Part shown: positions 1-64,000 of the stretch, in pieces
Position numbering within the stretch: the first letter of the stretch is position 1
How the letters are laid out: each line of letters opens with the position of its first letter
Assembly: GCA_009797885.1 (NCBI GenBank)
Contig: WNKP01000001.1
Location: forward strand, 124,001-188,000
From: Flavobacteriaceae bacterium GF1
GTDB taxonomy: Bacteria; Bacteroidota; Bacteroidia; Flavobacteriales; Flavobacteriaceae
DNA length: 64,000 nt
Direction: 5' to 3'
Made by a program: the position numbers and the translations under genes
The notes under the pieces: model-generated
Told to the model about the DNA's origin: nothing
Database searches by the model: none
What the model saw: only the letters and a program-made list of their open reading frames with translations

Positions 1-75
1 CGGTTGCGCACTGACTTTTGTTTTATGTACATATTTGAATTTTGATGCTTTGGCCCACATTACGTAGCGCCAATG

Positions 76-1062
76 TCACGCACAAGCATAGCGTAGTTTT
101 TCCATTGTTTGCTTCTCATTTTTTGCCAGTTCAATGAAGGTTTCGGAGGCCTTGTTCAGGTATTTTTCATCTTTTGTTTCTCCAATTTTCAAGAACAAGG
201 TTGAAATTTTATTCCATTGCATGGCGTGTTCCCTAAATTCCAAATATCCGCTGTTCAGTTCTTTCATTCCAGTTAATTCGTAGGCTTCTTTTAAAAAATC
301 CCGATACAGATTTCTAAACAATGCGCCGCCTGTTCCTGCGCGTTCCATTAACATTGCCGTAGTCTGAAATTCACCTTGTACATCATCACTTTCCTTGAAC
401 CATTTTTTAATTTCAGACGCCGTCTTTTCCATGCCTTTATGGCCCAGGTTTTTTATGGGTGGATTGAGAAAGTCCGTTGCGTTATTGTAAATGGCTTTTT
501 TAATCACCGGCTCTAGGTCTGGCAATTTCGTGGTTTGTTCTATCGTAAAACTTAAATTTCTGGAAGACATTGGTCCTTTTTCATTCCTTGCCAATTCAAG
601 ATTTCTTAACATTGTACGTGCCAGTCCCCCTTGTTGGTCCGTATCGTTCAAGTAAGCGTGCGTATCATCATATCCATAAATCGTTACATAATGACCGGCA
701 AAATGAATTTTGTTGGTAAAATAATCCAAATGGTAGCAATCCAATTTCAGCCCGACCGCCTTCCCGTTAGCAAGTGGTACTTTGATATTTTGCCAAGCCT
801 TCCTTAAAGAGGACGTTTCTTTTGATTCCAATTTTAAATGTAGATTCCGACAAATATTTTCAGTTAGCTTGTCTGTTTTGATACGTCCACCGATAAACGG
901 AAAATCCATTAGTTTCATATTCCAGAATATATAGCCCAATCCTTCCCCTATTCCAAAAAGCATTGGTTCGGACAGTTCAATTCCTATTTGTTTTAAAAGA
1001 CTTCCCGTTGCCGTGGTTTCGCAATGTTGTCCTTTAAAGGGTTTAAAATTGGCTATTTTCAT
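76..1062 (-). CDS. BtrH-like N-terminal domain / DUF4872 protein
   Basis: A 328-residue protein with the layout of the BtrH N-terminal family followed by DUF4872. A papain-like catalytic set is visible: Cys14 in GQHCETTATG, His124 in FAGHYVTIYG and Asp140 in YLND. The N-terminal half (about 1-150) is the peptidase-like fold; the C-terminal half is helical. BtrH, the namesake, is an acyltransferase of butirosin biosynthesis, but no aminoglycoside or peptide-cluster genes are near, so the substrate is unknown. No signal peptide is seen, so it should be cytoplasmic. The start is an ATG; 41 bp separate it from the small lipoprotein gene upstream. The family call is fairly sure; the function is not. 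Confidence 0.7.
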   Translation of the reverse strand: MKIANFKPFKGQHCETTATGSLLKQIGIELSEPMLFGIGEGLGYIFWNMKLMDFPFIGGRIKTDKLTENICRNLHLKLESKETSSLRKAWQNIKVPLANGKAVGLKLDCYHLDYFTNKIHFAGHYVTIYGYDDTHAYLNDTDQQGGLARTMLRNLELARNEKGPMSSRNLSFTIEQTTKLPDLEPVIKKAIYNNATDFLNPPIKNLGHKGMEKTASEIKKWFKESDDVQGEFQTTAMLMERAGTGGALFRNLYRDFLKEAYELTGMKELNSGYLEFREHAMQWNKISTLFLKIGETKDEKYLNKASETFIELAKNEKQTMEKLRYACA

Positions 1063-1103
1063 AGGCGTCCCTTTTGTAGATACCCATTGTTGGCGGTTGC
1101 GTT

Positions 1104-1451
1104 TTATTGTTTTGTCAATGTGTATTTATCTCCATTGTTTTTGGTCAAAATGAGCGTGCTTCCATTTAAACTATAATTCCATTCCTCATTTAAAATCAAA
1201 GTCCAATCAAAATCGGCAGTCCAAAAACATTCATCAGTAAACGTAATTGAATCGTTGGAAATGGAATAATTTCCACTGCAAATTGCGGGGAATACCTCTG
1301 TGTCACTTTCACCGGAGTACATACCATCGTTCAAATTTAGTGTAACATTGGAAGTATTTCCGTTGCGTTCAAAAATTCCGGTATACGCTCCATCAATATC
1401 AGGTTCAATAGTATCGTCATCGTTTTTGCAAGCCAATACGATAAATACCAT
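1104..1451 (-). CDS. Small lipocalin-like lipoprotein, probably with a disrupted start
   Basis: The reading frame gives a Cys in the lipobox-like VLAC followed by an acidic linker (KNDDDTIEPD), then a beta-rich stretch typical of small flavobacterial lipoproteins. The ATG at 1451 leaves only eight residues before that Cys, too short for a signal peptide. Upstream in frame are hydrophobic and charged codons (KSSTKEKFLIPIC) but no start. An ATG at 1503 is one base out of frame, and an A-run of six (plus-strand T-run 1487-1492) lies between. Removing one A would join MDFIK to the lipoprotein signal. I read this as a frameshift, either real or a sequencing error. Function unknown. Confidence 0.5.
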   Translation of the reverse strand: MVFIVLACKNDDDTIEPDIDGAYTGIFERNGNTSNVTLNLNDGMYSGESDTEVFPAICSGNYSISNDSITFTDECFWTADFDWTLILNEEWNYSLNGSTLILTKNNGDKYTLTKQ

Positions 1452-1667
1452 GCAGATTGGAATTAAGAATTTTTCCTTCGTACTACTTTTTTATAAAATC
1501 CATTTTTAGTCAAATTTGCCTCTTAAAGGCACCAAAATCATTGCGCCATTGATTTCGCTTCAATGGCTCATCGTCCTTATTGGTGGTTCGTTGTTTTATT
1601 TCCATCTAATGGCAAAAGCCATAATGAGTTTTGCAATAAAAAGAACAAGCATTAGATGGACTATCGG

Positions 1668-2141
1668 TTATATTTCACTAACCAAAAACGATGACGTAAG
1701 CCCAACAGCCATAAAGAATGCGCCACATACCCTTTGCTTGGGATGTTCTTTAATGTGATTCACTACAATCATTGCCATTAGGGTATAAGTTGAAATGATT
1801 GCTACGGCCATTACATTTTCTGGAAAAAGCCAAACCAAAACCAGCGGCTGGATGACATGCAATACAATGAAAATGGATCGTGCCTTCGGCTTGTCACTGT
1901 AATACTTAGTGGTGCCCTCCGTGAAGTTGGAAACCACACCTCCCGATAAATCAAATACAAGAATTCCAAGGATTACAAACTTGTATGTTCCATCAAAGGA
2001 ATGGGCGGCCAAATGCAAAGCGGCCATAGTAGTCAATATGGCAATCGTATAGGTGAGCAGCAAATCAAGAAGCGTAGATTGTTGGCCATGCAACTCATGT
2101 AAAACCATTGGGATTGAAACTTTTCTTGCCAGGATTTCCAT
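1668..2141 (-). CDS. Multi-pass membrane protein of unknown function
   Basis: A 157-residue hydrophobic protein with about four predicted membrane spans (around residues 25-48, 53-72, 92-110 and 112-130). A conserved-looking FDLSGGVVSNFTEGT segment between spans two and three resembles uncharacterised small membrane proteins, but I cannot name a family. The start is an ATG. It lies 27 bp downstream of the DUF4345 gene on the same strand, so the two are probably co-transcribed. Function is unknown; membrane location is the only firm statement. Confidence 0.6.
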   Translation of the reverse strand: MEILARKVSIPMVLHELHGQQSTLLDLLLTYTIAILTTMAALHLAAHSFDGTYKFVILGILVFDLSGGVVSNFTEGTTKYYSDKPKARSIFIVLHVIQPLVLVWLFPENVMAVAIISTYTLMAMIVVNHIKEHPKQRVCGAFFMAVGLTSSFLVSEI

Positions 2142-2168
2142 AGGTTTTTAGTTTTAATTAAAGCCTTT

Positions 2169-2558
2169 TCACAAAGCCAGACTCGGTCGTATCAAGAGCA
2201 GTAAAATACCCCCTACGATTTCTGTTATCGTGATCAGTCTAAGCTGTCTTTTGGGGAATCCGTTCCGGAACAAGGCAACGATCCTTCCTACCGGTTGGGA
2301 AAGGACAAAAATGGCCACTAGGTCTCCAAGCAGTACCTGCTCAATATGTAACCCAGCAAAAACACATAATACCGCTTGAGCCAAAAAAACACCAATATAT
2401 ATGGCATGGAATTCACTTTTGGCATTATGATTGTTCAACTGATACCCTAGTATCCTGGCCAATGAATGGGGCCTGAACAATGTCCAACAAGCATAAAATG
2501 TAAAAATCACTCCGGTGAGGATAAGTACGGATTGCCTTAAGACATCATGATGAACCAT
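2169..2558 (-). CDS. DUF4345-like small membrane protein
   Basis: A 129-residue protein with four membrane spans. The pattern of an early FxPxxLARILGY segment, an Ile-Gly-Val-rich second span and a GRIVALFRNGFP loop before the last span matches the DUF4345 family. The ATG start fits. An ACATATGT palindrome lies 62-69 bp upstream and is also found near two other promoters in this region, suggesting shared control by the adjacent Crp/Fnr-type regulator (inference). Function of DUF4345 proteins is not established. Confidence 0.6.
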   Translation of the reverse strand: MVHHDVLRQSVLILTGVIFTFYACWTLFRPHSLARILGYQLNNHNAKSEFHAIYIGVFLAQAVLCVFAGLHIEQVLLGDLVAIFVLSQPVGRIVALFRNGFPKRQLRLITITEIVGGILLLLIRPSLAL

Positions 2559-2619
2559 TCCTTTTTGTTTGACTTTATACTTGAGTCAAATTTAAAGTGA
2601 CTTGGGATGGATTCCTTTT

Positions 2620-2627
2620 ACATATGT
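2620..2627. promoter_or_regulatory. ACATATGT palindrome, candidate Crp/Fnr-type operator
   Basis: A perfect 8-bp palindrome within a longer matching context (minus strand: TTAACATATGTAAAAGGAAT) upstream of the DUF4345 gene. The copy at 4131-4138 has nearly the same flanks (AACATATGTAAAAAGAAG). Three occurrences within 3 kb, each before a gene and close to a Crp/Fnr-family gene, suggest an operator. The assignment to that regulator is inference. Confidence 0.35.
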
Positions 2628-2784
2628 TAAAACACATCATTATTTGGCACTAGGGCCAAACGAAGTCACCGTTATAATGGCAGGACTTTTTTCAAAAACT
2701 TCATCCGAAGCGCAAGTACAGCTTTACCCATGCCAAAGCAGTGTAAAAAAGGAGTGGTAAAATTCAATTTTTGGCCAGGGGCCA

Positions 2785-3984
2785 CTATCGGCCCGTTACG
2801 GTGGTCTTCACATGGAGCTCCACGGTGTTGAATATATCTTCAATTGGGTTTAGATCATCGACCAAGTCGATGATCATGGCCCTATGTACATCGTATTTTG
2901 GTGCAAACACTATCTTCACCTCATAGTCTGCCAACTCCGCTTCTGCGGCATTTACGGTAACCAACACGTTCCCTTCTTCGCCCGGCCTTACAAATCCCGC
3001 TTGTAGCGGACTCGAAGTTGCCAAAAACGCATTTAAAATGTTCTCTTTGGTATCGCCCTCAATGGAATTGCTATAGGTACTGGCATTAATGCCATGCTGA
3101 ACCGGGTGATTGCCCCTATTTGTCCATTTAAATGGGAATACCCTGATTTCACCTTGGGTAACGGTAGCTGTGGAAACCGAACTTTCCAGCATTTCAATGG
3201 GATCCTCTACATCCACGATAACCCGATAGCGGTTTTGTGATACGGCTGTAGTAACGGACAGTTCCAGTTCATTGCGATCTTCGAAAGAAACAAAGTCGTA
3301 ATTGCTTGTAAAATCGATGCTGGGATCGGTTTCCGGGTACGGAATGAAATCACTATCCCCTTGCCTGTACTGCAACCCATCCCCTTCAAAATCTATGGTA
3401 GGGACAAGATTGGTCAGATTCGTCCCTACGGGAACCAAAACAAATATGGCATTGCTATTTCTTGCTGGGTACGCCACTATTCGCAAAGCATCAATATCGG
3501 ACGCTAAGTCGGTATTTTTGCTTTTTTCAAACCGAAAACCTGTAATCTCGGCTTTTTCCGTTGCAGCATCGTCCCTAGTAATGGATACTAGATAACTAAT
3601 GCTCAAATTCCTATCCTCAAGGGATGTAATGGTATAGGCAATTGCATTGCCCTCCCCAAACGATTGTACCGATCCGATTGCAGGAAAAATTTCAAACTTG
3701 GAGGTGTCAAAATTGACCGAGGCGAGACTTAACTCCAAGGGGGCAAAAGTTGCTGGGACCGTAATCATGATCTCCCCCGGTGTTAGTTGTACGCCATCCA
3801 CAATTTCTGGTTGGTTCAATTGAATATCCACATAGGGGACTTCCGATAACTGAAAATCCGTCAAGATTGCAGCTGTCATATCCACTGTCAATCGATTGTC
3901 TTCTTCCAACCCTTGATCATTGTCGGAACTGCATCCGACAAGCACACTGACCAGCAAGAAAATGCCTGTTCTAAATGTGTTCAT
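2785..3984 (-). CDS. Surface or periplasmic lipoprotein, DUF5018-like repeats
   Basis: A 399-residue lipoprotein: the signal ends in VLVGC with the lipidated Cys at residue 18, followed by an acidic SSDNDQGLEED linker. The body is all-beta and carries two copies of an Ig-like pattern (ITSLEDRNLSISYLVSIT and SFEDRNELELSVTT, around residues 115-135 and 232-250) of the kind seen in Bacteroidota DUF5018-like lipoproteins. These are thought to be cell-surface adhesion or ligand-binding modules; no ligand can be read here. The C-terminal part (about 265-399) resembles a further beta-sandwich. It stands alone, with 153 bp upstream containing an ACATATGT palindrome. Confidence 0.55.
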   Translation of the reverse strand: MNTFRTGIFLLVSVLVGCSSDNDQGLEEDNRLTVDMTAAILTDFQLSEVPYVDIQLNQPEIVDGVQLTPGEIMITVPATFAPLELSLASVNFDTSKFEIFPAIGSVQSFGEGNAIAYTITSLEDRNLSISYLVSITRDDAATEKAEITGFRFEKSKNTDLASDIDALRIVAYPARNSNAIFVLVPVGTNLTNLVPTIDFEGDGLQYRQGDSDFIPYPETDPSIDFTSNYDFVSFEDRNELELSVTTAVSQNRYRVIVDVEDPIEMLESSVSTATVTQGEIRVFPFKWTNRGNHPVQHGINASTYSNSIEGDTKENILNAFLATSSPLQAGFVRPGEEGNVLVTVNAAEAELADYEVKIVFAPKYDVHRAMIIDLVDDLNPIEDIFNTVELHVKTTVTGR

Positions 3985-4130
3985 CCTATCCCTTTATTGG
4001 TGTATACATAGCGTACAGCCGTCTATATTTTTTCTTTGTCAAAACGAAAACCGCCATCGATTGATGTATTGTTATATCAAAGCTGGCGCCTATATATCTA
4101 AGTTAATCCATGCAAAGGGGACTTCTTTTT

Positions 4131-4138
4131 ACATATGT
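4131..4138. promoter_or_regulatory. ACATATGT palindrome, second copy
   Basis: An identical octamer to 2620-2627 with matching flanks, lying at the stop codon of the Crp/Fnr-type gene and about 150 bp upstream of the lipoprotein gene at 3984. It could act as an operator for that lipoprotein. Evidence is sequence repetition only. Confidence 0.3.
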
Positions 4139-4728
4139 TAAAAAGCGTCTTTTTTTTGCTTCCCCGCTCGGATTCGACTTAGACTTACCTGGCTGATTCC
4201 CAAGTAGGAGGCAATCCCTCCCAGAGAAGCACGTTGCAGGATTTGCGGGTACATTTCTATTAACCGGTGATAGCGTTCAGAGGCATCCTTTATTCTGAGA
4301 TTCTCATAATGATTGGTCAATTTCACAAATTCATACTGCTGCAATCGAGTGCCCCAAAATGCCCATTTGTGGTTTTTTTCAAAAAGGCGGTTTAAATCAT
4401 CCAGTGAAATACTTAACAATGTGGTATCCCCTTCCAGCACTTCTATATTGGCACCGCTTGGCTCCTTGGTAAAAAAACTTGTCACATCCGTGAAGAAGGA
4501 ATTCTCAAATTCATACCATAAGACCTTGCTATCCTCAGTATCTAGAAACGAACGGACAAGACCTCGGCAATTGAAATATAACAGCCGGCAGATTTGTCCC
4601 GTTTTCAAGAGTAACTCGTGTTTGGCATGGATGCTCAAATGAAATGAATCTTCTGCCGCCAGGACGTCATTTTCACTTAAAATGGCATACCGCGGTATTT
4701 GGCTAAGGAAATGTTGCTTTGTTTTCAT
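4138..4728 (-). CDS. Crp/Fnr-family transcriptional regulator
   Basis: Starting from the ATG at 4728 the product is 196 residues (MKTKQHFL...), with a cyclic-nucleotide-binding-like beta-roll in the first two thirds and a short C-terminal helix-turn-helix (LGGIASYLGISQVSLSRIRAGK). This is the flavobacterial Crp/Fnr type with a reduced DNA-binding end. An upstream extension to 4791 would overlap the acetyltransferase gene and looks unconserved, so I reject it. No Cys cluster for an Fe-S centre is seen. It lies 19 bp downstream of the GNAT gene, probably in the same transcript. It may bind the nearby ACATATGT palindromes (inference). Confidence 0.75.
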   Translation of the reverse strand: MKTKQHFLSQIPRYAILSENDVLAAEDSFHLSIHAKHELLLKTGQICRLLYFNCRGLVRSFLDTEDSKVLWYEFENSFFTDVTSFFTKEPSGANIEVLEGDTTLLSISLDDLNRLFEKNHKWAFWGTRLQQYEFVKLTNHYENLRIKDASERYHRLIEMYPQILQRASLGGIASYLGISQVSLSRIRAGKQKKDAF

Positions 4729-4747
4729 CGTTGGGCAAAAGTGATTT

Positions 4748-5137
4748 TTACTTTTCCATTGTAATCGTACCCTCCACCTTCTTAAATCCAAACTTTTTAT
4801 AAAAACCCTCCAAATCAGGTTTGGTGTTTAGAAATATCCCTTCTACTCCAGCTAGTTGTTTCAATAGATTTTCAACGATAACTTTTCCAAGTCCCAACTT
4901 TTGATACGAATCGTCCACAACGATGTCATCAATTAAAGCACGATAAACTCCGTCCGATATTGCCCTCCCAAAACCAATCAATTCCGAGTTTTCCCGAATG
5001 GTGACAAAGACGGTCAGATGTTCAAGCATTCTCTTGATCTCCAGATTTTTTCTTTTGGCTGCCCAAGTGGTTTGGGCAAAGAGTTTTTGTAACTCCTTTT
5101 CTGACGGTACTTCCGTTATGCTAATGGTAAACTTCAC
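4748..5137 (-). CDS. GNAT-family N-acetyltransferase
   Basis: A GNAT acetyltransferase: the acetyl-CoA-binding motif A is visible as IDDIVVDDSYQKLGLGK, and the C-terminal FYKKFGFKKVEG strand-helix segment is typical. I take the GTG at 5137 as the start, giving about 129 residues (VKFTISITEVPSE...), the usual size. A longer form from the ATG at 5206 would add a basic tail (MFKAPKRWQHGFAK) that does not look like part of the fold. Substrate unknown. An ACATATGT palindrome lies upstream at 5301-5308. Confidence 0.75.
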   Translation of the reverse strand: MKFTISITEVPSEKELQKLFAQTTWAAKRKNLEIKRMLEHLTVFVTIRENSELIGFGRAISDGVYRALIDDIVVDDSYQKLGLGKVIVENLLKQLAGVEGIFLNTKPDLEGFYKKFGFKKVEGTITMEK

Positions 5138-5300
5138 AGTTGGGCTCAGTTGTTTTGTTGATGTTTTGGCGAAACCGTGTTGCCAGCGTTTGGGGGCTTT
5201 GAACATTTTTGCCTTTATTGGCAACAGGTTTCTTTTTATTAAGATCGTTGTTTTGAGTCATCGCGTATTCAAATTTCGGTATTCAGTTTAAATTCTCTGA

Positions 5301-5308
5301 ACATATGT
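5301..5308. promoter_or_regulatory. ACATATGT palindrome, third copy
   Basis: The same octamer, here within GAACATATGTTTTG, upstream of the acetyltransferase-Crp gene pair. If the regulator binds it, this would be autoregulation. Evidence is sequence repetition only. Confidence 0.3.
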
Positions 5309-5315
5309 TTTGTCT

Positions 5316-5420
5316 TAACAAAAAGATGGGCTTTTTTTTGCACTAGCTTAAAAGAAGCCAGTCCCTGCTACAAAGTCAAAGTCTTCATCAAAAAGATGGC
5401 CTTTTGTAGTTTTAGGGGAA
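5316..5420. repeat. Intergenic repeat units with short terminator-like hairpins
   Basis: Two related units sit here. One reads AAAAAGATGGGCTTTTTTTT followed by a TTAAAAGAAGCC block; the other reads CTTCATCAAAAAGATGGCC. A third copy lies at 6061-6140 (CTTCATCAAAAGGATAGGGC, T-run, TTAAAGGAAGCC). Each has a short AAAAG...CTTTT stem with a T-run. They look like degenerate copies of one intergenic element placed between transcription units. Confidence 0.4.
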
Positions 5421-5469
5421 TCTTTAAAACAATTGATTAAAAGAAAAGAAGATAATTGGGTCAGAAACC

Positions 5470-5892
5470 CTAGTTCGCTAGTGCTTTATCCAACCTTTTA
5501 AGAAGTAGGTATTCATACTGCTTTTTGTGGCCAACCTGGATGGAATCACAGGTTACACGGTACAGCTTAAGATTGTTTTCTTGAAATTCCACCCTTATGG
5601 TGTCCACACTTGAAATGGACTTACCCCTAAACCTGGACTCAGTGACAAACCTATACGTATTATACTCCAATTGCTGCCATTTCCCCTTCCAGGGTGCCCC
5701 AATGACCTCCCAAGTGTCATCCGTCCGAAATTCTTCGATAAAACCGGCGGTACCTACATCGGTTGATATGACCTTGTCCGTACCGCATTCATGGATATAG
5801 TACCCCACACGCTGCCACTGGCCCACCAAGGGATCTTCTTGTGCCATTCCGTGTAAAGAAAAAAATATGGACAACCATAGGAATGTTCTCAT
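5470..5892 (-). CDS. Small secreted lipocalin-like protein
   Basis: From the ATG at 5892 the product is 140 residues with a clear signal peptide (MRTFLWLSIFFSLHGMAQ) and a mature beta-rich domain opening with DPLVGQWQRVG, a lipocalin-like start common in Bacteroidota. Two Cys residues (in HECGTD and VTCDS) could form a disulfide in the periplasm. No ligand or function can be assigned. It stands alone between two intergenic repeat regions. Confidence 0.6.
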   Translation of the reverse strand: MRTFLWLSIFFSLHGMAQEDPLVGQWQRVGYYIHECGTDKVISTDVGTAGFIEEFRTDDTWEVIGAPWKGKWQQLEYNTYRFVTESRFRGKSISSVDTIRVEFQENNLKLYRVTCDSIQVGHKKQYEYLLLKRLDKALAN

Positions 5893-6260
5893 TTCCAATG
5901 TTCTTTTATGGTAGGTTGCTGTTAAGAAGTAATAATAGGGGATACTGCGCTATCAGCACAACACCAATGCACAACCGATAGGAAAACAGGAATATCCGGT
6001 CAAATTAATATTGAACCAAAAACCATCATGCCCAATTTGTGTAGGGTTGCCGTTTCAAGTTCAGCCCCCACTACTAAGTTAAAAGCTTCATCAAAAGGAT
6101 AGGGCTTTTTTTATTGTACCAGGTTAAAGGAAGCCCACTGAACGAGAAGTTTACCCTGGGAGAAGTCGAAGGGAGTCCCATCCCCACCCCAAAAAAGTCC
6201 AAGAACTCCGAATAAGTGGTAAAGCCATCATGGCAGGTGGTTTGTTTTTACGGATCAGCC
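5893..6260. other. Intergenic region with one repeat copy
   Basis: A gene-free stretch of 368 bp. It contains the third copy of the intergenic repeat (6061-6140), with a short AAAAG/CTTTT hairpin and T-run around 6093-6112 that may end transcription on the plus strand. I see no open frame with coding character and no clear promoter. Confidence 0.5.
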
Positions 6261-8057
6261 TTATCTGACCGAGATGACCGCTTTTGAGGATATCGAAGTA
6301 CCATCGGAAGTGAACCCTTCAACGGTAATCTCAAACTTTCCACTAATATCGGAGGTATAAAAAGAAAATTCCTTTTCCTTTTGAAAGGTACCCTCAGGGG
6401 ACCATAACAGTTGATACCGAAAATCCGGGATCCTTTTCATGTTGGGACCTCCCGTTCCGTAGGATTGCTTAAAATAGTTCTTTTTTGATTGCGGCCGCAG
6501 CAATTGTACATGCTTCAGCCAGGTCGCATCAGCAATTGGGGTATAGGGATCATTGGTGGTTTCAATACTGATGGCCCCTTCATAGACCTCCCTTCCAAAT
6601 ACATACCTATCCCTGCCCAATTGGATTTTTTCGATCTGACGGGCATTAAAATCCAAAAGGTCTCCATGTTGTTGTATCTGGACGCCATCCACCAAAACCA
6701 AAGGTTTGCGGTCCGACTCTGCATAGGGTGGGTTCACCCGAACCTTAAAAACCTGATTTCCAAATGCATCCCGTGCTATCCAGAGATGGTCTATAATCTC
6801 AACAACGGTTTCCTTAAGGGTGGCAAATCGGGTATAATCATCCAGATTATAGCTAATACTGTTTTGTAGAAAAAAGGGGCGCTCTAAACGGGCGGACCGA
6901 ATCGTATCCGGCTTGGTACTGAAAAAAGCGTTTTCAATTTGATTATGGAAACTACGTTCCAATAGCTGCTTTTCCATTTTGTTGGACAATCCAAAATTGT
7001 AAAACTGCATATCTCCAAATGTTAGCTCCTGGGGTTCCAAAATTGCTATTTGATGGTTTTCCCTTTCCGCCCCAATGACCTGAAGGATGGCTTTGTCAAG
7101 TTCATATTCCTCTTGAACGGAAAAATAAAATACCCCATCTTCATCGGTCAGGGCCGTTTTGAACAGCGCTCCGTGCTTGGGCATGGAAAACGAAACCACG
7201 GCCCCAGCCACGGGCATATTGGTTTTTGTATCCATTACCTTGCCAAAGATCAGCTCGCCCCTAATTTCCGGTAAATGGGGAAAATGGCCCTGCTTTTGCG
7301 GAAAGCTTTCCATTTTAGTTGCTTTCCCTCCTGAAACGGAATTCGCCGAAATCCTGTTCGCGTGGGGAAGGGTATCCACTTTCCTTACAGCGATTGAAAT
7401 GTGGCATTCCATTTCCAGGTCAGTTGCCGCACGCAAGATGAAGCTTACTTTCTCCCTTGGTTCATAGACGTCTTTTTTCAGGTCGATTTTTACCGCCAAT
7501 GGTTTGTTGCCAGTCAACCCATTTCCCTTGTCCTGTAAACGCCCACGGATACCTTGAACCGCGGAAAGCGTGTCCATTTCCGCTTTTAAAAAGACCTTTT
7601 GGTCGCCGTTATAGGGGTTGATAATGGTAATGTCCTGTTTAAAAAAGTGTCCCTCGCCAAAATTTCGCATCCATTGGGTATAGGCAACAAGTTTATAATT
7701 TCCCGATGGAACCGATGTTGGGACAAAAAAATCGGCATGGGAACGTCCTTTGGTCAATCTAAGTTTTTGCTTGAAGACGGAATTGTTGTCCTGTCCAATC
7801 AATTCCACATAGGCAATCTTACTGATTTCCGAGGGGCTGAGATCACGGTTGTCCAAACAATACAAACTATACAACAAATACTCTCCGGCAAAGACCAAGG
7901 AAGAATTTACATGGACATAAATTCGTTCGGAAGGAAAATTGGCCTGTCCATCCTGCGCAGCTTGGGATACTCCCGTAAAATGAACAAAAAGAAAGAGGCC
8001 CTGACAAAATCGTTTGATTTTGAACAAGCCCCAATATTTCCCTGATCTTATCTTCAT
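6261..8057 (-). CDS. Exported macroglobulin (MG2)-like protein, last gene of TonB operon
   Basis: From the ATG at 8057 the product has 598 residues. Its ATG overlaps the TGA of the DUF4249 gene (ATGA), so the two are translationally coupled. A signal peptide (FCQGLFLFVHFTGVSQA) is followed by a macroglobulin-like beta domain (IYVHVNSSLVFAGEYLLY), a second one around 185-230 (PREKVSFILRA), a carboxypeptidase regulatory-like domain around 268-320 and a plug-like segment near 400-490 (PLVLVDGVQIQ). Such proteins commonly accompany STN-type TonB receptors and DUF4249 lipoproteins in flavobacteria; their role is not established. Periplasmic or outer-membrane location is inferred. Confidence 0.6.
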   Translation of the reverse strand: MKIRSGKYWGLFKIKRFCQGLFLFVHFTGVSQAAQDGQANFPSERIYVHVNSSLVFAGEYLLYSLYCLDNRDLSPSEISKIAYVELIGQDNNSVFKQKLRLTKGRSHADFFVPTSVPSGNYKLVAYTQWMRNFGEGHFFKQDITIINPYNGDQKVFLKAEMDTLSAVQGIRGRLQDKGNGLTGNKPLAVKIDLKKDVYEPREKVSFILRAATDLEMECHISIAVRKVDTLPHANRISANSVSGGKATKMESFPQKQGHFPHLPEIRGELIFGKVMDTKTNMPVAGAVVSFSMPKHGALFKTALTDEDGVFYFSVQEEYELDKAILQVIGAERENHQIAILEPQELTFGDMQFYNFGLSNKMEKQLLERSFHNQIENAFFSTKPDTIRSARLERPFFLQNSISYNLDDYTRFATLKETVVEIIDHLWIARDAFGNQVFKVRVNPPYAESDRKPLVLVDGVQIQQHGDLLDFNARQIEKIQLGRDRYVFGREVYEGAISIETTNDPYTPIADATWLKHVQLLRPQSKKNYFKQSYGTGGPNMKRIPDFRYQLLWSPEGTFQKEKEFSFYTSDISGKFEITVEGFTSDGTSISSKAVISVR

Positions 8058-9274
8058 TCTTCCCAAAATTCAGGTACCACATTACTGCCCAAGGCCGTAC
8101 AATCCCCACAGGCTCTGGTGACCAATATATACGGACTGTTTTCATCCCCTGTCGCCTCCACATACTTTTGCCCCAAAGCATTTATCGCCTGGACAAGGGG
8201 TGACGGGCCATCCGGGCCATCGGGAAGCAAATTGGGGGTAAATTCCTCGCTACAGTCACTTTCATAGGGCGGTAAAGGCTCGCCCGGAAAAAAATCCTCA
8301 TAATCAAAAAAAAGTCTTCTTGTCGTTACGGAAGATACCTGAAAGAAACCCAAAACCTTTTCAGATTCATTTTCCAGGGAGAAGATATTCCCTTCCAAAA
8401 AACCCGGTTGTACTTGTGAAAACAAGCTTTCCGTCTGTGATGAAAATTCATCCAAAGTTTCATAAAAGGCAAATGCATCCCTTGACTGTACAAACTGTTT
8501 AACAAGAATACTGTACCGATGGGAAATGATAAAGTTATCCTTTCGTATAAATCGCACTGGAAAACGGGTCAGCCCGTCTTGGCTCGAATCTTCAGTATCC
8601 GACAGGATAATGGTATTTGAGGGTACCGTGTTGTAACAAACACGCTGTTCTTCCGTTTTGGGTTCAAGAATCACAATGGGGGGCCTGGGGCGATCTCGCA
8701 CCACAACGGCATCCACGGCAACCCATCTGGGCGCAATGATTTTGTAGGTCTCTTCATACTCGAACCTAAAAAACCGGGCATCGGTTCCAAGGGGCCTATT
8801 GTCCAGGAATATCCCAATGCCTTCCTGCCCATTGGAATTCTCCCCTACCGAAGCATACAAATCAAGAATTTCGGATTCCGGGGTCAAGGAAGAAGCCCGG
8901 GAACCATAGGTTCGTCCATCCGAGGTTTCCACGGTCAATTCATAGGCCCTTCCCGGCAATGCCCTAAAAGGTTCCGTGGACAGATATGTACCGGGTTCCA
9001 CCTCTTCAAAAGCATAGTTGCCCTGTTGATCATCGGTTATTCGCACGACGGCGGAAGATTCCGGGGTAGGGCCGTCCTCTTCCAACCGAAAGGTCCGCGA
9101 CACGAGCACTTGCTGCCTTTTCTCTTCATTGGTTATCGTGGCTTCAACGATCAGGGCACTTTCAAATATCTCAGTTTCGGGTTCAAATTCTTCAACGCAG
9201 GAGTTTGCTATGATTGCAGACATAAAAACCCAACAGCCTTTTTTTATACTTCCTATGGTGGTGCCTACATCCAT
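8054..9274 (-). CDS. DUF4249 domain lipoprotein
   Basis: A 406-residue lipoprotein with its lipidated Cys at residue 26 (AIIANSC) and the DUF4249 signature: a short N-terminal beta domain with LIVEATITNEEKRQQVLVSR, followed by LPGRAYELTVETSDGRTY. The C-terminal region is Cys-rich (DCSEEF, TRACGDC). The gene starts 4 bp after the TonB receptor ends and overlaps the next gene by 4 bp. DUF4249 lipoproteins regularly partner TonB receptors lacking a SusD, so it may act as an outer-membrane accessory or capture lipoprotein (inference). Confidence 0.75.
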   Translation of the reverse strand: MDVGTTIGSIKKGCWVFMSAIIANSCVEEFEPETEIFESALIVEATITNEEKRQQVLVSRTFRLEEDGPTPESSAVVRITDDQQGNYAFEEVEPGTYLSTEPFRALPGRAYELTVETSDGRTYGSRASSLTPESEILDLYASVGENSNGQEGIGIFLDNRPLGTDARFFRFEYEETYKIIAPRWVAVDAVVVRDRPRPPIVILEPKTEEQRVCYNTVPSNTIILSDTEDSSQDGLTRFPVRFIRKDNFIISHRYSILVKQFVQSRDAFAFYETLDEFSSQTESLFSQVQPGFLEGNIFSLENESEKVLGFFQVSSVTTRRLFFDYEDFFPGEPLPPYESDCSEEFTPNLLPDGPDGPSPLVQAINALGQKYVEATGDENSPYILVTRACGDCTALGSNVVPEFWEE

Positions 9275-9277
9275 GGT

Positions 9278-12049
9278 TCAAAATTTGAAATTATAGGTTA
9301 TGGATGGAATGGGTATGGCAAAAATTGAACTTTGCAATGCTTTCACCTCCCCGTTATCAGTAAGAAAAAAAACGGAATAGGGGTTATTCCTTCCCAATAC
9401 ATTATAGACGGATATGGTCCAAAAGCTATGGGCAAACTTCTTTATTTTGTGGTTCCCTTCAATATTCAACCCAATATCGAGCCTATAGTAATCTGGAATC
9501 CTAAACTCATTTCGATTGCTGAAGAAAACAAATTCCGAGTTATTGAAATTGAATGAACCCACCGGAAAAGTAATCGGTCTTCCCGTTTGGTACACAAAAT
9601 TTGTCGATAAGCTGAACCTTCTGGTAAGCTTATAGTTGGCCACTAGACTCAGGTCGTGGGGCCTATCAAAATTAGATGGGAAAAAGTCCCCGTCATTTAT
9701 TCTTTCTTCCCTAAATGGGCTGTCGAACCTGAGAAAAGACCTTGAATAGGTGTACCCCAACCATCCATTGAGTTTTCCGCGGTTTTTTCTCATTAATACC
9801 TCAATACCGTAGGCCTCTCCTTCCCCTTGCAGTATTTCGGTTTCTATTTCTTCGTTCAAAAGCAATTCCGCACCTGTCTTAAAGTCCAGGACATTAGTTG
9901 TGGTCTTGTAATAGCCTTCAAGGCTGAGTTCGTACATATCTTCCTGTAAATTCTTGTACACCCCAATGGAATATTGATATCCCTGTGCCGGTTCAATATT
10001 GAGATCGGAAAGTTTCCAGGTATCTATAGGGGAAACCGTAGTGGTATTGGAAAGGGTATGGATGTATTGAAAAGTGTTGTTGAAACTTGCTTTAATGGAT
10101 AGGTCAGGTGCCAATAAATACCGGGCCGCCAGTCTAAATTCAGGTCCGCCGTAGGTAGTGATGAAATCGTTTCTGTCAAACTCCCGCTCTTCAATCAATG
10201 TTCCTTCACTCCTGGGTTGGCCTTCTTCATAGATTCTTTGGGTAGATGGTCCCAAGGCTGAAAAAATGGAAAATCGCACTCCGGCATCTATAAGGAGTTT
10301 ATCATTCACCTTAAAATTATCGGAAATGTATATGGCCGATTCCAAACCCTTTTCCCTGGGAATTTCAAGGGGCGTAACGGTTGATTCATTGTTCAGGGGG
10401 TTTCGTCTTCCCGGATCCACCAAATACAGTTTTGAAGAGAGGCCGTAGTTCAGTGTATGTTTATCATTGGGAATATGGACAAAATTCAATTTTGCTTCCG
10501 TTTCGTTGATGGTATATCCCAAATCAAAGTCTTCGTTGGAGTTCCCATCAAATTCAATTTCGAAATCATATTGACTGTTCGAAAAAATGAGTTGCCCCTT
10601 GGTTTTTTCATTGATGCGGCGATCCCAGCGCAAGGAGACCATTCTGTTTCCAAACCCAAATAGGGAATCCGAAGTGATACTGAAATTGTCCCTACTGTAA
10701 TAGGCCGTCCCACTTAGGGTATTGTTCCCATCGAGTTTATGGGTGTATTTGGCAATGAAATCATAAAAGGATGCTTCACTGTTACGTAGGGATTCATCAT
10801 CCAAAGATCGTAGTATCCAATCGGAATAGGTTCCCCTGGCCCCCAGGAGAAAAGAGGCCTTATCCTTGATTACCGGTGTTTCCACCACCACATTGCTGGT
10901 TACCGGTCCTATGGAGGCTTCTGCGGAAAGTGCCGAAGTATTTCCATCTTCCGTGGTAATATCAAATACCGATGACAATCGACCCCCAAAACGCGCCGGG
11001 ATATTCCCTTTATAAATAACAGCATCTTTGACCGCAAAAGGGTTCAATGCCTGAAAAATCCCAAAAAAATGGGTGGGATTGTAAATGACGGCCCCATCGA
11101 GCAGAATTAAATTTTGGTCCGTGTTTCCCCCACGAACATTGAATCCTGCTGCCCCTTCCCCTGCCGTGGTGATTCCCGGCAAGGTCGTTGCAACCTTAAG
11201 CACATCCCGTTCGCCCAATACAAGCGGAATATTTTTGGTCTCTTCGGAAAGTATTTGGTTTGCACCAGTGGTTGCATCTTCCACATTGGTGCGGGCCAAA
11301 CCCTCAACAACCACTTCTTCCAATTGCTCCACGTTCTCCTCGAGCACAAAGTCATAACGGCCGTCATTGAACATGACAATGATGTTTTCCGTATCCTTAA
11401 AACCCAAGGATTTTGTTAGGACACTATTTTTGCCATACGGCAGCCTAATTTCATAATAGCCCTTTTCGTTGGTAACAACACCACCACGCCCTCCTTTTAT
11501 GAATATTGCCAGATCGGTTATGGGTTCTCCCGTTGTACCCGCCCTGGCATAACCTTGGAGCTTCAATAACTCGTCCCTGCGGTTTTGATTTGCTTTTCCA
11601 ATCCTTATCGTTTTTACTTTTGAAGCCCTGTTTACCTTTTCTAGATTTAGAAAAATTGGATTCACCTCATTTCGCGATGGAATCTCCACATTAGAACCTG
11701 AACTATCCGGGGTCCTTCCAAAAAAGCCGTCCGGAAGTTCATTATAAATGATTTGATTGCGAATCAAATATATCTTTCTGTTGGGCCCAAAATGATACTG
11801 GATATCGGTTTTACCAAAAATATGATCCAATACCTCCAAAATATTAACCCCTATAAAATCCCCTGATATCGTATCCGAACCCAACCAATCCTCTGCATAA
11901 AAAAACTGGTAGTCCGTTTGTTCCTCTATCATGGGGATAACCTTGGCAATAGGTTCATCAGTAAAGGAAATGGATAATTTTACCCCGTCTTCCTGACCTA
12001 CGACCGTAAGTGGACTTAAGAGCAATATGATAAGACAAAATCTACTCAT
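9278..12049 (-). CDS. TonB-dependent receptor with N-terminal STN domain
   Basis: A 923-residue outer-membrane receptor. In order: signal peptide (residues 1-19, LSPLTVVGQ), a secretin/TonB short N-terminal domain (about 25-100, PIAKVIPMIEEQTDYQFFYA), a carboxypeptidase regulatory-like domain (about 163-245, GRGGVVTNEKGYYEIRLPYG), a plug domain (about 255-370, GFNVRGGNTDQNLILLDGA) and a beta-barrel ending in an aromatic residue (TYNFKF). STN domains usually signal to FecR/FecI pairs, but none is present here. Its ATG overlaps the stop of the upstream gene by 4 bp. It lacks an adjacent SusD, so it is probably not a glycan importer; the ligand is unknown. Confidence 0.85.
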   Translation of the reverse strand: MSRFCLIILLLSPLTVVGQEDGVKLSISFTDEPIAKVIPMIEEQTDYQFFYAEDWLGSDTISGDFIGVNILEVLDHIFGKTDIQYHFGPNRKIYLIRNQIIYNELPDGFFGRTPDSSGSNVEIPSRNEVNPIFLNLEKVNRASKVKTIRIGKANQNRRDELLKLQGYARAGTTGEPITDLAIFIKGGRGGVVTNEKGYYEIRLPYGKNSVLTKSLGFKDTENIIVMFNDGRYDFVLEENVEQLEEVVVEGLARTNVEDATTGANQILSEETKNIPLVLGERDVLKVATTLPGITTAGEGAAGFNVRGGNTDQNLILLDGAVIYNPTHFFGIFQALNPFAVKDAVIYKGNIPARFGGRLSSVFDITTEDGNTSALSAEASIGPVTSNVVVETPVIKDKASFLLGARGTYSDWILRSLDDESLRNSEASFYDFIAKYTHKLDGNNTLSGTAYYSRDNFSITSDSLFGFGNRMVSLRWDRRINEKTKGQLIFSNSQYDFEIEFDGNSNEDFDLGYTINETEAKLNFVHIPNDKHTLNYGLSSKLYLVDPGRRNPLNNESTVTPLEIPREKGLESAIYISDNFKVNDKLLIDAGVRFSIFSALGPSTQRIYEEGQPRSEGTLIEEREFDRNDFITTYGGPEFRLAARYLLAPDLSIKASFNNTFQYIHTLSNTTTVSPIDTWKLSDLNIEPAQGYQYSIGVYKNLQEDMYELSLEGYYKTTTNVLDFKTGAELLLNEEIETEILQGEGEAYGIEVLMRKNRGKLNGWLGYTYSRSFLRFDSPFREERINDGDFFPSNFDRPHDLSLVANYKLTRRFSLSTNFVYQTGRPITFPVGSFNFNNSEFVFFSNRNEFRIPDYYRLDIGLNIEGNHKIKKFAHSFWTISVYNVLGRNNPYSVFFLTDNGEVKALQSSIFAIPIPSITYNFKF

Positions 12050-12828
12050 AAGCCATTAACGGAGTTTTCTTGCTCTAGCACCAAGCCTATTTCTCCCAAT
12101 AAAATAAGTATCGAATCATCGGTTAATATGCGGGCCGTATTCTTTCCCAGGAGCCTTCTTCGTACCAATCTGGAAACAGGAAACACGTCCAGGACATCTT
12201 TCCGACTTTTCACCGAATGGTAGGCATTGCCGTATTTTATAACATATTGGCTCCTATCCTTAAACTCATAGTACGGTCTGTTCCTGTCCATTTTTCGTAC
12301 ATCCGTCTTACGATGTTTTTTGAACAGGGTGTAGTGAGGGGTGTCTTTTAACAGTTCGAAGAATCCGCCTTCCATGTTCGATTGTCCTTCAAGAACCGCT
12401 ATTTTGATAAATTTCCGATTTTGGACGCTAAAACTGTCTATTTTTTGATGCTCCAACAGTATTGGGGATACATTGCTGACGTTTCTGGGTGAAACGATGA
12501 CGTGTTCTTCGTAGAGGTCATATTTCAATAAAACTTGATGGAAAGGCCGACCTTGATACCAAATTGTGCCGGACAAATAATTGGGGGAATCAAAAAAGCG
12601 ATGTTCATCATTGATGACCAGGTATTCCTCCACAAATTCCCTTGATTTGTAAAGTCCCGAATTTATCATCCCAATCTTTGTATCGAACCACAAATAAAGG
12701 GAATCCACACTATTTTGTTGCCCAATGGTAGGTAGGGACAACCCAAAAAAGCCAAGCGTCAAAAAAAGAGTTGATGCTTTTTGAATGGGAAAATGAAAAA
12801 CTAAGAAGATTAGTTTCCTTAGGACCAA
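12046..12828 (-). CDS. Exported protein of unknown function, first gene of TonB operon
   Basis: A 260-residue protein with a long hydrophobic signal (STLFLTLGFFGLSLPTIGQQ). No ATG lies before the signal in frame; a TTG at 12828 is the best start, with an in-frame stop 24 bp further upstream. The mature part has alternating charged and aromatic residues with no family I recognise; it resembles uncharacterised proteins placed before STN-type receptors, which makes an anti-sigma-like or sensory role possible but unproven. Its TGA overlaps the receptor's ATG, so it belongs to the same four-gene operon. Confidence 0.6.
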   Translation of the reverse strand: MVLRKLIFLVFHFPIQKASTLFLTLGFFGLSLPTIGQQNSVDSLYLWFDTKIGMINSGLYKSREFVEEYLVINDEHRFFDSPNYLSGTIWYQGRPFHQVLLKYDLYEEHVIVSPRNVSNVSPILLEHQKIDSFSVQNRKFIKIAVLEGQSNMEGGFFELLKDTPHYTLFKKHRKTDVRKMDRNRPYYEFKDRSQYVIKYGNAYHSVKSRKDVLDVFPVSRLVRRRLLGKNTARILTDDSILILLGEIGLVLEQENSVNGL

Positions 12829-13051
12829 AATAGGACTTGTTTTGAATTAGCTCTTCTTAAAGATAAATGATCGTCAATTCAAAACAAAAGTCCTATGCAT
12901 TCATTTCCGATTAGAAACTATTTCGATGGTTTAATGCTATATTTCCAATAATTCAAGCTTGGAATTGCATATACATCAATGGTCGAATAAAAGGAAATAC
13001 TTTTTGTAACAAGTTTTGTGGATTACTTGTGTTGGAAGGTTGCCCGCTTGG

Positions 13052-13720
13052 TCAGTTCCTTACTTTTTGGATGATCGCCAAGGTGTTCCTTACCAAATTT
13101 TCAAGCTTTTGAAAATCCTTGCTGGCCAAAATCTCCTTGCTGATCAGCTTTGATCCCATACCCACGCAGGTCACGCCGGCTTCAAACCAGGCCCTCAAAT
13201 TGTCTTCCTCCGTGCTTACGCCACCCGTGGGCATAATGCTGGTCCATGGTTGTGGCCCTTTTATCGCCTTGACAAAACCCGGGCCATAGGTTGAACCGGG
13301 AAAAAGTTTAACGATTTCACAGCCCATCTCCTCAGCCTTGTTGATTTCGGTCAACGATCCACAACCGGGCGACCAAAGCACTTTTCTTCGGTTACATACC
13401 ATAGCAATGTCTTCACGCAATGATGGGGTTACCACAAAATTTGCTCCCATTTGCAGGAACAGCGAGGCCGCTCCGGCATCCGTAATGGAGCCTACACCCA
13501 TTACCATTCCCGGTAATTCGGCAATGGCATAGTGGTTCAATTCCGAAAAGACTTCAAAGGCAAAGTCGCCCCGAGCCGTGAATTCCATTAATCGTGCGCC
13601 ACCATCGTAACAGGCTTTGAGCACTTTTTTTCCCAATTCCACATCGGGATGGTAGAAAAGGGGCACCATTCCGGTACCCCTCATGATATTTGCTACTTCA
13701 ATTCTTGAATATTGTGCCAT
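13052..13720 (-). CDS. eda: KDPG / 4-hydroxy-2-oxoglutarate aldolase
   Basis: A 222-residue class I aldolase. It splits 2-keto-3-deoxy-6-phosphogluconate into pyruvate and glyceraldehyde-3-phosphate, the last step of alginate monomer breakdown. Lys138 in CEIVKLFPG is the expected Schiff-base residue and Glu46 in LMEFTARG the general acid/base. The glycine-rich phosphate site (MPTGGVS) is intact. It begins 8 bp after the KDG kinase gene ends, so the two are co-transcribed. Cytoplasmic. Length and motifs are normal for the family. Confidence 0.93.
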   Translation of the reverse strand: MAQYSRIEVANIMRGTGMVPLFYHPDVELGKKVLKACYDGGARLMEFTARGDFAFEVFSELNHYAIAELPGMVMGVGSITDAGAASLFLQMGANFVVTPSLREDIAMVCNRRKVLWSPGCGSLTEINKAEEMGCEIVKLFPGSTYGPGFVKAIKGPQPWTSIMPTGGVSTEEDNLRAWFEAGVTCVGMGSKLISKEILASKDFQKLENLVRNTLAIIQKVRN

Positions 13721-13727
13721 AGTAAAA

Positions 13728-14768
13728 TTATCTAGCTACCCTTCCGGAGGCGTCGCCACCCATTAATTTTTCAACTTCCGGGACCGTGACCAGGTTGGCA
13801 TCCCCTTTGATGGTGTGTTTTAAGCAGGAAGCGGCCACAGCAAAATTCAAAGCGTTCTGATCATCTTCAGGATAGTTGAGCAATCCATAGATCAACCCGC
13901 CCATAAACGAATCACCACCGCCCACGCGATCCACAATATGGGTGATTTGATATTCTGGGGACTTGTACATGGTCTTCCCATCATAAAGCACTCCGGCCCA
14001 CGTGTTATGGGATGCCGATAGGGAGCCCCTTAATGTGGTGATTACCTTTTTAGCCCTGGGAAACCGCTTCATCATTTGTTGGCAAACCGAAAGAAAAGCT
14101 TCCGCTTTAACGTGTTCGCCCTGGGTGGTAATGTCCAGACCTTCCGGTTGTATCCCAAAGTGTTTTTCGGCATCTTCCTCATTGCCCAAAACGATATCGC
14201 AGTAGGAGGTCAATTCGGACATGATCGCTTCCCTGTCCCCTCCATACTTCCAAAGTTTGGCACGATAGTTTAAATCGGTGGAAATGGTTACCCCCATTTC
14301 GCTGGCCGTTTGTACCGCTTCCAGACAGGCATCCGCGGCACCTTGTGAAATTGCCGGTGTAATCCCGGTCCAATGGAACCATTCGACCTCATCAAAAACC
14401 GATTTCCAGTCAATCATGCCCTTTTCAATTTCGGACATCGCGGAATGGGCACGGTCATAAACCACTTTACTCCCCCTGGATACCGCTCCGGTTTCCAAAA
14501 AATAAATGCCCAACCGATTCCCTCCAAAAATCATTTTATCGGTACCCACGCCCCTTTTACGCATTTCCATAAGGGCGCAATGGCCAATGTCATTGTCCGG
14601 TAGCCTTGTCACAAAATCCACCGGTACTCCATAATTGGCCAAAGAAACGGCAACATTGGATTCACCACCACCATAGACGACATCGAAGGTATTGGTCTGT
14701 GAAAATCTTAAAAATCCCGGAGGTGCCAAACGAAGCATAATTTCCCCGAAAGTGACTACTTTTTTCAT
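13728..14768 (-). CDS. kdgK: 2-keto-3-deoxygluconate kinase (PfkB family)
   Basis: A 346-residue ribokinase-family enzyme phosphorylating KDG to KDPG with ATP. The PfkB marks are all present: GGGESNVAVSLA near 33-44, the metal-linked NxxE motif N196-E-E-D, and catalytic Asp286 in RVGGGDSF. Residues matching the KDG contacts of known enzymes are Tyr89, Tyr104, Arg106 and Arg169 (in DLNYR). It lies between the DEH reductase gene and the aldolase gene, in pathway order. A second paralog at 36513-37517 differs at NxxE. This copy should be the working kinase. Confidence 0.92.
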   Translation of the reverse strand: MKKVVTFGEIMLRLAPPGFLRFSQTNTFDVVYGGGESNVAVSLANYGVPVDFVTRLPDNDIGHCALMEMRKRGVGTDKMIFGGNRLGIYFLETGAVSRGSKVVYDRAHSAMSEIEKGMIDWKSVFDEVEWFHWTGITPAISQGAADACLEAVQTASEMGVTISTDLNYRAKLWKYGGDREAIMSELTSYCDIVLGNEEDAEKHFGIQPEGLDITTQGEHVKAEAFLSVCQQMMKRFPRAKKVITTLRGSLSASHNTWAGVLYDGKTMYKSPEYQITHIVDRVGGGDSFMGGLIYGLLNYPEDDQNALNFAVAASCLKHTIKGDANLVTVPEVEKLMGGDASGRVAR

Positions 14769-14918
14769 GTGTATTTTTACTTTTTAATTGTTGATGTCCT
14801 TGTCCCACTAAGGGCTAAGCCATCATTTATATCCTATTGGTTCTCCGAATTAAGGAAGCTTTCTGAGCAGCGAAACAAGCCGTTAAAAAACGACTATTTC
14901 GCTCGCTGGGAGTTCCCT

Positions 14919-15683
14919 TTAGATGCCCAAACCTTGTCCACCCCCTACTTGAATCGTTTCTGCGGTCAAGAAAGCGGCATCATCACTGACCAAAAAGGAA
15001 ATAACGGAGGCCACTTCTTCCGGCTGTCCCAATCGTCCCAACAAAATATTGTTCTTCCAGGAAGCAAAAACTTCCGGTTTGGTGGATTTGATCTGGGTAT
15101 GGAAAGGGGTATCAATGGTCCCCGGTGACACTGCGTTCACCCGAATACCATATTCTGCAAGGTCTTTTGCCAATGCCCTCGTAATGGCATGCACTGCAGC
15201 TTTGGAGGTTCCGTAAATACCGGCACCGGGCCCTCCGGCATTCCATCCGGCGATTGAGGTATAATTGATGATTGAGGCATTTTCCCCTTTTTTAAGGAAA
15301 GGGATCGCTGCCCTGGAGGCAAAGAATGTTGAATCAAGGTTCAGTGCCATGACCCCCCGGTAAAATTCAGTGGTCATTTCCTCAAATCGGGATCTTCCTC
15401 CCAAACCTCCTGCATTATTGATAAGGGCGTCCACCTTGCCGTATTTTTCCCCAATGGTATTGATGTTGGAAGTCACGGCGTCCTCATCGGTAACGTCAAA
15501 ACCGTAATACTCGGCGGTGATGCCTTCTGCGGTCAGTTCCTTTACCCGTTGGGCCCCAGCTTCATCTTCTATACCATTCAAAATTACAGTGTATCCGTCC
15601 TTACCAAGCCTTTTCGCTACTTGAAAGCCAATACCTCCCGTAGCACCTGTAATCACGGCAACTTTTCCGTTTAAATCACTCAT
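14919..15683 (-). CDS. SDR oxidoreductase, probable DEH reductase
   Basis: A 254-residue short-chain dehydrogenase. The cofactor motif TGATGGIG, the NNAG motif and the Ser-Tyr-Lys triad (YTS... GIYGTSK) are intact. In alginate loci an SDR at this position reduces 4-deoxy-L-erythro-5-hexoseulose uronate (DEH) to 2-keto-3-deoxygluconate with NAD(P)H; the assignment rests on context between the uronate permease and kdgK. A family-general SDR with another substrate cannot be excluded from sequence. The C-terminal VGGGQGLGI is usual for SDRs that end in a cofactor-side loop. About 150 bp without a gene separate it from kdgK. Confidence 0.8.
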   Translation of the reverse strand: MSDLNGKVAVITGATGGIGFQVAKRLGKDGYTVILNGIEDEAGAQRVKELTAEGITAEYYGFDVTDEDAVTSNINTIGEKYGKVDALINNAGGLGGRSRFEEMTTEFYRGVMALNLDSTFFASRAAIPFLKKGENASIINYTSIAGWNAGGPGAGIYGTSKAAVHAITRALAKDLAEYGIRVNAVSPGTIDTPFHTQIKSTKPEVFASWKNNILLGRLGQPEEVASVISFLVSDDAAFLTAETIQVGGGQGLGI

Positions 15684-15717
15684 TGCTATTTGCTGTTTTA
15701 ATTTTTATTCTGATTTA

Positions 15718-17007
15718 TTAGTTTTCTACTGATTGGATCTTTTTGGCGAAGAAATAGATAGCCGCTACCCCGAGCGGAACAAATATTGCAATCGCTATAA
15801 AAATTGGTGTATACGAAAATTTATCCACCACCAAGGGTACCAGGAAATTCATTACAATTACAGAGAACACCCCTATCATTCCGCCTAATCCGGCCAATGA
15901 TCCCACGGATTTCCCACTAAAGAAGTCACTGGGAAGCGTTTGTACATTGCTAATGGCAAATTGGAATCCGAAGAGGACTAGAGATACGATGGCCACAAAT
16001 TTTTCGGCAGTATCCCCAATAAGGACGGTTGCTATAAGCCCCAACAACATAAGGATACCCCCAATAAAAATGGTGGTTTTCCTTCCCTTGTCTATTGAAT
16101 TTGTTTTGGCAATGATCTTTCCGGAGACAAATCCCCCGGCGATACTGCCTACTGCGGCCCCAACATAAGGTACCCATAGGAACATCCCCACTTCCTTGAC
16201 ATTAAACCCATAGACATCAAACAAATAAATGGGCATCCAACCTACAAACAGCCACCAAATAGGCTCCAAAAAGAAACGACCCACAACCACTGCCCACGAC
16301 TCCTTGTAGGAAAGGATTTCCTTTAGACTTTTCCCCTTGGTACCCTCCGTGGCTTTTTTATCGGCCTCACTTTGTCCTTCAACAATAAATTTTTGTTCTT
16401 CCTGGGTAATCCAGGGGTGTTTTTTAGGTCCCGCCTTATTGATCAGCAACCATGGGATGATCCAAACAAGTCCAAAAGAACCAACGACCATGAAGGTAAT
16501 CCTCCAACCGTAGGCAACAAATAGGGATGCAATAAGCAGTGGTGCAATTACAGAACCAATGGAAGCCCCTGCGTTGAACAATCCCTGTGCAATGGCCCGT
16601 TCTTTAATGGGAAACCATTCCGCATTACTTTTCACGGCCCCCGGCCAGTTCCCTGCCTCCGATAACCCCAGGGTACTCCTAAAAATCGCAATGGAAAGCA
16701 ACCCCCTTACTGTGGAGTGCAAGAAAGAGGACAATCCCCAAACCCCAATACTGATCACATAACCTATTCTTGTGCCAACTTTATCAAACAGCTTTCCTGA
16801 AAACAATTGGCCCAATGCGTAAGCGACCATAAAGATGTTCAGAATTAACGCATAATCCTCTTTGGTTAAGTTGAGGGAGTGGGCTATAGTCCCTTCTTTA
16901 TCAAGTCCGCCCCACATAATCCCCAGTGCGCTTCTGTCTATGTAATTTATGACCGTGGCAATAAATATCAACCCAATGATTATCCATCTTAAACCTTTAA
17001 CCTTCAT
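15718..17007 (-). CDS. MFS transporter, ExuT-like hexuronate/DEH permease
   Basis: From the ATG at 17007 the product has 429 residues (MKVKGLRW...) and about 12 membrane spans. The VINYIDRSALG motif in the first span and the GxLxDKxGxRxGY loop (SGKLFDKVGTRIGY) place it among the anion:cation symporters that carry hexuronates (ExuT/GudP type). The longer frame from 17070 starts with TTG and adds a soluble Cys-containing tail (CRICNK), so I reject it. Its place just before the DEH reductase suggests it moves unsaturated uronate or DEH across the inner membrane. Confidence 0.85.
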   Translation of the reverse strand: MKVKGLRWIIIGLIFIATVINYIDRSALGIMWGGLDKEGTIAHSLNLTKEDYALILNIFMVAYALGQLFSGKLFDKVGTRIGYVISIGVWGLSSFLHSTVRGLLSIAIFRSTLGLSEAGNWPGAVKSNAEWFPIKERAIAQGLFNAGASIGSVIAPLLIASLFVAYGWRITFMVVGSFGLVWIIPWLLINKAGPKKHPWITQEEQKFIVEGQSEADKKATEGTKGKSLKEILSYKESWAVVVGRFFLEPIWWLFVGWMPIYLFDVYGFNVKEVGMFLWVPYVGAAVGSIAGGFVSGKIIAKTNSIDKGRKTTIFIGGILMLLGLIATVLIGDTAEKFVAIVSLVLFGFQFAISNVQTLPSDFFSGKSVGSLAGLGGMIGVFSVIVMNFLVPLVVDKFSYTPIFIAIAIFVPLGVAAIYFFAKKIQSVEN

Positions 17008-17229
17008 ATCTTTTTCAATTACTTTATTACAAATACGGCACCTAACCCCTGTTATGGGATGTATGGCCAAATACCGAATTAAAAACTATGCTGAAACTTA
17101 CTAAGACTAGGAAAACCAATGGGTCAGCAGAAGCGCTACTCTTTGGAATCCAATGTACTTGTTAAGTTTACTTCCTCCTACTTATTTCAATTGTAATGGA
17201 CAAAAGCGTGCAATTTTGTCCATTCCCGT

Positions 17230-17940
17230 TTATTCTTTTGTGTTGTAACAATATTGATATAGCACTTTAAAATGTGCTTTCATTTTTTCTTTTGCCTTTT
17301 GTGGCTCCTGATCCTTAATGGCCTCGTAAATATCCTCATGCTCCTGTATTCCGTTAAAGGACAAATTGGCGTCACAGACATGGTATTTTTCGAAATTGGT
17401 GATAATCTCCGGTGTTATAATCAGCATGAACGTATTCATGGTACTGTTCTTACTGGCCTGGGCAATGGCCAAATGAAACAATAGATCCTCCTCCACGGCC
17501 TTTTCCCCATTTAACACCTTAGCTGTATAGGCATCCAAAGCGGCCCGCATTTTTTCCAAATCCTGTTCGGTCCTTCTTAGGGATGCTAAACGCACCGTTT
17601 TTAGTTCGAGCAGTATTCTGGTCTCCACAAGCGATTTAAAATCCGGATCCTCCAGGCGTAGGATTTCATCCAACATGCCACTCATGGCCACCCTACCAAT
17701 ATTTGCAATAAAGGTTCCACTTTGCGGTCGGGATTTAAGTATTCCGAAGAATTCCAATTTCTGAATGGCTTCCCTTATACTGCTGCGACTCACTTCAAAT
17801 CGTTCGGACAACATACGTTCCGAGGGCAATTTGTCCCCAGGCTCAAGGTTTTTGTATTCGATGTAGTCCCTGAGCTTGGAAATAATTCCCTGTTGGATAT
17901 TTCTATTGCTGTCGTTTTTGGTTAAAATTTCTATTTTCAT
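17230..17940 (-). CDS. GntR/FadR-family regulator of the alginate locus
   Basis: A 236-residue regulator with a winged-helix DNA-binding domain (about 12-80, KLPSERMLSERFEVSRSSIREA) and an FCD ligand-binding domain (about 95-230, with the metal-linked DLLFHLAIAQASKN helix). The gene starts 10 bp from a run of TGGTTAACCA-type half-sites (17950-17987), pointing to autoregulation. The same sites lie before both susC genes and between the divergent lyase and RraA genes, so it probably represses the whole locus and responds to a uronate or KDG-type acid (inference). It shares orientation with the MFS-SDR genes downstream. Confidence 0.88.
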   Translation of the reverse strand: MKIEILTKNDSNRNIQQGIISKLRDYIEYKNLEPGDKLPSERMLSERFEVSRSSIREAIQKLEFFGILKSRPQSGTFIANIGRVAMSGMLDEILRLEDPDFKSLVETRILLELKTVRLASLRRTEQDLEKMRAALDAYTAKVLNGEKAVEEDLLFHLAIAQASKNSTMNTFMLIITPEIITNFEKYHVCDANLSFNGIQEHEDIYEAIKDQEPQKAKEKMKAHFKVLYQYCYNTKE

Positions 17941-17949
17941 ATTTTTTGT

Positions 17950-17987
17950 GCAACCAGATTGGTTAACCAGATTGGTTTGTTAAATTT
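17950..17987. promoter_or_regulatory. GntR operator before gntR
   Basis: On the minus strand, AACAAACCAATCTGGTTAAC followed by CAATCTGGTTG: a perfect TGGTTAACCA palindrome flanked by extra AACCAATC half-sites. It sits directly against the gntR start, overlapping the likely promoter (TAAATTTA). Shared with sites at 22907, 33010 and 35671. Confidence 0.75.
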
Positions 17988-18033
17988 ATGAAAAATACTT
18001 GATCAAATCACGTGTTTCTCCAGCTTTTCTTGG

Positions 18034-18071
18034 GAAAAAAGGGTTATTGACAAAATTTTGTCGAATAACCC
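18034..18071 (-). terminator. Intrinsic terminator of susD-1
   Basis: On the minus strand an inverted repeat AGGGTTATTCGACAAAA / TTTTGTCAATAACCCT is followed by TTTTTT. The stem is about 15 bp with a one-base bulge. It lies 34 bp after the susD-1 stop and separates the susCD transcript from gntR. Confidence 0.8.
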
Positions 18072-18104
18072 TGTACTTAACTAAACTAACTCAACTAATT
18101 ATGA

Positions 18105-19460
18105 TTAATACCCAGGATTCTGGGTAATTACTCCATCGCTTGCCAGCACTTCCGATATTGGAACGGGAAACAAGTGATAATCACTGTTTATGGTCTGTCC
18201 CATTTCAGCATCAACAGTACCCGTTCTGACCAAATCAAACCATCGATGTCCTTCAAAGGCCAACTCCAATCTTCTTTCGTCCTGAATGGCCTGTCTCACC
18301 AACGCCTGCGTATTAAGGACCGTGTGATCCAGGGCAGTTAATCCAGCCCTGGCCCGTAAGGGATCCAAAAGGTCCAGCACCTCCTCTGCGGAGGCACCAT
18401 TCTCATTCAATGTTTCCGCGTACAACAGAATAACATCCGCCAATCTCATTTCTATCCAGTCATGATCGGGACCTCCTGTTTGAGGGAATTTTGGAGAGGC
18501 CATAATATTTTCGTCAATAGTTACGGCCCTTCTTAAATCCAAAGTATCCCCTGCTTGAATGATGTCACCAGCGACGGCGTCAAAAGCAGCTATCAAATCG
18601 GGGTCCAAGGGCAACAACGATTTTGTATCTAGGCCTCCGGACCATGACCAAAACTCGGAGAACGTGTATTCATCCACCACAGAACTTGATATTTGGGTCG
18701 AAAATATGATTTCCGGATTCAAATCATTATCGACACCAAAAATATCTCCAAAGTTTTCCTGTAAACTGATTCCTGCTGCCGCAGCTCCATCGACAACGGC
18801 GGCCAAATGTGGTTCCGCACTGCTAAAATCCCCTCGATGTACATATACTTTGCCCAGCAATCCCTGAGCCGCATATCTTGAAGCCCTTCCATTTATGATT
18901 TCAGTACTTAAAGCAGCAATGGCATCCTGTAAATCGGGGATAATTATGGTATTGTACACATCATCAGCTGGTTGTCTTGCCACATCAAAAGTGGGAATGC
19001 TCTCTATATTTGGCACATCCAGAATTACACTGACGTCCCCAAAAACCATGACCAGTTTAAAGTAGGACAAGGCCCTTAAAAATTTTGCTTCACCAATATG
19101 GGTAGCGTTTGAAGAATTTTCAATAACGTTATTGGCACTGATTATGGATCGATATAAAGCGGTGTAGAAAGGCCCAAAAAACTGGTCTTCCATTACCACT
19201 AAATCGGGACCAAATCTGTCAAATTCAGGAAATGGTTCTTCTTCCATTAGCGCATTGTCCGCTCTAAAATCCCCCATCACCGCTATTGGCGTAACGGACC
19301 CGTGCTGATAGAAGTATGCCGCATTCAAAACTCCCGTAAAATCTTCCAATGAATCAGAACTGGCGATATTGGGTGGGAATTGGTCCAAATCATTATCGCA
19401 TGCCGTTATCAATAACAATGACCCCAATAAAAATGTATATACTGTTTTCATTTCTTTCAT
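18105..19460 (-). CDS. SusD-like glycan-binding lipoprotein, pair 1
   Basis: A 451-residue SusD/RagB lipoprotein; lipidated Cys21 in LLLITAC. The TPR-rich SusD fold is shown by FLRALSYFKLVMVFGDV (about 135-150), ASRYAAQGLLGKVYVHRGDF and the C-terminal DERRLELAFEGHRWFDLVRTG. It should cap the adjacent SusC barrel and hold alginate oligomers at the surface. An internal ATG three codons in (19451) is an equal start candidate. It follows susC-1 directly and is followed by a strong terminator. The substrate is inferred from the lyases and operator in this locus. Confidence 0.92.
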   Translation of the reverse strand: MKEMKTVYTFLLGSLLLITACDNDLDQFPPNIASSDSLEDFTGVLNAAYFYQHGSVTPIAVMGDFRADNALMEEEPFPEFDRFGPDLVVMEDQFFGPFYTALYRSIISANNVIENSSNATHIGEAKFLRALSYFKLVMVFGDVSVILDVPNIESIPTFDVARQPADDVYNTIIIPDLQDAIAALSTEIINGRASRYAAQGLLGKVYVHRGDFSSAEPHLAAVVDGAAAAGISLQENFGDIFGVDNDLNPEIIFSTQISSSVVDEYTFSEFWSWSGGLDTKSLLPLDPDLIAAFDAVAGDIIQAGDTLDLRRAVTIDENIMASPKFPQTGGPDHDWIEMRLADVILLYAETLNENGASAEEVLDLLDPLRARAGLTALDHTVLNTQALVRQAIQDERRLELAFEGHRWFDLVRTGTVDAEMGQTINSDYHLFPVPISEVLASDGVITQNPGY

Positions 19461-22400
19461 TTAAAAATTAACATTTAAACCAAGCGTGAAGCTTCTAACA
19501 ATGGGACTTGCACCTACTTGCACCCCAAATGTAGTAGGCCCTAAATAGCCACTGTTCCCAGTCTCAACACCCTCTGGATTAAAAGAGGTATAATCATCTC
19601 CCCACAAATACAACAAATTCGTTGCTGCGGCGTATACCCTTGCAGAACTTAACCCTATTTTATTGGTGAAGTCCTGATTGAATGTATATCCCAAAGTAAG
19701 GTTTCGCAGGGCGACATAAGATGCATCTTGTAAAGTGGCATCCGTTTGATTCCTATTCGCTGTATAGTGCTCTCCATTATGATCGGCGATACCATCATCA
19801 TCCACATCAAAACTATCCACCAATCGACCACCCCATTGTGAACCATAGTAGAGCGGGTCTATATTGTAGACTTCCCCTCCTTGGGCCCCTTGGAATTGGA
19901 ACGACATATCAAAAGCCTTATAGCTCATTGAACCATTCAAACCCCAGTAAAAGTCAGGTGTGTTTTGTCCTATTTTGACCAAATCCCCACCTTCTTCAAC
20001 CGTTCTTGTTCTATCGATTACACCATCACCGTTTTGATCTACTACATAAGATTCCCCGGTCTGGTTGTTCGGGTGCCTTGTCCCATCTTCCAAGAATCGC
20101 ATCTCAACATCCCCAATGGTTTCCAATCCCCACATTTCGCCAATTTCCCCGCCGACATAGTTTCGAAACACGGGACCTCTACCACTCTGGCCATAGATGA
20201 CGTCCGGCAATTCATCAATATCTCCCAAATCTGTAATTTCCGTATCAACCGTAGATAGGTTGGCACCGATATCCCAGGTGAAGTCCGGTTTTTGTACAAT
20301 GGTTGCGGATAGCTCCAGTTCCAGACCGGAACTTCTGACATCTCCTGAATTCAACCGTATTGAAGGGGTTCCAAAAACCTCCTCCACACTCTGATTGATC
20401 AAGATGTCCTCAATGTCGGAGGTGTAGTAATCCGCACTCAGTCGAATACGGTTTTTAAAGAACCCTAAGTCCAGACCATAGTTGGTCTCCGTATTGGTTT
20501 GCCACGTTAAATCGGTGTTAGCCACATCTGACGGAATTAGGAAGCCAATTCCCAGGGCAGTGGGCTGGGGATTCAAAAGACTCAATGAATTATACGCCCC
20601 TAAATCCGAAGTCGTTCCCAAAGAGCCGGTACTGAACCTTAGTTTTAATAAACTCAACGCATCCGATTTGTAAAACGATTCGTTATGCACGTTCCATCCT
20701 ACGGAAAGGGCCGGGAATGTTTCGAACCTATTATTGGCTCCGAAACGGGAATCCCCATCCCTTCGCAACGATGCCGAAAACAAATAGCGATTGTCATACG
20801 AATAGTTGACCCTTCCAAAAACACTCCTTCTTGTAATGGTCTCGTCCCGCTCCGTTACAATGATATCCGCCGGATCCAATAAGTTGTAGTTTATAATATC
20901 ACTGAATGGCACATTGGTACCCCGTAGGGCGGTCCCATTGATAAAGAAATTTTGAAATTCAAGTCCAGCTACCGCAGCGATGTCGTGCTTACCTATTGTC
21001 TTTGCAAAATTCAGGGTAGTTTCACTTAATATTGAAGTCCTTTTAACATCGGTTTGATCCAATGCAGTTTGATTGGTACGTCCTCTGGAATCGAACTCAA
21101 GCCCCCTCCAGAAATAGTCTTGGGTATCCCTAAGGTCTCCTCCCAAAACGGTTTTTATGTTCAGTCCATCTATAATTTGGTATTGCAAATACGAAGTAAG
21201 ATTGCCGAAATACGTTTTTTGATATCGATCCGTATTGTCAAGTTTTGTTGCGGGACCTGCATCTCCCGATCCTCCGATACCATTATTTGCCCTACCATAG
21301 TGCCAGTCTTGTGCAGTCATCCCTGGCTGTAATGTGTAGATACTGTTATTAAAAGGTGCGTCACCTCCCCTATACCCGCTATCAAATGAGGGCAATCCCA
21401 AGGCCTGTGCCTGAGCATCCAGTTGTTGAACAAATGCGATGGATTCCTCTGTATGATAGATGGGATGAACCGGATATGCCCTCAAAAGGTCCCTCATGTC
21501 ATGGCCCACAATATCCCTATCCGATACAAATCCATTGAAACTTATACCTGTCTTGAACTTGTCGCCCAGTTTCGCATCAATATTCAAACGTGCATTGAAT
21601 CTTTCAAACCCTTGGGTAATCACCACACCTTCCGTTTTTTGATAACCCACGGAAGCAAAATAATTTACATCTTCAGTTCCTCCACTCATGCTGAAGTCGT
21701 GGTTCATGGTATAGCCATTTCGGAAAAACCAATCTTCTATGCCCACTACACCAGGTGATTCCTCATAAGCGGTTAATCGATACTCCAAAAATGCAGGGTC
21801 TATTTGAGAAACATCCCAATTACCAGCGGCAATCTCTGCTCTGGAGATGGCAGCCCATTCGCGTCCATTTTTAAGAATATTGTCCCTATACTTGCTTGAG
21901 GTGCTTACGAAAGTATTATAGCTAAAACTGGCTTTACCTTGTCTTCCCTTTTTAGTCGTGACCAAAATAACCCCGTTTGCTCCCCGTGAACCATAAATAG
22001 CGGCCGAGGCAGCATCCTTTAATACTTCCAGGCTTTCAATATCATTGGGGTTAACCGTTGCCAAACTTCCTGAAATTGGATACCCATCCACAACAATCAG
22101 TGGATCTTGATTACCATTAACGGATGATGCCGCCCTTATTTGAATCTTGGGATCGGCACCTGGTGCCCCATCTTGATTTTGAATCAAAACCCCGGATAAC
22201 TTACCTCCCAATGCCTCATCTACGCGATTGGCCTGGATTGCTGCAATTTCACCGCCTTCTACTTTAGCGACAGCACCCGTTAAAGAAGATTTTTTTAGGG
22301 TACCATAACCAATTACCACGACCTCGTCCAATTTTTGCGAATCTTCCTGCAACACAATGTCCAAGGTTTGTTGATCTGTGATTTCCACGGTTTGTGTAGT

Positions 22401-22634
22401 ATAGCCTATATATGAAAAGCGCAGGGCTTCTCCCGAGGCTACTTCAACCGTATAATTTCCATCAAAATCGGTCTGAACACCGCGAGTGGTGTTCACCACA
22501 ATAACATTCACCCCTGGGACAGGGGTATCGTTTACATCCGTTACCGTTCCCGAAACGGTAAAGGTTTGTTGTGCAAATAGCTGGATGGTACCAAGTACCC
22601 ACCCAACTAAAAAAAGTTTAGTTCTTAAGCTCAT
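19461..22634 (-). CDS. SusC-like TonB-dependent oligosaccharide importer, pair 1
   Basis: A 1057-residue outer-membrane importer: signal peptide 1-21, carboxypeptidase regulatory-like domain about 26-95, TonB-box region LDEVVVIGYG at 102-111, plug domain about 115-235 (GSRGANGVILVTTKKG) and a C-terminal barrel ending SFTLGLNVNF. Its first 60 residues are nearly the same as those of susC-2, while later parts differ strongly. The leader and operator are also duplicated. Together with susD-1 it forms a pair thought to bring alginate oligomers into the periplasm. A different oligomer length or mannuronate/guluronate preference from pair 2 is possible. Confidence 0.93.
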   Translation of the reverse strand: MSLRTKLFLVGWVLGTIQLFAQQTFTVSGTVTDVNDTPVPGVNVIVVNTTRGVQTDFDGNYTVEVASGEALRFSYIGYTTQTVEITDQQTLDIVLQEDSQKLDEVVVIGYGTLKKSSLTGAVAKVEGGEIAAIQANRVDEALGGKLSGVLIQNQDGAPGADPKIQIRAASSVNGNQDPLIVVDGYPISGSLATVNPNDIESLEVLKDAASAAIYGSRGANGVILVTTKKGRQGKASFSYNTFVSTSSKYRDNILKNGREWAAISRAEIAAGNWDVSQIDPAFLEYRLTAYEESPGVVGIEDWFFRNGYTMNHDFSMSGGTEDVNYFASVGYQKTEGVVITQGFERFNARLNIDAKLGDKFKTGISFNGFVSDRDIVGHDMRDLLRAYPVHPIYHTEESIAFVQQLDAQAQALGLPSFDSGYRGGDAPFNNSIYTLQPGMTAQDWHYGRANNGIGGSGDAGPATKLDNTDRYQKTYFGNLTSYLQYQIIDGLNIKTVLGGDLRDTQDYFWRGLEFDSRGRTNQTALDQTDVKRTSILSETTLNFAKTIGKHDIAAVAGLEFQNFFINGTALRGTNVPFSDIINYNLLDPADIIVTERDETITRRSVFGRVNYSYDNRYLFSASLRRDGDSRFGANNRFETFPALSVGWNVHNESFYKSDALSLLKLRFSTGSLGTTSDLGAYNSLSLLNPQPTALGIGFLIPSDVANTDLTWQTNTETNYGLDLGFFKNRIRLSADYYTSDIEDILINQSVEEVFGTPSIRLNSGDVRSSGLELELSATIVQKPDFTWDIGANLSTVDTEITDLGDIDELPDVIYGQSGRGPVFRNYVGGEIGEMWGLETIGDVEMRFLEDGTRHPNNQTGESYVVDQNGDGVIDRTRTVEEGGDLVKIGQNTPDFYWGLNGSMSYKAFDMSFQFQGAQGGEVYNIDPLYYGSQWGGRLVDSFDVDDDGIADHNGEHYTANRNQTDATLQDASYVALRNLTLGYTFNQDFTNKIGLSSARVYAAATNLLYLWGDDYTSFNPEGVETGNSGYLGPTTFGVQVGASPIVRSFTLGLNVNF

Positions 22635-22820
22635 TTGTTAAATAGTTAATTTACATCTTGAGTTAATTCCAATTCCCCTAAGGGAACCGACGAATCATCC
22701 TAATTGCAACAAATAGCCTTTATAGTATCTGGAAGAATTTAGTTATTTTAGAGTTCTTCAAATGCGCATACCATATGTGTATTTGTTGATTTTACTTCCC
22801 TCCGAAAGAAGTAATGCATC

Positions 22821-22850
22821 AAAAGGATAGGCGTGCACCTGTCCTTTTTT
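22821..22850. terminator. Hairpin in susC-1 leader
   Basis: Plus strand AAAAGGATAGG - CGTGCA - CCTGTCCTTTT followed by more T: a stem of 11 pairs with one G-T wobble. As a plus-strand terminator it could end a short antisense RNA; on the susC strand it has only a TTTT tail and could attenuate. The counterpart at 32924-32953 keeps a fully paired stem. Confidence 0.5.
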
Positions 22851-22906
22851 TTATGGTCAACTAAAACGTCATTCGCTATGGGTTTTATTGATTTCGGTTT
22901 GCTCAA

Positions 22907-22942
22907 CCAAACTGGTTAACCAATTTGGTTTACCAAATATAT
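22907..22942 (-). promoter_or_regulatory. GntR operator overlapping susC-1 promoter
   Basis: CCAAACTGGTTAACCAATTT followed by GGTTTACCAAATATAT: one perfect palindrome (TGGTTAACCA) and one near-palindrome (TTGGTTTACCAA). On the minus strand TATATTTG (22941-22934) matches the Bacteroidota -7 element, so a bound repressor would block initiation. The 36 bp are identical at 33010-33045. Confidence 0.8.
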
Positions 22943-23056
22943 GTTATACTAGCGTTAAAAAAAAATGATTTTGTCATTTAAATGTTAAAATTTTGGGCGT
23001 TCCCTTCCTTTGTTTAAGAAAGTTTTAAGAGCTCTAAACAGAACGGTATGATCCTA

Positions 23057-23105
23057 TATCGTCATGGCCTAAAATCCTTGGAGTTGGACTAAAAACATCC
23101 ATTGG
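23057..23105 (-). pseudogene. Relic of the kdgF 3' end
   Basis: The minus strand reads MDVFSPTPRILGHD, matching the C-terminus of KdgF (IDVFSPIREDFMQS). GATGTTTTTAGTCC is shared exactly, and the spacing from this block to the common AACAGAACG block is 47 bp here against 48 bp beside the intact gene. No start or upstream coding part remains. It marks the edge of a duplicated kdgF-operator-susC segment. Confidence 0.55.
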
Positions 23106-23268
23106 GCTTGTCCTTTAACTACAGGGTCACTACCGTTAACATAAGATTCAAAAGAAGTAAAACATCATCAATGGTATGGAGATAACTCTGCTAAGCGGGC
23201 TAAGTAATTCATCACGCCTTCCCTTACGGAAAACGCTTCTTCATTGGTCCTTGATATTCTTGTTCGTT

Positions 23269-24192
23269 TCAATGGGAAACCTCAAGTTCATAAAATTTGA
23301 CGGTTGCATAGGCTCCATCATCACTGGTTTGCAAATAATTTCCCGCTTTAAAGTAGTTTTCAAAAATGCCCCACTTCTTAATATTGTCATCCTCATAAAC
23401 CACTGCTTCGGAATCATTCAATATTACCTCCATTCTACCCTCAGCAATCAGCACTTCCAATGAGAATGGATTAAAACCTACTTCTTCATTGAAATTAAAG
23501 CCATCATCATCTGTCCATGCATCCGTATGCAATATTTCCGTATCCGAAACATTGGGATTTTTGAGAACCTTGGTCTTTACCCTAACCTTTCCATCCTGCC
23601 AGTATATTTTGAGCATGGGTGGGGCATTATTGTCCTTTTGCCCGATCAAATCCCGTTGGGCGTTGGTCAAACGTCCATGGATCTGCATAATAATGGTCCT
23701 ATGGTAGTCCTTATCCAAATCTTGTGAAATGGCCTCCATTTCCAATCTTCCTTTAAGCCTACCTCCTTGGGAAAAGGTCCAATTGACCGAGTTGCTACCC
23801 GGTTCCATCTGTTCCCTAAGTTCCGTTCTGGACCTGGAGGAGTTTGGGGTGGTGGCTCCAGGATAGGTATGGAACACCAATGCTCCCGCTATGGAATCAT
23901 TGTACATGAACGGTTTCAAGGTTTCGTTTGTGGCGTACGCCAATATTTCTGGTGGTTCCACCTCAATGGGTCTACCATCCCTTCCTATGGGAAGGGTCAC
24001 CTTCCAATGGTTTAAATCGATTTCCGGCAGTACGTATGTGGGGTCCGTGGTCTCCTCCACAATCCCGGTAGGTGTCCCTTCTTCAGCACCTATTTCTTCC
24101 TGGATTTCCTGATGTACCTCCTCTTTGGAATCACAACTTTGACAAGAGGCCAAAGTAACCAGCAAGCCCATAAACCAAAAAACAGATCTCAT
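23269..24192 (-). CDS. PL7 alginate lyase, lipoprotein, copy a
   Basis: A 307-residue family 7 polysaccharide lyase cutting alginate by beta-elimination. Lipidated Cys is probably Cys17 (VTLASC), and an acidic linker (about 21-55) precedes one catalytic domain. All three PL7 signatures are present: R122-T-E-L-R126, Q170-I-H172 and YFKAGNY at 280-286. The QIH form is usually associated with activity on guluronate-containing blocks. It lies 9 bp after a second PL7 gene with the same 307-residue length; their catalytic halves share long identical runs such as LTNxQRxLIGQKDNNAPP. Surface display is inferred from the acidic linker. Confidence 0.92.
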   Translation of the reverse strand: MRSVFWFMGLLVTLASCQSCDSKEEVHQEIQEEIGAEEGTPTGIVEETTDPTYVLPEIDLNHWKVTLPIGRDGRPIEVEPPEILAYATNETLKPFMYNDSIAGALVFHTYPGATTPNSSRSRTELREQMEPGSNSVNWTFSQGGRLKGRLEMEAISQDLDKDYHRTIIMQIHGRLTNAQRDLIGQKDNNAPPMLKIYWQDGKVRVKTKVLKNPNVSDTEILHTDAWTDDDGFNFNEEVGFNPFSLEVLIAEGRMEVILNDSEAVVYEDDNIKKWGIFENYFKAGNYLQTSDDGAYATVKFYELEVSH

Positions 24193-24201
24193 AGTATACG
24201 G

Positions 24202-25125
24202 TTAGTGTTCAACGTCCAGTTCATAAATTTTTACTTTGGCAAAAGCACCTTCATCCCTGGTCTGGAGATAATTGCCAGCCTTGAAGTAATTCTCAAAAAT
24301 GCCCCACTTTCTTATACTGATATCGTCATAAACAAAAAACTCATTTTTATTTAAAGAGACCACCATTTTGCCGTCCGTAACGTTTACCCCTATCAGAAAC
24401 TTTCTAAAACCAACTTCCTCCTCAAACGTTCTACCCTTATCATCTCCCCACGCTTCTTTATGCAATATGCCGACCTGGTCGACATCCGCATATTTTAGCA
24501 CTTTGGTCTTCACTCGTATCTTACCGTCCTGCCAATAAATCTTAAGGATGGGTGGTGCATTATTGTCTTTTTGTCCAATCAACTCCCGCTGTTCGTTAGT
24601 GAGCCTTCCATGGATTTGGGCTATGATCACTTTATGATATTTTCCATCTTTCGCTTTGGAAACCTCCCCCATGGCCATCTTGGCTTTTAAACGGCCCCCT
24701 TGGGCAAATGTCCAGTTTGTGTTGTTGTCACCGGAAACCATTTGTTCCCTAAGTTCAGATCTCGAATATTTTGTATTTGCGGTGGTTGAATTTGACGGAT
24801 ACGCATGAAAGACCAGAGCTCCCGCCACGGAATCATTATACATATAGGGGGTAAGAGATTCATTGGTGGCATAGTCCAATATAGCAGGTGGTTGAACGGT
24901 CAAGGCCTTACCTTTTCCATTACCTTCCGGAATGGTAACGCTCCAATGCCTTAAATCAACTTTTGGCAGGCGATACTTCTTTTTTTTCTTCTTACGCTTT
25001 TCAACCTTTACATCCGAGTCTGCAACGCTATTTGTCTTTTCCTGACAAATAGCGTTAACAGATAGAAGTGTGATTAGTATAAAACTTACCGTTTCTTTTC
25101 GGAGATGTCTCATTTGCCTTATCAT
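24202..25125 (-). CDS. PL7 alginate lyase, copy b, with poly-lysine linker
   Basis: A 307-residue PL7 lyase paralogous to the next gene. Signatures: R122-S-E-L-R126, Q170-I-H172 and YFKAGNY near the end. The signal peptide (SFILITLLSVNAICQ) lacks a clear lipobox, so it may be periplasmic or secreted rather than lipidated. The linker carries a very basic stretch (EKRKKKKKKYR, 42-52) where the paralog is acidic, an unusual contrast that could tether it to polyanionic alginate. ATG codons at 25125 and 25113 are both plausible starts. It follows the PKD lipoprotein gene in the susC-2 operon. Confidence 0.9.
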   Translation of the reverse strand: MIRQMRHLRKETVSFILITLLSVNAICQEKTNSVADSDVKVEKRKKKKKKYRLPKVDLRHWSVTIPEGNGKGKALTVQPPAILDYATNESLTPYMYNDSVAGALVFHAYPSNSTTANTKYSRSELREQMVSGDNNTNWTFAQGGRLKAKMAMGEVSKAKDGKYHKVIIAQIHGRLTNEQRELIGQKDNNAPPILKIYWQDGKIRVKTKVLKYADVDQVGILHKEAWGDDKGRTFEEEVGFRKFLIGVNVTDGKMVVSLNKNEFFVYDDISIRKWGIFENYFKAGNYLQTRDEGAFAKVKIYELDVEH

Positions 25126-25150
25126 TTATCTTCCCGATTTCATTCCGGAA

Positions 25151-26695
25151 TTAAAATCCAGGGGTATTAATAACGACATCTGTCAAGAATACTTCGTTAT
25201 CCCCAGAAACCGTAGTGGTTGGAACAAAATAGAAGATGACAAATTTCTGGTCCGTTGATGTCAAAATATCATCTGCATTCTCATCTACCCTGCTTTGGGG
25301 AAAGCTAAATGTGGCATCTGCCGTAAAGCTAAAGGTAACTTGTTGCCAACCATCCACAGCATCGGAAATTACGGGTTGGGTAACGAGTGCCAACGAAGCC
25401 AGTTCCGTATCGGCAGCCGGTTGATCGGATAAAATATAGAATGTTCCTTCCAAATCGCCTACAGGCGTACTTTCCGTTCTTATAAAGGCAGAAATCGAAT
25501 ATTCCACTCCCGTTTCAACCTCAAAGGGTTGATAGGCCCTTTCACCAGAACTGTCAAACTTGAGCGATCTATCGGAAGTACCTCCTGCCGATGTTGCATC
25601 CGTGCCCGATGAGCTCGCTTTGTCCGTTGTTCCTGTACCGCCATTATTGGCAGGGGTTTGAACCCAAGCTTCCAAAGCTTCATTCCTCCAGAAGTCAAAA
25701 GGAGTGTTCGTCCCATCGTTAAAAGTATTGTCCGGATTCACGGTCCAGGCATCAACCAAATCATTGTTGTTGTTTTGGGAAGTAGGATAGGTCTGGAAAT
25801 CCGCATTTTGGATAACCGCGGCAAACGTAGCTTCAATTCCTCCAACAGCTACGGCCTGTGTAATACTTTTTGAAACACCGGCTTCATTGGTCGTGGTCAA
25901 CGTAACATCATAGGTACCATCAGCAGCATAGGTATGGGTTGGATTAACTTCTGTGGACGTATTACCATCCCCAAAATCCCAACTGTGTGATACGGCCAAA
26001 AGCGAACTGTCCGTAAACTCAGCGGTTAAGGATGAGGTAGTGAACGTAAAATTAGGCACTGTGGACAATACCAGACCCTGGATAATTTTGCTTGTGGCTA
26101 CCTCAACACCCAAAAAGTTGGTTGCTGTAAGCGTTACTTCAAAAATATCAGCAGTGGCATAGATATATATCGGACTAAAATTGGGGTCTTCCTCGGTATC
26201 CTCTTCAGAACTCCACTCCACAGTTTGTCCATCCCCAAAATCCCACACCAATTCAAGGGCCCCGGTAGTCAGGTTTTCAAAAGTCACCTCGGAATCCACC
26301 GTACTAAAATCAAAGTTGACAAACATGGGGGATACTTCGGTTGAATCAACCGCGGTTAGACCGTCCGAACTGGTCGTTGTCAATTTCACCTTGTACAAAC
26401 CGCCGATGGCATAAGTATAGTTTGGGTTTGCTTCCGATGATGTCCCACCATCTCCAAAATCCCATAAATAGGAAACTGCATCCGTGGAATAACTCCTAAA
26501 TACTATAGATAGGTTATCATCCGAATTGGTACTTGTAGTGAACAGGGTATTGGGCTGTATGTTGTTGATATTACCTGTTGGCGGTACAAATTCCTCGAAT
26601 GTTGAATCGTAACAGGACAAAAAGCTTACCAATACAAATGATAAAGCCAAAACACTACTAATGGAATATTTAATTTTCTTGCACATGATCCTCAT
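25151..26695 (-). CDS. PKD-repeat surface lipoprotein (SusE-position)
   Basis: A 514-residue lipoprotein with lipobox VSFLSC (Cys about 28) and three PKD domains, each marked by WDFGDG: about 52-125, 128-208 and 210-290. A C-terminal beta-sandwich of about 220 residues (AYQPFEVETGVEYSISAFI) looks like a carbohydrate-binding module. It stands where SusE/F-type proteins are found, after susCD and before the lyases, so it probably displays an alginate-binding domain away from the cell surface. The ATG overlaps the TGA of the preceding gene. Direct binding to alginate is inference. Confidence 0.8.
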   Translation of the reverse strand: MRIMCKKIKYSISSVLALSFVLVSFLSCYDSTFEEFVPPTGNINNIQPNTLFTTSTNSDDNLSIVFRSYSTDAVSYLWDFGDGGTSSEANPNYTYAIGGLYKVKLTTTSSDGLTAVDSTEVSPMFVNFDFSTVDSEVTFENLTTGALELVWDFGDGQTVEWSSEEDTEEDPNFSPIYIYATADIFEVTLTATNFLGVEVATSKIIQGLVLSTVPNFTFTTSSLTAEFTDSSLLAVSHSWDFGDGNTSTEVNPTHTYAADGTYDVTLTTTNEAGVSKSITQAVAVGGIEATFAAVIQNADFQTYPTSQNNNNDLVDAWTVNPDNTFNDGTNTPFDFWRNEALEAWVQTPANNGGTGTTDKASSSGTDATSAGGTSDRSLKFDSSGERAYQPFEVETGVEYSISAFIRTESTPVGDLEGTFYILSDQPAADTELASLALVTQPVISDAVDGWQQVTFSFTADATFSFPQSRVDENADDILTSTDQKFVIFYFVPTTTVSGDNEVFLTDVVINTPGF

Positions 26696-27885
26696 TGTTT
26701 AACTGTTATGGCGAATGAATCCAGTCTACTTTCAACACCGGTATTTGTTACGTAAATGATTACACTCTCATTTTCGCCTGATTGGAATGTAATGGCATTT
26801 TGCTTAAAAACATCACTCACTCGACCAACATTGCTATCCGTTCGTGATGCAACGATATTTTCATCCAGTAGCGATTCTGTGTAACTCGCAGTATCAGGAT
26901 TTAATATGGATACCGTAATATCACCAAAGCCACTGTCATCGAACTCACTAAAATAGGTCAGCACATATTCCGCACCTGGGGTTACCTCTATTTCTTGATA
27001 GGCCACCCTGGCCCCATCAGCAGGAAATTTGGCCGCTTGAAAACCGTCAGGCAGCCTCCCTTCCACAGATGTTGAATTGATCTGTATCACCGTAGTGCCA
27101 CCACCAAGGGGACTCCAATCCGTATTGTTTGGGGCCCTCCAGGAATCCCGACCATCTCCGGTGCCATCAAACAAACTATTGTCCTCAAAACTAGGTTCCC
27201 CTATTTCCGGAACCGGTATGGTTGGAACCGCTTGATTAATGGTAACCGTCCGCAGCGTGGTTTCCGATTTCCCAAGGTTATCGGTCACCATTAGACTCAC
27301 ATTGTAATCCCCTGGACCTGGAAATGAAAAAATAAGCTCCCTGTCCTCCAAGGTTGCTGCGGGCAAAGCCGCAATTTGGCTCTCAAAATCCGCTACGTTT
27401 TGTCGAGTCTCCTCTGAAACGGCAGCTTCGGCACTGGCCAATTGCCCCTCCAAGTCGGCAATTTCCGCTTCCAGTACGGCAACTCTATCCATATCCGATT
27501 CACAGGGAATCCTGAATTCGAGCTTTGCTATTTCCTCTTCCAGGGCAACCACTGCAGCCAGCTCAGCCTCGATCAATTGCCTAAGAATAGGTAAATCCTT
27601 ATGTATCAGGGTGATTCCTTCTCCAGGTTCAACGGACCATAGATATTGTGTTCCATTTACGGCTAGATTGGAGCCGGCTTGAAAATTAACCTCATAATTT
27701 GCGGATAACTCAATATCGTTGCAATCGAATTCCGAAGTGGAAATATCGGTAAAACTATAGAAAGGGGTAGGGCCCGTAAAATCTTCCAGGTCCCCAACAT
27801 CCGCTAAATCATCACTAACGCAGGAGGCTAAGGAAACCAATATTCCCAGAACACCCCATCTCAGGTTTAAAAAAACATTTTTCAT
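26692..27885 (-). CDS. Lipoprotein with PKD domain split by a coiled-coil hairpin
   Basis: A 397-residue lipoprotein with lipobox SLASC (Cys22). A PKD-like domain begins at about 60 (NYEVNFQAG... QYLWSVEPGEG) and resumes at about 182 (RELIFSFPGPGDYNVSLMVTD). Between them, residues 96-175 are a heptad-patterned helical region in two arms around a PCESD turn. The C-terminal part (about 222-397) is a beta-sandwich like the one in the next protein (VAYQEIEVTPGAEYVLTYF). It follows susD-2 directly and should be a surface glycan-binding protein. The split PKD domain is unusual. Confidence 0.75.
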   Translation of the reverse strand: MKNVFLNLRWGVLGILVSLASCVSDDLADVGDLEDFTGPTPFYSFTDISTSEFDCNDIELSANYEVNFQAGSNLAVNGTQYLWSVEPGEGITLIHKDLPILRQLIEAELAAVVALEEEIAKLEFRIPCESDMDRVAVLEAEIADLEGQLASAEAAVSEETRQNVADFESQIAALPAATLEDRELIFSFPGPGDYNVSLMVTDNLGKSETTLRTVTINQAVPTIPVPEIGEPSFEDNSLFDGTGDGRDSWRAPNNTDWSPLGGGTTVIQINSTSVEGRLPDGFQAAKFPADGARVAYQEIEVTPGAEYVLTYFSEFDDSGFGDITVSILNPDTASYTESLLDENIVASRTDSNVGRVSDVFKQNAITFQSGENESVIIYVTNTGVESRLDSFAITVKQ

Positions 27886-27897
27886 AGTAATTGAATT

Positions 27898-29502
27898 TTA
27901 ATATCCGGGATTTTGTTCGTAAAAATTGGGCAGATTGTCTATTTCACGCTGTGGAAAGGGGAGGTATTTCCTTTCACTGGTATAAAATAGATTGTTTTCA
28001 TCCGAAAATCGCTGCAAGATATTATCTGCTTCACCAAAACGTATCAGATCATATAACCGCTGATTTTCATAAACGAACTCCACCCTGCGTTCCTCCAACA
28101 AAGCGTCTTTGGTCAAGTTGGCCACCTCTTCCAGACCTGCCCTTGCCCTAACCTGGTTGAATGCGCTAACAGCCCTGGGATCGGTAGTGCTTTCACCACC
28201 GGCCAAAATGGCCTCGGCATAGAGCAACAGAACATCTGCATATCTCAAAACGATCCAGTCGTTATCCCCAATTTCACCATCGGTTGGAAATTTATCATTA
28301 AACGTATCGTTCGTAATAACCTCCGGATTATAGGACAACACTTGAATACTTGCGGGGAATCTCACCGGTTGAAGTTCCGGTGTCATCACTTCCAAAAAGT
28401 CCAATGTTGCAATATTGACACCATTGGAAGGTCCTTGTAAGGTCATCGCAAAACTATGGGATTCCGAATCTGTTTGGACCTGATCGTCCAAACCACTGTC
28501 ACTGGTCACATAGTTATCGCTACTAAAAAGGTCGTAGGCAATTGAAAATATAACCTCATCATTGATTTCCAATCCTGGATTATTGGACCAACTCCCATCG
28601 AGAACAATCTCAGAGTCTACTAAAAACCCCCCTGAAAATTCATTTCCAAATACATTCCCGTACAATATCGCCAAATTGGCATGGTATTCGGCATCCGTTA
28701 AAATATCGATGGAGGGATCCAAAGAATCTGCGTTGAAAACAAAATTCTCGGCATCTTCCCTTTCAACAAACAACAGATCATAATTGAAAAAGTCATTGTT
28801 TTCTACCACAGAGGCCAATAGTAACTCGGCTTCAACATAATCGGGATTTGGCTGACTGAGATACGCTTTTGCTGCCAAACAAATGGCCGCACCCTCCGTA
28901 GGTCGATACCTATTTTGTTCAACACCATTGAGAAAAGCAATTGAGGTTTTAAAATCATCGATAATTCTCTCATAAACTTCAGCTTCGGGCAATTGGGGAT
29001 ACTCCAGCGCTTCTTCTTCATTTACGTCCAATACCTTATCTACATAAGGAACATTTTGATAGGCCCTGACCAGATTAAAATGGCACAAAGCTCTCATAAA
29101 ATAGGCTTCCCCAACGGTGAACTGTTGGGTCTCGGGAGCTAAAAACCGGTTATCGATAACTGTATTCGCATGTTTTATGGTGGCCATATTATTGGAATAG
29201 TAGGTGGCCACATCCCCATTATTGACATCAACGTTATATGACGCTATTAAAGGAAAATTTCCATTTTCCGTATTGGCCCTAACGTTATCCGAACGAAGTT
29301 CAGTCAATAAAAACTCATTTGCCGGAATCTTTTGGTAAGCATCCAAAACTCCGTTGGCCAACAATAGAAAGCCATCGTCGGTTTGAAGCAACTCTTCCAA
29401 TGAGAGTGCAGTGGGGTTGCTCAGGTCAAGTTCCTCTTCACAGCTCGCCAACAAAGTGATTAAGGAAAAACAAATTAGTATTCTTATATATATTCTTTTC
29501 AT
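27898..29502 (-). CDS. SusD-like glycan-binding lipoprotein, pair 2
   Basis: A 534-residue SusD/RagB protein; lipidated Cys21 in LITLLASC. SusD marks include FMRALCHFNLVRAYQNVPYV (about 130-150), GAAICLAAKAYLSQ and the C-terminal LLEERRVEFVYENQRLYDLIRFG. It is longer than SusD-1 by about 80 residues, mostly in the middle, so the two pairs probably bind differently. It starts 6 bp after susC-2. The surface lipoproteins and lyases follow in the same direction. Confidence 0.92.
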   Translation of the reverse strand: MKRIYIRILICFSLITLLASCEEELDLSNPTALSLEELLQTDDGFLLLANGVLDAYQKIPANEFLLTELRSDNVRANTENGNFPLIASYNVDVNNGDVATYYSNNMATIKHANTVIDNRFLAPETQQFTVGEAYFMRALCHFNLVRAYQNVPYVDKVLDVNEEEALEYPQLPEAEVYERIIDDFKTSIAFLNGVEQNRYRPTEGAAICLAAKAYLSQPNPDYVEAELLLASVVENNDFFNYDLLFVEREDAENFVFNADSLDPSIDILTDAEYHANLAILYGNVFGNEFSGGFLVDSEIVLDGSWSNNPGLEINDEVIFSIAYDLFSSDNYVTSDSGLDDQVQTDSESHSFAMTLQGPSNGVNIATLDFLEVMTPELQPVRFPASIQVLSYNPEVITNDTFNDKFPTDGEIGDNDWIVLRYADVLLLYAEAILAGGESTTDPRAVSAFNQVRARAGLEEVANLTKDALLEERRVEFVYENQRLYDLIRFGEADNILQRFSDENNLFYTSERKYLPFPQREIDNLPNFYEQNPGY

Positions 29503-29508
29503 AACTGA

Positions 29509-32500
29509 TTAAAATTGAAAGTTAATCCCAAATGATACCGATCTCACTATTGGCCCATCACCTCTTTGATAGCCAAAGGTCAATGGGGTATTTGCATTAT
29601 TTGAGGTTTGTCCTACCGCTTCAGGATTGAAGCCTTCATAACCTTCGGCAAAGAAGTACAATAGGTTTTCTCCCGTTAGATAAAAGCGTAATCTATCGAA
29701 CCCGTATTTTTCGCCCAGTTCACTGGGGACGGTATATCCCAACGTACAGTTCCTCAAAGCAATGAACGATGCGTCTTGAATGTGATCGTCCGTAAACCTG
29801 CGGTGTACCGTTAAATCAGCATCAGGAAAACTGGCCACTTCATTTACGGCCGATTCACTGGCATAGTACAACTGATCCAAATCGGCAACCCTTACCTCAG
29901 CCCCATGGGATCCTTGCCATTGGAACGAAAAGTCAATATTCTTATAAGTGAATTCAGAATTAAAACCCCATTCAAAATCAGGATATGGATTCCCCAACTC
30001 GGTTCTATCCTCATCATCTATGATCCCATCATTGTTCAAATCCTTCACATATACATCAGCAAAATCATTGTTGAACCGGTTAAATGGATTATCTACCCAT
30101 TCCAATGGAATCTCCCTATCATAGACAAAGCCATAAAAAGAAGTTATCGGTTGCCCCACGCGGGCAATGAATTCCGTTGGCCGGGTATCTTGATCGATCC
30201 TTGAGATGATCTGCTCATTGTTCCCCAGACTTTCTACCGTATTTCTGTTCAAGGAAAATTGACCTGCAACATTCCATCTGAATTTTGGGGTGCTCAACAG
30301 CCGGGAACTTGCCACAATTTCAACACCTTCGTTCTTGACTTTTCCAATGTTCTGTAACCATGCATCCGCACCATAGGTCGCGGATACCGGAGCAAAAAGA
30401 ATTAAGTCTTCACTTGTTCTGGTATAGTAGTCCGCCGTTATACTTAAAACACCCCTGCCAAACGTAATATCAATACCTGGATTAAATTCTATCAACTTTT
30501 CCCAACCTAAATTTGAATTGGGCAAGGTTGTTCCTTTTACCCCCACACCATTATTATAGCCAACGGTACTGAATGTCTCTTCAAAACGATATAACGAATC
30601 AAAGACATTATTGGATATTTCGTTCAAGCCCGAAACACCATAACTGGCCCTTAATTTTAGGAACGTAATGAAATCACTGGAGGCCAGGAAGTCTTCACTT
30701 GACACATTCCAACCAAAAGAAGCCGCTGGGAAGAAACCAAATCTGGTATCGGGTCCGAATCTCGTACTGCCATCCGCACGGGCAGAGAGCTGAAACAGGT
30801 ATTTACCATCGTAATCATAGTCCAGTCGACCAAAATAGGAGACCAGTTTGTCCTGTCCATTAAGGGTAGCGGTGGTTCCATTGTCGGCAAGTGCAATGTT
30901 AACATTAAAGTCATTGGTGAAACCTACGGCCTCAGAATCCTGTCTGAAAAAATCCCTGACGGTATATTCAAAACCGACCACTGGATTGAAGTTGTGTTTC
31001 CCAACACTTTTTCTGTATCGCAATAGCGATTCAAACGCATATTGATAGACCTCGTCTTTTCTCACGAATCGAAACGATTCCTGATCTCTATTTTCCTGGC
31101 CCAACACATTGTCCTGTCGATTGGTTCGGGTGTGCCTGAAAATACCTGAAATCGCTTGTCTAAAATTGAGTCCATCCGCCAACTCAAAATCAATATAGGC
31201 CGCTCCATTAAAGTTAAACTGGTTTTTTGTGCTTGACCTTTCAAAAAAATGGGCCAAAGGATGTACGTTTCTTGTGGTGGACAAAGTCAATCCCCCAGAG
31301 GTCAAATCACTGACCAATGGCAATCCTGTGCTTGGATCTCTAGCAATTGCCCTTGGATTATTGGGGTCAACGGTAAACACATGGTCAAATGCCCTGGAAA
31401 AACCATAACTGCCTACCCCAAGATTTTCAAATTGTGCTCCTGCATCCGTAGAAACACCAATATCCCTGGAAAAGTTGGTCACATAGTTTAGATGATTTTC
31501 ATTCAGAAATAGGGGCAAATGCCCGTATTGTCTTAAGGGATCGGTAAATCGGGCCGGCAATCGTTCTTGATCATTAAAGTTTGCCCGTAAATTGGTGCCA
31601 AACTTGATTTTACCGTTTTTTGTTTTACTATCTACCTTTATTCTGGCATTGTATCGTTTAAAGTCATCAATCAGATTAATGCCCTCATCATGCAGATAGG
31701 TCAAGGAAGCGTTGTATTTTGTCAATTCCGTTCCCCCTCTGGCTGAAAAAGAATGACTGGTTATAGTACCACCGGGGAAAATTTCATCTTGCCAATTTTG
31801 CTCACCATCGCCCAATGAAGCGATAAACTCCATGGCTTCGAGCTCGGCGTAAGCAACGTTGTAATCGTTTGTAATTCTATCGAAGTTTGGACTATTGGGG
31901 GAAATGGCATCGACCTCACCTTGCAGACCGTCCAGTCTTGCTCGCTCATCTGCAATTGTCGTATTGAAATTGTCGTTTCTTCTGGAGTATTTGATTCCTG
32001 TGAACGTATTGTAAGAAAATGATGTTTTGCCTGCAATCCCTTCTTTGAGTGTGACCAATATGACACCATTTGCACCCCGAGAACCATATATTGCAACGGA
32101 AGAAGCATCTTTTAAAACACTTAATGAAGCAATATTGTTGTTATCTATGGTACCCAAAATATCCGGGTCATTCCCCAAAACAATACCATCCACCACAATA
32201 AGGGGAGAGGAAAATCCTGTAATGGATCCCGGACCCCTTAAGGTAATTTGAGGGTCACCCCCTGCTTCCGAAGCCGTTGTTTGAATTCGAAGTCCTGCAA
32301 CTTTACCTTGCAAGGCATTTTCAACACGGGCCACAGCAAAATTTTCAAGTTCCTCACCCCCAATCTTTGTTAGGGCGCTCGTAACATTTTTTTGCTTTTG
32401 CTCACCGTAACCAATGACCACAACTTCATCCAATTTATTTAGATCTTCTTCAAGAATAATATTGATCGTTGTTTGGCCGGTCATGACAACGGTCTGCGCT

Positions 32501-32736
32501 GCAAAACCGATGTAGGAGAACTGCACCACCTCTCCTTCGGATACGGTAAGGGAAAAATTTCCATCAAAATCGGTTTGTGTACCTCGGGTAGTGTTCAAAA
32601 TGACAATGTTGACCCCAGGAATGGGTGCGCTGTTTACATCAGTCACCGTTCCCGAAACGGTAAAAGTTTGTTGCGCAAATAGTTGGATGGTACTAAGTAC
32701 CAATCCAACTAAAAAAAATTTAGTTCTTAAGCTCAT
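29509..32736 (-). CDS. SusC-like TonB-dependent oligosaccharide importer, pair 2
   Basis: A 1075-residue importer: signal peptide 1-21, carboxypeptidase regulatory-like domain about 26-95, TonB-box region LDEVVVIGYG at 102-111, plug (GSRGANGVILVTLKEG near 210) and barrel ending SVSFGINFQF. It heads the six-gene run susC-susD-two lipoproteins-PL7-PL7. Its N-terminus and leader are almost the same as in susC-1, but the barrel is divergent, which fits duplication followed by specialisation or recombination. It should import alginate oligomers. Confidence 0.93.
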   Translation of the reverse strand: MSLRTKFFLVGLVLSTIQLFAQQTFTVSGTVTDVNSAPIPGVNIVILNTTRGTQTDFDGNFSLTVSEGEVVQFSYIGFAAQTVVMTGQTTINIILEEDLNKLDEVVVIGYGEQKQKNVTSALTKIGGEELENFAVARVENALQGKVAGLRIQTTASEAGGDPQITLRGPGSITGFSSPLIVVDGIVLGNDPDILGTIDNNNIASLSVLKDASSVAIYGSRGANGVILVTLKEGIAGKTSFSYNTFTGIKYSRRNDNFNTTIADERARLDGLQGEVDAISPNSPNFDRITNDYNVAYAELEAMEFIASLGDGEQNWQDEIFPGGTITSHSFSARGGTELTKYNASLTYLHDEGINLIDDFKRYNARIKVDSKTKNGKIKFGTNLRANFNDQERLPARFTDPLRQYGHLPLFLNENHLNYVTNFSRDIGVSTDAGAQFENLGVGSYGFSRAFDHVFTVDPNNPRAIARDPSTGLPLVSDLTSGGLTLSTTRNVHPLAHFFERSSTKNQFNFNGAAYIDFELADGLNFRQAISGIFRHTRTNRQDNVLGQENRDQESFRFVRKDEVYQYAFESLLRYRKSVGKHNFNPVVGFEYTVRDFFRQDSEAVGFTNDFNVNIALADNGTTATLNGQDKLVSYFGRLDYDYDGKYLFQLSARADGSTRFGPDTRFGFFPAASFGWNVSSEDFLASSDFITFLKLRASYGVSGLNEISNNVFDSLYRFEETFSTVGYNNGVGVKGTTLPNSNLGWEKLIEFNPGIDITFGRGVLSITADYYTRTSEDLILFAPVSATYGADAWLQNIGKVKNEGVEIVASSRLLSTPKFRWNVAGQFSLNRNTVESLGNNEQIISRIDQDTRPTEFIARVGQPITSFYGFVYDREIPLEWVDNPFNRFNNDFADVYVKDLNNDGIIDDEDRTELGNPYPDFEWGFNSEFTYKNIDFSFQWQGSHGAEVRVADLDQLYYASESAVNEVASFPDADLTVHRRFTDDHIQDASFIALRNCTLGYTVPSELGEKYGFDRLRFYLTGENLLYFFAEGYEGFNPEAVGQTSNNANTPLTFGYQRGDGPIVRSVSFGINFQF

Positions 32737-32923
32737 TTGTTAAATAGTTAATTTACATCTCGAGTTAATCCCAATTCCGCCTAAGGGAATTGACGAATCA
32801 TTCCGTTTGCAACAAATAGCCTTTATAATATCTGGAAGAATTTGATTATTTTTGGGTTCTTCAAATGTGCATACTATATGTGTATTTGTTGATTTTACTT
32901 CCCTCCGAAAGAAGTAATTTGAT

Positions 32924-32953
32924 AAAAGGATAGGCGTGCACCTATCCTTTTTT
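32924..32953. terminator. Hairpin in susC-2 leader
   Basis: AAAAGGATAGG - CGTGCA - CCTATCCTTTT, an 11-bp perfect stem, followed on the plus strand by further T. On the susC strand the stem is followed by TTTTATC only. The upstream block TGTGTATTTGTTGATTTTAC is identical in both leaders. Confidence 0.55.
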
Positions 32954-33009
32954 TGTTTTTGTTAGAAAAGCATTCTTAAAATCGTTTAGTTCGTTATTGG
33001 TTTGCAAAA

Positions 33010-33045
33010 CCAAACTGGTTAACCAATTTGGTTTACCAAATATAT
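33010..33045 (-). promoter_or_regulatory. GntR operator overlapping susC-2 promoter
   Basis: Identical over 36 bp to the susC-1 site. TATATTTG at 33044-33037 on the minus strand is the likely -7 element and lies inside the operator. The distance to the susC start is 274 bp, against 273 bp for susC-1. Confidence 0.8.
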
Positions 33046-33161
33046 GTTATGCTAGCGTTAAAAAAAAATGATTTTGTCATTTAAATGTTAAAATTTTAGG
33101 TATTTCCGCCCTTTGTTTAACGAAGTTTTAAGGGCTCTAAACAGAACGCTATGGTCCCATG

Positions 33162-33512
33162 TTACGATTGCATGAAATCTTCCCGGATCGGACTAAAAAC
33201 ATCAATTAAAACCCCGGGCTTTTTACAAATTGCACCATGAAGGACATGAGGCGGAATGTAAAATGCATCCCCACCCTTCATCATTTTGGTCTCGTCACCA
33301 ATGGTAAGTTCAAATTCCCCACTTTCCACATAGGTAACTTGGGAATGGTAATGCTCATGCATTGGGCCAACACCGCCCTCATCAAAATGTACTTTGACCA
33401 GCATTATCTTATCGTCATAACCCATTATTTTTCTTTTGACACCTTCTCCGACAACTTCCCACTCAATGTCATCCCCCATTAAAAATTCTTTGCTTGATCC
33501 AAATGTTTTCAT
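33162..33512 (-). CDS. kdgF: KdgF-like cupin, unsaturated uronate linearisation
   Basis: A 116-residue single-domain cupin. KdgF enzymes speed the conversion of 4,5-unsaturated monouronates released by lyases into linear keto forms leading to DEH. Expected metal ligands are His52, His54, Gln58 (MHEHYHSQ) and His92 (PPHVLHGA). Length is normal and no signal peptide is seen, so it is cytoplasmic. It lies 54 bp after the two-domain lyase gene, probably in one transcript from the divergent promoter at 35.7 kb. A relic of its 3' end lies near 23.1 kb. Confidence 0.9.
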   Translation of the reverse strand: MKTFGSSKEFLMGDDIEWEVVGEGVKRKIMGYDDKIMLVKVHFDEGGVGPMHEHYHSQVTYVESGEFELTIGDETKMMKGGDAFYIPPHVLHGAICKKPGVLIDVFSPIREDFMQS

Positions 33513-33566
33513 ATCCTATTGTTCTTAGTTAATTACAAAATATACCTCTTGATTACTTTATTCCAT

Positions 33567-35666
33567 TTACTTGGGCGGCGTACCGGGCCCTACTGTCCCC
33601 GCTCTAAACCACACTTCCGTATAACAACCATTTTCATATTGTTTGGCGATATCACCGTTATAGGTATCTGCCCCGGTACACCAGACCATATTGATTTCAG
33701 GATCTTTTCCGTTGGTTTGATTGTAGGCTCCCTGCTTGAAATAATTTAATTCCCCCGCATAGGCATAGGCCCGTTCCGTACCGTCTTGTCCTATGGGCAC
33801 AAACAATCGCTTCACCTGTGTTGGCAGGTCCGTTTTTTTCGTGTATTCGGATGCGATAAGGTTTTTGGTAAATGTCTTGGTTTCGTGATTCTCACTTTTA
33901 AAGGTGAGGTACATGATCCCCTGATAAACATTTACTTCGTAGCTGAATTCCTCCCCTAATTCTATTCCATCCACTGGCTCTGCAGGATACTCATTTTTGC
34001 CCGTTCCAGTGACGGACATATCATGTCCCCATACGGCAGTTGAGTAATCCCACCTTCCTGAATTATCGTCGCCTTCGGTATTGATTTCATAATTCCAAAA
34101 GACCGATCCCTTCGTATGGCCAGGGAACTTCTTATAAAATATTTTTAGCGGTTCATTTTCATGACCTTCACCGCTATGGATCTGCCCAACCACGGTAGAA
34201 TAAGAAGCTGCAACCCTGGCATCACCGGAGATGGAGACTTGCATGACTTTACAGGTTCCCGTTAGTTTACCCCCTTGTTCAGGCGTCCATTCCCTTTTTT
34301 CCTGCAGCTCTGTTCTGGTGTTGCTGGAGTTTTTTGAGGTGACTCCAGAATTTGGTGTTTTGTATACCACCCAACGTCTGGTCCCATCAATTACGGTATA
34401 AAAAAAGTCTTTATGTTCGAACTTGGTAAGGTCATCCACATTGGTTCCGTCCCCCATTAATATTTTAAACTTATCCATAAAGGGAATGACCTCATGGGGG
34501 TAAACCGTTTTTTCACTTAAACCGTCATTTGCCTCAAAATACCCTGCATTCGAAATGGCATCATCACTGACCGAAATACTTGCTGTTTTAAACCAAACTT
34601 CGGCATAATTGCCATCCGCATATTGTTTTTGAATATCACCGCCGTGGGTTTCCGCACCGGAACACCACACTTTATTTACCTTAGGGTCCTTTCCATTGGT
34701 TTGATTATAAGACCCCAATTTAAAAAAGAGCCCTTCATTAGCATACGCATTTTCACGCTCCAGGCCATCTTGACCTATGGGCACAAACAATCTCTTGACT
34801 TGTTCTGGTATGCTTGACTGTTCCACATATTCAGAAGAAACAAGGTTTTTGGTAAATGTTTTGGTTTCATGCCCTTCACTGGTAAATGTGAGATACATGA
34901 TTCCGTCTTTGATTTCCACTTCATAACTGAACTCTTCTCCCAAGGCAATTCCATCTTTTGGTTCAGGTGGATACGTGTTTTCACCCGTTCCGACAACGGA
35001 AAAGTCATAGCCCCAAATGGGATAGGAATAATCCCATCTACGTGAGTTATCATCGCCTGCAGTATTGATTTCATAATTCCAAAAGACCGATCCTTTTTCA
35101 TGGCCCGGAAACTTCTTATAAAATACTTTCAAGGGTTCATTTTCATGTCCATCAGCACTATGAATTTGACCCACAACCACGGCGTAGGTCGCTGCAACCC
35201 GGGCATCGCCCGTGCTTGCCACATTCATGACTTTAAGTGTGGCATTCATTTTAGCTTCACTCATTGGCGACCACTTTTTCAATTGTGCCAATTCAGTTCT
35301 TGTGTTGTTTGAAGTACCATGGGTATTCCCCGCATTAGGTGTCTTAAACACTACCCAATTGGCCTTCCCGTCTTTAGCGGTATAAAAGAAATCCTTGTTC
35401 TCATAGTCCGTGGCCTGACCCACATTGGAACCGTCCCCCAAAATCAAATTCCAATGCTGGAAAAATGGTATGATATCATTGGCATTGTTTGCTACAGCCG
35501 TTGTTTCGGTGCGCTCTACGCCCTTCTTATTTTTGGTTTCAGTACAGCCGTTCAACAAAAAAATTGCACTTATTATTACTGTACAATGGACGAAAGTTGA
35601 TTTGTCCTTCCATTTTGGAATTGGTAAATGAAAGCCATATGGTAGTGAAGAGAAAAAATTGTTCAT
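33567..35666 (-). CDS. Alginate lyase with two tandem catalytic domains
   Basis: A 699-residue lipoprotein (lipobox FLLNGC, Cys41) with two closely similar lyase domains of the PL7/PL18 jelly-roll type, about 65-362 and 388-690. Domain 1 has R123-T-E-L-A, Q167-I-H and FFKLGSYNQTNG; domain 2 has R451-T-E-L-Q, Q495-I-H and YFKQGAYNQTNG. The second Arg of the usual R-x-E-L-R motif is missing in both, while Gln, His and the last Tyr are kept. The EPLKVFYKKFPGHEKGSV segment recalls PL18. A paired Cys (VWC) appears in each. Whether it is PL7 or PL18 is open; alginate lyase activity is very likely. Confidence 0.82.
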   Translation of the reverse strand: MNNFFSSLPYGFHLPIPKWKDKSTFVHCTVIISAIFLLNGCTETKNKKGVERTETTAVANNANDIIPFFQHWNLILGDGSNVGQATDYENKDFFYTAKDGKANWVVFKTPNAGNTHGTSNNTRTELAQLKKWSPMSEAKMNATLKVMNVASTGDARVAATYAVVVGQIHSADGHENEPLKVFYKKFPGHEKGSVFWNYEINTAGDDNSRRWDYSYPIWGYDFSVVGTGENTYPPEPKDGIALGEEFSYEVEIKDGIMYLTFTSEGHETKTFTKNLVSSEYVEQSSIPEQVKRLFVPIGQDGLERENAYANEGLFFKLGSYNQTNGKDPKVNKVWCSGAETHGGDIQKQYADGNYAEVWFKTASISVSDDAISNAGYFEANDGLSEKTVYPHEVIPFMDKFKILMGDGTNVDDLTKFEHKDFFYTVIDGTRRWVVYKTPNSGVTSKNSSNTRTELQEKREWTPEQGGKLTGTCKVMQVSISGDARVAASYSTVVGQIHSGEGHENEPLKIFYKKFPGHTKGSVFWNYEINTEGDDNSGRWDYSTAVWGHDMSVTGTGKNEYPAEPVDGIELGEEFSYEVNVYQGIMYLTFKSENHETKTFTKNLIASEYTKKTDLPTQVKRLFVPIGQDGTERAYAYAGELNYFKQGAYNQTNGKDPEINMVWCTGADTYNGDIAKQYENGCYTEVWFRAGTVGPGTPPK

Positions 35667-35670
35667 TTCA

Positions 35671-35712
35671 AATTGGTTTACCAGATTGGTTTACCAAATA
35701 TATGTATATTTG
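35671..35712. promoter_or_regulatory. Divergent promoters with GntR operator
   Basis: AATTGGTTTACCAGATTGGT followed by TTACCAAATATATG: two TTGGTTTACCA units. A -7 element TATATTTG faces right at 35705-35712 (toward the RraA gene at 35774) and another faces left at 35703-35696 (toward the lyase gene at 35666). One repressor site could thus control both operons. Confidence 0.75.
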
Positions 35713-35773
35713 TATACTTGGCAAAAATTTAACACCAAAATTACCTGCATTCCATATTACAAGTTCAAAATAC

Positions 35774-36493
35774 ATGGCAAACACCTTATCCACTCCAGAA
35801 AAGTTTAAGCAGATCAGCACTGCCACAATCGCCACCTGCCTTTTTAAAAAAGGGTTACGCAATCAATGTATTCAAAATGTGCGTCCATTGACATCAAAAA
35901 AAATGGTTGGGGAGGCCTTTACGCTACGGTATATTCCCGCCAGGGAAGACCTTAATCCCATTGCGGTGTTCAAAGACCCTGAACATCCACAGCGGGTTGC
36001 CATTGAGCAATGCCCCAAAAATAGGGTACTGGTCATCGATAGTAGAAAAGACGCCCGAGCGGCTTCGGCAGGTTCCATTCTTATTACCCGACTGATGAAA
36101 AGGGGAGCAGCTGGTGTGGTAACCGATGGGGGGTTTCGGGATTCCGAGGAAATCGCAGCACTTGATTTCCCTTCCTATCACCAAAGGCCATCTGCTCCAA
36201 CAAATCTGACACTGCACCAGGCCATTGCAATCAATGAACCCATAGGCTGCGGTGATGTGGCCGTTTTTCCCAGGGACTACATTGTTGGTGATGCGGATGG
36301 TGTAGTGGTAATCCCGGCATCCATTGCAGATGAGGTAGCGGAGGAATGTCTGCACATGACCTTGTTTGAAGAATTTGTAATGGAAAAAATCAATCAAGGA
36401 CAATCAATCCTTGGTCTCTATCCCCCCACCGATCCACAAACTTTAAAGGCATTCGAGGCATGGGAAAAGAACAATACAACTAAAGTCCCCTAA
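35774..36493 (+). CDS. RraA-family aldolase-like protein
   Basis: From the ATG at 35774 the product has 239 residues and matches the RraA/HMG-aldolase fold throughout: GAAGVVTDGGFRDSEEI (111-127) and VFPRDYIVGDADGVVVIP. Arg122 and Asp123 correspond to the substrate and metal residues of HMG/CHA aldolases. The acidic residue expected 21 positions before the Arg (D-x20-R-D) is Ser101 here, so this is a variant subfamily. Upstream frame extension passes through the operator and is rejected. Function is unknown; a retro-aldol or decarboxylation step on a keto acid is plausible. First gene of a three-gene operon sharing the alginate operator. Confidence 0.75.
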   Translation: MANTLSTPEKFKQISTATIATCLFKKGLRNQCIQNVRPLTSKKMVGEAFTLRYIPAREDLNPIAVFKDPEHPQRVAIEQCPKNRVLVIDSRKDARAASAGSILITRLMKRGAAGVVTDGGFRDSEEIAALDFPSYHQRPSAPTNLTLHQAIAINEPIGCGDVAVFPRDYIVGDADGVVVIPASIADEVAEECLHMTLFEEFVMEKINQGQSILGLYPPTDPQTLKAFEAWEKNNTTKVP

Positions 36494-36512
36494 ATTTTAT
36501 GAAAGACACAGT

Positions 36513-37517
36513 ATGGCTAAAAAAGTAATCACATTTGGTGAGGTAATGATGCGTTTGTCCCCACCCGGCTATTCCAAATTTTCGCAGGCTACCTCTTTTG
36601 AACTGGTTTATGGAGGTGGAGAGGCAAACGTCGCCATTTCATTGGCCTATTTGGGTATTAAAGCGGCCCACGTAACACGTTTTCCGGATAATGCCCTGGG
36701 TAGGGCAGCCACCCAATTTTTACGTCAGCATTGGTTAAGCACCGAACACGTTTTTTACGGTGGGAATATGTTGGGCAAGTATTTTTTGGAAAAAGGTGCC
36801 GTACACAGGCCCAGTGAAGTGATTTATGAAAGGGAGGGTTCTTCCTTTTCCTTAATAGAACCGTCAATGGTCAATTGGGCACACGTACTCAAAGACGCCG
36901 ATTGGTTCCATTGGACGGGCATTACCCCAGCCATTTCGGAAGGGGCCAAAATGTGTTGCTTGGATGCCATTAAAACAGCAAACCGTATGGGAATACCTGT
37001 TTCGGGGGATATTAATTCCCGCAGTAACATGTGGAAATATGGGGAAACCATGCAAGAGGTCATGCCAGAGCTGGTACAAAACTGTGATATTGTGATTACC
37101 AGTCGCCGTGGTATCCATGACATGTTTGGGCTTGGTGAATCGGGGGGGAAATTTCGGAATTCCGCTAGGCTCCTTATGGAAACCTTTCCCAGAATTAAGA
37201 AAGTGGTTGGGAAAACCAGGAAATCCATAAGTGCTTCCCATCAACAAATACAGGGAAAAATGTGGAACGGTGAAGCGTATGTCAAGACTGAAATGCTTAA
37301 CATTACCCATGTCATTGATCGCGTTGGTACCGGGGATGCTTTTGCCTCAGGCCTGATCTACGGATTATTGCATTATGATGATGACATCCAAGCGTTGAAT
37401 TTTGCTTCGGCCGCTTGTGCCCTAAAGCATACCGTTCCCGGTGATGTAAATATGGTGTCTTTGGAAAATGTGGTAAGTTTAATGCATGGGGACACCTCCG
37501 GGGCAATAAAAAGATAA
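36513..37517 (+). CDS. KDG-kinase-like PfkB paralog lacking NxxE motif
   Basis: A 334-residue PfkB protein, clearly paralogous to the KDG kinase at 13728-14768. Residues matching KDG contacts are kept (Tyr90, Tyr105, Arg107, Arg170), as is catalytic Asp275 in RVGTGDAF. However, the segment equal to GNEEDAEKHF reads TSRRGIHDMF (196-205), so the NxxE metal motif is gone, and DLNYR has become DINSR. It may use another substrate or metal geometry, or be a regulatory non-catalytic sensor. It lies 19 bp after the RraA gene, in one operon with the BASS transporter. Confidence 0.85.
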   Translation: MAKKVITFGEVMMRLSPPGYSKFSQATSFELVYGGGEANVAISLAYLGIKAAHVTRFPDNALGRAATQFLRQHWLSTEHVFYGGNMLGKYFLEKGAVHRPSEVIYEREGSSFSLIEPSMVNWAHVLKDADWFHWTGITPAISEGAKMCCLDAIKTANRMGIPVSGDINSRSNMWKYGETMQEVMPELVQNCDIVITSRRGIHDMFGLGESGGKFRNSARLLMETFPRIKKVVGKTRKSISASHQQIQGKMWNGEAYVKTEMLNITHVIDRVGTGDAFASGLIYGLLHYDDDIQALNFASAACALKHTVPGDVNMVSLENVVSLMHGDTSGAIKR

Positions 37518-37568
37518 GCTTTAAAGCCAACTTGAAATACAAATAGTATCCAATCTTAACTATTAAAA

Positions 37569-38678
37569 ATGAACTTAATCGGAAAATGGGCAGCAATAGT
37601 GGGTGCATTTTTAGCACTTGGCATTCTACTGTTTTGGTATCTGGGAATGTATGATTATTTGGCACCGACCGTAATCACTTTTTTTTCCGCTTTGGCATTG
37701 GCCGTTAACGGAACTAAAAAGTTCAAGGGGTTCTCCTTCACCTTACTGATCTTCGCCGCCGTTGCAGCGGCCATGTTCTATCCCCAATTCTTTTTGGAAG
37801 TAGGTTCCTTTAAATTAAGTCGGTTGATTGTCCCCCTGCTCATTATCATCATGTTCGGCATGGGCACTTCCATGGGCGTTACTGATTTTGTGGGGGTAAT
37901 CAAAATGCCCAAGGGCGTAATCGTAGGCCTCATTGCCCAATTTACCCTTATGCCGTTTATCGGGTTTGGATTGGCAAGACTCTCAGGGCTCCCTCCGGAA
38001 ATTGCCGCAGGTATTATTCTTGTGGGTTGCTCTCCCGGTGGCCTGGCTTCCAACGTTATGGCCTATATTTCAGGGGCCAATTTGGCCCTTTCCCTGACCC
38101 TGACCGCGGTATCCACCTTATTGTCCCCCCTCCTAACCCCTTTTTTCATGAAACTTCTGGCAAACGAACTTGTTCCAATCGACTTTCTGGAAATGTTCTG
38201 GAGCATTATCAAAATTGTGATCCTTCCCATATTGGCCGGTCTTATATTCAATCACTTCGCCCACGGCAAGTTCAAATGGTTGGATAGGGCGATGCCAAAA
38301 ATCTCAATGGCAGCCATTGCGATTATTATTACCATTATTACCGCTTCTGGAAGGGATTCCCTTTTGTCCATTGGCATTATATTGATCATGGTCGTATTGG
38401 TCCATAATTTTTCCGGTTACCTCTTGGGTTATTATGGAAGCAAATTGGTTGGACTTGATGAGAGATCTTCCAGGACGGTGGCTTTTGAAGTCGGTATGCA
38501 AAACTCGGGGCTGGCTTCAGGTATTGCCCTGGAAATGGGGCGACTCGCCACCATGGGTTTGGCTCCGGCCGTTTTTGGTCCACTAATGAACATTTCCGGT
38601 TCATCGCTGGCCACTATTTGGCAGGGAAAGAATAAAAATGTTCCGGCCGAGGATACCCGGCAAGTTGAGTCCCTATGA
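37569..38678 (+). CDS. BASS-family (bile acid:sodium symporter-like) transporter
   Basis: A 369-residue inner-membrane protein with about ten membrane spans. The family marks GCSPGGLASNVMAY (about 149-162) and EVGMQNSGLASG (about 314-325), which form the sodium and substrate crossover, are intact. BASS proteins belong to the BART superfamily, as does the KDG permease KdgT, and some move keto acids such as pyruvate. Given the operon with an RraA-like protein and a KDG-kinase paralog, a keto-deoxy acid substrate is inferred. The N-terminus holds two extra spans before the core. Confidence 0.85.
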   Translation: MNLIGKWAAIVGAFLALGILLFWYLGMYDYLAPTVITFFSALALAVNGTKKFKGFSFTLLIFAAVAAAMFYPQFFLEVGSFKLSRLIVPLLIIIMFGMGTSMGVTDFVGVIKMPKGVIVGLIAQFTLMPFIGFGLARLSGLPPEIAAGIILVGCSPGGLASNVMAYISGANLALSLTLTAVSTLLSPLLTPFFMKLLANELVPIDFLEMFWSIIKIVILPILAGLIFNHFAHGKFKWLDRAMPKISMAAIAIIITIITASGRDSLLSIGIILIMVVLVHNFSGYLLGYYGSKLVGLDERSSRTVAFEVGMQNSGLASGIALEMGRLATMGLAPAVFGPLMNISGSSLATIWQGKNKNVPAEDTRQVESL

Positions 38679-38726
38679 AACCGCCCTTTTTTTTCAATGA
38701 TTCATTGCCGTATCCGGTCGCATTGG

Positions 38727-41700
38727 CTACATTCCAGCTTCCTTTTTTATGGTATCAAAAAGCAGTGCCAATTCGTTATAACGATCGGTAGCATCCTTTC
38801 CCAAAACCTGATCTGCTTGGCTTATCATATTATACAAATAGGAAATTTGGGCTGCTAACATGGGTTGTGGATAGGCACCCTCATTGTTTTTCAATTTCGT
38901 TAAGACGGCATCAATCTGATCCAAACGCTTTTTTTGACCTTCTTTTTTCTTTAAGGATTTATGTTCCTTTTCCAACGCTTCCTGTAGCTTTCGAGCTTTG
39001 GACAACAAATCCATTACTTGAATTTGCATGGCCAATTGTTTTTCAATCGTTGCCTGGGATATCCCTTCTTCCTCAACACGTGGATCCATAACAATATCGA
39101 AAGATTGCTGCAACTTTTGTCCATCCACACTTAGGGTTACCGTATATTTCCCTGGAGGTACCATTGGTCCATTCTTGTACCGTTTTTCCCCCTCTTTGTG
39201 CCAGGCCCCTTTCTGGCGCAAATCCCAGGCAAAACGGTTAAGCCCCTTTTTATTTTCCAATTTTTTGGTAACGTAACGGAAGGTTTGGCTTAGATTCATG
39301 TCTTCCACTTCCTCCACTTTAGGTTTTAAGGAGGTACTATCACTGAAAATAGTGACCACCGATTCGTTTTTTGAGTTTAGGATTTCCAACTTCAGCCCTT
39401 CTTTTGACTTTTTGGGCAAATAGTAATCCACATATACGCTGGTTCTGGGGTATTTGGGAAATGCCCCGTTATCCCTGATCTTGGGATAGCGATACCGAAT
39501 GGTCCTATCCGGTTGAAACAAATGGGGTTCATCTTCCAAATTCACAAAAGCATCCTGTCGTAAGGAAGTAATATTGTCCAAAATCCAAAAACCCCGTCCC
39601 ATGGTACTGATAATTAAATCGCCACGAAATATTTTAAGATCGGTTATTGGGGTAACCGGAAGATTCTGCTGAAAGGATTTCCATGAAAGGCCATCATCAA
39701 AGGAAACGAACATTCCAAATTCCGTTCCGGCATACAAAAGGCCTTTTTTTATGGGATCTTCCCGCAATACCCTTGCATTATGATCTGCCGGTATTCCATT
39801 CGATTCCGTACTCAACAACGTCCAACTACGGCCATAATCCTCGGTCTTATAAAAATAAGGTGTTCCATCCCCCAACAAATGCCTGTCCACCGCAATATAG
39901 GCCGTGGCCATATCATGCTGGGACGGCTCCACGGATTCCACCCTACCGCCTTTGGGCAGTTTTTTAGGGGTTACGTTTTCCCAGGTCTTGCCGCCATCTT
40001 TTGTGACCGAGACCACGCCATCATTGGATCCCGTCCATATCAGTCCCTCCTTTAACTTGGATTCGCGAATGGAATACAAGGTGCTGTAATATTCCTCACC
40101 CGTGATATCACGGGTAATCGGGCTTCCAGAAATAACCTGTTTGTCCGCTTCAAAAGCAGTCAAGTCCGGGGAAATGGTTTCCCATTCCACACCATCGGAG
40201 TCTGTTCTATGCAGGTATTGCGAGCCATGATAGACCACATCCGGATTATGGGGGGAGACATGAACAGGAGCTACACGTTGAAAACGGTATTTGAGGTCCT
40301 TAGGGTTATGCCCGTAAATATTTGAGGCACCTACATAATAACTTTTTTCGACACCCGTAAGCTTGTTGAACACTCCGAATCTACCCTTGCAATTGGCATA
40401 AACGGTGTTGTGATCACCGGGTTTTGGAACCGCTGGTCCCGTCTCACAACCCCCGGTATTGATAATCCAACCCCTACCCGGATCCTGAATGGCATAGGGA
40501 GGAAAACTTGGTACCGCAATGGTGGAATAATTGTCTTGCTGACCCGCATATAGCCAATAGGGATACTGATCATCAACTTCGACCTGGTATAACTCCGCGG
40601 TAGGTTGATTGAATTGTGTTGACCAGGTCTTACCCCCATTGAAACTAACATTTGCCCCGCCATCATTCGCCTGAATCAACAATTCGGGGTCATTGGGGTT
40701 AATCCAAATATCATGGTTGTCACCATGGGGAACACGCATCCGCTTCCACGTTTTTCCCCCGTCGACAGATTTTATAAGTGGATTCGCATTGGAGTAGATG
40801 ATATTTGGATTGGTGGGATGCAACTCAATGTTGGTATAATAAAAAGGACGATTCACCAATCTTATGTCATCCGATACCTGCACGAACGATTCCCCCTGAT
40901 CCACGGATTTATATAACCCCCTTTCCTTTTCCGGGGCCTCTATAACCGCATATACAATACTCGAGTTAACCGGGGATACCGCCAAATCAATTTTTCCAAT
41001 GGTTCCTTTGGGGAGGCCCTTTTCAAGTTTTATCCAATCCTTGCCACCATTAACGGATTTATAGATACCTCCCTCTTCCTTGGTACCACCAGAGATAATG
41101 GTCCATGGTTTTCTTTCGGCTTTCCAAGCGGCGGCATATACGATATTGGGATTACCAGGGAGCAATTCCAAATCTGAAAATCCTACTTTTTCCGATATGA
41201 ACAGTACTTTTTCCCAATTTTTTCCTCCGTCCACCGTCTTGTATATCCCCCTTTCCTGATTGGCCTTAAATGCATTGCCTATCGCGGCCACCCAAACGAT
41301 ATTGTGGTTTGTTGGGTCAATTTCAACCGCCCCGATCTGACCTACTTTTTCAAGGCCAATGGCGTTCCAGGTTTTACCACCGTCAATGGATTTGTACATT
41401 CCTTTTCCACTGATGACATTACTGCGAAGGCCATCCGAGCCCGTCCCCACATAAACAATATTGGGGTCATTGGTCGCCACTTGAATGGCACCGATGGAGG
41501 GTGTGCTGAAAAAGCCATCCGACACATTGGTCCAGGAAGTCCCATAGTCTTCGGATTTCCAAACACCACCACCAGAGGCACCAAGATAAAAGGTGCCCGG
41601 CACCATGGCAGTACCTGTGATCGTAGTTACACGCCCGCCCCTTTCTGGGCCCACCGTACGATATTGCAAAGCTTCAAAATCCTGGGAAATCAAAGTTGTA

Positions 41701-41753
41701 CTTAACAGCAAAAACAAGCAAAAAAAGGGTTTGGAATACAGTCGAAGTTCCAT
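38727..41753 (-). CDS. VPS10/sortilin-type beta-propeller exported protein
   Basis: A 1008-residue exported protein (signal LFLLLSTTLISQ). It contains many BNR/sortilin-like repeats with the GGxTW core (GGVWKSEDYGTSW, SIDGGKTW, TVDGGKNW, SVNGGKDW, SVDGGKTWKRM), making beta-propellers over about residues 25-720, then a beta domain and a C-terminal helical region with a heptad pattern (about 900-1000). Such proteins are annotated as VPS10 or glycosyl-hydrolase-like, but no hydrolase residues can be assigned. Function unknown; periplasmic or surface location. It is not part of the alginate regulon as far as I can see. Confidence 0.8.
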   Translation of the reverse strand: MELRLYSKPFFCLFLLLSTTLISQDFEALQYRTVGPERGGRVTTITGTAMVPGTFYLGASGGGVWKSEDYGTSWTNVSDGFFSTPSIGAIQVATNDPNIVYVGTGSDGLRSNVISGKGMYKSIDGGKTWNAIGLEKVGQIGAVEIDPTNHNIVWVAAIGNAFKANQERGIYKTVDGGKNWEKVLFISEKVGFSDLELLPGNPNIVYAAAWKAERKPWTIISGGTKEEGGIYKSVNGGKDWIKLEKGLPKGTIGKIDLAVSPVNSSIVYAVIEAPEKERGLYKSVDQGESFVQVSDDIRLVNRPFYYTNIELHPTNPNIIYSNANPLIKSVDGGKTWKRMRVPHGDNHDIWINPNDPELLIQANDGGANVSFNGGKTWSTQFNQPTAELYQVEVDDQYPYWLYAGQQDNYSTIAVPSFPPYAIQDPGRGWIINTGGCETGPAVPKPGDHNTVYANCKGRFGVFNKLTGVEKSYYVGASNIYGHNPKDLKYRFQRVAPVHVSPHNPDVVYHGSQYLHRTDSDGVEWETISPDLTAFEADKQVISGSPITRDITGEEYYSTLYSIRESKLKEGLIWTGSNDGVVSVTKDGGKTWENVTPKKLPKGGRVESVEPSQHDMATAYIAVDRHLLGDGTPYFYKTEDYGRSWTLLSTESNGIPADHNARVLREDPIKKGLLYAGTEFGMFVSFDDGLSWKSFQQNLPVTPITDLKIFRGDLIISTMGRGFWILDNITSLRQDAFVNLEDEPHLFQPDRTIRYRYPKIRDNGAFPKYPRTSVYVDYYLPKKSKEGLKLEILNSKNESVVTIFSDSTSLKPKVEEVEDMNLSQTFRYVTKKLENKKGLNRFAWDLRQKGAWHKEGEKRYKNGPMVPPGKYTVTLSVDGQKLQQSFDIVMDPRVEEEGISQATIEKQLAMQIQVMDLLSKARKLQEALEKEHKSLKKKEGQKKRLDQIDAVLTKLKNNEGAYPQPMLAAQISYLYNMISQADQVLGKDATDRYNELALLFDTIKKEAGM

Positions 41754-41856
41754 GTGGTCTATGAATTGGTTACTTCGTAAAGTTAACGACTAATGAAATA
41801 ATGAACCCATTTACAAGGAAGAATACTTCGATCAATAGGCTTGATTGTTCAATACA

Positions 41857-42696
41857 TCATTGAATCATCCCCAAATTAATGACCTCTTGTTGGGTCAAAT
41901 AGCGCCAATGGCCCCTGGGGAGGTCTTTTTTGGTGAGTCCAGCAAAAACAACACGGTCCAGTTTGGAAACTTCATAGCCCAAATGCTCAAAAATGCGACG
42001 GACAATACGGTTCTTACCCGAATGGATTTCAATTCCGACCTCCTTTTTACTGGCACCGGAGACATAGTCCACCTCATCGACTTCAATCTTGCCATCTTCA
42101 AGCTCCAATCCTTCCCTGATTTTTCTAAGGTCGGCAATAGTCACGTTTTTTTCCAAAAAGACATGGTAGATCTTGCGGACACCATGTCTGGGATGAGTCA
42201 GTTTTTTGGCGAGATCACCATCGTTGGTAAACAATAAAAGTCCGGTGGTATTGCGGTCCAAACGGCCTACGGGATACAAACGATTATTGGAAGCACTGCT
42301 GACCAGTTCCATTACCGTTCGCCTACCTCGTTCATCCCGGGTAGTGGTAATAAAGTTCTTGGGTTTATTGAGTAGCACATATTCCTTTTTCTCCGGATTG
42401 AGCTTTCTCCCGTCAAAACGGACATCATCCGTCTTTTTGACCTTATAACCCATTTCGGTGACCACCTTCCCATTTACGGTCACATTTCCTGCGGCAATTA
42501 GGGTATCCGCTTCCCTTCGCGAACAAATGCCCGCATTGGCGATATACTTGTTCAAACGGATCAAATCCGGATTTGAAGGTCTGTCCTGTCTCGAATTTCG
42601 TTTTTCCGAAGGTCTTTTGGAAAAGCTTTTTCGTGGATTGCCACCGCTTTTGCGGTCATTTGAGTTACGATTGCGTTCGTTGCCTGATTTCGCCAT
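41857..42696 (-). CDS. rluB: 23S rRNA pseudouridine synthase, RluB/RsuA family
   Basis: A 279-residue enzyme with a basic, low-complexity N-terminal tail (1-45, rich in Arg, Asn, Ser), an S4 RNA-binding domain (about 46-105, RLNKYIANAGICSRREAD) and a pseudouridine synthase domain with catalytic Asp147 in GRLDRNTTGLL. The closing motif KNRIVRRIFEHLGYEV is typical. It modifies rRNA; RluB (23S) rather than RsuA (16S) is the usual call for flavobacterial members. It lies head-to-head with the S9 peptidase gene. Confidence 0.9.
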   Translation of the reverse strand: MAKSGNERNRNSNDRKSGGNPRKSFSKRPSEKRNSRQDRPSNPDLIRLNKYIANAGICSRREADTLIAAGNVTVNGKVVTEMGYKVKKTDDVRFDGRKLNPEKKEYVLLNKPKNFITTTRDERGRRTVMELVSSASNNRLYPVGRLDRNTTGLLLFTNDGDLAKKLTHPRHGVRKIYHVFLEKNVTIADLRKIREGLELEDGKIEVDEVDYVSGASKKEVGIEIHSGKNRIVRRIFEHLGYEVSKLDRVVFAGLTKKDLPRGHWRYLTQQEVINLGMIQ

Positions 42697-42862
42697 CAGT
42701 CCAAAAATTTTGGCAAATGTAGGTAATCCAAATGGATAAGTTGCCTTTTTAAACGGTTATCAGTGCCTTTGACCCCACTTCAGGATTAAAGGTTCTTATG
42801 CGTCGGGAATCCACCTAAAATGTTGGTTATGTTCTATATTTATGGGACTAATCAAATTCAAT

Positions 42863-45664
42863 ATGCTCAAAAGAATTTCCTTACTCCTAATGGTTTTCGT
42901 CCAGACCCTTTTCCATGCCCAGAAAAAAACGTTGGACCATAACGATTACAAGCTTTGGAACACCATAAAAGATGAAGCCATAGCACCGGATGGTTCCCAT
43001 ACCCTTTACAGTTTGGAAAGGGGGGAAAAGGATCATTTTTTTAAGGTTCAAGATGCCAAGGGCAACTTTATCCTGGAATATGACCGTGGACAAAAAGGTC
43101 AATTTATGTACGATTCCAAGTATGCCGTTTTTACCATCAAAGCCTGGAAGGACAGTGTCATGGCCATGAAAAAAAGAAAGGTCAAAAAAGACAAATTGCC
43201 CAAGGACTCCTTGGGGATTTTCAACCTAAAGACCAAAAGTCTGGTTAAAATTGGACCTCTAAAATCCTATAAAATCCCTGATAAATGGTCAGGAACCGTG
43301 GCCTATCAATTAGAGGATATTAAAAAAGGGAAAAAGGAAGAAGGGAAGGATTCCCTCACCGAACCCAAAAAAAAGAAGGATAAGCCCAAAAAAGTGGGCA
43401 AAAAAAATGGATATCATTTGGTGGTCCTAAACCTGGAAACCCAGCAAAAGGACACCGTGAAATTTGTGACGGACTACCTATTTGCAAAAAAGGGGAAATG
43501 GTTGGCGTACGCTTCCACAGGAGCAACAAAAGATAGCGATGCCGGTGTTTTTGTGCGTAATCTGGAAAGTGGGGAAACCTTAGCATTGCATCAGTCCCCC
43601 AAGGCCAAGTACTTTAAGCTGGGATTCAGCGAATCCGGAAAGAACCTTGGATTTATTGTTGATGCGGATACCACAAAAGTTCAAGTGAGACCAAACGAGT
43701 TATACCTATGGCAAGAAGGGGACCAAGCGGCCCAAAAGTTAATGGACAATACCAAAACACCCAGTAGCTATGTAGTTTCCAAATATGGAAAGGTGCACTT
43801 TTCCGAGGACGAATCCAAACTGTATTTTGGATTGGCAAGACCGCCCATAGAAAAAGACACTTCTTTACTGGATGAGGAAATAGTGAATGTAGAAGTATGG
43901 ACCTATGATGAGCCCAAGTTATATACCGTTCAGGAATTACAACTAAAAAATGACTCCATACGATCCTTTGTCACGGCTTTTGATTTAAACACCAAAAAAA
44001 TGGTTCGCATTGCGGACAAAACCCATATGGACACCGAACTTGGGGATAAGGGCAATGCCAATATGGCCCTGGTGCGCACCAGCATGCCCTATGATTTGGC
44101 AAGTCAGTGGACGGCCAGACGTTATTATGACTACAAAGTGGTAAATACCGTCACCGGGGAAACTCAACAGGAATTCAAAAAAGTACCCCGAATGGAGTTG
44201 AGCCCCAAAGCCAATTATGGCTATGGGTATAGCCGTGTGGACAGCACTTGGTTCACCTACAACCTGAGTTCTGGAAAACATACGCTTTTGACCAAGGACC
44301 AGGTTTTCTACAGTGAGGAAAACGATTATCCCAATTACCCCTTTCCCTATGGCATGGCCGGTTGGACAAAAGAGGACAAGCACCTTTTGGTCTATGACCG
44401 TTATGACATTTGGAAAATTCACCCAGAAACAGGTGCAAAAGTAAAATTGACCAACGGTAGAACTTCCAAAACGGTCTATCGCTATTTGGATCTGGATGAG
44501 GAAGAGGAGGCGATTGATTTTACCCAACCTTTATTGTTAAGCACCTTTAATGAGTTGACCAAGGATGGAGGTTATGCCACTTACAATCCAAAAGCAAATC
44601 GGGTCACTCCTTTGATTTCAGGCCCTTACAGTTATTCCGAACCCCAAAAGGCCCTGTTGGCCAATAGGTTGATTTTTACAAGGCAGTCCTTTGGGGAATT
44701 CCCGGATTTACGGATTTCCGACCTGAATTTTAAAAAGCCCATCAAGCTCAGCAATGCCAATCCACAACAAAAGGACTATAATTGGGGCACTATTGAACTT
44801 ATGGATTGGATTTCCCTGGACGGTAAAAAATTACAGGGGTTGTTGGTAAAACCGGAAGATTTTGACCCTGCCAAGAAGTATCCCCTCCTTGTCAATTTTT
44901 ACGAGAAGAGTTCGGATAGGATCCACAGGCACAGACATCCCAGGGCCGAACGCTCCAGCCTCAACTATAGCTTTTATACGAGCAGGGGATATGTAATATT
45001 CAATCCAGATGTGGAATACCGGGTAGGTTATCCTGGGGAAAGCGCCTATAATTGTGTTATCCCTGGAGTGACCTCATTGGTTGAAAAAGGATTTGTTGAC
45101 AAGGACAATATTGGTGTTCAGGGCCATAGCTGGGGTGGGTACCAAATTGCCTATTTGGTGACCAAAACCGATATTTTTAAGGCCGCTGAATCCGGTGCCC
45201 CAGTACCCAATATGATTAGTGCATATGGAGGGATCCGCTGGTGGACGGGACTGAGCAGACAATTTCAATATGAGCATACCCAAAGCAGGATAGGTGGTAC
45301 CCCATGGGAATATCCATCGCGTTACATTGAAAACTCCCCCATATTCAATGTGGACAAAATCAATACCCCTTTACTCATTATGCACAATGATGCCGATGGT
45401 CATGTGCCGTGGTACCAAGGAATCGAATTTTTTGTGAGTTTACGACGTTTGGGGAAACCGTCCTGGTTCCTGAATTACAATGGGGAACCACATTGGCCCT
45501 TGAAACTACAGAACCGTACGGATTTTAGTATTCGCATGGCACAGTTCTTTGACCATTACTTAAAAGGGGAGGGCAAGCCTTCCTGGATGGAACGGGGAGT
45601 GCCTCCATTGGAAAAGGGGATACAACAGGGATACGAGCTTTTGGGGGATACGGACAAGGACTAA
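42863..45664 (+). CDS. S9-family prolyl oligopeptidase-type peptidase, exported
   Basis: From the ATG at 42863 the product is 933 residues with a signal peptide (MLKRISLLLMVFVQTLFHAQ). A beta-propeller region (about 25-600) containing a Lys-rich insert (EPKKKKDKPKKVGKKN) precedes the alpha/beta-hydrolase peptidase domain. The triad is visible: Ser756 in GHSWGG, Asp in HNDADGHVPW and His in GEPHWPL. Such enzymes cleave peptides after proline or act as dipeptidyl or acylaminoacyl peptidases; the exact type cannot be told. Probably periplasmic. Its stop overlaps that of the convergent nitrilase gene. Confidence 0.9.
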   Translation: MLKRISLLLMVFVQTLFHAQKKTLDHNDYKLWNTIKDEAIAPDGSHTLYSLERGEKDHFFKVQDAKGNFILEYDRGQKGQFMYDSKYAVFTIKAWKDSVMAMKKRKVKKDKLPKDSLGIFNLKTKSLVKIGPLKSYKIPDKWSGTVAYQLEDIKKGKKEEGKDSLTEPKKKKDKPKKVGKKNGYHLVVLNLETQQKDTVKFVTDYLFAKKGKWLAYASTGATKDSDAGVFVRNLESGETLALHQSPKAKYFKLGFSESGKNLGFIVDADTTKVQVRPNELYLWQEGDQAAQKLMDNTKTPSSYVVSKYGKVHFSEDESKLYFGLARPPIEKDTSLLDEEIVNVEVWTYDEPKLYTVQELQLKNDSIRSFVTAFDLNTKKMVRIADKTHMDTELGDKGNANMALVRTSMPYDLASQWTARRYYDYKVVNTVTGETQQEFKKVPRMELSPKANYGYGYSRVDSTWFTYNLSSGKHTLLTKDQVFYSEENDYPNYPFPYGMAGWTKEDKHLLVYDRYDIWKIHPETGAKVKLTNGRTSKTVYRYLDLDEEEEAIDFTQPLLLSTFNELTKDGGYATYNPKANRVTPLISGPYSYSEPQKALLANRLIFTRQSFGEFPDLRISDLNFKKPIKLSNANPQQKDYNWGTIELMDWISLDGKKLQGLLVKPEDFDPAKKYPLLVNFYEKSSDRIHRHRHPRAERSSLNYSFYTSRGYVIFNPDVEYRVGYPGESAYNCVIPGVTSLVEKGFVDKDNIGVQGHSWGGYQIAYLVTKTDIFKAAESGAPVPNMISAYGGIRWWTGLSRQFQYEHTQSRIGGTPWEYPSRYIENSPIFNVDKINTPLLIMHNDADGHVPWYQGIEFFVSLRRLGKPSWFLNYNGEPHWPLKLQNRTDFSIRMAQFFDHYLKGEGKPSWMERGVPPLEKGIQQGYELLGDTDKD

Positions 45665-46611
45665 TCCTTAAAATGGACCGTTGATTGCCGCTCTCGATTT
45701 ACAATGAGCTGGGTCACATCCGGTCTGGAATAATGTCCGACCGGATCAAAATTCTGATGCTCTTCCAATACCCTTTTAAAATCGATGGTTTGGTAAAAAA
45801 TTCCCTCTTTGTCCACTATGGGCTCCACTACCCATTCCCCATTGGGACCAGCAATACAGGAACCCCCATTGGCTAAAACATTGGGGGCTTTTTCCAAAAT
45901 TTTATCCAAATGTGGGGTGTCCGCGGGAAAATCGGCTTTTTTCATCAGTGAGGAGACCGAGACCACGTAACTACGGGACTCCCTGGCAATAAACCGGGTA
46001 ATATCCTTTGTGTTGTGGTCGCTTCCAGGCCACACGGCTATATGGAGGTTCTCTCCCAAACCGTAAAGTGCCGCCCTTGGAAGGGGCATCCAGTTTTCCC
46101 AGCAATTGAGCCCTCCGACCGTGAATTGTTTTAGGGGATGCACCTGCAGACCATGACCATCGCCTGGGGCCCATGTTAAGCGTTCATCATAGGTTGGTTG
46201 TAGCTTTCGGTGTACAGACTTTATTTCCCCCTGAGGGTCAATGTACACCAAGGAAGCATAGATACTATGTCCGCCACGGTCTTTGGCCCGCTCCATAATA
46301 CCCAAATAGATTGCCATGGAGTGTTCTTTGCCCAACAGGCAAATGGAATCCAAATCCCCAGCTTCAATTTGTATGGAATTCGCCACATAGTGGGCATGCA
46401 GTTCTTTGTTCACCTCCAAATTCCAAGCCGCCCCTTCTGTGTAGGCCAACCAAAAAGGATAGCCTGGCAACAATGCTTCACCAAAAACGATAAGCTCACT
46501 TCCATTCTTGGAAGCTTCCGTAATGGTTGCTTCTATTTTTCCTATGGTTGCCCCTTTGTTCAGCCAAACCGGTGTAATTTGGGCCAATGCCACATGTAAC
46601 TTATTATCCAT
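45661..46611 (-). CDS. Nitrilase / carbon-nitrogen hydrolase
   Basis: A 316-residue member of the nitrilase superfamily with the full Glu-Lys-Cys triad: Glu45 (FGEALLPGYP), Lys136 (HRKLQPT) and Cys170 (GGLNCWENW). The NCWEN form and the E-x-x-x-P-x-Y/F-P pattern match true nitrilases, which turn nitriles into acids and ammonia. Length is normal. It is cytoplasmic. It abuts the UbiA gene by one base and overlaps the S9 peptidase stop by 4 bp tail-to-tail. Confidence 0.88.
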   Translation of the reverse strand: MDNKLHVALAQITPVWLNKGATIGKIEATITEASKNGSELIVFGEALLPGYPFWLAYTEGAAWNLEVNKELHAHYVANSIQIEAGDLDSICLLGKEHSMAIYLGIMERAKDRGGHSIYASLVYIDPQGEIKSVHRKLQPTYDERLTWAPGDGHGLQVHPLKQFTVGGLNCWENWMPLPRAALYGLGENLHIAVWPGSDHNTKDITRFIARESRSYVVSVSSLMKKADFPADTPHLDKILEKAPNVLANGGSCIAGPNGEWVVEPIVDKEGIFYQTIDFKRVLEEHQNFDPVGHYSRPDVTQLIVNRERQSTVHFKD

Positions 46612-47516
46612 TATAAAATCCGATTTAAGACGACATCCACATCAATCAACAAGATACTGAAAACCCCTCCTACAATAATAAATTTAAGTATGTTGTGAAG
46701 CCATACATAGTGCATCTTTACATCTGATTTTCCCAACAGGACCAGAAACACTAAAAGTAGAATTCCGGCTGCAACAAAATAAAAGGACATATGGCCCACA
46801 TCAAAAACGTAAATCAACAAGTAAGTCGGAACCAATGTCAAAACTATCAAGAAGGCAATAAGGATCTTGGCAACTTTTGGGCCGTATAAAATGGGTATGG
46901 TTTGATAGCCCTGTGCCATGTCCCCGGCCATACTCTCCAAATCCTTAATAAGCTCTCGAGCTAAAATTAGAAGGAACAAATAAAGGGCATGAATAAAAAT
47001 AACGGTTTCGAAATTTCTGTAATACACAAACACCACAAAGAAAGGGGCAATGGAAAGTGTAGCGGACACTAAATTGCCCAGGAATGGAATACGCTTGAGT
47101 TTATGGGAATAAAACCATATCCCAAAAATATAGGCCGCAAAAAAGAAAACTGCCCTGAATGAAATATAACTGGCGGCAATAACGGCAACAAAATTCAGGA
47201 TGAAATATGTGGTAAGTTTAAATCGCTGGCTTACCAAACGGTCCAGCATACTTTTTGTAGGTTTATTGATCAAATCCTTTTCAGCATCATAAAAATTATT
47301 GATGATGTAACCTGAAGCTATAACAAGGGCAGAGGCCGTTACGATCAAAAAAAGATTAAGATCAAAGACCACTTTCCTAAGTTGTAGATCAGGAGCCAAT
47401 ATGTAAATGGAAGCCAGATACTGGGCAAGGGTGATTACCAGAATATTATATCCCCTAACCACGGAGAACAAGCTCAAAAGCTTAAAGAGCAAGAGCCTAT
47501 TTTTTCTACTAAGCAT
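46611..47516 (-). CDS. UbiA-family prenyltransferase (GGGP geranylgeranyltransferase-like)
   Basis: A 301-residue integral membrane prenyltransferase with about nine spans. Two Asp-rich motifs for Mg-diphosphate binding are visible: N74-FYDAEKD81 and LARELIKDLESMAGD (about 185-199). Flavobacterial members next to mevalonate genes are usually named geranylgeranylglycerol-phosphate geranylgeranyltransferase; the acceptor is not proven. It lies 8 bp after mevalonate kinase, linking isoprenoid supply and use. Confidence 0.85.
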   Translation of the reverse strand: MLSRKNRLLLFKLLSLFSVVRGYNILVITLAQYLASIYILAPDLQLRKVVFDLNLFLIVTASALVIASGYIINNFYDAEKDLINKPTKSMLDRLVSQRFKLTTYFILNFVAVIAASYISFRAVFFFAAYIFGIWFYSHKLKRIPFLGNLVSATLSIAPFFVVFVYYRNFETVIFIHALYLFLLILARELIKDLESMAGDMAQGYQTIPILYGPKVAKILIAFLIVLTLVPTYLLIYVFDVGHMSFYFVAAGILLLVFLVLLGKSDVKMHYVWLHNILKFIIVGGVFSILLIDVDVVLNRIL

Positions 47517-47524
47517 TTTAAAAT

Positions 47525-48457
47525 TTAGAAGTTGTACACCACTTCCAATTTGTGTCCTTCAAGTTCCTTTCTGGCCCTGTCAATATCTTCGGTGAAACCC
47601 AATATATAGCCACCACCACCAGAGCCACACAATTTTAAATAATACGTATTGGATTCGATCCCCTTTTTCCAGAGATGGTGAAATTGTTGTGGAATCATTG
47701 GCTTAAAGTGGTCCAAAACCACATGTGAAAGTTGTTTCACGTGGCCAAAAAGCCCTTTGATATCCCCCTTTAAAAAGTGGTCCACACAAGCGTCCGTGTG
47801 CTTTATAAATTTATCCTTAATCACGTTTCTGAACCCTTCCTGTTTCATCTTCTCCATAAAAATCTGGACCATAGGGGCAGTTTCGCCCGTAATGCCACTA
47901 TCCAATAGAAAAACCGCTCCCTTACCTTCCTTGTTCTGGGACGGCAGACTTGTAGATTCAATATTGTCCTTTGAGTTGATCAGAATGGGTAAACTCAAAT
48001 AACTGTTCAACGGATCCAATCCTGAGGACTTTCCATGAAAGAAGGACTCCATCTCCCCAAAAATCCTTTTGAGTTTCAAGAGCTTTTCCCTTGTCAGGTT
48101 CTCAAGAACGGTAATTTTATCTTTAGCATACTTATCATAAACGGCAGCTACCAACGCCCCGCTACTTCCAATACCATACCCCTGGGGAATGGAACTATCA
48201 AAATACATTCCCTCGGAAATATCCTTGTCAAGGGCTTCCAAATCAAAAGAAACCACACCTTTGGATTGAATTTTGGCAAGGTGGACCGCAAAAGCCCGTA
48301 ATGCCTCATTCGACTTAAGTGCTTCGGGTGATGGTTTCCCATCAGACTTTAGTGCCCCTTTGAAGAAATTGTATGGGATGGAGAGCCCTTTGGAGTCCTT
48401 TATGATGCCATACTCCCCAAAAAGCAGGATTTTCGAATAAAATAATGGTCCTTTCAT
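47525..48457 (-). CDS. Mevalonate kinase
   Basis: From the ATG at 48457 the product is 310 residues (MKGPLFYSKILLFGEYG), a GHMP kinase phosphorylating mevalonate with ATP. The GHMP glycine-rich loop is QGYGIGSSGALVAAV (about 93-107), and the C-terminal KLCGSGGGGYILGF loop is intact. Another ATG at 48475 would add six residues; longer forms are unlikely. It follows the decarboxylase gene and precedes UbiA, giving a mevalonate cluster. Confidence 0.9.
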   Translation of the reverse strand: MKGPLFYSKILLFGEYGIIKDSKGLSIPYNFFKGALKSDGKPSPEALKSNEALRAFAVHLAKIQSKGVVSFDLEALDKDISEGMYFDSSIPQGYGIGSSGALVAAVYDKYAKDKITVLENLTREKLLKLKRIFGEMESFFHGKSSGLDPLNSYLSLPILINSKDNIESTSLPSQNKEGKGAVFLLDSGITGETAPMVQIFMEKMKQEGFRNVIKDKFIKHTDACVDHFLKGDIKGLFGHVKQLSHVVLDHFKPMIPQQFHHLWKKGIESNTYYLKLCGSGGGGYILGFTEDIDRARKELEGHKLEVVYNF

Positions 48458-48574
48458 TTTATTTTGTTCAACCATTGTATTGATAAAAGTAAACAAACCT
48501 AATCTCCCAGTCAACAATTTTATGAAAAATTAAGCTTAAAGCCCTTAAATAACGTTGACCTACTTAAATACGTA

Positions 48575-49669
48575 TCACAAAGATGTTGAAATTCTTTGAG
48601 CCCCTTTTCCAATACGATCGCAAATATAGTGTCCGTTTTCGCAGTAGGCAACCAATTCATTCTGAATAAATTGAATGCATTTCGTCTTCTCAGATTCCGG
48701 ATATAGTACATGTACATTGGCCCCTGCATCCAATGTAAAGCAAATAGCCGTTCCCGTTTCCTTTCGGAATTGCCAAATTCTATTGATGATTTCCAGGGTA
48801 TTGGGCAACATCAGTATAAAATAAGGTTGACTCGTCATCATCATGGCATGTAATGTCAATGCCTCGCTTTCGACAATAGCGATAAACGATTCCAGGTCCC
48901 CCTCTTTAAAAATGGGCCGTAGTTTTTTAAGGTTTTCATGGGCCTGCTGAAATCTGTTATCGGCAAATGGGTGTCCTTTCATAAGTCCATGGCCCACGGA
49001 ACTGCTTACCGTTTTTTGGCCTTTGTGTACCAATAAAATGGTGTCATGAAAATTATTGAAGTTGGGGTGGACCTCATAGGGGTATGGAATTCCGTACAAA
49101 TCCGAACTGCCTGATAGGCCGGGTGTACTTCCCCATTGAATTAAGCTGCCCCCTATGCTCCTGCAGGCACTTCCAGAACCCAAACGGGCCAGGAAAGAAG
49201 CTTTTTGTTTAAAATCCTCCAAGGTCATTTCCGGATTTGCCAGGCGTTCCAACTCTAGTAAACAGAGCGCCAAAGCAGCCATTCCACTGGCCGATGATGC
49301 AATTCCACTACTATGGGGAAAAGAATTGGAGCTTTCAATTTCCAAATGATAGTGCCTTAAAAAAGGAAGATATGTTTCAATTCGCCCTAAAAAAGTAGCA
49401 ATCTTAGGTTTAAAGCTATCCTTGGCCTTGCCTTCAAAGCGAAAGTCAAATGAAAAGGCTTCCTTGGCCTCGTCCATCCTTCTAAATTTCAAGAAGGTTC
49501 TTGTAGCGGAAGCATCCAAGGTAAAACTAATGGAGGGGTTTGCTGGTATTTGATGTGGTTTTTTTCCCCAATACTTCACCAAAGCGATATTGCTCGGAGC
49601 TTTCCACCCTACTGTTCCCTCCAAAGGATAAACGAGATTTTGGGTCGGTACAAAATCCTTTTCCATCAT
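48575..49669 (-). CDS. mvaD: Diphosphomevalonate decarboxylase
   Basis: From the ATG at 49669 (an adjacent ATG at 49666 is equally possible) the product has 364 residues. It converts mevalonate diphosphate to isopentenyl diphosphate with ATP. Motifs: SNIALVKYWGKK near the N-terminus, the phosphate loop HSSGIASSASGMAALAL and the C-terminal FTLDAGANVHVLYPE. It lies about 118 bp upstream of mevalonate kinase on the same strand and divergent from tspO. Confidence 0.92.
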   Translation of the reverse strand: MMEKDFVPTQNLVYPLEGTVGWKAPSNIALVKYWGKKPHQIPANPSISFTLDASATRTFLKFRRMDEAKEAFSFDFRFEGKAKDSFKPKIATFLGRIETYLPFLRHYHLEIESSNSFPHSSGIASSASGMAALALCLLELERLANPEMTLEDFKQKASFLARLGSGSACRSIGGSLIQWGSTPGLSGSSDLYGIPYPYEVHPNFNNFHDTILLVHKGQKTVSSSVGHGLMKGHPFADNRFQQAHENLKKLRPIFKEGDLESFIAIVESEALTLHAMMMTSQPYFILMLPNTLEIINRIWQFRKETGTAICFTLDAGANVHVLYPESEKTKCIQFIQNELVAYCENGHYICDRIGKGAQRISTSL

Positions 49670-49752
49670 GAAATAAGCTTTGGACAAAGATAAGGCTTGC
49701 CCAAAGTTTGGAATCTGGTTTAAATTGTTATTTTAGTAGGAATCCAACTACT

Positions 49753-50226
49753 GTGAGAAAAACCGTTCTAAAAATAGCCATTTGCATAGGAGCATGCCTG
49801 TTAATAGGCTTTCTTTCGAGCTTTGCGACCCAAAGCTCCGTGAACGACTGGTATTTGACACTGAACAAGCCCAGTTTTAATCCCCCAAATTGGTTGTTTG
49901 CCCCTGTTTGGACCGTCCTGTATATCCTTATGGGAATAGCGGCAGGAATAGTTTGGTCCAAGGGCTTTTATCATCTCTGGGTAAAAACGGCCATGTACCA
50001 TTTTGGGTTTCAGTTATTGTTGAACGCCCTATGGAGTATCATCTTTTTTGGCCTTAAGAACCCTTTGGCAGCCCTATTTGTAATCCTAACCCTTTTGGTT
50101 TTGATTGTCCTTACCATTAAGTGGTTTTTGGTGGTGAGCAAAAAAGCGGCCTATCTCATGGTGCCTTATTTGGTCTGGGTCACTTTTGCAACCGTTTTGA
50201 ATTTTAAGATATGGGAGCTCAACTAA
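49753..50226 (+). CDS. TspO/MBR-family tryptophan-rich sensory protein
   Basis: Taking the GTG at 49753 as start gives 157 residues with five membrane spans. TspO features: the Pro-Trp-rich loop NPPNWLFAPVWTVLYILMG, a central WSIIFFGLKNP and the final PYLVWVTFATVLNFKIWELN. TspO proteins bind tetrapyrroles and influence stress or light responses; a role here is not shown. No ATG lies at a sensible place; the longer frame from 49708 begins with non-membrane residues that do not fit. Confidence 0.88.
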   Translation: MRKTVLKIAICIGACLLIGFLSSFATQSSVNDWYLTLNKPSFNPPNWLFAPVWTVLYILMGIAAGIVWSKGFYHLWVKTAMYHFGFQLLLNALWSIIFFGLKNPLAALFVILTLLVLIVLTIKWFLVVSKKAAYLMVPYLVWVTFATVLNFKIWELN

Positions 50227-50273
50227 ACTTAGGTGCTATGCCAACCTAAGTTTTGACCATTAAATCCATTGAT

Positions 50274-50810
50274 TCAAGCCTCTGCCAATGCTATCATTTT
50301 TAGCATGGTATTTAAGTTCCGGGTTGTTGCCGTAAGGCGAAGTTTATTCTCAATTAGATTATTGTTTAATTTCGCCTTGCCCGCCCCCTGTTTGCAATGC
50401 AAATAAACACATTGCGCTGCAATGTGAAAGTCTTCATTTTTAAAATGTAGTTTATTGAATTCTTCCACCAATCCCTCTGTAGGAGATTCGTACAACAGGG
50501 TAAAGTACAGGTTCTTTTTCACTGCTTCTTCCTTAAAAGGATTGTCCCTAAGGATTTCTTGAAGTGATGTTATGGTTTTGAGCAAAACAGGAACATCAAA
50601 GCCAAAATCATTTTTGATCCTATTTTTGATATCGGCCTCAATCCCTTTGTGATCGGTACTGGGGGTTTCCAAAACTATATTACCACTTTGGATATAGGTA
50701 CGCACTTTCTTAAAGCCCAATTTCTCAAGCCCCTGCCTCAAGTCCACCATTTTTATTTTCTTTTGCCCACTTACGTTTATCCCCCTAAGAAATATCAGAT
50801 ACGTATTCAC
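50274..50810 (-). CDS. DUF1697 family protein
   Basis: A 178-residue protein beginning with a GTG codon at 50810. The DUF1697 pattern is clear: [18 protein letters not shown] at the start, [11 protein letters not shown], and the late [16 protein letters not shown] with [11 protein letters not shown]. No biochemical role is established for the family. Cytoplasmic. It lies divergent from glpK with 65 bp between their starts. Confidence 0.9.
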
Positions 50811-50875
50811 CCCTATTGAATTTAAAGCTTGAAACTACTCAATTTATTTTAGTAAATTCCCTAACATTTTTAACT

Positions 50876-52369
50876 ATGGCCGAATATGTATTGGCTTTAG
50901 ATCAGGGTACCACCAGTTCTAGGGCAGTTGTTTTTGATAAGCAAGGGACCATTGTGTCCGTATCACAGAAGGAGTTTACGCAAATATTTCCAAAACCGGG
51001 TTGGGTAGAACACGATCCCATAGAAATCTGGTCAACCCAGGCTGGTATGGCCGCCGAAGCTGTAACCAAAAAAGGGTTAAAAGGGGAGCAAATTGCTGCA
51101 ATTGGCATTACCAATCAGCGGGAAACTGCCGTTGTATGGGACCGTAAAACCAGTGAACCTATCTACAATGCCATTGTCTGGCAAGACAAGCGGACCTCGG
51201 ATTACTGTGATGAACTCAAAAAGGCTGGTAAATCGGATATGATCCGTGAAAAAACCGGCTTGGTCATCGACTCTTATTTTTCTGCAACAAAAGTAAAATG
51301 GATACTGGATAATGTGGAAGGGGCAAGGGAAAAGGCCCAGGCCGGGGAATTGGCTTTTGGGACCATAGACTCTTGGCTTATCTGGAAAATGACGCAGGGG
51401 GAGCTACATATAACGGATGTCACCAATGCCTCGCGTTCCCTGATATTCAATATCAACACCATGGATTGGGATGCGGACCTTTTAGACCTTTTTGGGATTC
51501 CAAAGAGTATGTTGCCCCAAGTAAAACAATCCAGTGAAGTGTATGGCCATACCAGCCCAAATTTCTTTGCCCATAAAATTCCCATTGCCGGTATTGCCGG
51601 GGACCAGCAGGCCGCTCTTTTCGGTCAAATGTGTACCCAAAAGGGCATGGTCAAAAATACATATGGCACAGGTTGTTTTATGCTGATGAACATTGGGAAC
51701 GAACCCACAAAATCCAACAATAACCTTCTTACTACCGTAGCGTGGAAAATAAACGGAAAAACCACTTATGCCCTGGAGGGAAGTATTTTTATAGCCGGGG
51801 CCGTGGTACAATGGTTGAGGGATAGCTTAAAAATCATAAAAAACTCGGCAGATGTGGAGCCTTTGGTCGGCACGGTCGAAAACTCCGATGGGGTCTATTT
51901 TGTTCCGGCCTTTGCAGGTTTGGGCGCTCCCCATTGGAATCAAAAGGCCCAAGGGACGTTGTTTGGGCTTACCCGCGGCAGTACGGATGCCCATATCGCC
52001 AGGGCCGCTTTGGATTCCATTGCTTACCAGACCATGGATATTTTAAAGGCCATGGAGAAAGACTCCGGTATTTCAATAAAAGAGCTACGTGTTGATGGTG
52101 GGGCCACGGTGAACAATTTATTGATGCAGTTCCAGGCAGATGTTTTGAACACCAAAACCATTCGCCCAAAAATAGTGGAGACCACGGTTATGGGCGCGGC
52201 CTATTTGGCCGGATTGGCCGTTGGTTTTTGGGAAAACCAAGAAGAGATCCAAGATATCTGGCAAACCGATGTTGAGTTCCAACCCACTAATGAAAGGGAG
52301 GCGATTTCGCATGGAATTGTTGGTTGGTATCGCGCCATAAAGGCACTGGAATACTGGACCGAGCACTAG
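50876..52369 (+). CDS. glpK: Glycerol kinase
   Basis: From the ATG at 50876 the product has 497 residues, the usual length. FGGY kinase motifs: [15 protein letters not shown] at the N-terminus, [20 protein letters not shown] and the C-terminal [15 protein letters not shown]. It phosphorylates glycerol to glycerol-3-phosphate in the cytoplasm. The gene for the glycerol facilitator follows 36 bp later. No glycerol-3-phosphate dehydrogenase gene is in the window. Confidence 0.95.
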
Positions 52370-52405
52370 TCAGCAACAACTATCAACCCTTAATAAAAAA
52401 TTATC

Positions 52406-53134
52406 ATGACCCCATTTATCGCTGAAATTGTAGGTACTTTTTTGCTCATGTTTTTGGGCTGTGGCGTAAATGCCAATGTCTCCCTGAACAAAACCTATGG
52501 CAACGGTTCCGGATGGATCGTGATTACAACGGGATGGGCCCTCGCGGTCTACGTTGGGGTAGTGGTTGCAGGTCCCATAAGTGGCGCACATATAAATCCT
52601 GCCGTTACCATTGGATTGGCGGTTGCAGGGGAATTTTCCGTCTATGATGTCCCTAAATATATCCTGGCCCAATTTATTGGAGCCATATTAGGGGCCTTTT
52701 TGGTATGGGTGACCCATTTTGAACATTTCAAGCTCACCGAGGACGGTGGTACCAAAAGGGGGGTATTCTGTACCGCACCTGCCATTAAGAACACATCCAT
52801 TAATTTCTTATGTGAATTGACCGGTACTTTTGTTTTACTCTTTACCATTCTCTATTTCACCGATGCTACCTTAGCATCTGACAACACCATTGTTGGACTG
52901 GGCTCTTTGGGAGCTTTACCAGTGGCCCTCTTGGTTTGGGTGATTGGACTTGCACTTGGTGGAACCACGGGCTACGCCATAAATCCGGCCAGGGATTTGG
53001 GCCCAAGGATCGTACATGCATTGGTTCCTATGCAAAACAAGGGAAGTAACGGATGGGGCTATGCTTGGATACCCGTTGTTGGACCTATTGTAGGTGGGGT
53101 TTTGGCAGCTTGGACCGTAGGCCTTTTGCAATAA
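52406..53134 (+). CDS. glpF: Glycerol uptake facilitator (aquaglyceroporin)
   Basis: A 242-residue MIP-family channel with six spans and both Asn-Pro-Ala motifs: HINPAV (N64) and AINPARD (N193). The Asp after the second NPAR (D197) is the mark of glycerol-type rather than water-only channels. It is co-transcribed with glpK. Its stop abuts the stop of the convergent flavoprotein gene with no gap. Confidence 0.93.
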   Translation: MTPFIAEIVGTFLLMFLGCGVNANVSLNKTYGNGSGWIVITTGWALAVYVGVVVAGPISGAHINPAVTIGLAVAGEFSVYDVPKYILAQFIGAILGAFLVWVTHFEHFKLTEDGGTKRGVFCTAPAIKNTSINFLCELTGTFVLLFTILYFTDATLASDNTIVGLGSLGALPVALLVWVIGLALGGTTGYAINPARDLGPRIVHALVPMQNKGSNGWGYAWIPVVGPIVGGVLAAWTVGLLQ

Positions 53135-54409
53135 CTATCCATTTGCTATGGCCTGTGCGGCAATGTAAGCCCCTGTCCATGCATTCTGGAAATTAAAGCC
53201 TCCAGTAACTGCGTCCACGTTGATCACTTCACCGGCCAAGTATAAATTGGGCAATAATTTGCTTTCAAAGGTCTTGAAATTGATTTCCTTTAAATCCACG
53301 CCCCCTGCTGTAACAAATTCCTCTTTATAGATGCTTTTCCCATTCACGGGGATGGCACATTCCGTTAATTGACCGGCCAACGCCCGTAATTGGTCCTTGG
53401 TCATATCCGCCCATTTTAAATTTGCATCCACCCCGGAAGCTTTTACCAATCGAATCCACAATCTATTGGGGAGTTCCAGGATTTTGGACTTCATCACGGT
53501 TTTTTTTGCTTCGGCCATTTTTACTTCATTTAGAAAGCCTGTCATAGTACCCAGATCATACTCGGGAGTCCAATTGATCCGTATCCTGAACACATAGTGA
53601 AAATCATTCAATTCTTTGGCGGCCCATGCAGAAAGTTTTAATATGGCCGGACCACTAAGGCCCCAATGTGTGATCAAAACGGGACCCTCTTCGGTAAACA
53701 GGGGTTCGCGCTCTACCCTGCTTTTTAATTGTACCAGGATTTTGGAGTCGTAGTGGGTTTTCGGCATAATGTCCACCCTCGCATGTACACTAAGTCCCTG
53801 CAATCCCTTTACCCTAACATCCGTTGTATTAAAAGTAAAGAGGGAAGGGACCGGGGGAACAATGCAATGCCCCATTCCCTTTAGGAGTTTCCAAATCTTT
53901 GGGTTGCTTCCCGTTGCGACCAAGAGTTTTTTGGAATGATAGTGTTTGTTCATTGTCGTTACTTGCCAACCATTGGCAATGTCCTTTGACCTTTCTATGT
54001 GCTTAACGGCACTATTTTTCAGCACTGTTATGCCCCACTTCCTTGTTTCGGCCAAAAAACAGTCAATGATGGATTGGGAAGAATCCGTATGTGGAAAAAT
54101 ACGACCATCCGCCTCTATTTTAAGTGGCACTTCACGCTCTTCAAAAAATTGTATGGTATCCCCTGGGGCATAGGTATGGAAAGGCCCCAGAAGCTCTTTT
54201 TGTCCCCTTGGATAGTTCTGGGAAAGTTCAAATGGCTCAAATGCGGCATGGGTAACATTACATCGACCTCCACCGGATATCCTTACCTTACCGAGTACCG
54301 TTTTACCACGTTCAAAAATGGCAATCTTAAGCTTTGGGTCGGCAATGGCAGCTTGTATTGCACCATAGAATCCCGCTGCGCCTCCTCCAATTACAATAAG
54401 ATCGAACAT
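53135..54409 (-). CDS. HI0933-like FAD-dependent oxidoreductase
   Basis: A 424-residue flavoprotein of the HI0933/YhiN family. The N-terminal dinucleotide motif is DLIVIGGGAAGFYGAIQA, followed by RISGGGRCNVTH, and the C-terminal FAD part reads NLYLAGEVINVDAVTGGFNFQ. Substrate unknown. The ATG overlaps the stop of the glycerophosphodiesterase gene by one base (TAATG), so the two are translationally linked. Confidence 0.88.
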   Translation of the reverse strand: MFDLIVIGGGAAGFYGAIQAAIADPKLKIAIFERGKTVLGKVRISGGGRCNVTHAAFEPFELSQNYPRGQKELLGPFHTYAPGDTIQFFEEREVPLKIEADGRIFPHTDSSQSIIDCFLAETRKWGITVLKNSAVKHIERSKDIANGWQVTTMNKHYHSKKLLVATGSNPKIWKLLKGMGHCIVPPVPSLFTFNTTDVRVKGLQGLSVHARVDIMPKTHYDSKILVQLKSRVEREPLFTEEGPVLITHWGLSGPAILKLSAWAAKELNDFHYVFRIRINWTPEYDLGTMTGFLNEVKMAEAKKTVMKSKILELPNRLWIRLVKASGVDANLKWADMTKDQLRALAGQLTECAIPVNGKSIYKEEFVTAGGVDLKEINFKTFESKLLPNLYLAGEVINVDAVTGGFNFQNAWTGAYIAAQAIANG

Positions 54410-55152
54410 TATTTGATTCTATCCGGATAGTTGGTAAAAATGCCATCTACCCCATACTGGGTAACTTGTTCAATATCCGCTGTTTCATTGACCGTATACG
54501 TGTAAACCTTGAATCCCTCGTCTTGGATTTTACGCACATTTTCTGCCGTTAGGGTCTTGAACCATGGGTTTATCGCCATGGCATTCAATTCCTTGGCCAC
54601 TTCAATGGCTTCCAAAGGGTCGTCTTCCGTCAAAACAGCTATGGCAACATCTGGGCCAAACTCCCTGATCTTTCGTAGCTCGTCCCATTTGAAGCTGGAA
54701 ATCACAAAGTTCTCCCTGGACCAATCCCTCTCCTGAATGTAATAGTCCATAATAAAGTTCACCCGCTCCGCAGTATCGTCCCCTTTGAGTTCAATATTGA
54801 GGGAAACTTGGTTGTTTACAAGTTTTAGAACATCCTGGAGCATTGGAATCCTATGGTTGCCATCCAGAATGACATTTCTCAAATCCGCAATATAATATTC
54901 CTCAATATTTCCCGGGGCATTGCTCAAACGTTCCAATCGCTCATCATGAAAAACCACAATTTCACCACTTTTTATCTTAAATACATCGATTTCAATCATG
55001 TCCACACCCAAATCCATTGCTTTTTGTACGGATGCCAATGTGTTCTCCGTTTCATAGCCCATGGCACCCCTATGTCCAATGACCAAGGGGTTTTTACGTG
55101 TCTCGCAACTCATAATTACTATTGATAAAAGGGAAAATAGAAATACTTTCAT
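54409..55152 (-). CDS. Glycerophosphodiester phosphodiesterase, lipoprotein
   Basis: From the ATG at 55152 (ATG 55155 also possible) the product has about 247 residues. A lipobox SIVIMSC is followed by a GDPD domain with IGHRGAMGYETENT, the metal site EIDVFKIKSGEIVVFHDERL and a late GIFTNYPD. It splits glycerophosphodiesters into glycerol-3-phosphate and an alcohol in the periplasm. Its closeness to glpK-glpF suggests glycerol salvage, though the strands differ. Confidence 0.9.
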   Translation of the reverse strand: MKVFLFSLLSIVIMSCETRKNPLVIGHRGAMGYETENTLASVQKAMDLGVDMIEIDVFKIKSGEIVVFHDERLERLSNAPGNIEEYYIADLRNVILDGNHRIPMLQDVLKLVNNQVSLNIELKGDDTAERVNFIMDYYIQERDWSRENFVISSFKWDELRKIREFGPDVAIAVLTEDDPLEAIEVAKELNAMAINPWFKTLTAENVRKIQDEGFKVYTYTVNETADIEQVTQYGVDGIFTNYPDRIK

Positions 55153-55238
55153 CATTCTGAACTTTCGGTTAGGCAGACAAAAATACAAACTAGAACCAAG
55201 TGTATTGAGTGCCTCGTTCTTTAATGATTATAAAAGCC

Positions 55239-57119
55239 TCATTCTATTTTAAAAACAAAGGACTCCAAAGGAGCAAGGCGTATTGGAACCCTGCCGACCC
55301 CATCCTCAACTTTCAGTACCGGATTTGTATTTTCATACAATTGTTCTTTCAGCTGATATTCCTTGGATTCAAGCTGCCATTTGGAAACAATGTCCGGAGG
55401 AAGTTTAAAATTGAAATCGTATGTTTTGGTGGTATCAAAATTTGATATCACAATCAGTTTTTCATCCTTGTCCCACCTCGTGAAAGAAAAAATCCTGTGG
55501 TCGTAGGTTTCCGTATGTTCTTTGTTGTAATAATGGATTTCTTGATATTCCCCCGTCAAGGCCGTGCTTGAAGTTATGAAGTTCAACAAACGCTTGTAGA
55601 AATCCCGAAGTGATTTTTCCCCATCCGATAGCTGTCCTCCATCAAACTTTTTGTTGTTCATCCATCGTTGGTGTGCCGGCACACCGATGTAATCAAAAAT
55701 TGAGGTCCGGGAAGGTTTTCCAAAACCGGCATCTTCCGAACCATCCTCACCAACTTCCTGGCCAAAATAAATCATAGTAGGTGAGCTACTGAGCGTTGCC
55801 GAAACCACCATGGCCGGTTTTGCTATTTCCGCTTTTCCCACAAACTCCGGACTTGCAATACGTTGTTCATCGTGATTTTCCAAAAAATGCAACATGTTAT
55901 GCTCAATATCCTGCAACCCTGATTGCACCGTATGAATGTGATCGGTCCAGCCATAGCCCTTCATGATATGTTTCAGGCTATCGTAAAGTTCCACTTTGTC
56001 ATAGAGATAATCCATTTTCCCCCTGTGGATATAATCCCTGTACAGAGAGGGGTTGTAAACCTCCGCCAATAGGAAAGCATCGGGATTTTTCATTTTGATG
56101 GAAGAATTCATAAAGCTCCAAAACTCCACGGGTACCATTTCTGCCATATCAAAGCGGAAACCATCTACCCCAAGCTCCAACCAGTAAACTGCAATATCGC
56201 GAAACTTGTACCAAGAATCGGGCAATTCCTTGTCTTTCCAAAATTCAAAATGTGCTTTATAATCCTTTTCGGAATAGGGTTGGGGCAGTTCTTCAAAATC
56301 TTTGGAACCATCTGGCCTTATTCCATAATTTACCTTTACCGTTTCATACCAATCGTTAAAATCAGGTTGTGGTAAACGGGAACCGTTCCCCGTCCACTTT
56401 GCAGGGAATTCTTCAAATTTAATGTCGGACAGGGGATGTTCCTCCCCACCCAAGGGCAGGTATCCTCCTTGCCATTCTGGAACTTTAAACGCGGTCCCTG
56501 GAATATAATAGAAGTTGTTATCCCTTGCATATTCCACGGAAGTATCGTCGTTGGCGCCAAAGTCCGTTACCCCTGAAGGATTTTTCAATCCCACGTAATT
56601 TCTTGCTACATGATTGGGCACAATATCAATGAGCACCTTCATCCCATGTTTGTGCGTACGTTGCACCAATGCTTTGAATTCTTCCAACCGATTTGCCGGA
56701 TCCACGGCCAAATCCGGATTTACATTGTAGTAATCCTTTACCGCGTACGGAGATCCTGCCCTTCCTTTGACCACATCGGGATCATCATTTGCAATACCCT
56801 GGGCCGTGTAATCCTTGATTACGGCATGATGCGGAACCCCGGTATACCAAACGTAGGTGACCCCCAAATCCTTAAGTGCAGAAAGCGCCGTATCATCAAA
56901 ATCGAAAAATTTCCCTACCCCATTTTCCTCCAGGGTCCCCCAAGGCTTGTTTGTAGTGTTGGTATTGCCAAAAAGTCGGGTGAATACCTGATAGACCACC
57001 TCCTTACGTTCTTTTTTGGGTAAATCTGTCTGCATTTTGGTTTTTTCTTTTTTGCCCTGTTTACAGGCTACTAACGTAGCAAGTGCCAAAAATACTACCG
57101 TTCGGCTTATCATGGTCAT
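55239..57119 (-). CDS. GH13 alpha-amylase-family lipoprotein
   Basis: A 626-residue lipoprotein (lipobox LATLVACK, Cys19). GH13 catalytic residues: Asp324 (GVDGFRFDMAE), Glu353 (FLLAEVYN) and Asp417 (FLENHDEQR). VLIDIVPNH is the usual second conserved region. The barrel has a long insert around 175-285. A C-terminal beta domain closes the protein. It probably cleaves maltodextrin at the outer membrane or in the periplasm. It overlaps the upstream GH13 gene by 4 bp (ATGA). Confidence 0.92.
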   Translation of the reverse strand: MTMISRTVVFLALATLVACKQGKKEKTKMQTDLPKKERKEVVYQVFTRLFGNTNTTNKPWGTLEENGVGKFFDFDDTALSALKDLGVTYVWYTGVPHHAVIKDYTAQGIANDDPDVVKGRAGSPYAVKDYYNVNPDLAVDPANRLEEFKALVQRTHKHGMKVLIDIVPNHVARNYVGLKNPSGVTDFGANDDTSVEYARDNNFYYIPGTAFKVPEWQGGYLPLGGEEHPLSDIKFEEFPAKWTGNGSRLPQPDFNDWYETVKVNYGIRPDGSKDFEELPQPYSEKDYKAHFEFWKDKELPDSWYKFRDIAVYWLELGVDGFRFDMAEMVPVEFWSFMNSSIKMKNPDAFLLAEVYNPSLYRDYIHRGKMDYLYDKVELYDSLKHIMKGYGWTDHIHTVQSGLQDIEHNMLHFLENHDEQRIASPEFVGKAEIAKPAMVVSATLSSSPTMIYFGQEVGEDGSEDAGFGKPSRTSIFDYIGVPAHQRWMNNKKFDGGQLSDGEKSLRDFYKRLLNFITSSTALTGEYQEIHYYNKEHTETYDHRIFSFTRWDKDEKLIVISNFDTTKTYDFNFKLPPDIVSKWQLESKEYQLKEQLYENTNPVLKVEDGVGRVPIRLAPLESFVFKIE

Positions 57120-59014
57120 CTTTTTTGGTGTACCAGTACTGTAGCTCCCTTTCCATTCATCTGCATAACGGCCCCAAGGGTCTGCGAAGTCCCGGTCACA
57201 ACATTTGTAAATGTTTTGCCCGCAATATCCATTTCGGCAAAGCGATTGAGATCTAAGGCGATGGGTCCATTGTTCTTGTTCAAAATGAGCATGGTAATTT
57301 GATCCGCATCATACCTAAAGAGCGCATACACCCCATCGTAGGGCGCAAAATGTTTGGTATTCCCCGAATGTATGGCGGAGCTCGTTTTCCGGAAGTTCAG
57401 TAACTTCTTCATAAAATCCTGCATTCCCTTTTGGTCTTCGGTCAATCCTTCTCCCGAAAAGGCGTTTACGGTATCCCCGGTCCATCCGCCTGGAAAATCG
57501 GTCCTAATGAGGCCATGATCTCCAGGTTTGGCCGAATTCTGCATTAAGATTTCAGTACCATAATACACCTGTGGAATCCTTGGTGCCGTTAATACAAAGG
57601 CCATTGCCATTTGGGTCAGGGCAACTTCCTCATTCATTTGGGTATGGACACGATCCATATCGTGATTGTCCCCAAAAAGCATAATGGAACTTGGATTGGC
57701 ATAGTGAAAATCATTGGCCAATGCGGTATAGAGCTTTACCAAGCCTTTACCCCATTCCTTTTCAGACTCTTTAAAGGCGGCTGCAAAAGTGGTCTGTATG
57801 GGAAAATCCATGGTTGTGGGCAGATAGGAACGATAACCATCCCTGTTTTTTGCCCCATCTTGCCAATAGCCCACCAAAAGTGGGTTGTCACTCCATTCCT
57901 CTCCTACAATGTTGAAGTTGGGATACTCGCGCATGATATCCTTGGCCCATTGTGCCATGAAGTTTTTATCGGGATAGGGGTAGGTGTCCTGTCTAATGCC
58001 ACCCAGCTTCAACGTTTCAATCCACCAAATACTGTTCTGGATAATATATTTGGCCATAAACGGATTCCTTTGGTTGAGGTCGGGCATGGCCGATACAAAC
58101 CATCCGCCGCTCATTAAGTTCCTGTCGTAGTCCGCGGCATAGGCATCCTGATTGACGGTCCTTTTGTGATTGGACGTTTTTAAAGGCAACCCTTGCTCAT
58201 AATCTTCCTGGAAATTCAACCAATCCCCAAAGGGCAGGTCATCCATCCACCAGTGTTTACTGCCACAATGGTTGGCCACTTGGTCCATGATTAGTTTTAT
58301 GCCCATATCCGCCGCCTTGTTGGAGAGTTCGATATATTCCTCCATAGTCCCAAATCTGGGATCTACCTGATAAAAATCGGTAATGGCATAGCCGTGATAG
58401 GATGATCGGGGCATGTCATTTGTGAGCAATGGGCAAGACCAAATTGCCGTAAAGCCCATATCTCCGATATAATCCAAATGGTCTATGATACCCCGGATAT
58501 CCCCACCATGACGCCCATAATCCTCGTTCCTATCAACTTCGGTTTCACGCATACCCCTCACCACATCATTTTTGGGGTCACCGTTGGCAAAACGGTCGGG
58601 AGTAATGAGATAAATAGCATCGGAACTATCAAATCCCCCAAAATCTTGAGGCTTCTGCACTCGTTGTCCCAACTCATAGGAAAACGAATAAGCCTTTCCT
58701 TTTTTGGGTTTGAACTCAATATCAAAGGTCCCGGCCTCCGCATCCCTGGCGATGACCAAATCCAGGAAAAGGTAATTTGGACTATCGCCCTTTGAAGCCC
58801 TGATTAATCGAATTCCCTCTTTTTGGATAAAGGGCACATGGGTACCTATTTCCTTTCCCTTTACCAAAAGTTGAAGGGTATCCTGTTCAAATCCCACCCA
58901 CCAATTGGGTGGCTCTACACGTTCTATCTGGCTTTGTACCAAACAGGACAAGGACAAAAACACAAGACAGGCCAACTGTCTGCTCCGGTAGAACAAATTA
59001 AAGCTATGATACAT
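57116..59014 (-). CDS. GH13 neopullulanase/cyclomaltodextrinase-like enzyme
   Basis: A 632-residue exported enzyme (signal CLVFLSLSCLVQSQ). An N-terminal Ig-like cyclomaltodextrinase domain (about 30-115, EPPNWWVGFEQDTLQLLVKG) precedes the GH13 barrel with Asp343 (GGIRQDTYPY), Glu372 (IVGEEW) and Asp452 (FGDNHDMDR). The layout matches SusA-type periplasmic neopullulanases. It overlaps the GH65 gene by 11 bp and the next GH13 gene by 4 bp, so the three form one operon. Confidence 0.92.
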   Translation of the reverse strand: MYHSFNLFYRSRQLACLVFLSLSCLVQSQIERVEPPNWWVGFEQDTLQLLVKGKEIGTHVPFIQKEGIRLIRASKGDSPNYLFLDLVIARDAEAGTFDIEFKPKKGKAYSFSYELGQRVQKPQDFGGFDSSDAIYLITPDRFANGDPKNDVVRGMRETEVDRNEDYGRHGGDIRGIIDHLDYIGDMGFTAIWSCPLLTNDMPRSSYHGYAITDFYQVDPRFGTMEEYIELSNKAADMGIKLIMDQVANHCGSKHWWMDDLPFGDWLNFQEDYEQGLPLKTSNHKRTVNQDAYAADYDRNLMSGGWFVSAMPDLNQRNPFMAKYIIQNSIWWIETLKLGGIRQDTYPYPDKNFMAQWAKDIMREYPNFNIVGEEWSDNPLLVGYWQDGAKNRDGYRSYLPTTMDFPIQTTFAAAFKESEKEWGKGLVKLYTALANDFHYANPSSIMLFGDNHDMDRVHTQMNEEVALTQMAMAFVLTAPRIPQVYYGTEILMQNSAKPGDHGLIRTDFPGGWTGDTVNAFSGEGLTEDQKGMQDFMKKLLNFRKTSSAIHSGNTKHFAPYDGVYALFRYDADQITMLILNKNNGPIALDLNRFAEMDIAGKTFTNVVTGTSQTLGAVMQMNGKGATVLVHQKR

Positions 59015-61310
59015 GGTTCATGATTTTAGGGGTAAGCACCACACGTTCACCATTGACCCGTATTGACATTTCTTCATGACCTTGCAATTCAAAATCGGCG
59101 CCTTTATTTGTTACGGTTACCTTAATGATCCTATTCCTAAAATTCACTTTAAATGAATAGGCCTTCCATTGTTTTGGGATTTGGGGCGTAAAACTCAATT
59201 TATCATTGATTACCCGCATACCTCCAAAACCTTCCACTATACTCATCCATGTACCTGCCATGGAAGTAATATGGAGTCCCTCTTCCACTTCTTTATTATA
59301 ATCGTCCAAATCCAGGCGCGAGGTCCTTAGGTAAAACGTATAGGCCTGCTCCATCCTGCCCAACTTTGCGGCCTGAATGCTATGCACACAAGGTGATAGC
59401 GAGGATTCATGGACCGTGAAAGGCTCATAAAAATCAAAATGGCGTTCCAACTCTTTCAAAGCAAAATGGTCTTCAAAAAAATAGAACCCTTGTAATACAT
59501 CTGCCTGTTTTATATAGGGGGAACGAAGAATACGGTCCCAACTCCATTTTTGGTTGATGGGACGTTCGGAGGGGTCCAAATTTTCCACTGGAACCAACTC
59601 CTTGTCCAAAAACCCATCTTGTTGGAGGAAAACTTCATGCTTTTTGGATCTTGGGAAAAACATTTTTTTCGCTACCTCATTCCAACTTTCCACTTCAGTA
59701 TCAGTGACCTTGGTATGGGCAATGATACGGTCATAATCCGTAGGGTATCCTTCCTTTACTTTTTCCAATTGCTCAATGGTAAATTCAATACACCATTTTG
59801 CGAGGTAATTGGTATACCAGTTGTTGTTAACATTGTTCTCGTATTCATTGGGGCCCGTAACGCCAAGAATAACGTATTTTTCCCTATTGGAAGACCAATT
59901 GGCCCTTTGGTGCCAAAAACGAGCGATTCCTATAAGTACTTCCAGTCCCATTTCAGGAATGTAACTGTAGTCCGTGGTATACCTGTAATAGTTATAAATG
60001 GCGAAGGCAATAGCTCCGTTACGATGGATTTCCTCAAAGGTTATCTCCCATTCGTTATGGCATTCCTCCCCATTCATGGTCACCATGGGGTATAGGGCCG
60101 CACCATTACTAAATCCAAGTGATTTAGCATTTTCAATTGCTTTATCAAGGTGGTTATATCGGTACTTCAACAAGTTCCAGGCAACAGTTTGGTTCTTTGT
60201 ACACATATAAAAGGGTAAACAATAGGCCTCGGTATCCCAGTAGGTGCTGCCCCCGTATTTTTCTCCGGTAAACCCTTTGGGACCAATGTTCAATTTGGAA
60301 TCCTTTCCCAGATAGGTCTGATTGAGCTGAAAGATATTAAAGCGAATTCCTTGTTGGGCTTTTATGTCACCTTCTATAGTGATGTCGCTCATTTCCCAAA
60401 TTTGCCCCCAAGCTTCCTTTTGTTGTTGTAAAAGCCCTTCAAAGCCAAGTTGCAAGGCTTTGTCCAGAACTTGATTGGCAACTTGCAACAGCTCATCCTT
60501 CGGATGGTTGCGATCTCCAGTATAGCCCCCAAACTTGGTCAAAACTATTTTTTCTTCTTTATTCACCTTTTGGATAAAGTGCAACCCTATGGATTTAGTG
60601 GTCTTTGTGCCCATTTCCCCTTGAATTGGGTTCCCTTGGTACTCTACCAGGGCCTGCATAAACGTAGTCACAGAAAAATGGGTTTTTAGGGTATGGCTCT
60701 CAATAAATGCGCGGTCACCCTCTGCCGTAACATTGGTAGTGTTCCAGAACTGATCGTCCCAATTGCTGTCTTCATTGTGGATCCCACTGTCCAAATAGGG
60801 ATTGAACTGTATTTCCACATCCCCGTTCAAGGGAACGATCTCATATCTTATGGCCCCTACCTCATCCAAATCCAAGCTTAAAAACCGAGTGGCCTTCACT
60901 TCCAATTGAACCCCATTCGGCATAGTAACTGTAAAACTTCGCCTATACCAACCTTCCCGCATATTGAGTTCCCTACGAAAATGTTCCACTCTCTTGGAAG
61001 TAAACAGATCCAATGGTTCCCCGTCCACGAACACGTTGATCCCAATCCAGTTGGGGGCATTGAGTACTTTGGCAAAGTATTCGGGATAACCGTTTTTCCA
61101 CCATCCCACCCGTGTCTTATCAGGATAATAGACACCAGCTATATAGCTGCCCTGAAATGTAGGGCCCGAGTATTGCTCCTCAAAGTTGGCACGTTGCCCC
61201 ATGGCACCATTACCCAAACTAAAGAGACTCTCTGAGGATTTCACCCGATCGGCATCAAATCCTTCCTCAATAATGGACCAAACATCTGGCCTTATATAAT
61301 CTTGGTTCAT
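59004..61310 (-). CDS. GH65 glycoside phosphorylase, probably maltose phosphorylase
   Basis: A 768-residue GH65 enzyme: N-terminal beta-sandwich (1-270), helical linker, (alpha/alpha)6 barrel (about 320-690) and C-terminal beta sheet. The catalytic acid is Glu489 in GVTGPNEYENN; GGSTYWDTEAYCLPFY is the substrate loop. It should cleave maltose with phosphate to glucose and beta-glucose-1-phosphate in the cytoplasm; trehalose or kojibiose phosphorylase is the alternative. No beta-phosphoglucomutase gene, its usual partner, is found nearby. Confidence 0.9.
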   Translation of the reverse strand: MNQDYIRPDVWSIIEEGFDADRVKSSESLFSLGNGAMGQRANFEEQYSGPTFQGSYIAGVYYPDKTRVGWWKNGYPEYFAKVLNAPNWIGINVFVDGEPLDLFTSKRVEHFRRELNMREGWYRRSFTVTMPNGVQLEVKATRFLSLDLDEVGAIRYEIVPLNGDVEIQFNPYLDSGIHNEDSNWDDQFWNTTNVTAEGDRAFIESHTLKTHFSVTTFMQALVEYQGNPIQGEMGTKTTKSIGLHFIQKVNKEEKIVLTKFGGYTGDRNHPKDELLQVANQVLDKALQLGFEGLLQQQKEAWGQIWEMSDITIEGDIKAQQGIRFNIFQLNQTYLGKDSKLNIGPKGFTGEKYGGSTYWDTEAYCLPFYMCTKNQTVAWNLLKYRYNHLDKAIENAKSLGFSNGAALYPMVTMNGEECHNEWEITFEEIHRNGAIAFAIYNYYRYTTDYSYIPEMGLEVLIGIARFWHQRANWSSNREKYVILGVTGPNEYENNVNNNWYTNYLAKWCIEFTIEQLEKVKEGYPTDYDRIIAHTKVTDTEVESWNEVAKKMFFPRSKKHEVFLQQDGFLDKELVPVENLDPSERPINQKWSWDRILRSPYIKQADVLQGFYFFEDHFALKELERHFDFYEPFTVHESSLSPCVHSIQAAKLGRMEQAYTFYLRTSRLDLDDYNKEVEEGLHITSMAGTWMSIVEGFGGMRVINDKLSFTPQIPKQWKAYSFKVNFRNRIIKVTVTNKGADFELQGHEEMSIRVNGERVVLTPKIMNHVS

Positions 61311-61617
61311 AACAATTGGCTATTTTGTTAAACAAGCGTTTCAATTTCAGCAAAATCTTTTAGATTTTGGCTTTTGTCTTCTTAAAATTTTAAGATGGGT
61401 GTTTACATGTTATTTTTAGTGTGGCCCAACAAAAAGTGATTTACGTTTTAAACAACTTTCTATTTTGAAAAAACCATAAAACTGATGGAGGGACGATGAA
61501 CCATAAGTTCAAATGTCCAGGGCATTCCAAAAAATCATGCATACCACTCAATACCAGAGAAGAAAAATAGGGAGGTAGTACAGCGCGCAAAGATATTATT
61601 TTATTTTGAAATCAAAA
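61311..61617. other. Intergenic region, GH65 promoter side
   Basis: A 307-bp stretch between the LacI gene and the GH65 gene on the same strand. ACAAGCGTTTCA at 61332-61342, close to the GH65 start, has a central CG and resembles a LacI-type half-operator; TTACGTTTTAAAC at 61441 is another weak candidate. No open frame with coding character is seen. Confidence 0.35.
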
Positions 61618-62658
61618 TCAAAAAGTGGATTCCCTTTCGATAAGATTGGTCCTAACGACCTTGGTAAAAAAGGTATCCTCATCCACTTTTTCCTCCAATC
61701 TATCGATCAACATTGTCGCCACGGTCTCACCCAATTGCATGCCATATTGATTAACAGTGGTCAATTTGGGTCTAGAGTATTTGGACAGCACCCCATTTGA
61801 AAAACTAATTATCGAAAGGTCATCGGGCACCTTTAAACCCAACTTTCTACAGATGTTCAACGCTGCAACGGCGTACATTTCATTCACCCCAAAAATGGCA
61901 TCAAAATGTACATTACTGTCCATAAGGTTTTTAATATGTTGTTCAATCACATCTTCCTGTCGCTCTTCGGCAATATTGTCGGGCATTTTAAGGATCAGTT
62001 GATCCTTTATTTCTATGCCATTAAAATCCAATGCTTCCAAATAGCCCTTGGTCCGCTCCCTACCTATGCCCAGGTAGTCCAAAGTAGTGAGGAGGAGTAT
62101 GTGCCGTCTTCCAATATCCACCAACTTCTGTGTAGCTATCCTGGCCGATTCCCTATCATTGACGATTACCTTATCACAGTCCACCTCTTCGACCACCCTA
62201 TCAAAAAGTACAATCGGCATTCCCTGGTTGATAATCTCCTTTAAATGGTGGTAATCCTTTTTGAGCAGGGTCTCCTTGGCGATGGACACCATAAAACCGT
62301 CCACACTGCCATTGACCATCATTTCCATATTAATGACCTCTTTGGCAAAAGATTCGTTGGACACGCCTATGACCACGGTATAGCCCCTTTCATTGGCCGT
62401 TTGCTCCACTCCCGTCATGACCTTGGCAAAGAAGTGGTGGGTAATTTCCGGTATGATGAGACCTATGGTCTTGGTCCGCTGATTCTTTAAACTAAGCGCA
62501 ATACTGTTGGGACGGTAGTTGTAAAACTTCGCAAAGGCCTGCACGGTATCGCGGGTCTCCTGACTAACATCCTTGTTGTTCTTCAATGCCTTCGATACCG
62601 TGGAAATGGAAACATCCAATTCCCTAGCAATCTTCTTTAAAGTCATTTTTGGTTTCAT
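61618..62658 (-). CDS. LacI-family regulator of the maltodextrin locus
   Basis: A 346-residue LacI/PurR-type regulator. The N-terminal helix-turn-helix and hinge are textbook: MTLKKIARELDVSISTVSKALKNNKDVS; the rest is a periplasmic-binding-type sugar sensor (KTIGLIIPEITHHFFAKV). It stands between the GH65-GH13 operon and a divergent susC, so it probably controls both in response to maltose or a related sugar. ATG at 62658 or 62646 may be used. Confidence 0.9.
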   Translation of the reverse strand: MKPKMTLKKIARELDVSISTVSKALKNNKDVSQETRDTVQAFAKFYNYRPNSIALSLKNQRTKTIGLIIPEITHHFFAKVMTGVEQTANERGYTVVIGVSNESFAKEVINMEMMVNGSVDGFMVSIAKETLLKKDYHHLKEIINQGMPIVLFDRVVEEVDCDKVIVNDRESARIATQKLVDIGRRHILLLTTLDYLGIGRERTKGYLEALDFNGIEIKDQLILKMPDNIAEERQEDVIEQHIKNLMDSNVHFDAIFGVNEMYAVAALNICRKLGLKVPDDLSIISFSNGVLSKYSRPKLTTVNQYGMQLGETVATMLIDRLEEKVDEDTFFTKVVRTNLIERESTF

Positions 62659-62774
62659 TCGAAGGATTCTTTGAGAAATACGAAATTAACAAAAAACGGA
62701 CTGAAAAACAGGCTGTTTTTATCAACTACATAATTAAGGAGTGTTACTATTGAAAAATCAAAAAGTTATGCACC

Positions 62775-62790
62775 TGAAAACGTTGTAAAT
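62775..62790. promoter_or_regulatory. Candidate LacI operator
   Basis: TGAAAACGTTGTAAAT: an imperfect palindrome around AACGTT with the central CG usual for LacI-family operators. It lies about 60 bp upstream of the susC -7 element, where activator binding would be possible. Weak evidence. Confidence 0.35.
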
Positions 62791-62796
62791 GGCAAA

Positions 62797-62812
62797 ACTG
62801 ACATTTGTCAGT
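62797..62812. promoter_or_regulatory. ACTGACA-TT-TGTCAGT inverted repeat
   Basis: A 7-bp perfect inverted repeat with a two-base centre, placed 22 bp upstream of the -7 element of the divergent susC. A binding site for a regulator is likely from position; which regulator is unknown. Confidence 0.4.
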
Positions 62813-62834
62813 AAATTTTAACCTTCTCTTAAGA

Positions 62835-62842
62835 TAGTTTTG
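62835..62842 (+). promoter_or_regulatory. susC promoter -7 element TAGTTTTG
   Basis: A perfect match to the Bacteroidota TAnnTTTG element. It would give a leader of about 70 nt before the ATG at 62918. No clear -33 TTG is seen at the usual distance, which fits a promoter needing activation. Confidence 0.5.
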
Positions 62843-62917
62843 GATTTTAAGAAGAAAAATGGGTGGGTAATATCACGCAAGTTAACCAATTTAAATAAAC
62901 TAACTCATATTGATTTT

Positions 62918-64000
62918 ATGAAAAAACTCAAAAAGTTTTTCGCATTGTCACTCCTGTTGGTTCCGCTATGGGGATTCTCCCAGATAACCGTTACGGGAAA
63001 TGTGACCGAGGCCGCTACAGCCTTTCCCATTCCAGGGGCAAATGTATTGATCAAGGGTACGTTAACAGGTACTACTACGGATTTTGACGGTAATTATACG
63101 ATTGAGGCCAACCAAGGGGACATCCTGGTGTTCTCTTACATTGGTTTTACCGCTCAGGAAATTGCCGTAACGGGCAGTACACTAAACGTAGCCCTACAAG
63201 AATCGACCGAACAATTGGATGAGGTAGTGGTTATCGGTTATGGTACCACTACGGTAAAAGATGCCACAGGCTCGGTGGATTTGGTGACCACGGAAGATTT
63301 TAACCAGGGTGTTATTGTCTCAGCCGACCAGTTGCTTGTGGGTAGGGCCCCGGGGATACGGATAACCAACAATGGTGGTGCCCCGGATTCAGCGCCAAAC
63401 ATCAGGATCAGGAGTGGAGCCTCATTAAGTGCCAATAGCTCCCCATTGATCGTAATTGATGGAATCCCCATCGATTCCCGAAATGCTGCGGGGGTCTCCA
63501 ACCCACTTAACCTTATTAACCCCAATGACATTGAAAGCTTTAGTGTCCTAAAAGATGCCTCTGCATCTGCCATTTATGGATCCAGGGCTTCCAATGGGGT
63601 TATCATCATTACCACAAAAAAGGGAACCAGTGGAGAAGCCAAATTCAATTTTTCATCCAATATGTCCTTTGCTACGGTAACCGATCGAATTGATTTGCTG
63701 GATGGGGATGAATATGTGGATTTTATAGACGTCTACAGGAATGAACTTTCCCGATTGGATCCCAATGCTGCAACCCGATTGGGTGTGCCAGTGGGCTCGG
63801 TAGCCACGAGTGAACCAAGCCGGATCATAACCGTTTTGGACGAAGAGGGAAACGAAGTCCAGCGGGAAGTGTTCAATTCGGACTGGCAAGACGCCATTTA
63901 CAGAACGGCAATTACAGCAAATACGGATTTTAGCGTACGTGCCAACCTGTTCAATAAAATTCCCTTTCGGGCATCCCTGGGGTATAGCGATGTTCAAGGT
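62918..64000 (+). CDS. SusC-like TonB-dependent importer, 3' part beyond window
   Basis: An open frame of 361 codons from the ATG at 62918 to the window end. It has a signal peptide (FFALSLLLVPLWGFSQ), a carboxypeptidase regulatory-like domain (about 23-95), the TonB-box region LDEVVVIGYGT (100-110) and a plug domain (GSRASNGVIIITTKKG). It should be the outer-membrane importer for maltodextrins; a susD gene is expected just past the edge. Truncated by the window only. Confidence 0.92.
   Translation, partial: MKKLKKFFALSLLLVPLWGFSQITVTGNVTEAATAFPIPGANVLIKGTLTGTTTDFDGNYTIEANQGDILVFSYIGFTAQEIAVTGSTLNVALQESTEQLDEVVVIGYGTTTVKDATGSVDLVTTEDFNQGVIVSADQLLVGRAPGIRITNNGGAPDSAPNIRIRSGASLSANSSPLIVIDGIPIDSRNAAGVSNPLNLINPNDIESFSVLKDASASAIYGSRASNGVIIITTKKGTSGEAKFNFSSNMSFATVTDRIDLLDGDEYVDFIDVYRNELSRLDPNAATRLGVPVGSVATSEPSRIITVLDEEGNEVQREVFNSDWQDAIYRTAITANTDFSVRANLFNKIPFRASLGYSDVQG

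Follow-up and report, generated by a model that had tools for sequence, protein, structure and literature searches.

A probable accessory metabolic operon of a flavobacterial alginate regulon with a predicted FlDet-type enzyme, a variant KDG kinase paralog and a BASS transporter

Three genes of Flavobacteriaceae bacterium GF1, encoding an RraA-like protein, a PfkB/KDG-kinase paralog (KIN2) and a BASS-family transporter, probably form an operon with an accessory metabolic role within the alginate regulon (estimated probability about 60%), with import by the BASS protein, an FlDet-type step catalyzed by the RraA-like protein, a second KDG kinase and control by a GntR repressor. Only the kinase variant looks new; the RraA step appears to belong to a published side pathway. 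In the window (the complete stretch of 64,000 nucleotides analyzed here), the three genes are intact and separated by short gaps. The start codon of the RraA gene was taken to be at 35774; the span 35671–38678 originally assigned to the operon opens in the promoter. The relevant features of the window are as follows.

13052..13720, minus strand: KDPG aldolase Eda (NF005499, 376.4 bits, cut-off 275)
13728..14768, minus strand: canonical KDG kinase KdgK with the GNEED motif (profile match, alignment)
14919..15683, minus strand: SDR, probable FlRed-like DEHU reductase/oxidase (position and family; FlRed peptide compared by eye)
17230..17940, minus strand: GntR/FCD regulator that probably acts on the operator (profile match; single site by its own gene)
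33162..33512, minus strand: KdgF-like cupin, named by eye from sequence and position, without an NCBIfam match
33567..35666, minus strand: double PL7 alginate lyase, divergent to the RraA gene and starting at 35666 (two stretches of Pfam PF08787)
35673..35697, no strand: tandem operator of two TTGGTTTACCA sites, also present at the remaining alginate promoters of the window
35774..36493, plus strand: RraA-fold protein, predicted FlDet-type KDGR dehydratase/decarboxylase (NF006093, FlDet peptide, context of relatives)
36513..37517, plus strand: KIN2, PfkB/KDG-kinase paralog (DINSR, TSRRG replacing NxxE, Lys234, GTGD)
37569..38678, plus strand: BASS-family (SBF) transporter, probable keto-acid/KDG permease (Pfam SBF; homologs near KdgK)

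This layout confirms the original prediction of three same-strand genes behind a divergent promoter with two operator copies, and of a standard KdgK-Eda route elsewhere in the locus (13052–14768).

The shared operator

Between the divergent PL7-PL7 and RraA genes are the TTGGTTTACCA sites at 35673 and 35686, whose centers (35678 and 35691) are 13 bp apart. Pairs with the same spacing are found at 22917/22930 and 33020/33033, and one site, at 17959, accompanies the GntR gene; the alginate promoters of the window, with three pairs and this single site, have a common operator, which supports the control by an alginate operator proposed for the triplet. The pattern TTGGTNNACCA has 12 matches in the window, counted on both strands so that some palindromic sites are included twice, compared to 1.27 expected, and none of 100 shuffled sequences reached 12. 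Sites at 57125 and 59809 lie inside reading frames and were taken as probable chance matches; the former is at the extreme end of one frame, beside the start of the next one. A putative TAnnTTTG-like promoter element was recognized by eye at approximately 35705–35712, 3' of the operator.

The operator is also conserved outside the window. A site is located within 2.5 kb upstream of the RraA gene in 20 of the 23 loci of relatives, and a pair spaced by 12–14 bp is present somewhere in 17 of these 23 loci; in mononucleotide shuffles, pairs are absent and sites average 0.13 per locus. Directly upstream of KIN2, only 4 of the 67 loci scanned (L053, L055, L093 and L096) have an exact TTGGTNNACCAA within 400 bp; of the 70 loci, 3 that offered under 300 bp of upstream sequence were dropped. 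From these conserved sites, we infer that the GntR repressor binds the tandem TTGGTNNACCA sites and would switch on all three genes together with the lyases.

The RraA-like protein and the transporter

The RraA-like protein matches the NF006093 profile with 332.6 bits (cut-off 208) and thus belongs to this RraA subfamily; compared by eye with the published FlDet peptide, it agrees at 12 of 14 residues. According to the 2021 report, FlDet from Flavobacterium sp. UMI-01 dehydrates and decarboxylates KDGR, or 2-keto-3-deoxy-glucarate, the oxidized form of the alginate monomer DEH, yielding alpha-ketoglutaric semialdehyde, accepted KDGR alone among the keto acids tested (not DEHU, KDG or KDPG), and was detected solely in alginate-grown cells (PMC8563752). 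Relatives of the window protein with 66–76% identity are encoded in 23 other genomes of the family, in 22 of them near alginate genes (an alginate lyase or KdgF). In the five alphaproteobacterial plasmids examined, members of the same family are accompanied by L-arabinonate dehydratase in four, by aldehyde dehydrogenase in three, and in one case by the combination of a cupin, SDR and ALDH. The RraA-like protein is a candidate FlDet ortholog and a predicted KDGR dehydratase/decarboxylase.

That this protein is instead an HMG/CHA-type aldolase or an oxaloacetate decarboxylase seems very improbable. The RraA fold and the Arg122-Asp123 pair are compatible with such activities, and the original prediction correctly identified this pair as well as Ser101 at the acidic position of D-x20-R-D; D/E-x20-R-D is the motif of HMG/CHA (RraA-fold) aldolases, and Ser101 departs from it. 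Ser101 is present in all 24 flavobacterial rows and is therefore a signature of the group rather than a sign of a damaged aldolase. Against the aldolase models, the protein reaches 85.4 bits where 179 is required and 72.9 bits where 304.5 is required, far short in both cases, and the exclusive use of KDGR by FlDet among the keto acids tested (PMC8563752) argues in the same direction. The retro-aldol activity suggested earlier is not supported, the activity measured in the group being KDGR dehydration and decarboxylation, and the suggested place of the operon in a side route of DEH/KDG metabolism is supported; a role in sensing found no support.

In the proposed route, the RraA-like protein would dehydrate and decarboxylate KDGR to alpha-ketoglutaric semialdehyde, and a KGSA dehydrogenase would then produce alpha-ketoglutarate, a chemistry demonstrated for FlDet and its partner in UMI-01 (PMC8563752). 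The only KGSADH-like match in the genome at E<=1e-40 (48%) lies away from the locus, next to genes that by eye are proline-racemase-like, D-amino-acid-oxidase-like and DHDPS-like, surroundings that read as a hydroxyproline cluster; a dedicated KGSADH in this locus was therefore rejected.

The BASS protein contains the SBF domain (Pfam PF01758, 146.4 bits, cut-off 24.3) and scores below the cut-offs of NCBIfam TIGR00841 (244.3 of 326.3 bits) and the PanS equivalog NF047939 (224.4 of 400 bits). Its homologs adjoin canonical KdgK or are one gene away in 7 of 44 matches, and one is part of an alginate-type GntR-MFS-SDR-KdgK-Eda-BASS run (L179). Given this recurrence beside ordinary KDG kinase genes, the BASS protein is probably a keto-acid/KDG permease, in agreement with the earlier link of the transporter to keto acids, and may import a keto acid derived from alginate. 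The KDG permease KdgT, like BASS transporters, is a member of the BART superfamily. The BASS gene is the loosest partner, with p=0.0006 for KIN2, 0.02 for RraA and 0.13 for PL17 (Fisher test, shared ancestry ignored). A literature search with partial coverage recognized no publication describing KIN2 or this BASS protein.

The kinase paralog KIN2

Compared to canonical KdgK, KIN2 has TSRRG in place of GNEED and DINSR in place of DLNYR but retains the KDG residues Tyr90, Tyr105, Arg107 and Arg170 and the catalytic Asp275, all as originally read and correct in the alignment. For FlKin, the published KDG-recognition residues are G34, Y89, Y104, R106, R169, D280 and D317 (PMC5334617), and all seven have counterparts in KIN2 (G34/G35, Y90, Y105, R107, R170, D275 and D311), the two aspartates being matched to the FlKin numbers through a constant offset of 6 residues. 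Among the rows with a letter at the respective position, the acceptor residues, D275 and D311 are retained in 70 of 70 rows of the KIN2 alignment, which counts the window twice, as is the GTGD form of the GxGD catalytic motif. The metal-binding motif is NxxE as a standard, and NxxD or SxxE in solved relatives; KIN2 proteins lack both ends of this Mg-binding motif, with S197 in 68 and G200 in 69 of the 70 rows, and have gained a conserved Lys234. The group is distinguished by 20 specific substitutions, including Tyr169Ser beside the acceptor residue Arg170, and the mean net charge of the donor half is +2.9 vs -5.1 in canonical enzymes. The AlphaFold model of KIN2 (pLDDT 89.6) adopts the KDG-kinase fold, with TM-scores of 0.88–0.90 to 2afb, and dN/dS is 0.02–0.10 in 11 pairs. 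In our reading, KIN2 is an accessory KDG kinase whose donor/metal site has been rebuilt, with the loss of NxxE at both ends and the gain of Lys234; it would serve as a second, inducible kinase of the reductive branch that feeds Eda of the main cluster.

KIN2 represents a conserved paralog group that is present at 68 other loci, and its links with RraA and with alginate are strong. Among the 22 KIN2 genomes, PL17 is encoded in 16 and RraA in 11; the corresponding numbers for the 277 other genomes are 44 and 13 (p=3e-8 in each case, Fisher test with shared ancestry ignored); KIN2 is absent from 13 of 24 RraA genomes and RraA from 11 of 22 KIN2 genomes. A PL6-type gene is located directly 5' of KIN2 in 27 of 70 loci, and PL7 directly 3' in 25. 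No lyase, KdgF, Eda or TIM-barrel neighbor was found in the examined DNA of 24 of 68 KIN2 loci; one of these 24 (L053) has an alginate-type SusCD. The triplet is not the stable unit whose conservation the original prediction proposed to check, being contiguous at 3 of the 68 other KIN2 loci (L032, L056 and L058); in L057, TIM-barrel and PL6 genes interrupt it. A further KdgK-type match (E<=1e-60) is present in 20 of 22 KIN2 genomes. The other two are G129, with KdgK pieces at contig ends, and G066, which is only 80% complete. With a canonical-type KdgK present in most cases, KIN2 would seem superfluous as one more ordinary KDG kinase.

A speculative and rather unlikely reading is that KIN2 phosphorylates KDG but no longer uses NxxE-bound Mg2+, the charge of the metal being replaced by Lys234, mostly with Arg199; such an enzyme, induced by alginate alongside the ordinary kinase, might require little or no divalent metal or use a donor other than ATP. 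An argument from NxxE-less relatives that are sole KDG kinases is weakened by the motifs of the enzymes concerned: Arcicella-type kinases have SxxD, S-E-E-E is the aligned sequence in the solved KDG kinase of T. thermophilus, and, among the rows listed, it is the KIN2 group proper that lacks both ends. In G299–G302, where a KIN2 relative is the only KdgK-like gene of the genome, the acidic last residue is kept (SxxD), so these enzymes do not demonstrate that one with G200 works.

The loss of both NxxE ends and the usual coexistence with KdgK, together with the adjacency of the related KIN2' to KdgK in L097, L098 and L141, would also fit a KDG-binding paralog with little or no catalytic activity whose role is to regulate or associate with the canonical KdgK, as a pseudokinase or a hetero-oligomer subunit. 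This appears unlikely given the invariance of Asp275, GTGD and the acceptor residues, and in L142 and L143 the alginate operon has KIN2' alone at the position of KdgK, although both genomes carry a canonical KdgK elsewhere. Comparably doubtful is the phosphorylation of another 2-keto-3-deoxy acid from alginate or uronate use, to which the 20 group-specific substitutions, Tyr169Ser among them, and the uronate/sugar-acid genes (UxuA, ManD-like, GntK) in some KIN2 loci could point. The C6 hydroxyl, the target of phosphorylation by KdgK, is missing from KDGR and DEH, and Eda is encoded directly 5' of KIN2 in three loci (L041, L048 and L054), both of which speak against another substrate. So do the retention of the FlKin recognition residues (PMC5334617) and the failure of FlKin to convert KDGR (PMC8563752).

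Under the preferred reading of KIN2 as an accessory KDG kinase, the operon would supply alginate-eating marine bacteria with a co-regulated set of a side-pathway enzyme, an altered kinase copy and a transporter. A little-known oxidative alginate route is thereby tied to a conserved operator and neighborhood across Flavobacteriaceae, the KIN2 group emerges as sugar-acid kinases under strong selection despite lacking the metal motif of the family, and the BASS group gains a candidate substrate class.

Comparison with known systems

KIN2 shares the fold, the acceptor residues and the GxGD base with FlKin and canonical Bacteroidota KdgK (PMC5334617) and with TM0067 (2afb); it is approximately 47–52% identical to the canonical Bacteroidota enzymes and differs by the change of NEED to TSxRG (S197, G200) and by T234K, Y169S and G273T. 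Another ribokinase-fold enzyme with a rebuilt donor site and extra basic residues is TM0415, a PPi-dependent kinase with the signature RXGRGD and K171 (PMC5931981); KIN2 has RVGTGD and I195 instead, and PPi dependence was rejected. The BASS protein has the SBF fold of ASBT_NM and PanS, with stretches containing SN and EVGMQNSG that match the solved transporter 3zuy, and is distinguished by its genomic link to KDG kinases and by scores under the BASS and PanS cut-offs. The AusR regulon of Zobellia galactanivorans similarly places alginate genes under a GntR-family repressor (PMC8286568, PMC8073546); the operator described here is at most a candidate counterpart of the AusR site. FlDet and the RraA-like protein are alike in family, length (237 vs 239 aa) and an alginate-lyase neighbor, and the expression of FlDet confined to alginate has its counterpart in the alginate-type operator at the window gene (PMC8563752). 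In UMI-01, fldet adjoins the KGSA dehydrogenase gene fldeg, whereas in the window the RraA gene heads an operon with KIN2 and the BASS transporter.

The operon, its operator and its setting

The RraA-like gene, the PfkB/KDG-kinase paralog (hereafter KIN2) and the BASS transporter gene, which the original prediction assigned to one operon under the alginate operator, are all intact at the predicted positions, and alignments confirm the motif residues that had been read from the sequence. The short intergenic gaps (about 20 and 50 bp) suggest a single operon, upstream of which TTGGTTTACCA occurs at 35673 and 35686. The pattern TTGGTNNACCA has 12 matches in the window on both strands, compared with 1.27 expected, and none of 100 shuffles reached this number.

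Genes of the operon and operator sites in the window (pairs given by their centers)
35774-36493, RraA-like gene, intact
36513-37517, kinase KIN2, intact
37569-38678, BASS transporter, intact
22917/22930, tandem operator pair, exactly 13 bp apart, precedes the first SusC gene
33020/33033, tandem operator pair, exactly 13 bp apart, precedes the second SusC gene
35678/35691, tandem operator pair, exactly 13 bp apart, upstream of RraA-KIN2-BASS
17964, single operator site, immediately before the GntR gene

Two more matches, at 57130 and 59814, lie inside reading frames. The host is a member of Flavobacteriaceae with a 5.28 Mb genome; the closest record returned, by a search that may leave out very near records, is a Croceivirga MAG with a 99% identical KIN2. 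The window further encodes two SusCD pairs, PL7 lyases, a KdgF-like cupin, an SDR, an MFS protein and GntR (some named by eye), along with the canonical KdgK and Eda that had been noted previously. Despite this otherwise rich alginate locus, no PL17 oligoalginate lyase is detected in the window genome at E<=1e-100.

KIN2, a maintained kinase paralog with an altered motif

The window genome encodes four KdgK-like proteins including KIN2, for which 68 of the 80 loci returned contain close orthologs (73-99% identity, one partial). In an alignment of 70 rows (these orthologs and the window's own place twice), Tyr90, Tyr105, Arg107, Asp166, Asn168, Ser169, Arg170, Gly272, Thr273, Gly274, Asp275 and Asp311 are identical throughout; Gly34 is present in 69 rows (one gap), Ser197 in 68 and Gly200 in 69, and residue 199 is Arg in 56. 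At the first and last NxxE places, the 13 canonical KdgK rows carry Asn and Asp, respectively, and 20 positions, including N197S, D200G, T234K, Y169S and G273T, separate the two groups at >=97%. From residue 160 onward, KIN2 proteins carry a net charge of +2.9 on average, versus -5.1 in canonical KdgK. Eleven KIN2 pairs (a twelfth pair, of virtually identical sequences, was set apart) yield dN/dS of 0.02-0.10, with dS near 2 in two of them, and the closest match of the predicted fold (pLDDT 89.6) is the KDG kinase 2afb. Given the conserved residues, the low dN/dS and the KDG-kinase fold, KIN2 has been maintained and is not a decaying copy. No description of this group with its altered motif was found in the literature searched.

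In a tree of 50 rows, KIN2 (99/98) groups with the KIN2' sequences (motifs DIHSR/DVHSR and [SG]xxD), the order of which is not resolved. KIN2' adjoins KdgK in L097, L098 and L141 and fills the KdgK place after GntR-MFS-SDR in L142 and L143, the genomes of which carry a canonical KdgK elsewhere. The KIN2'-KdgK pair of the L141 alginate operon is followed by a 6-phosphofructokinase-like gene (L141:8945-10165, by eye). The CSKGD kinases of Arcicella and kin are encoded between tagaturonate reductase and Eda in both loci examined (L101, L102), and 4 of 4 genomes with such a kinase (G299-G302, completeness not given) contain no other KdgK-like match at E<=1e-40; this set keeps the acidic last residue and thus supports tolerance of the N-to-S change, not of D-to-G. 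The solved KDG kinase of T. thermophilus also has Ser at the first NxxE place. Among the rows compared, it is typically the KIN2 proteins that lack both ends, the nearest other case being L107 (SRKN).

KDG is the substrate that KIN2 is expected to phosphorylate, judging from its retained acceptor site and base, and the donor/metal site is altered in a consistent fashion across the group. The simplest reading is that KIN2 is an alginate-induced second KDG kinase with different metal handling. That KIN2 takes a different acceptor, against which the retained acceptor site speaks, or has a regulatory role are real rivals. Pyrophosphate as the donor, as in TM0415, was considered and rejected: K171 and RXGRGD, the determinants published for that enzyme, are absent from KIN2.

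Neighborhoods of KIN2 and of the BASS transporter

Among 299 family genomes (per-place KdgK counts being lower bounds), KIN2 (>=75% identity) is present in 22 and an intermediate form (58-61%) in 3 more. With shared ancestry ignored, KIN2 genomes are enriched for PL17 (16/22 versus 44/277 others, p=3e-8), RraA (11/22 versus 13/277, p=3e-8) and BASS at E<=1e-90 (9/22 versus 30/277, p=0.0006). The contiguous RraA-kinase-BASS triplet, examined as a potentially conserved unit, is a local arrangement, present among the KIN2 loci in L032, L056, L058 and the window.

A scan of 70 loci (68 KIN2 and two KIN2') revealed an alginate marker within the stretch examined in 40; a PL6-type gene directly precedes KIN2 in 27, PL7 directly follows in 25, and both are found in 23. 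Four loci with no alginate marker (L039, L041, L048, L054) adjoin Eda or a xylose-isomerase-like gene common in KIN2 loci, and in 24 KIN2 loci no alginate marker, Eda or xylose-isomerase-like neighbor was seen within the stretch examined; an exact operator lies upstream of KIN2 in three of these 24 (L053, L093 and L096), the first of which also has an alginate-type SusCD. Alginate loci with KIN2 repeatedly contain gluconokinase-like genes (L083:11368-13254 and 7 other c10 loci; L086:5127-5627 and cluster c22), some of which are fusions with 6-phosphogluconate dehydrogenase. Nramp-family metal-transporter-like proteins, which may carry metal or an organic acid, also repeatedly adjoin KIN2 in alginate loci (L064:12006-13280 and 14 other c8 loci). 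Two loci that lack alginate genes have a polygalacturonase-like gene (L047:6266-7807, L154:4205-5746; by eye) closely preceding KIN2, a hint of a possible further role for KIN2 in the use of other uronates.

The BASS protein belongs to the SBF family, is strongly similar to solved BASS transporters and scores under the NCBIfam PanS and BASS cut-offs. At least 7 of the 44 matches (in 39/299 genomes, window's own included) lie within 2 kb of canonical KdgK, six adjoining it and one, at the end of GntR-MFS-SDR-KdgK-Eda-BASS in L179, with only Eda between. In L180-L184, the genes near BASS include those for canonical KdgK, Eda, UxuA and an RraA-family-like protein with a signal-peptide-like start (blast support in L180, L182, L183 and L184; L181 by eye), an arrangement suggesting that a keto-deoxy acid is formed in the periplasm and then imported by BASS. 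This second type of uronate locus also contains SusCD-like genes, a ManD-like gene (with a Tat-like stretch in both loci translated) and, in 4 of 5 cases, an FAH-like gene (by eye). Given the proximity to KdgK/Eda in relatives, the natural reading of the window BASS is a putative permease for keto acids (KDG-like).

The RraA-like protein and the oxidative alginate route

A strong relative of the RraA-like protein is present in 24/299 family genomes, including the window's own. Among the 23 loci of other genomes, 22 contain an alginate-lyase-type gene or KdgF within the fetched stretch (L133 on a 44% PL17 relative alone); the sole exception, L132, has a heparinase-like gene instead. An operator site lies within 2.5 kb upstream of RraA in 20/23 loci, at 54-114 bp in 8, about 1.05-1.2 kb in 11 and 2 kb in one, and a xylose-isomerase-like gene intervenes in most of the farther cases; L121, L132 and L133 have no site. 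Pairs 12-14 bp apart (13 bp wherever distances were printed) occur somewhere in 17/23 loci, compared with 0.13 sites per locus and zero pairs in mononucleotide shuffles. No account of this conservation of operator and neighborhood was found in the literature searched. The xylose-isomerase-like TIM-barrel protein, which has a Tat-like N-terminus (L059:131-1099 and relatives), adjoins RraA in 15/23 loci and is absent from the window operon.

RraA-family matches on plasmids amount to 443 records; among the five examined in detail, L-arabinonate dehydratase is encoded nearby on four and aldehyde dehydrogenase on three. The TRAP-RraA-FadR/GntR-cupin-SDR-ALDH run on a Sulfitobacter pontiacus plasmid (L165) is possibly an oxidative DEH route without a kinase. 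In the window, the SDR at 14919-15683 is probably the DEHU oxidoreductase. The single KGSADH-like gene detected genome-wide at E<=1e-40 (48% to the L133 counterpart) belongs to an apparent hydroxyproline-degradation cluster (neighbors named by eye), so that the final oxidative step is plausible but not dedicated.

Searched against the NF006093 profile (cut-off 208), the RraA-like protein scores 332.6 bits, and it stays far under the cut-offs of aldolase models. Ser101 is invariant in 24/24 flavobacterial rows; in some alphaproteobacterial relatives, this position is occupied by D, N or C. According to Nishiyama et al. 2021 (PMC8563752), FlDet, a dehydratase/decarboxylase of KDGR (the oxidized alginate monomer), was purified from an alginate-using Flavobacterium, was detected in alginate-grown cells only, accepted KDGR alone of the keto acids tested, with no activity on DEHU, KDG, KDPG or 4-hydroxy-2-oxoglutarate, and is 63-80% identical to RraA-like proteins from other alginate users. 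Together with the NF006093 score and the conservation of the locus, this work makes published chemistry the best explanation for the RraA part of the finding; the enzyme type and its pathway are already known. At the peptide level, the RraA-like protein of the window shares 12 of the 14 residues of the published FlDet peptide, LVMDSRKDPRAASA, as compared by eye.
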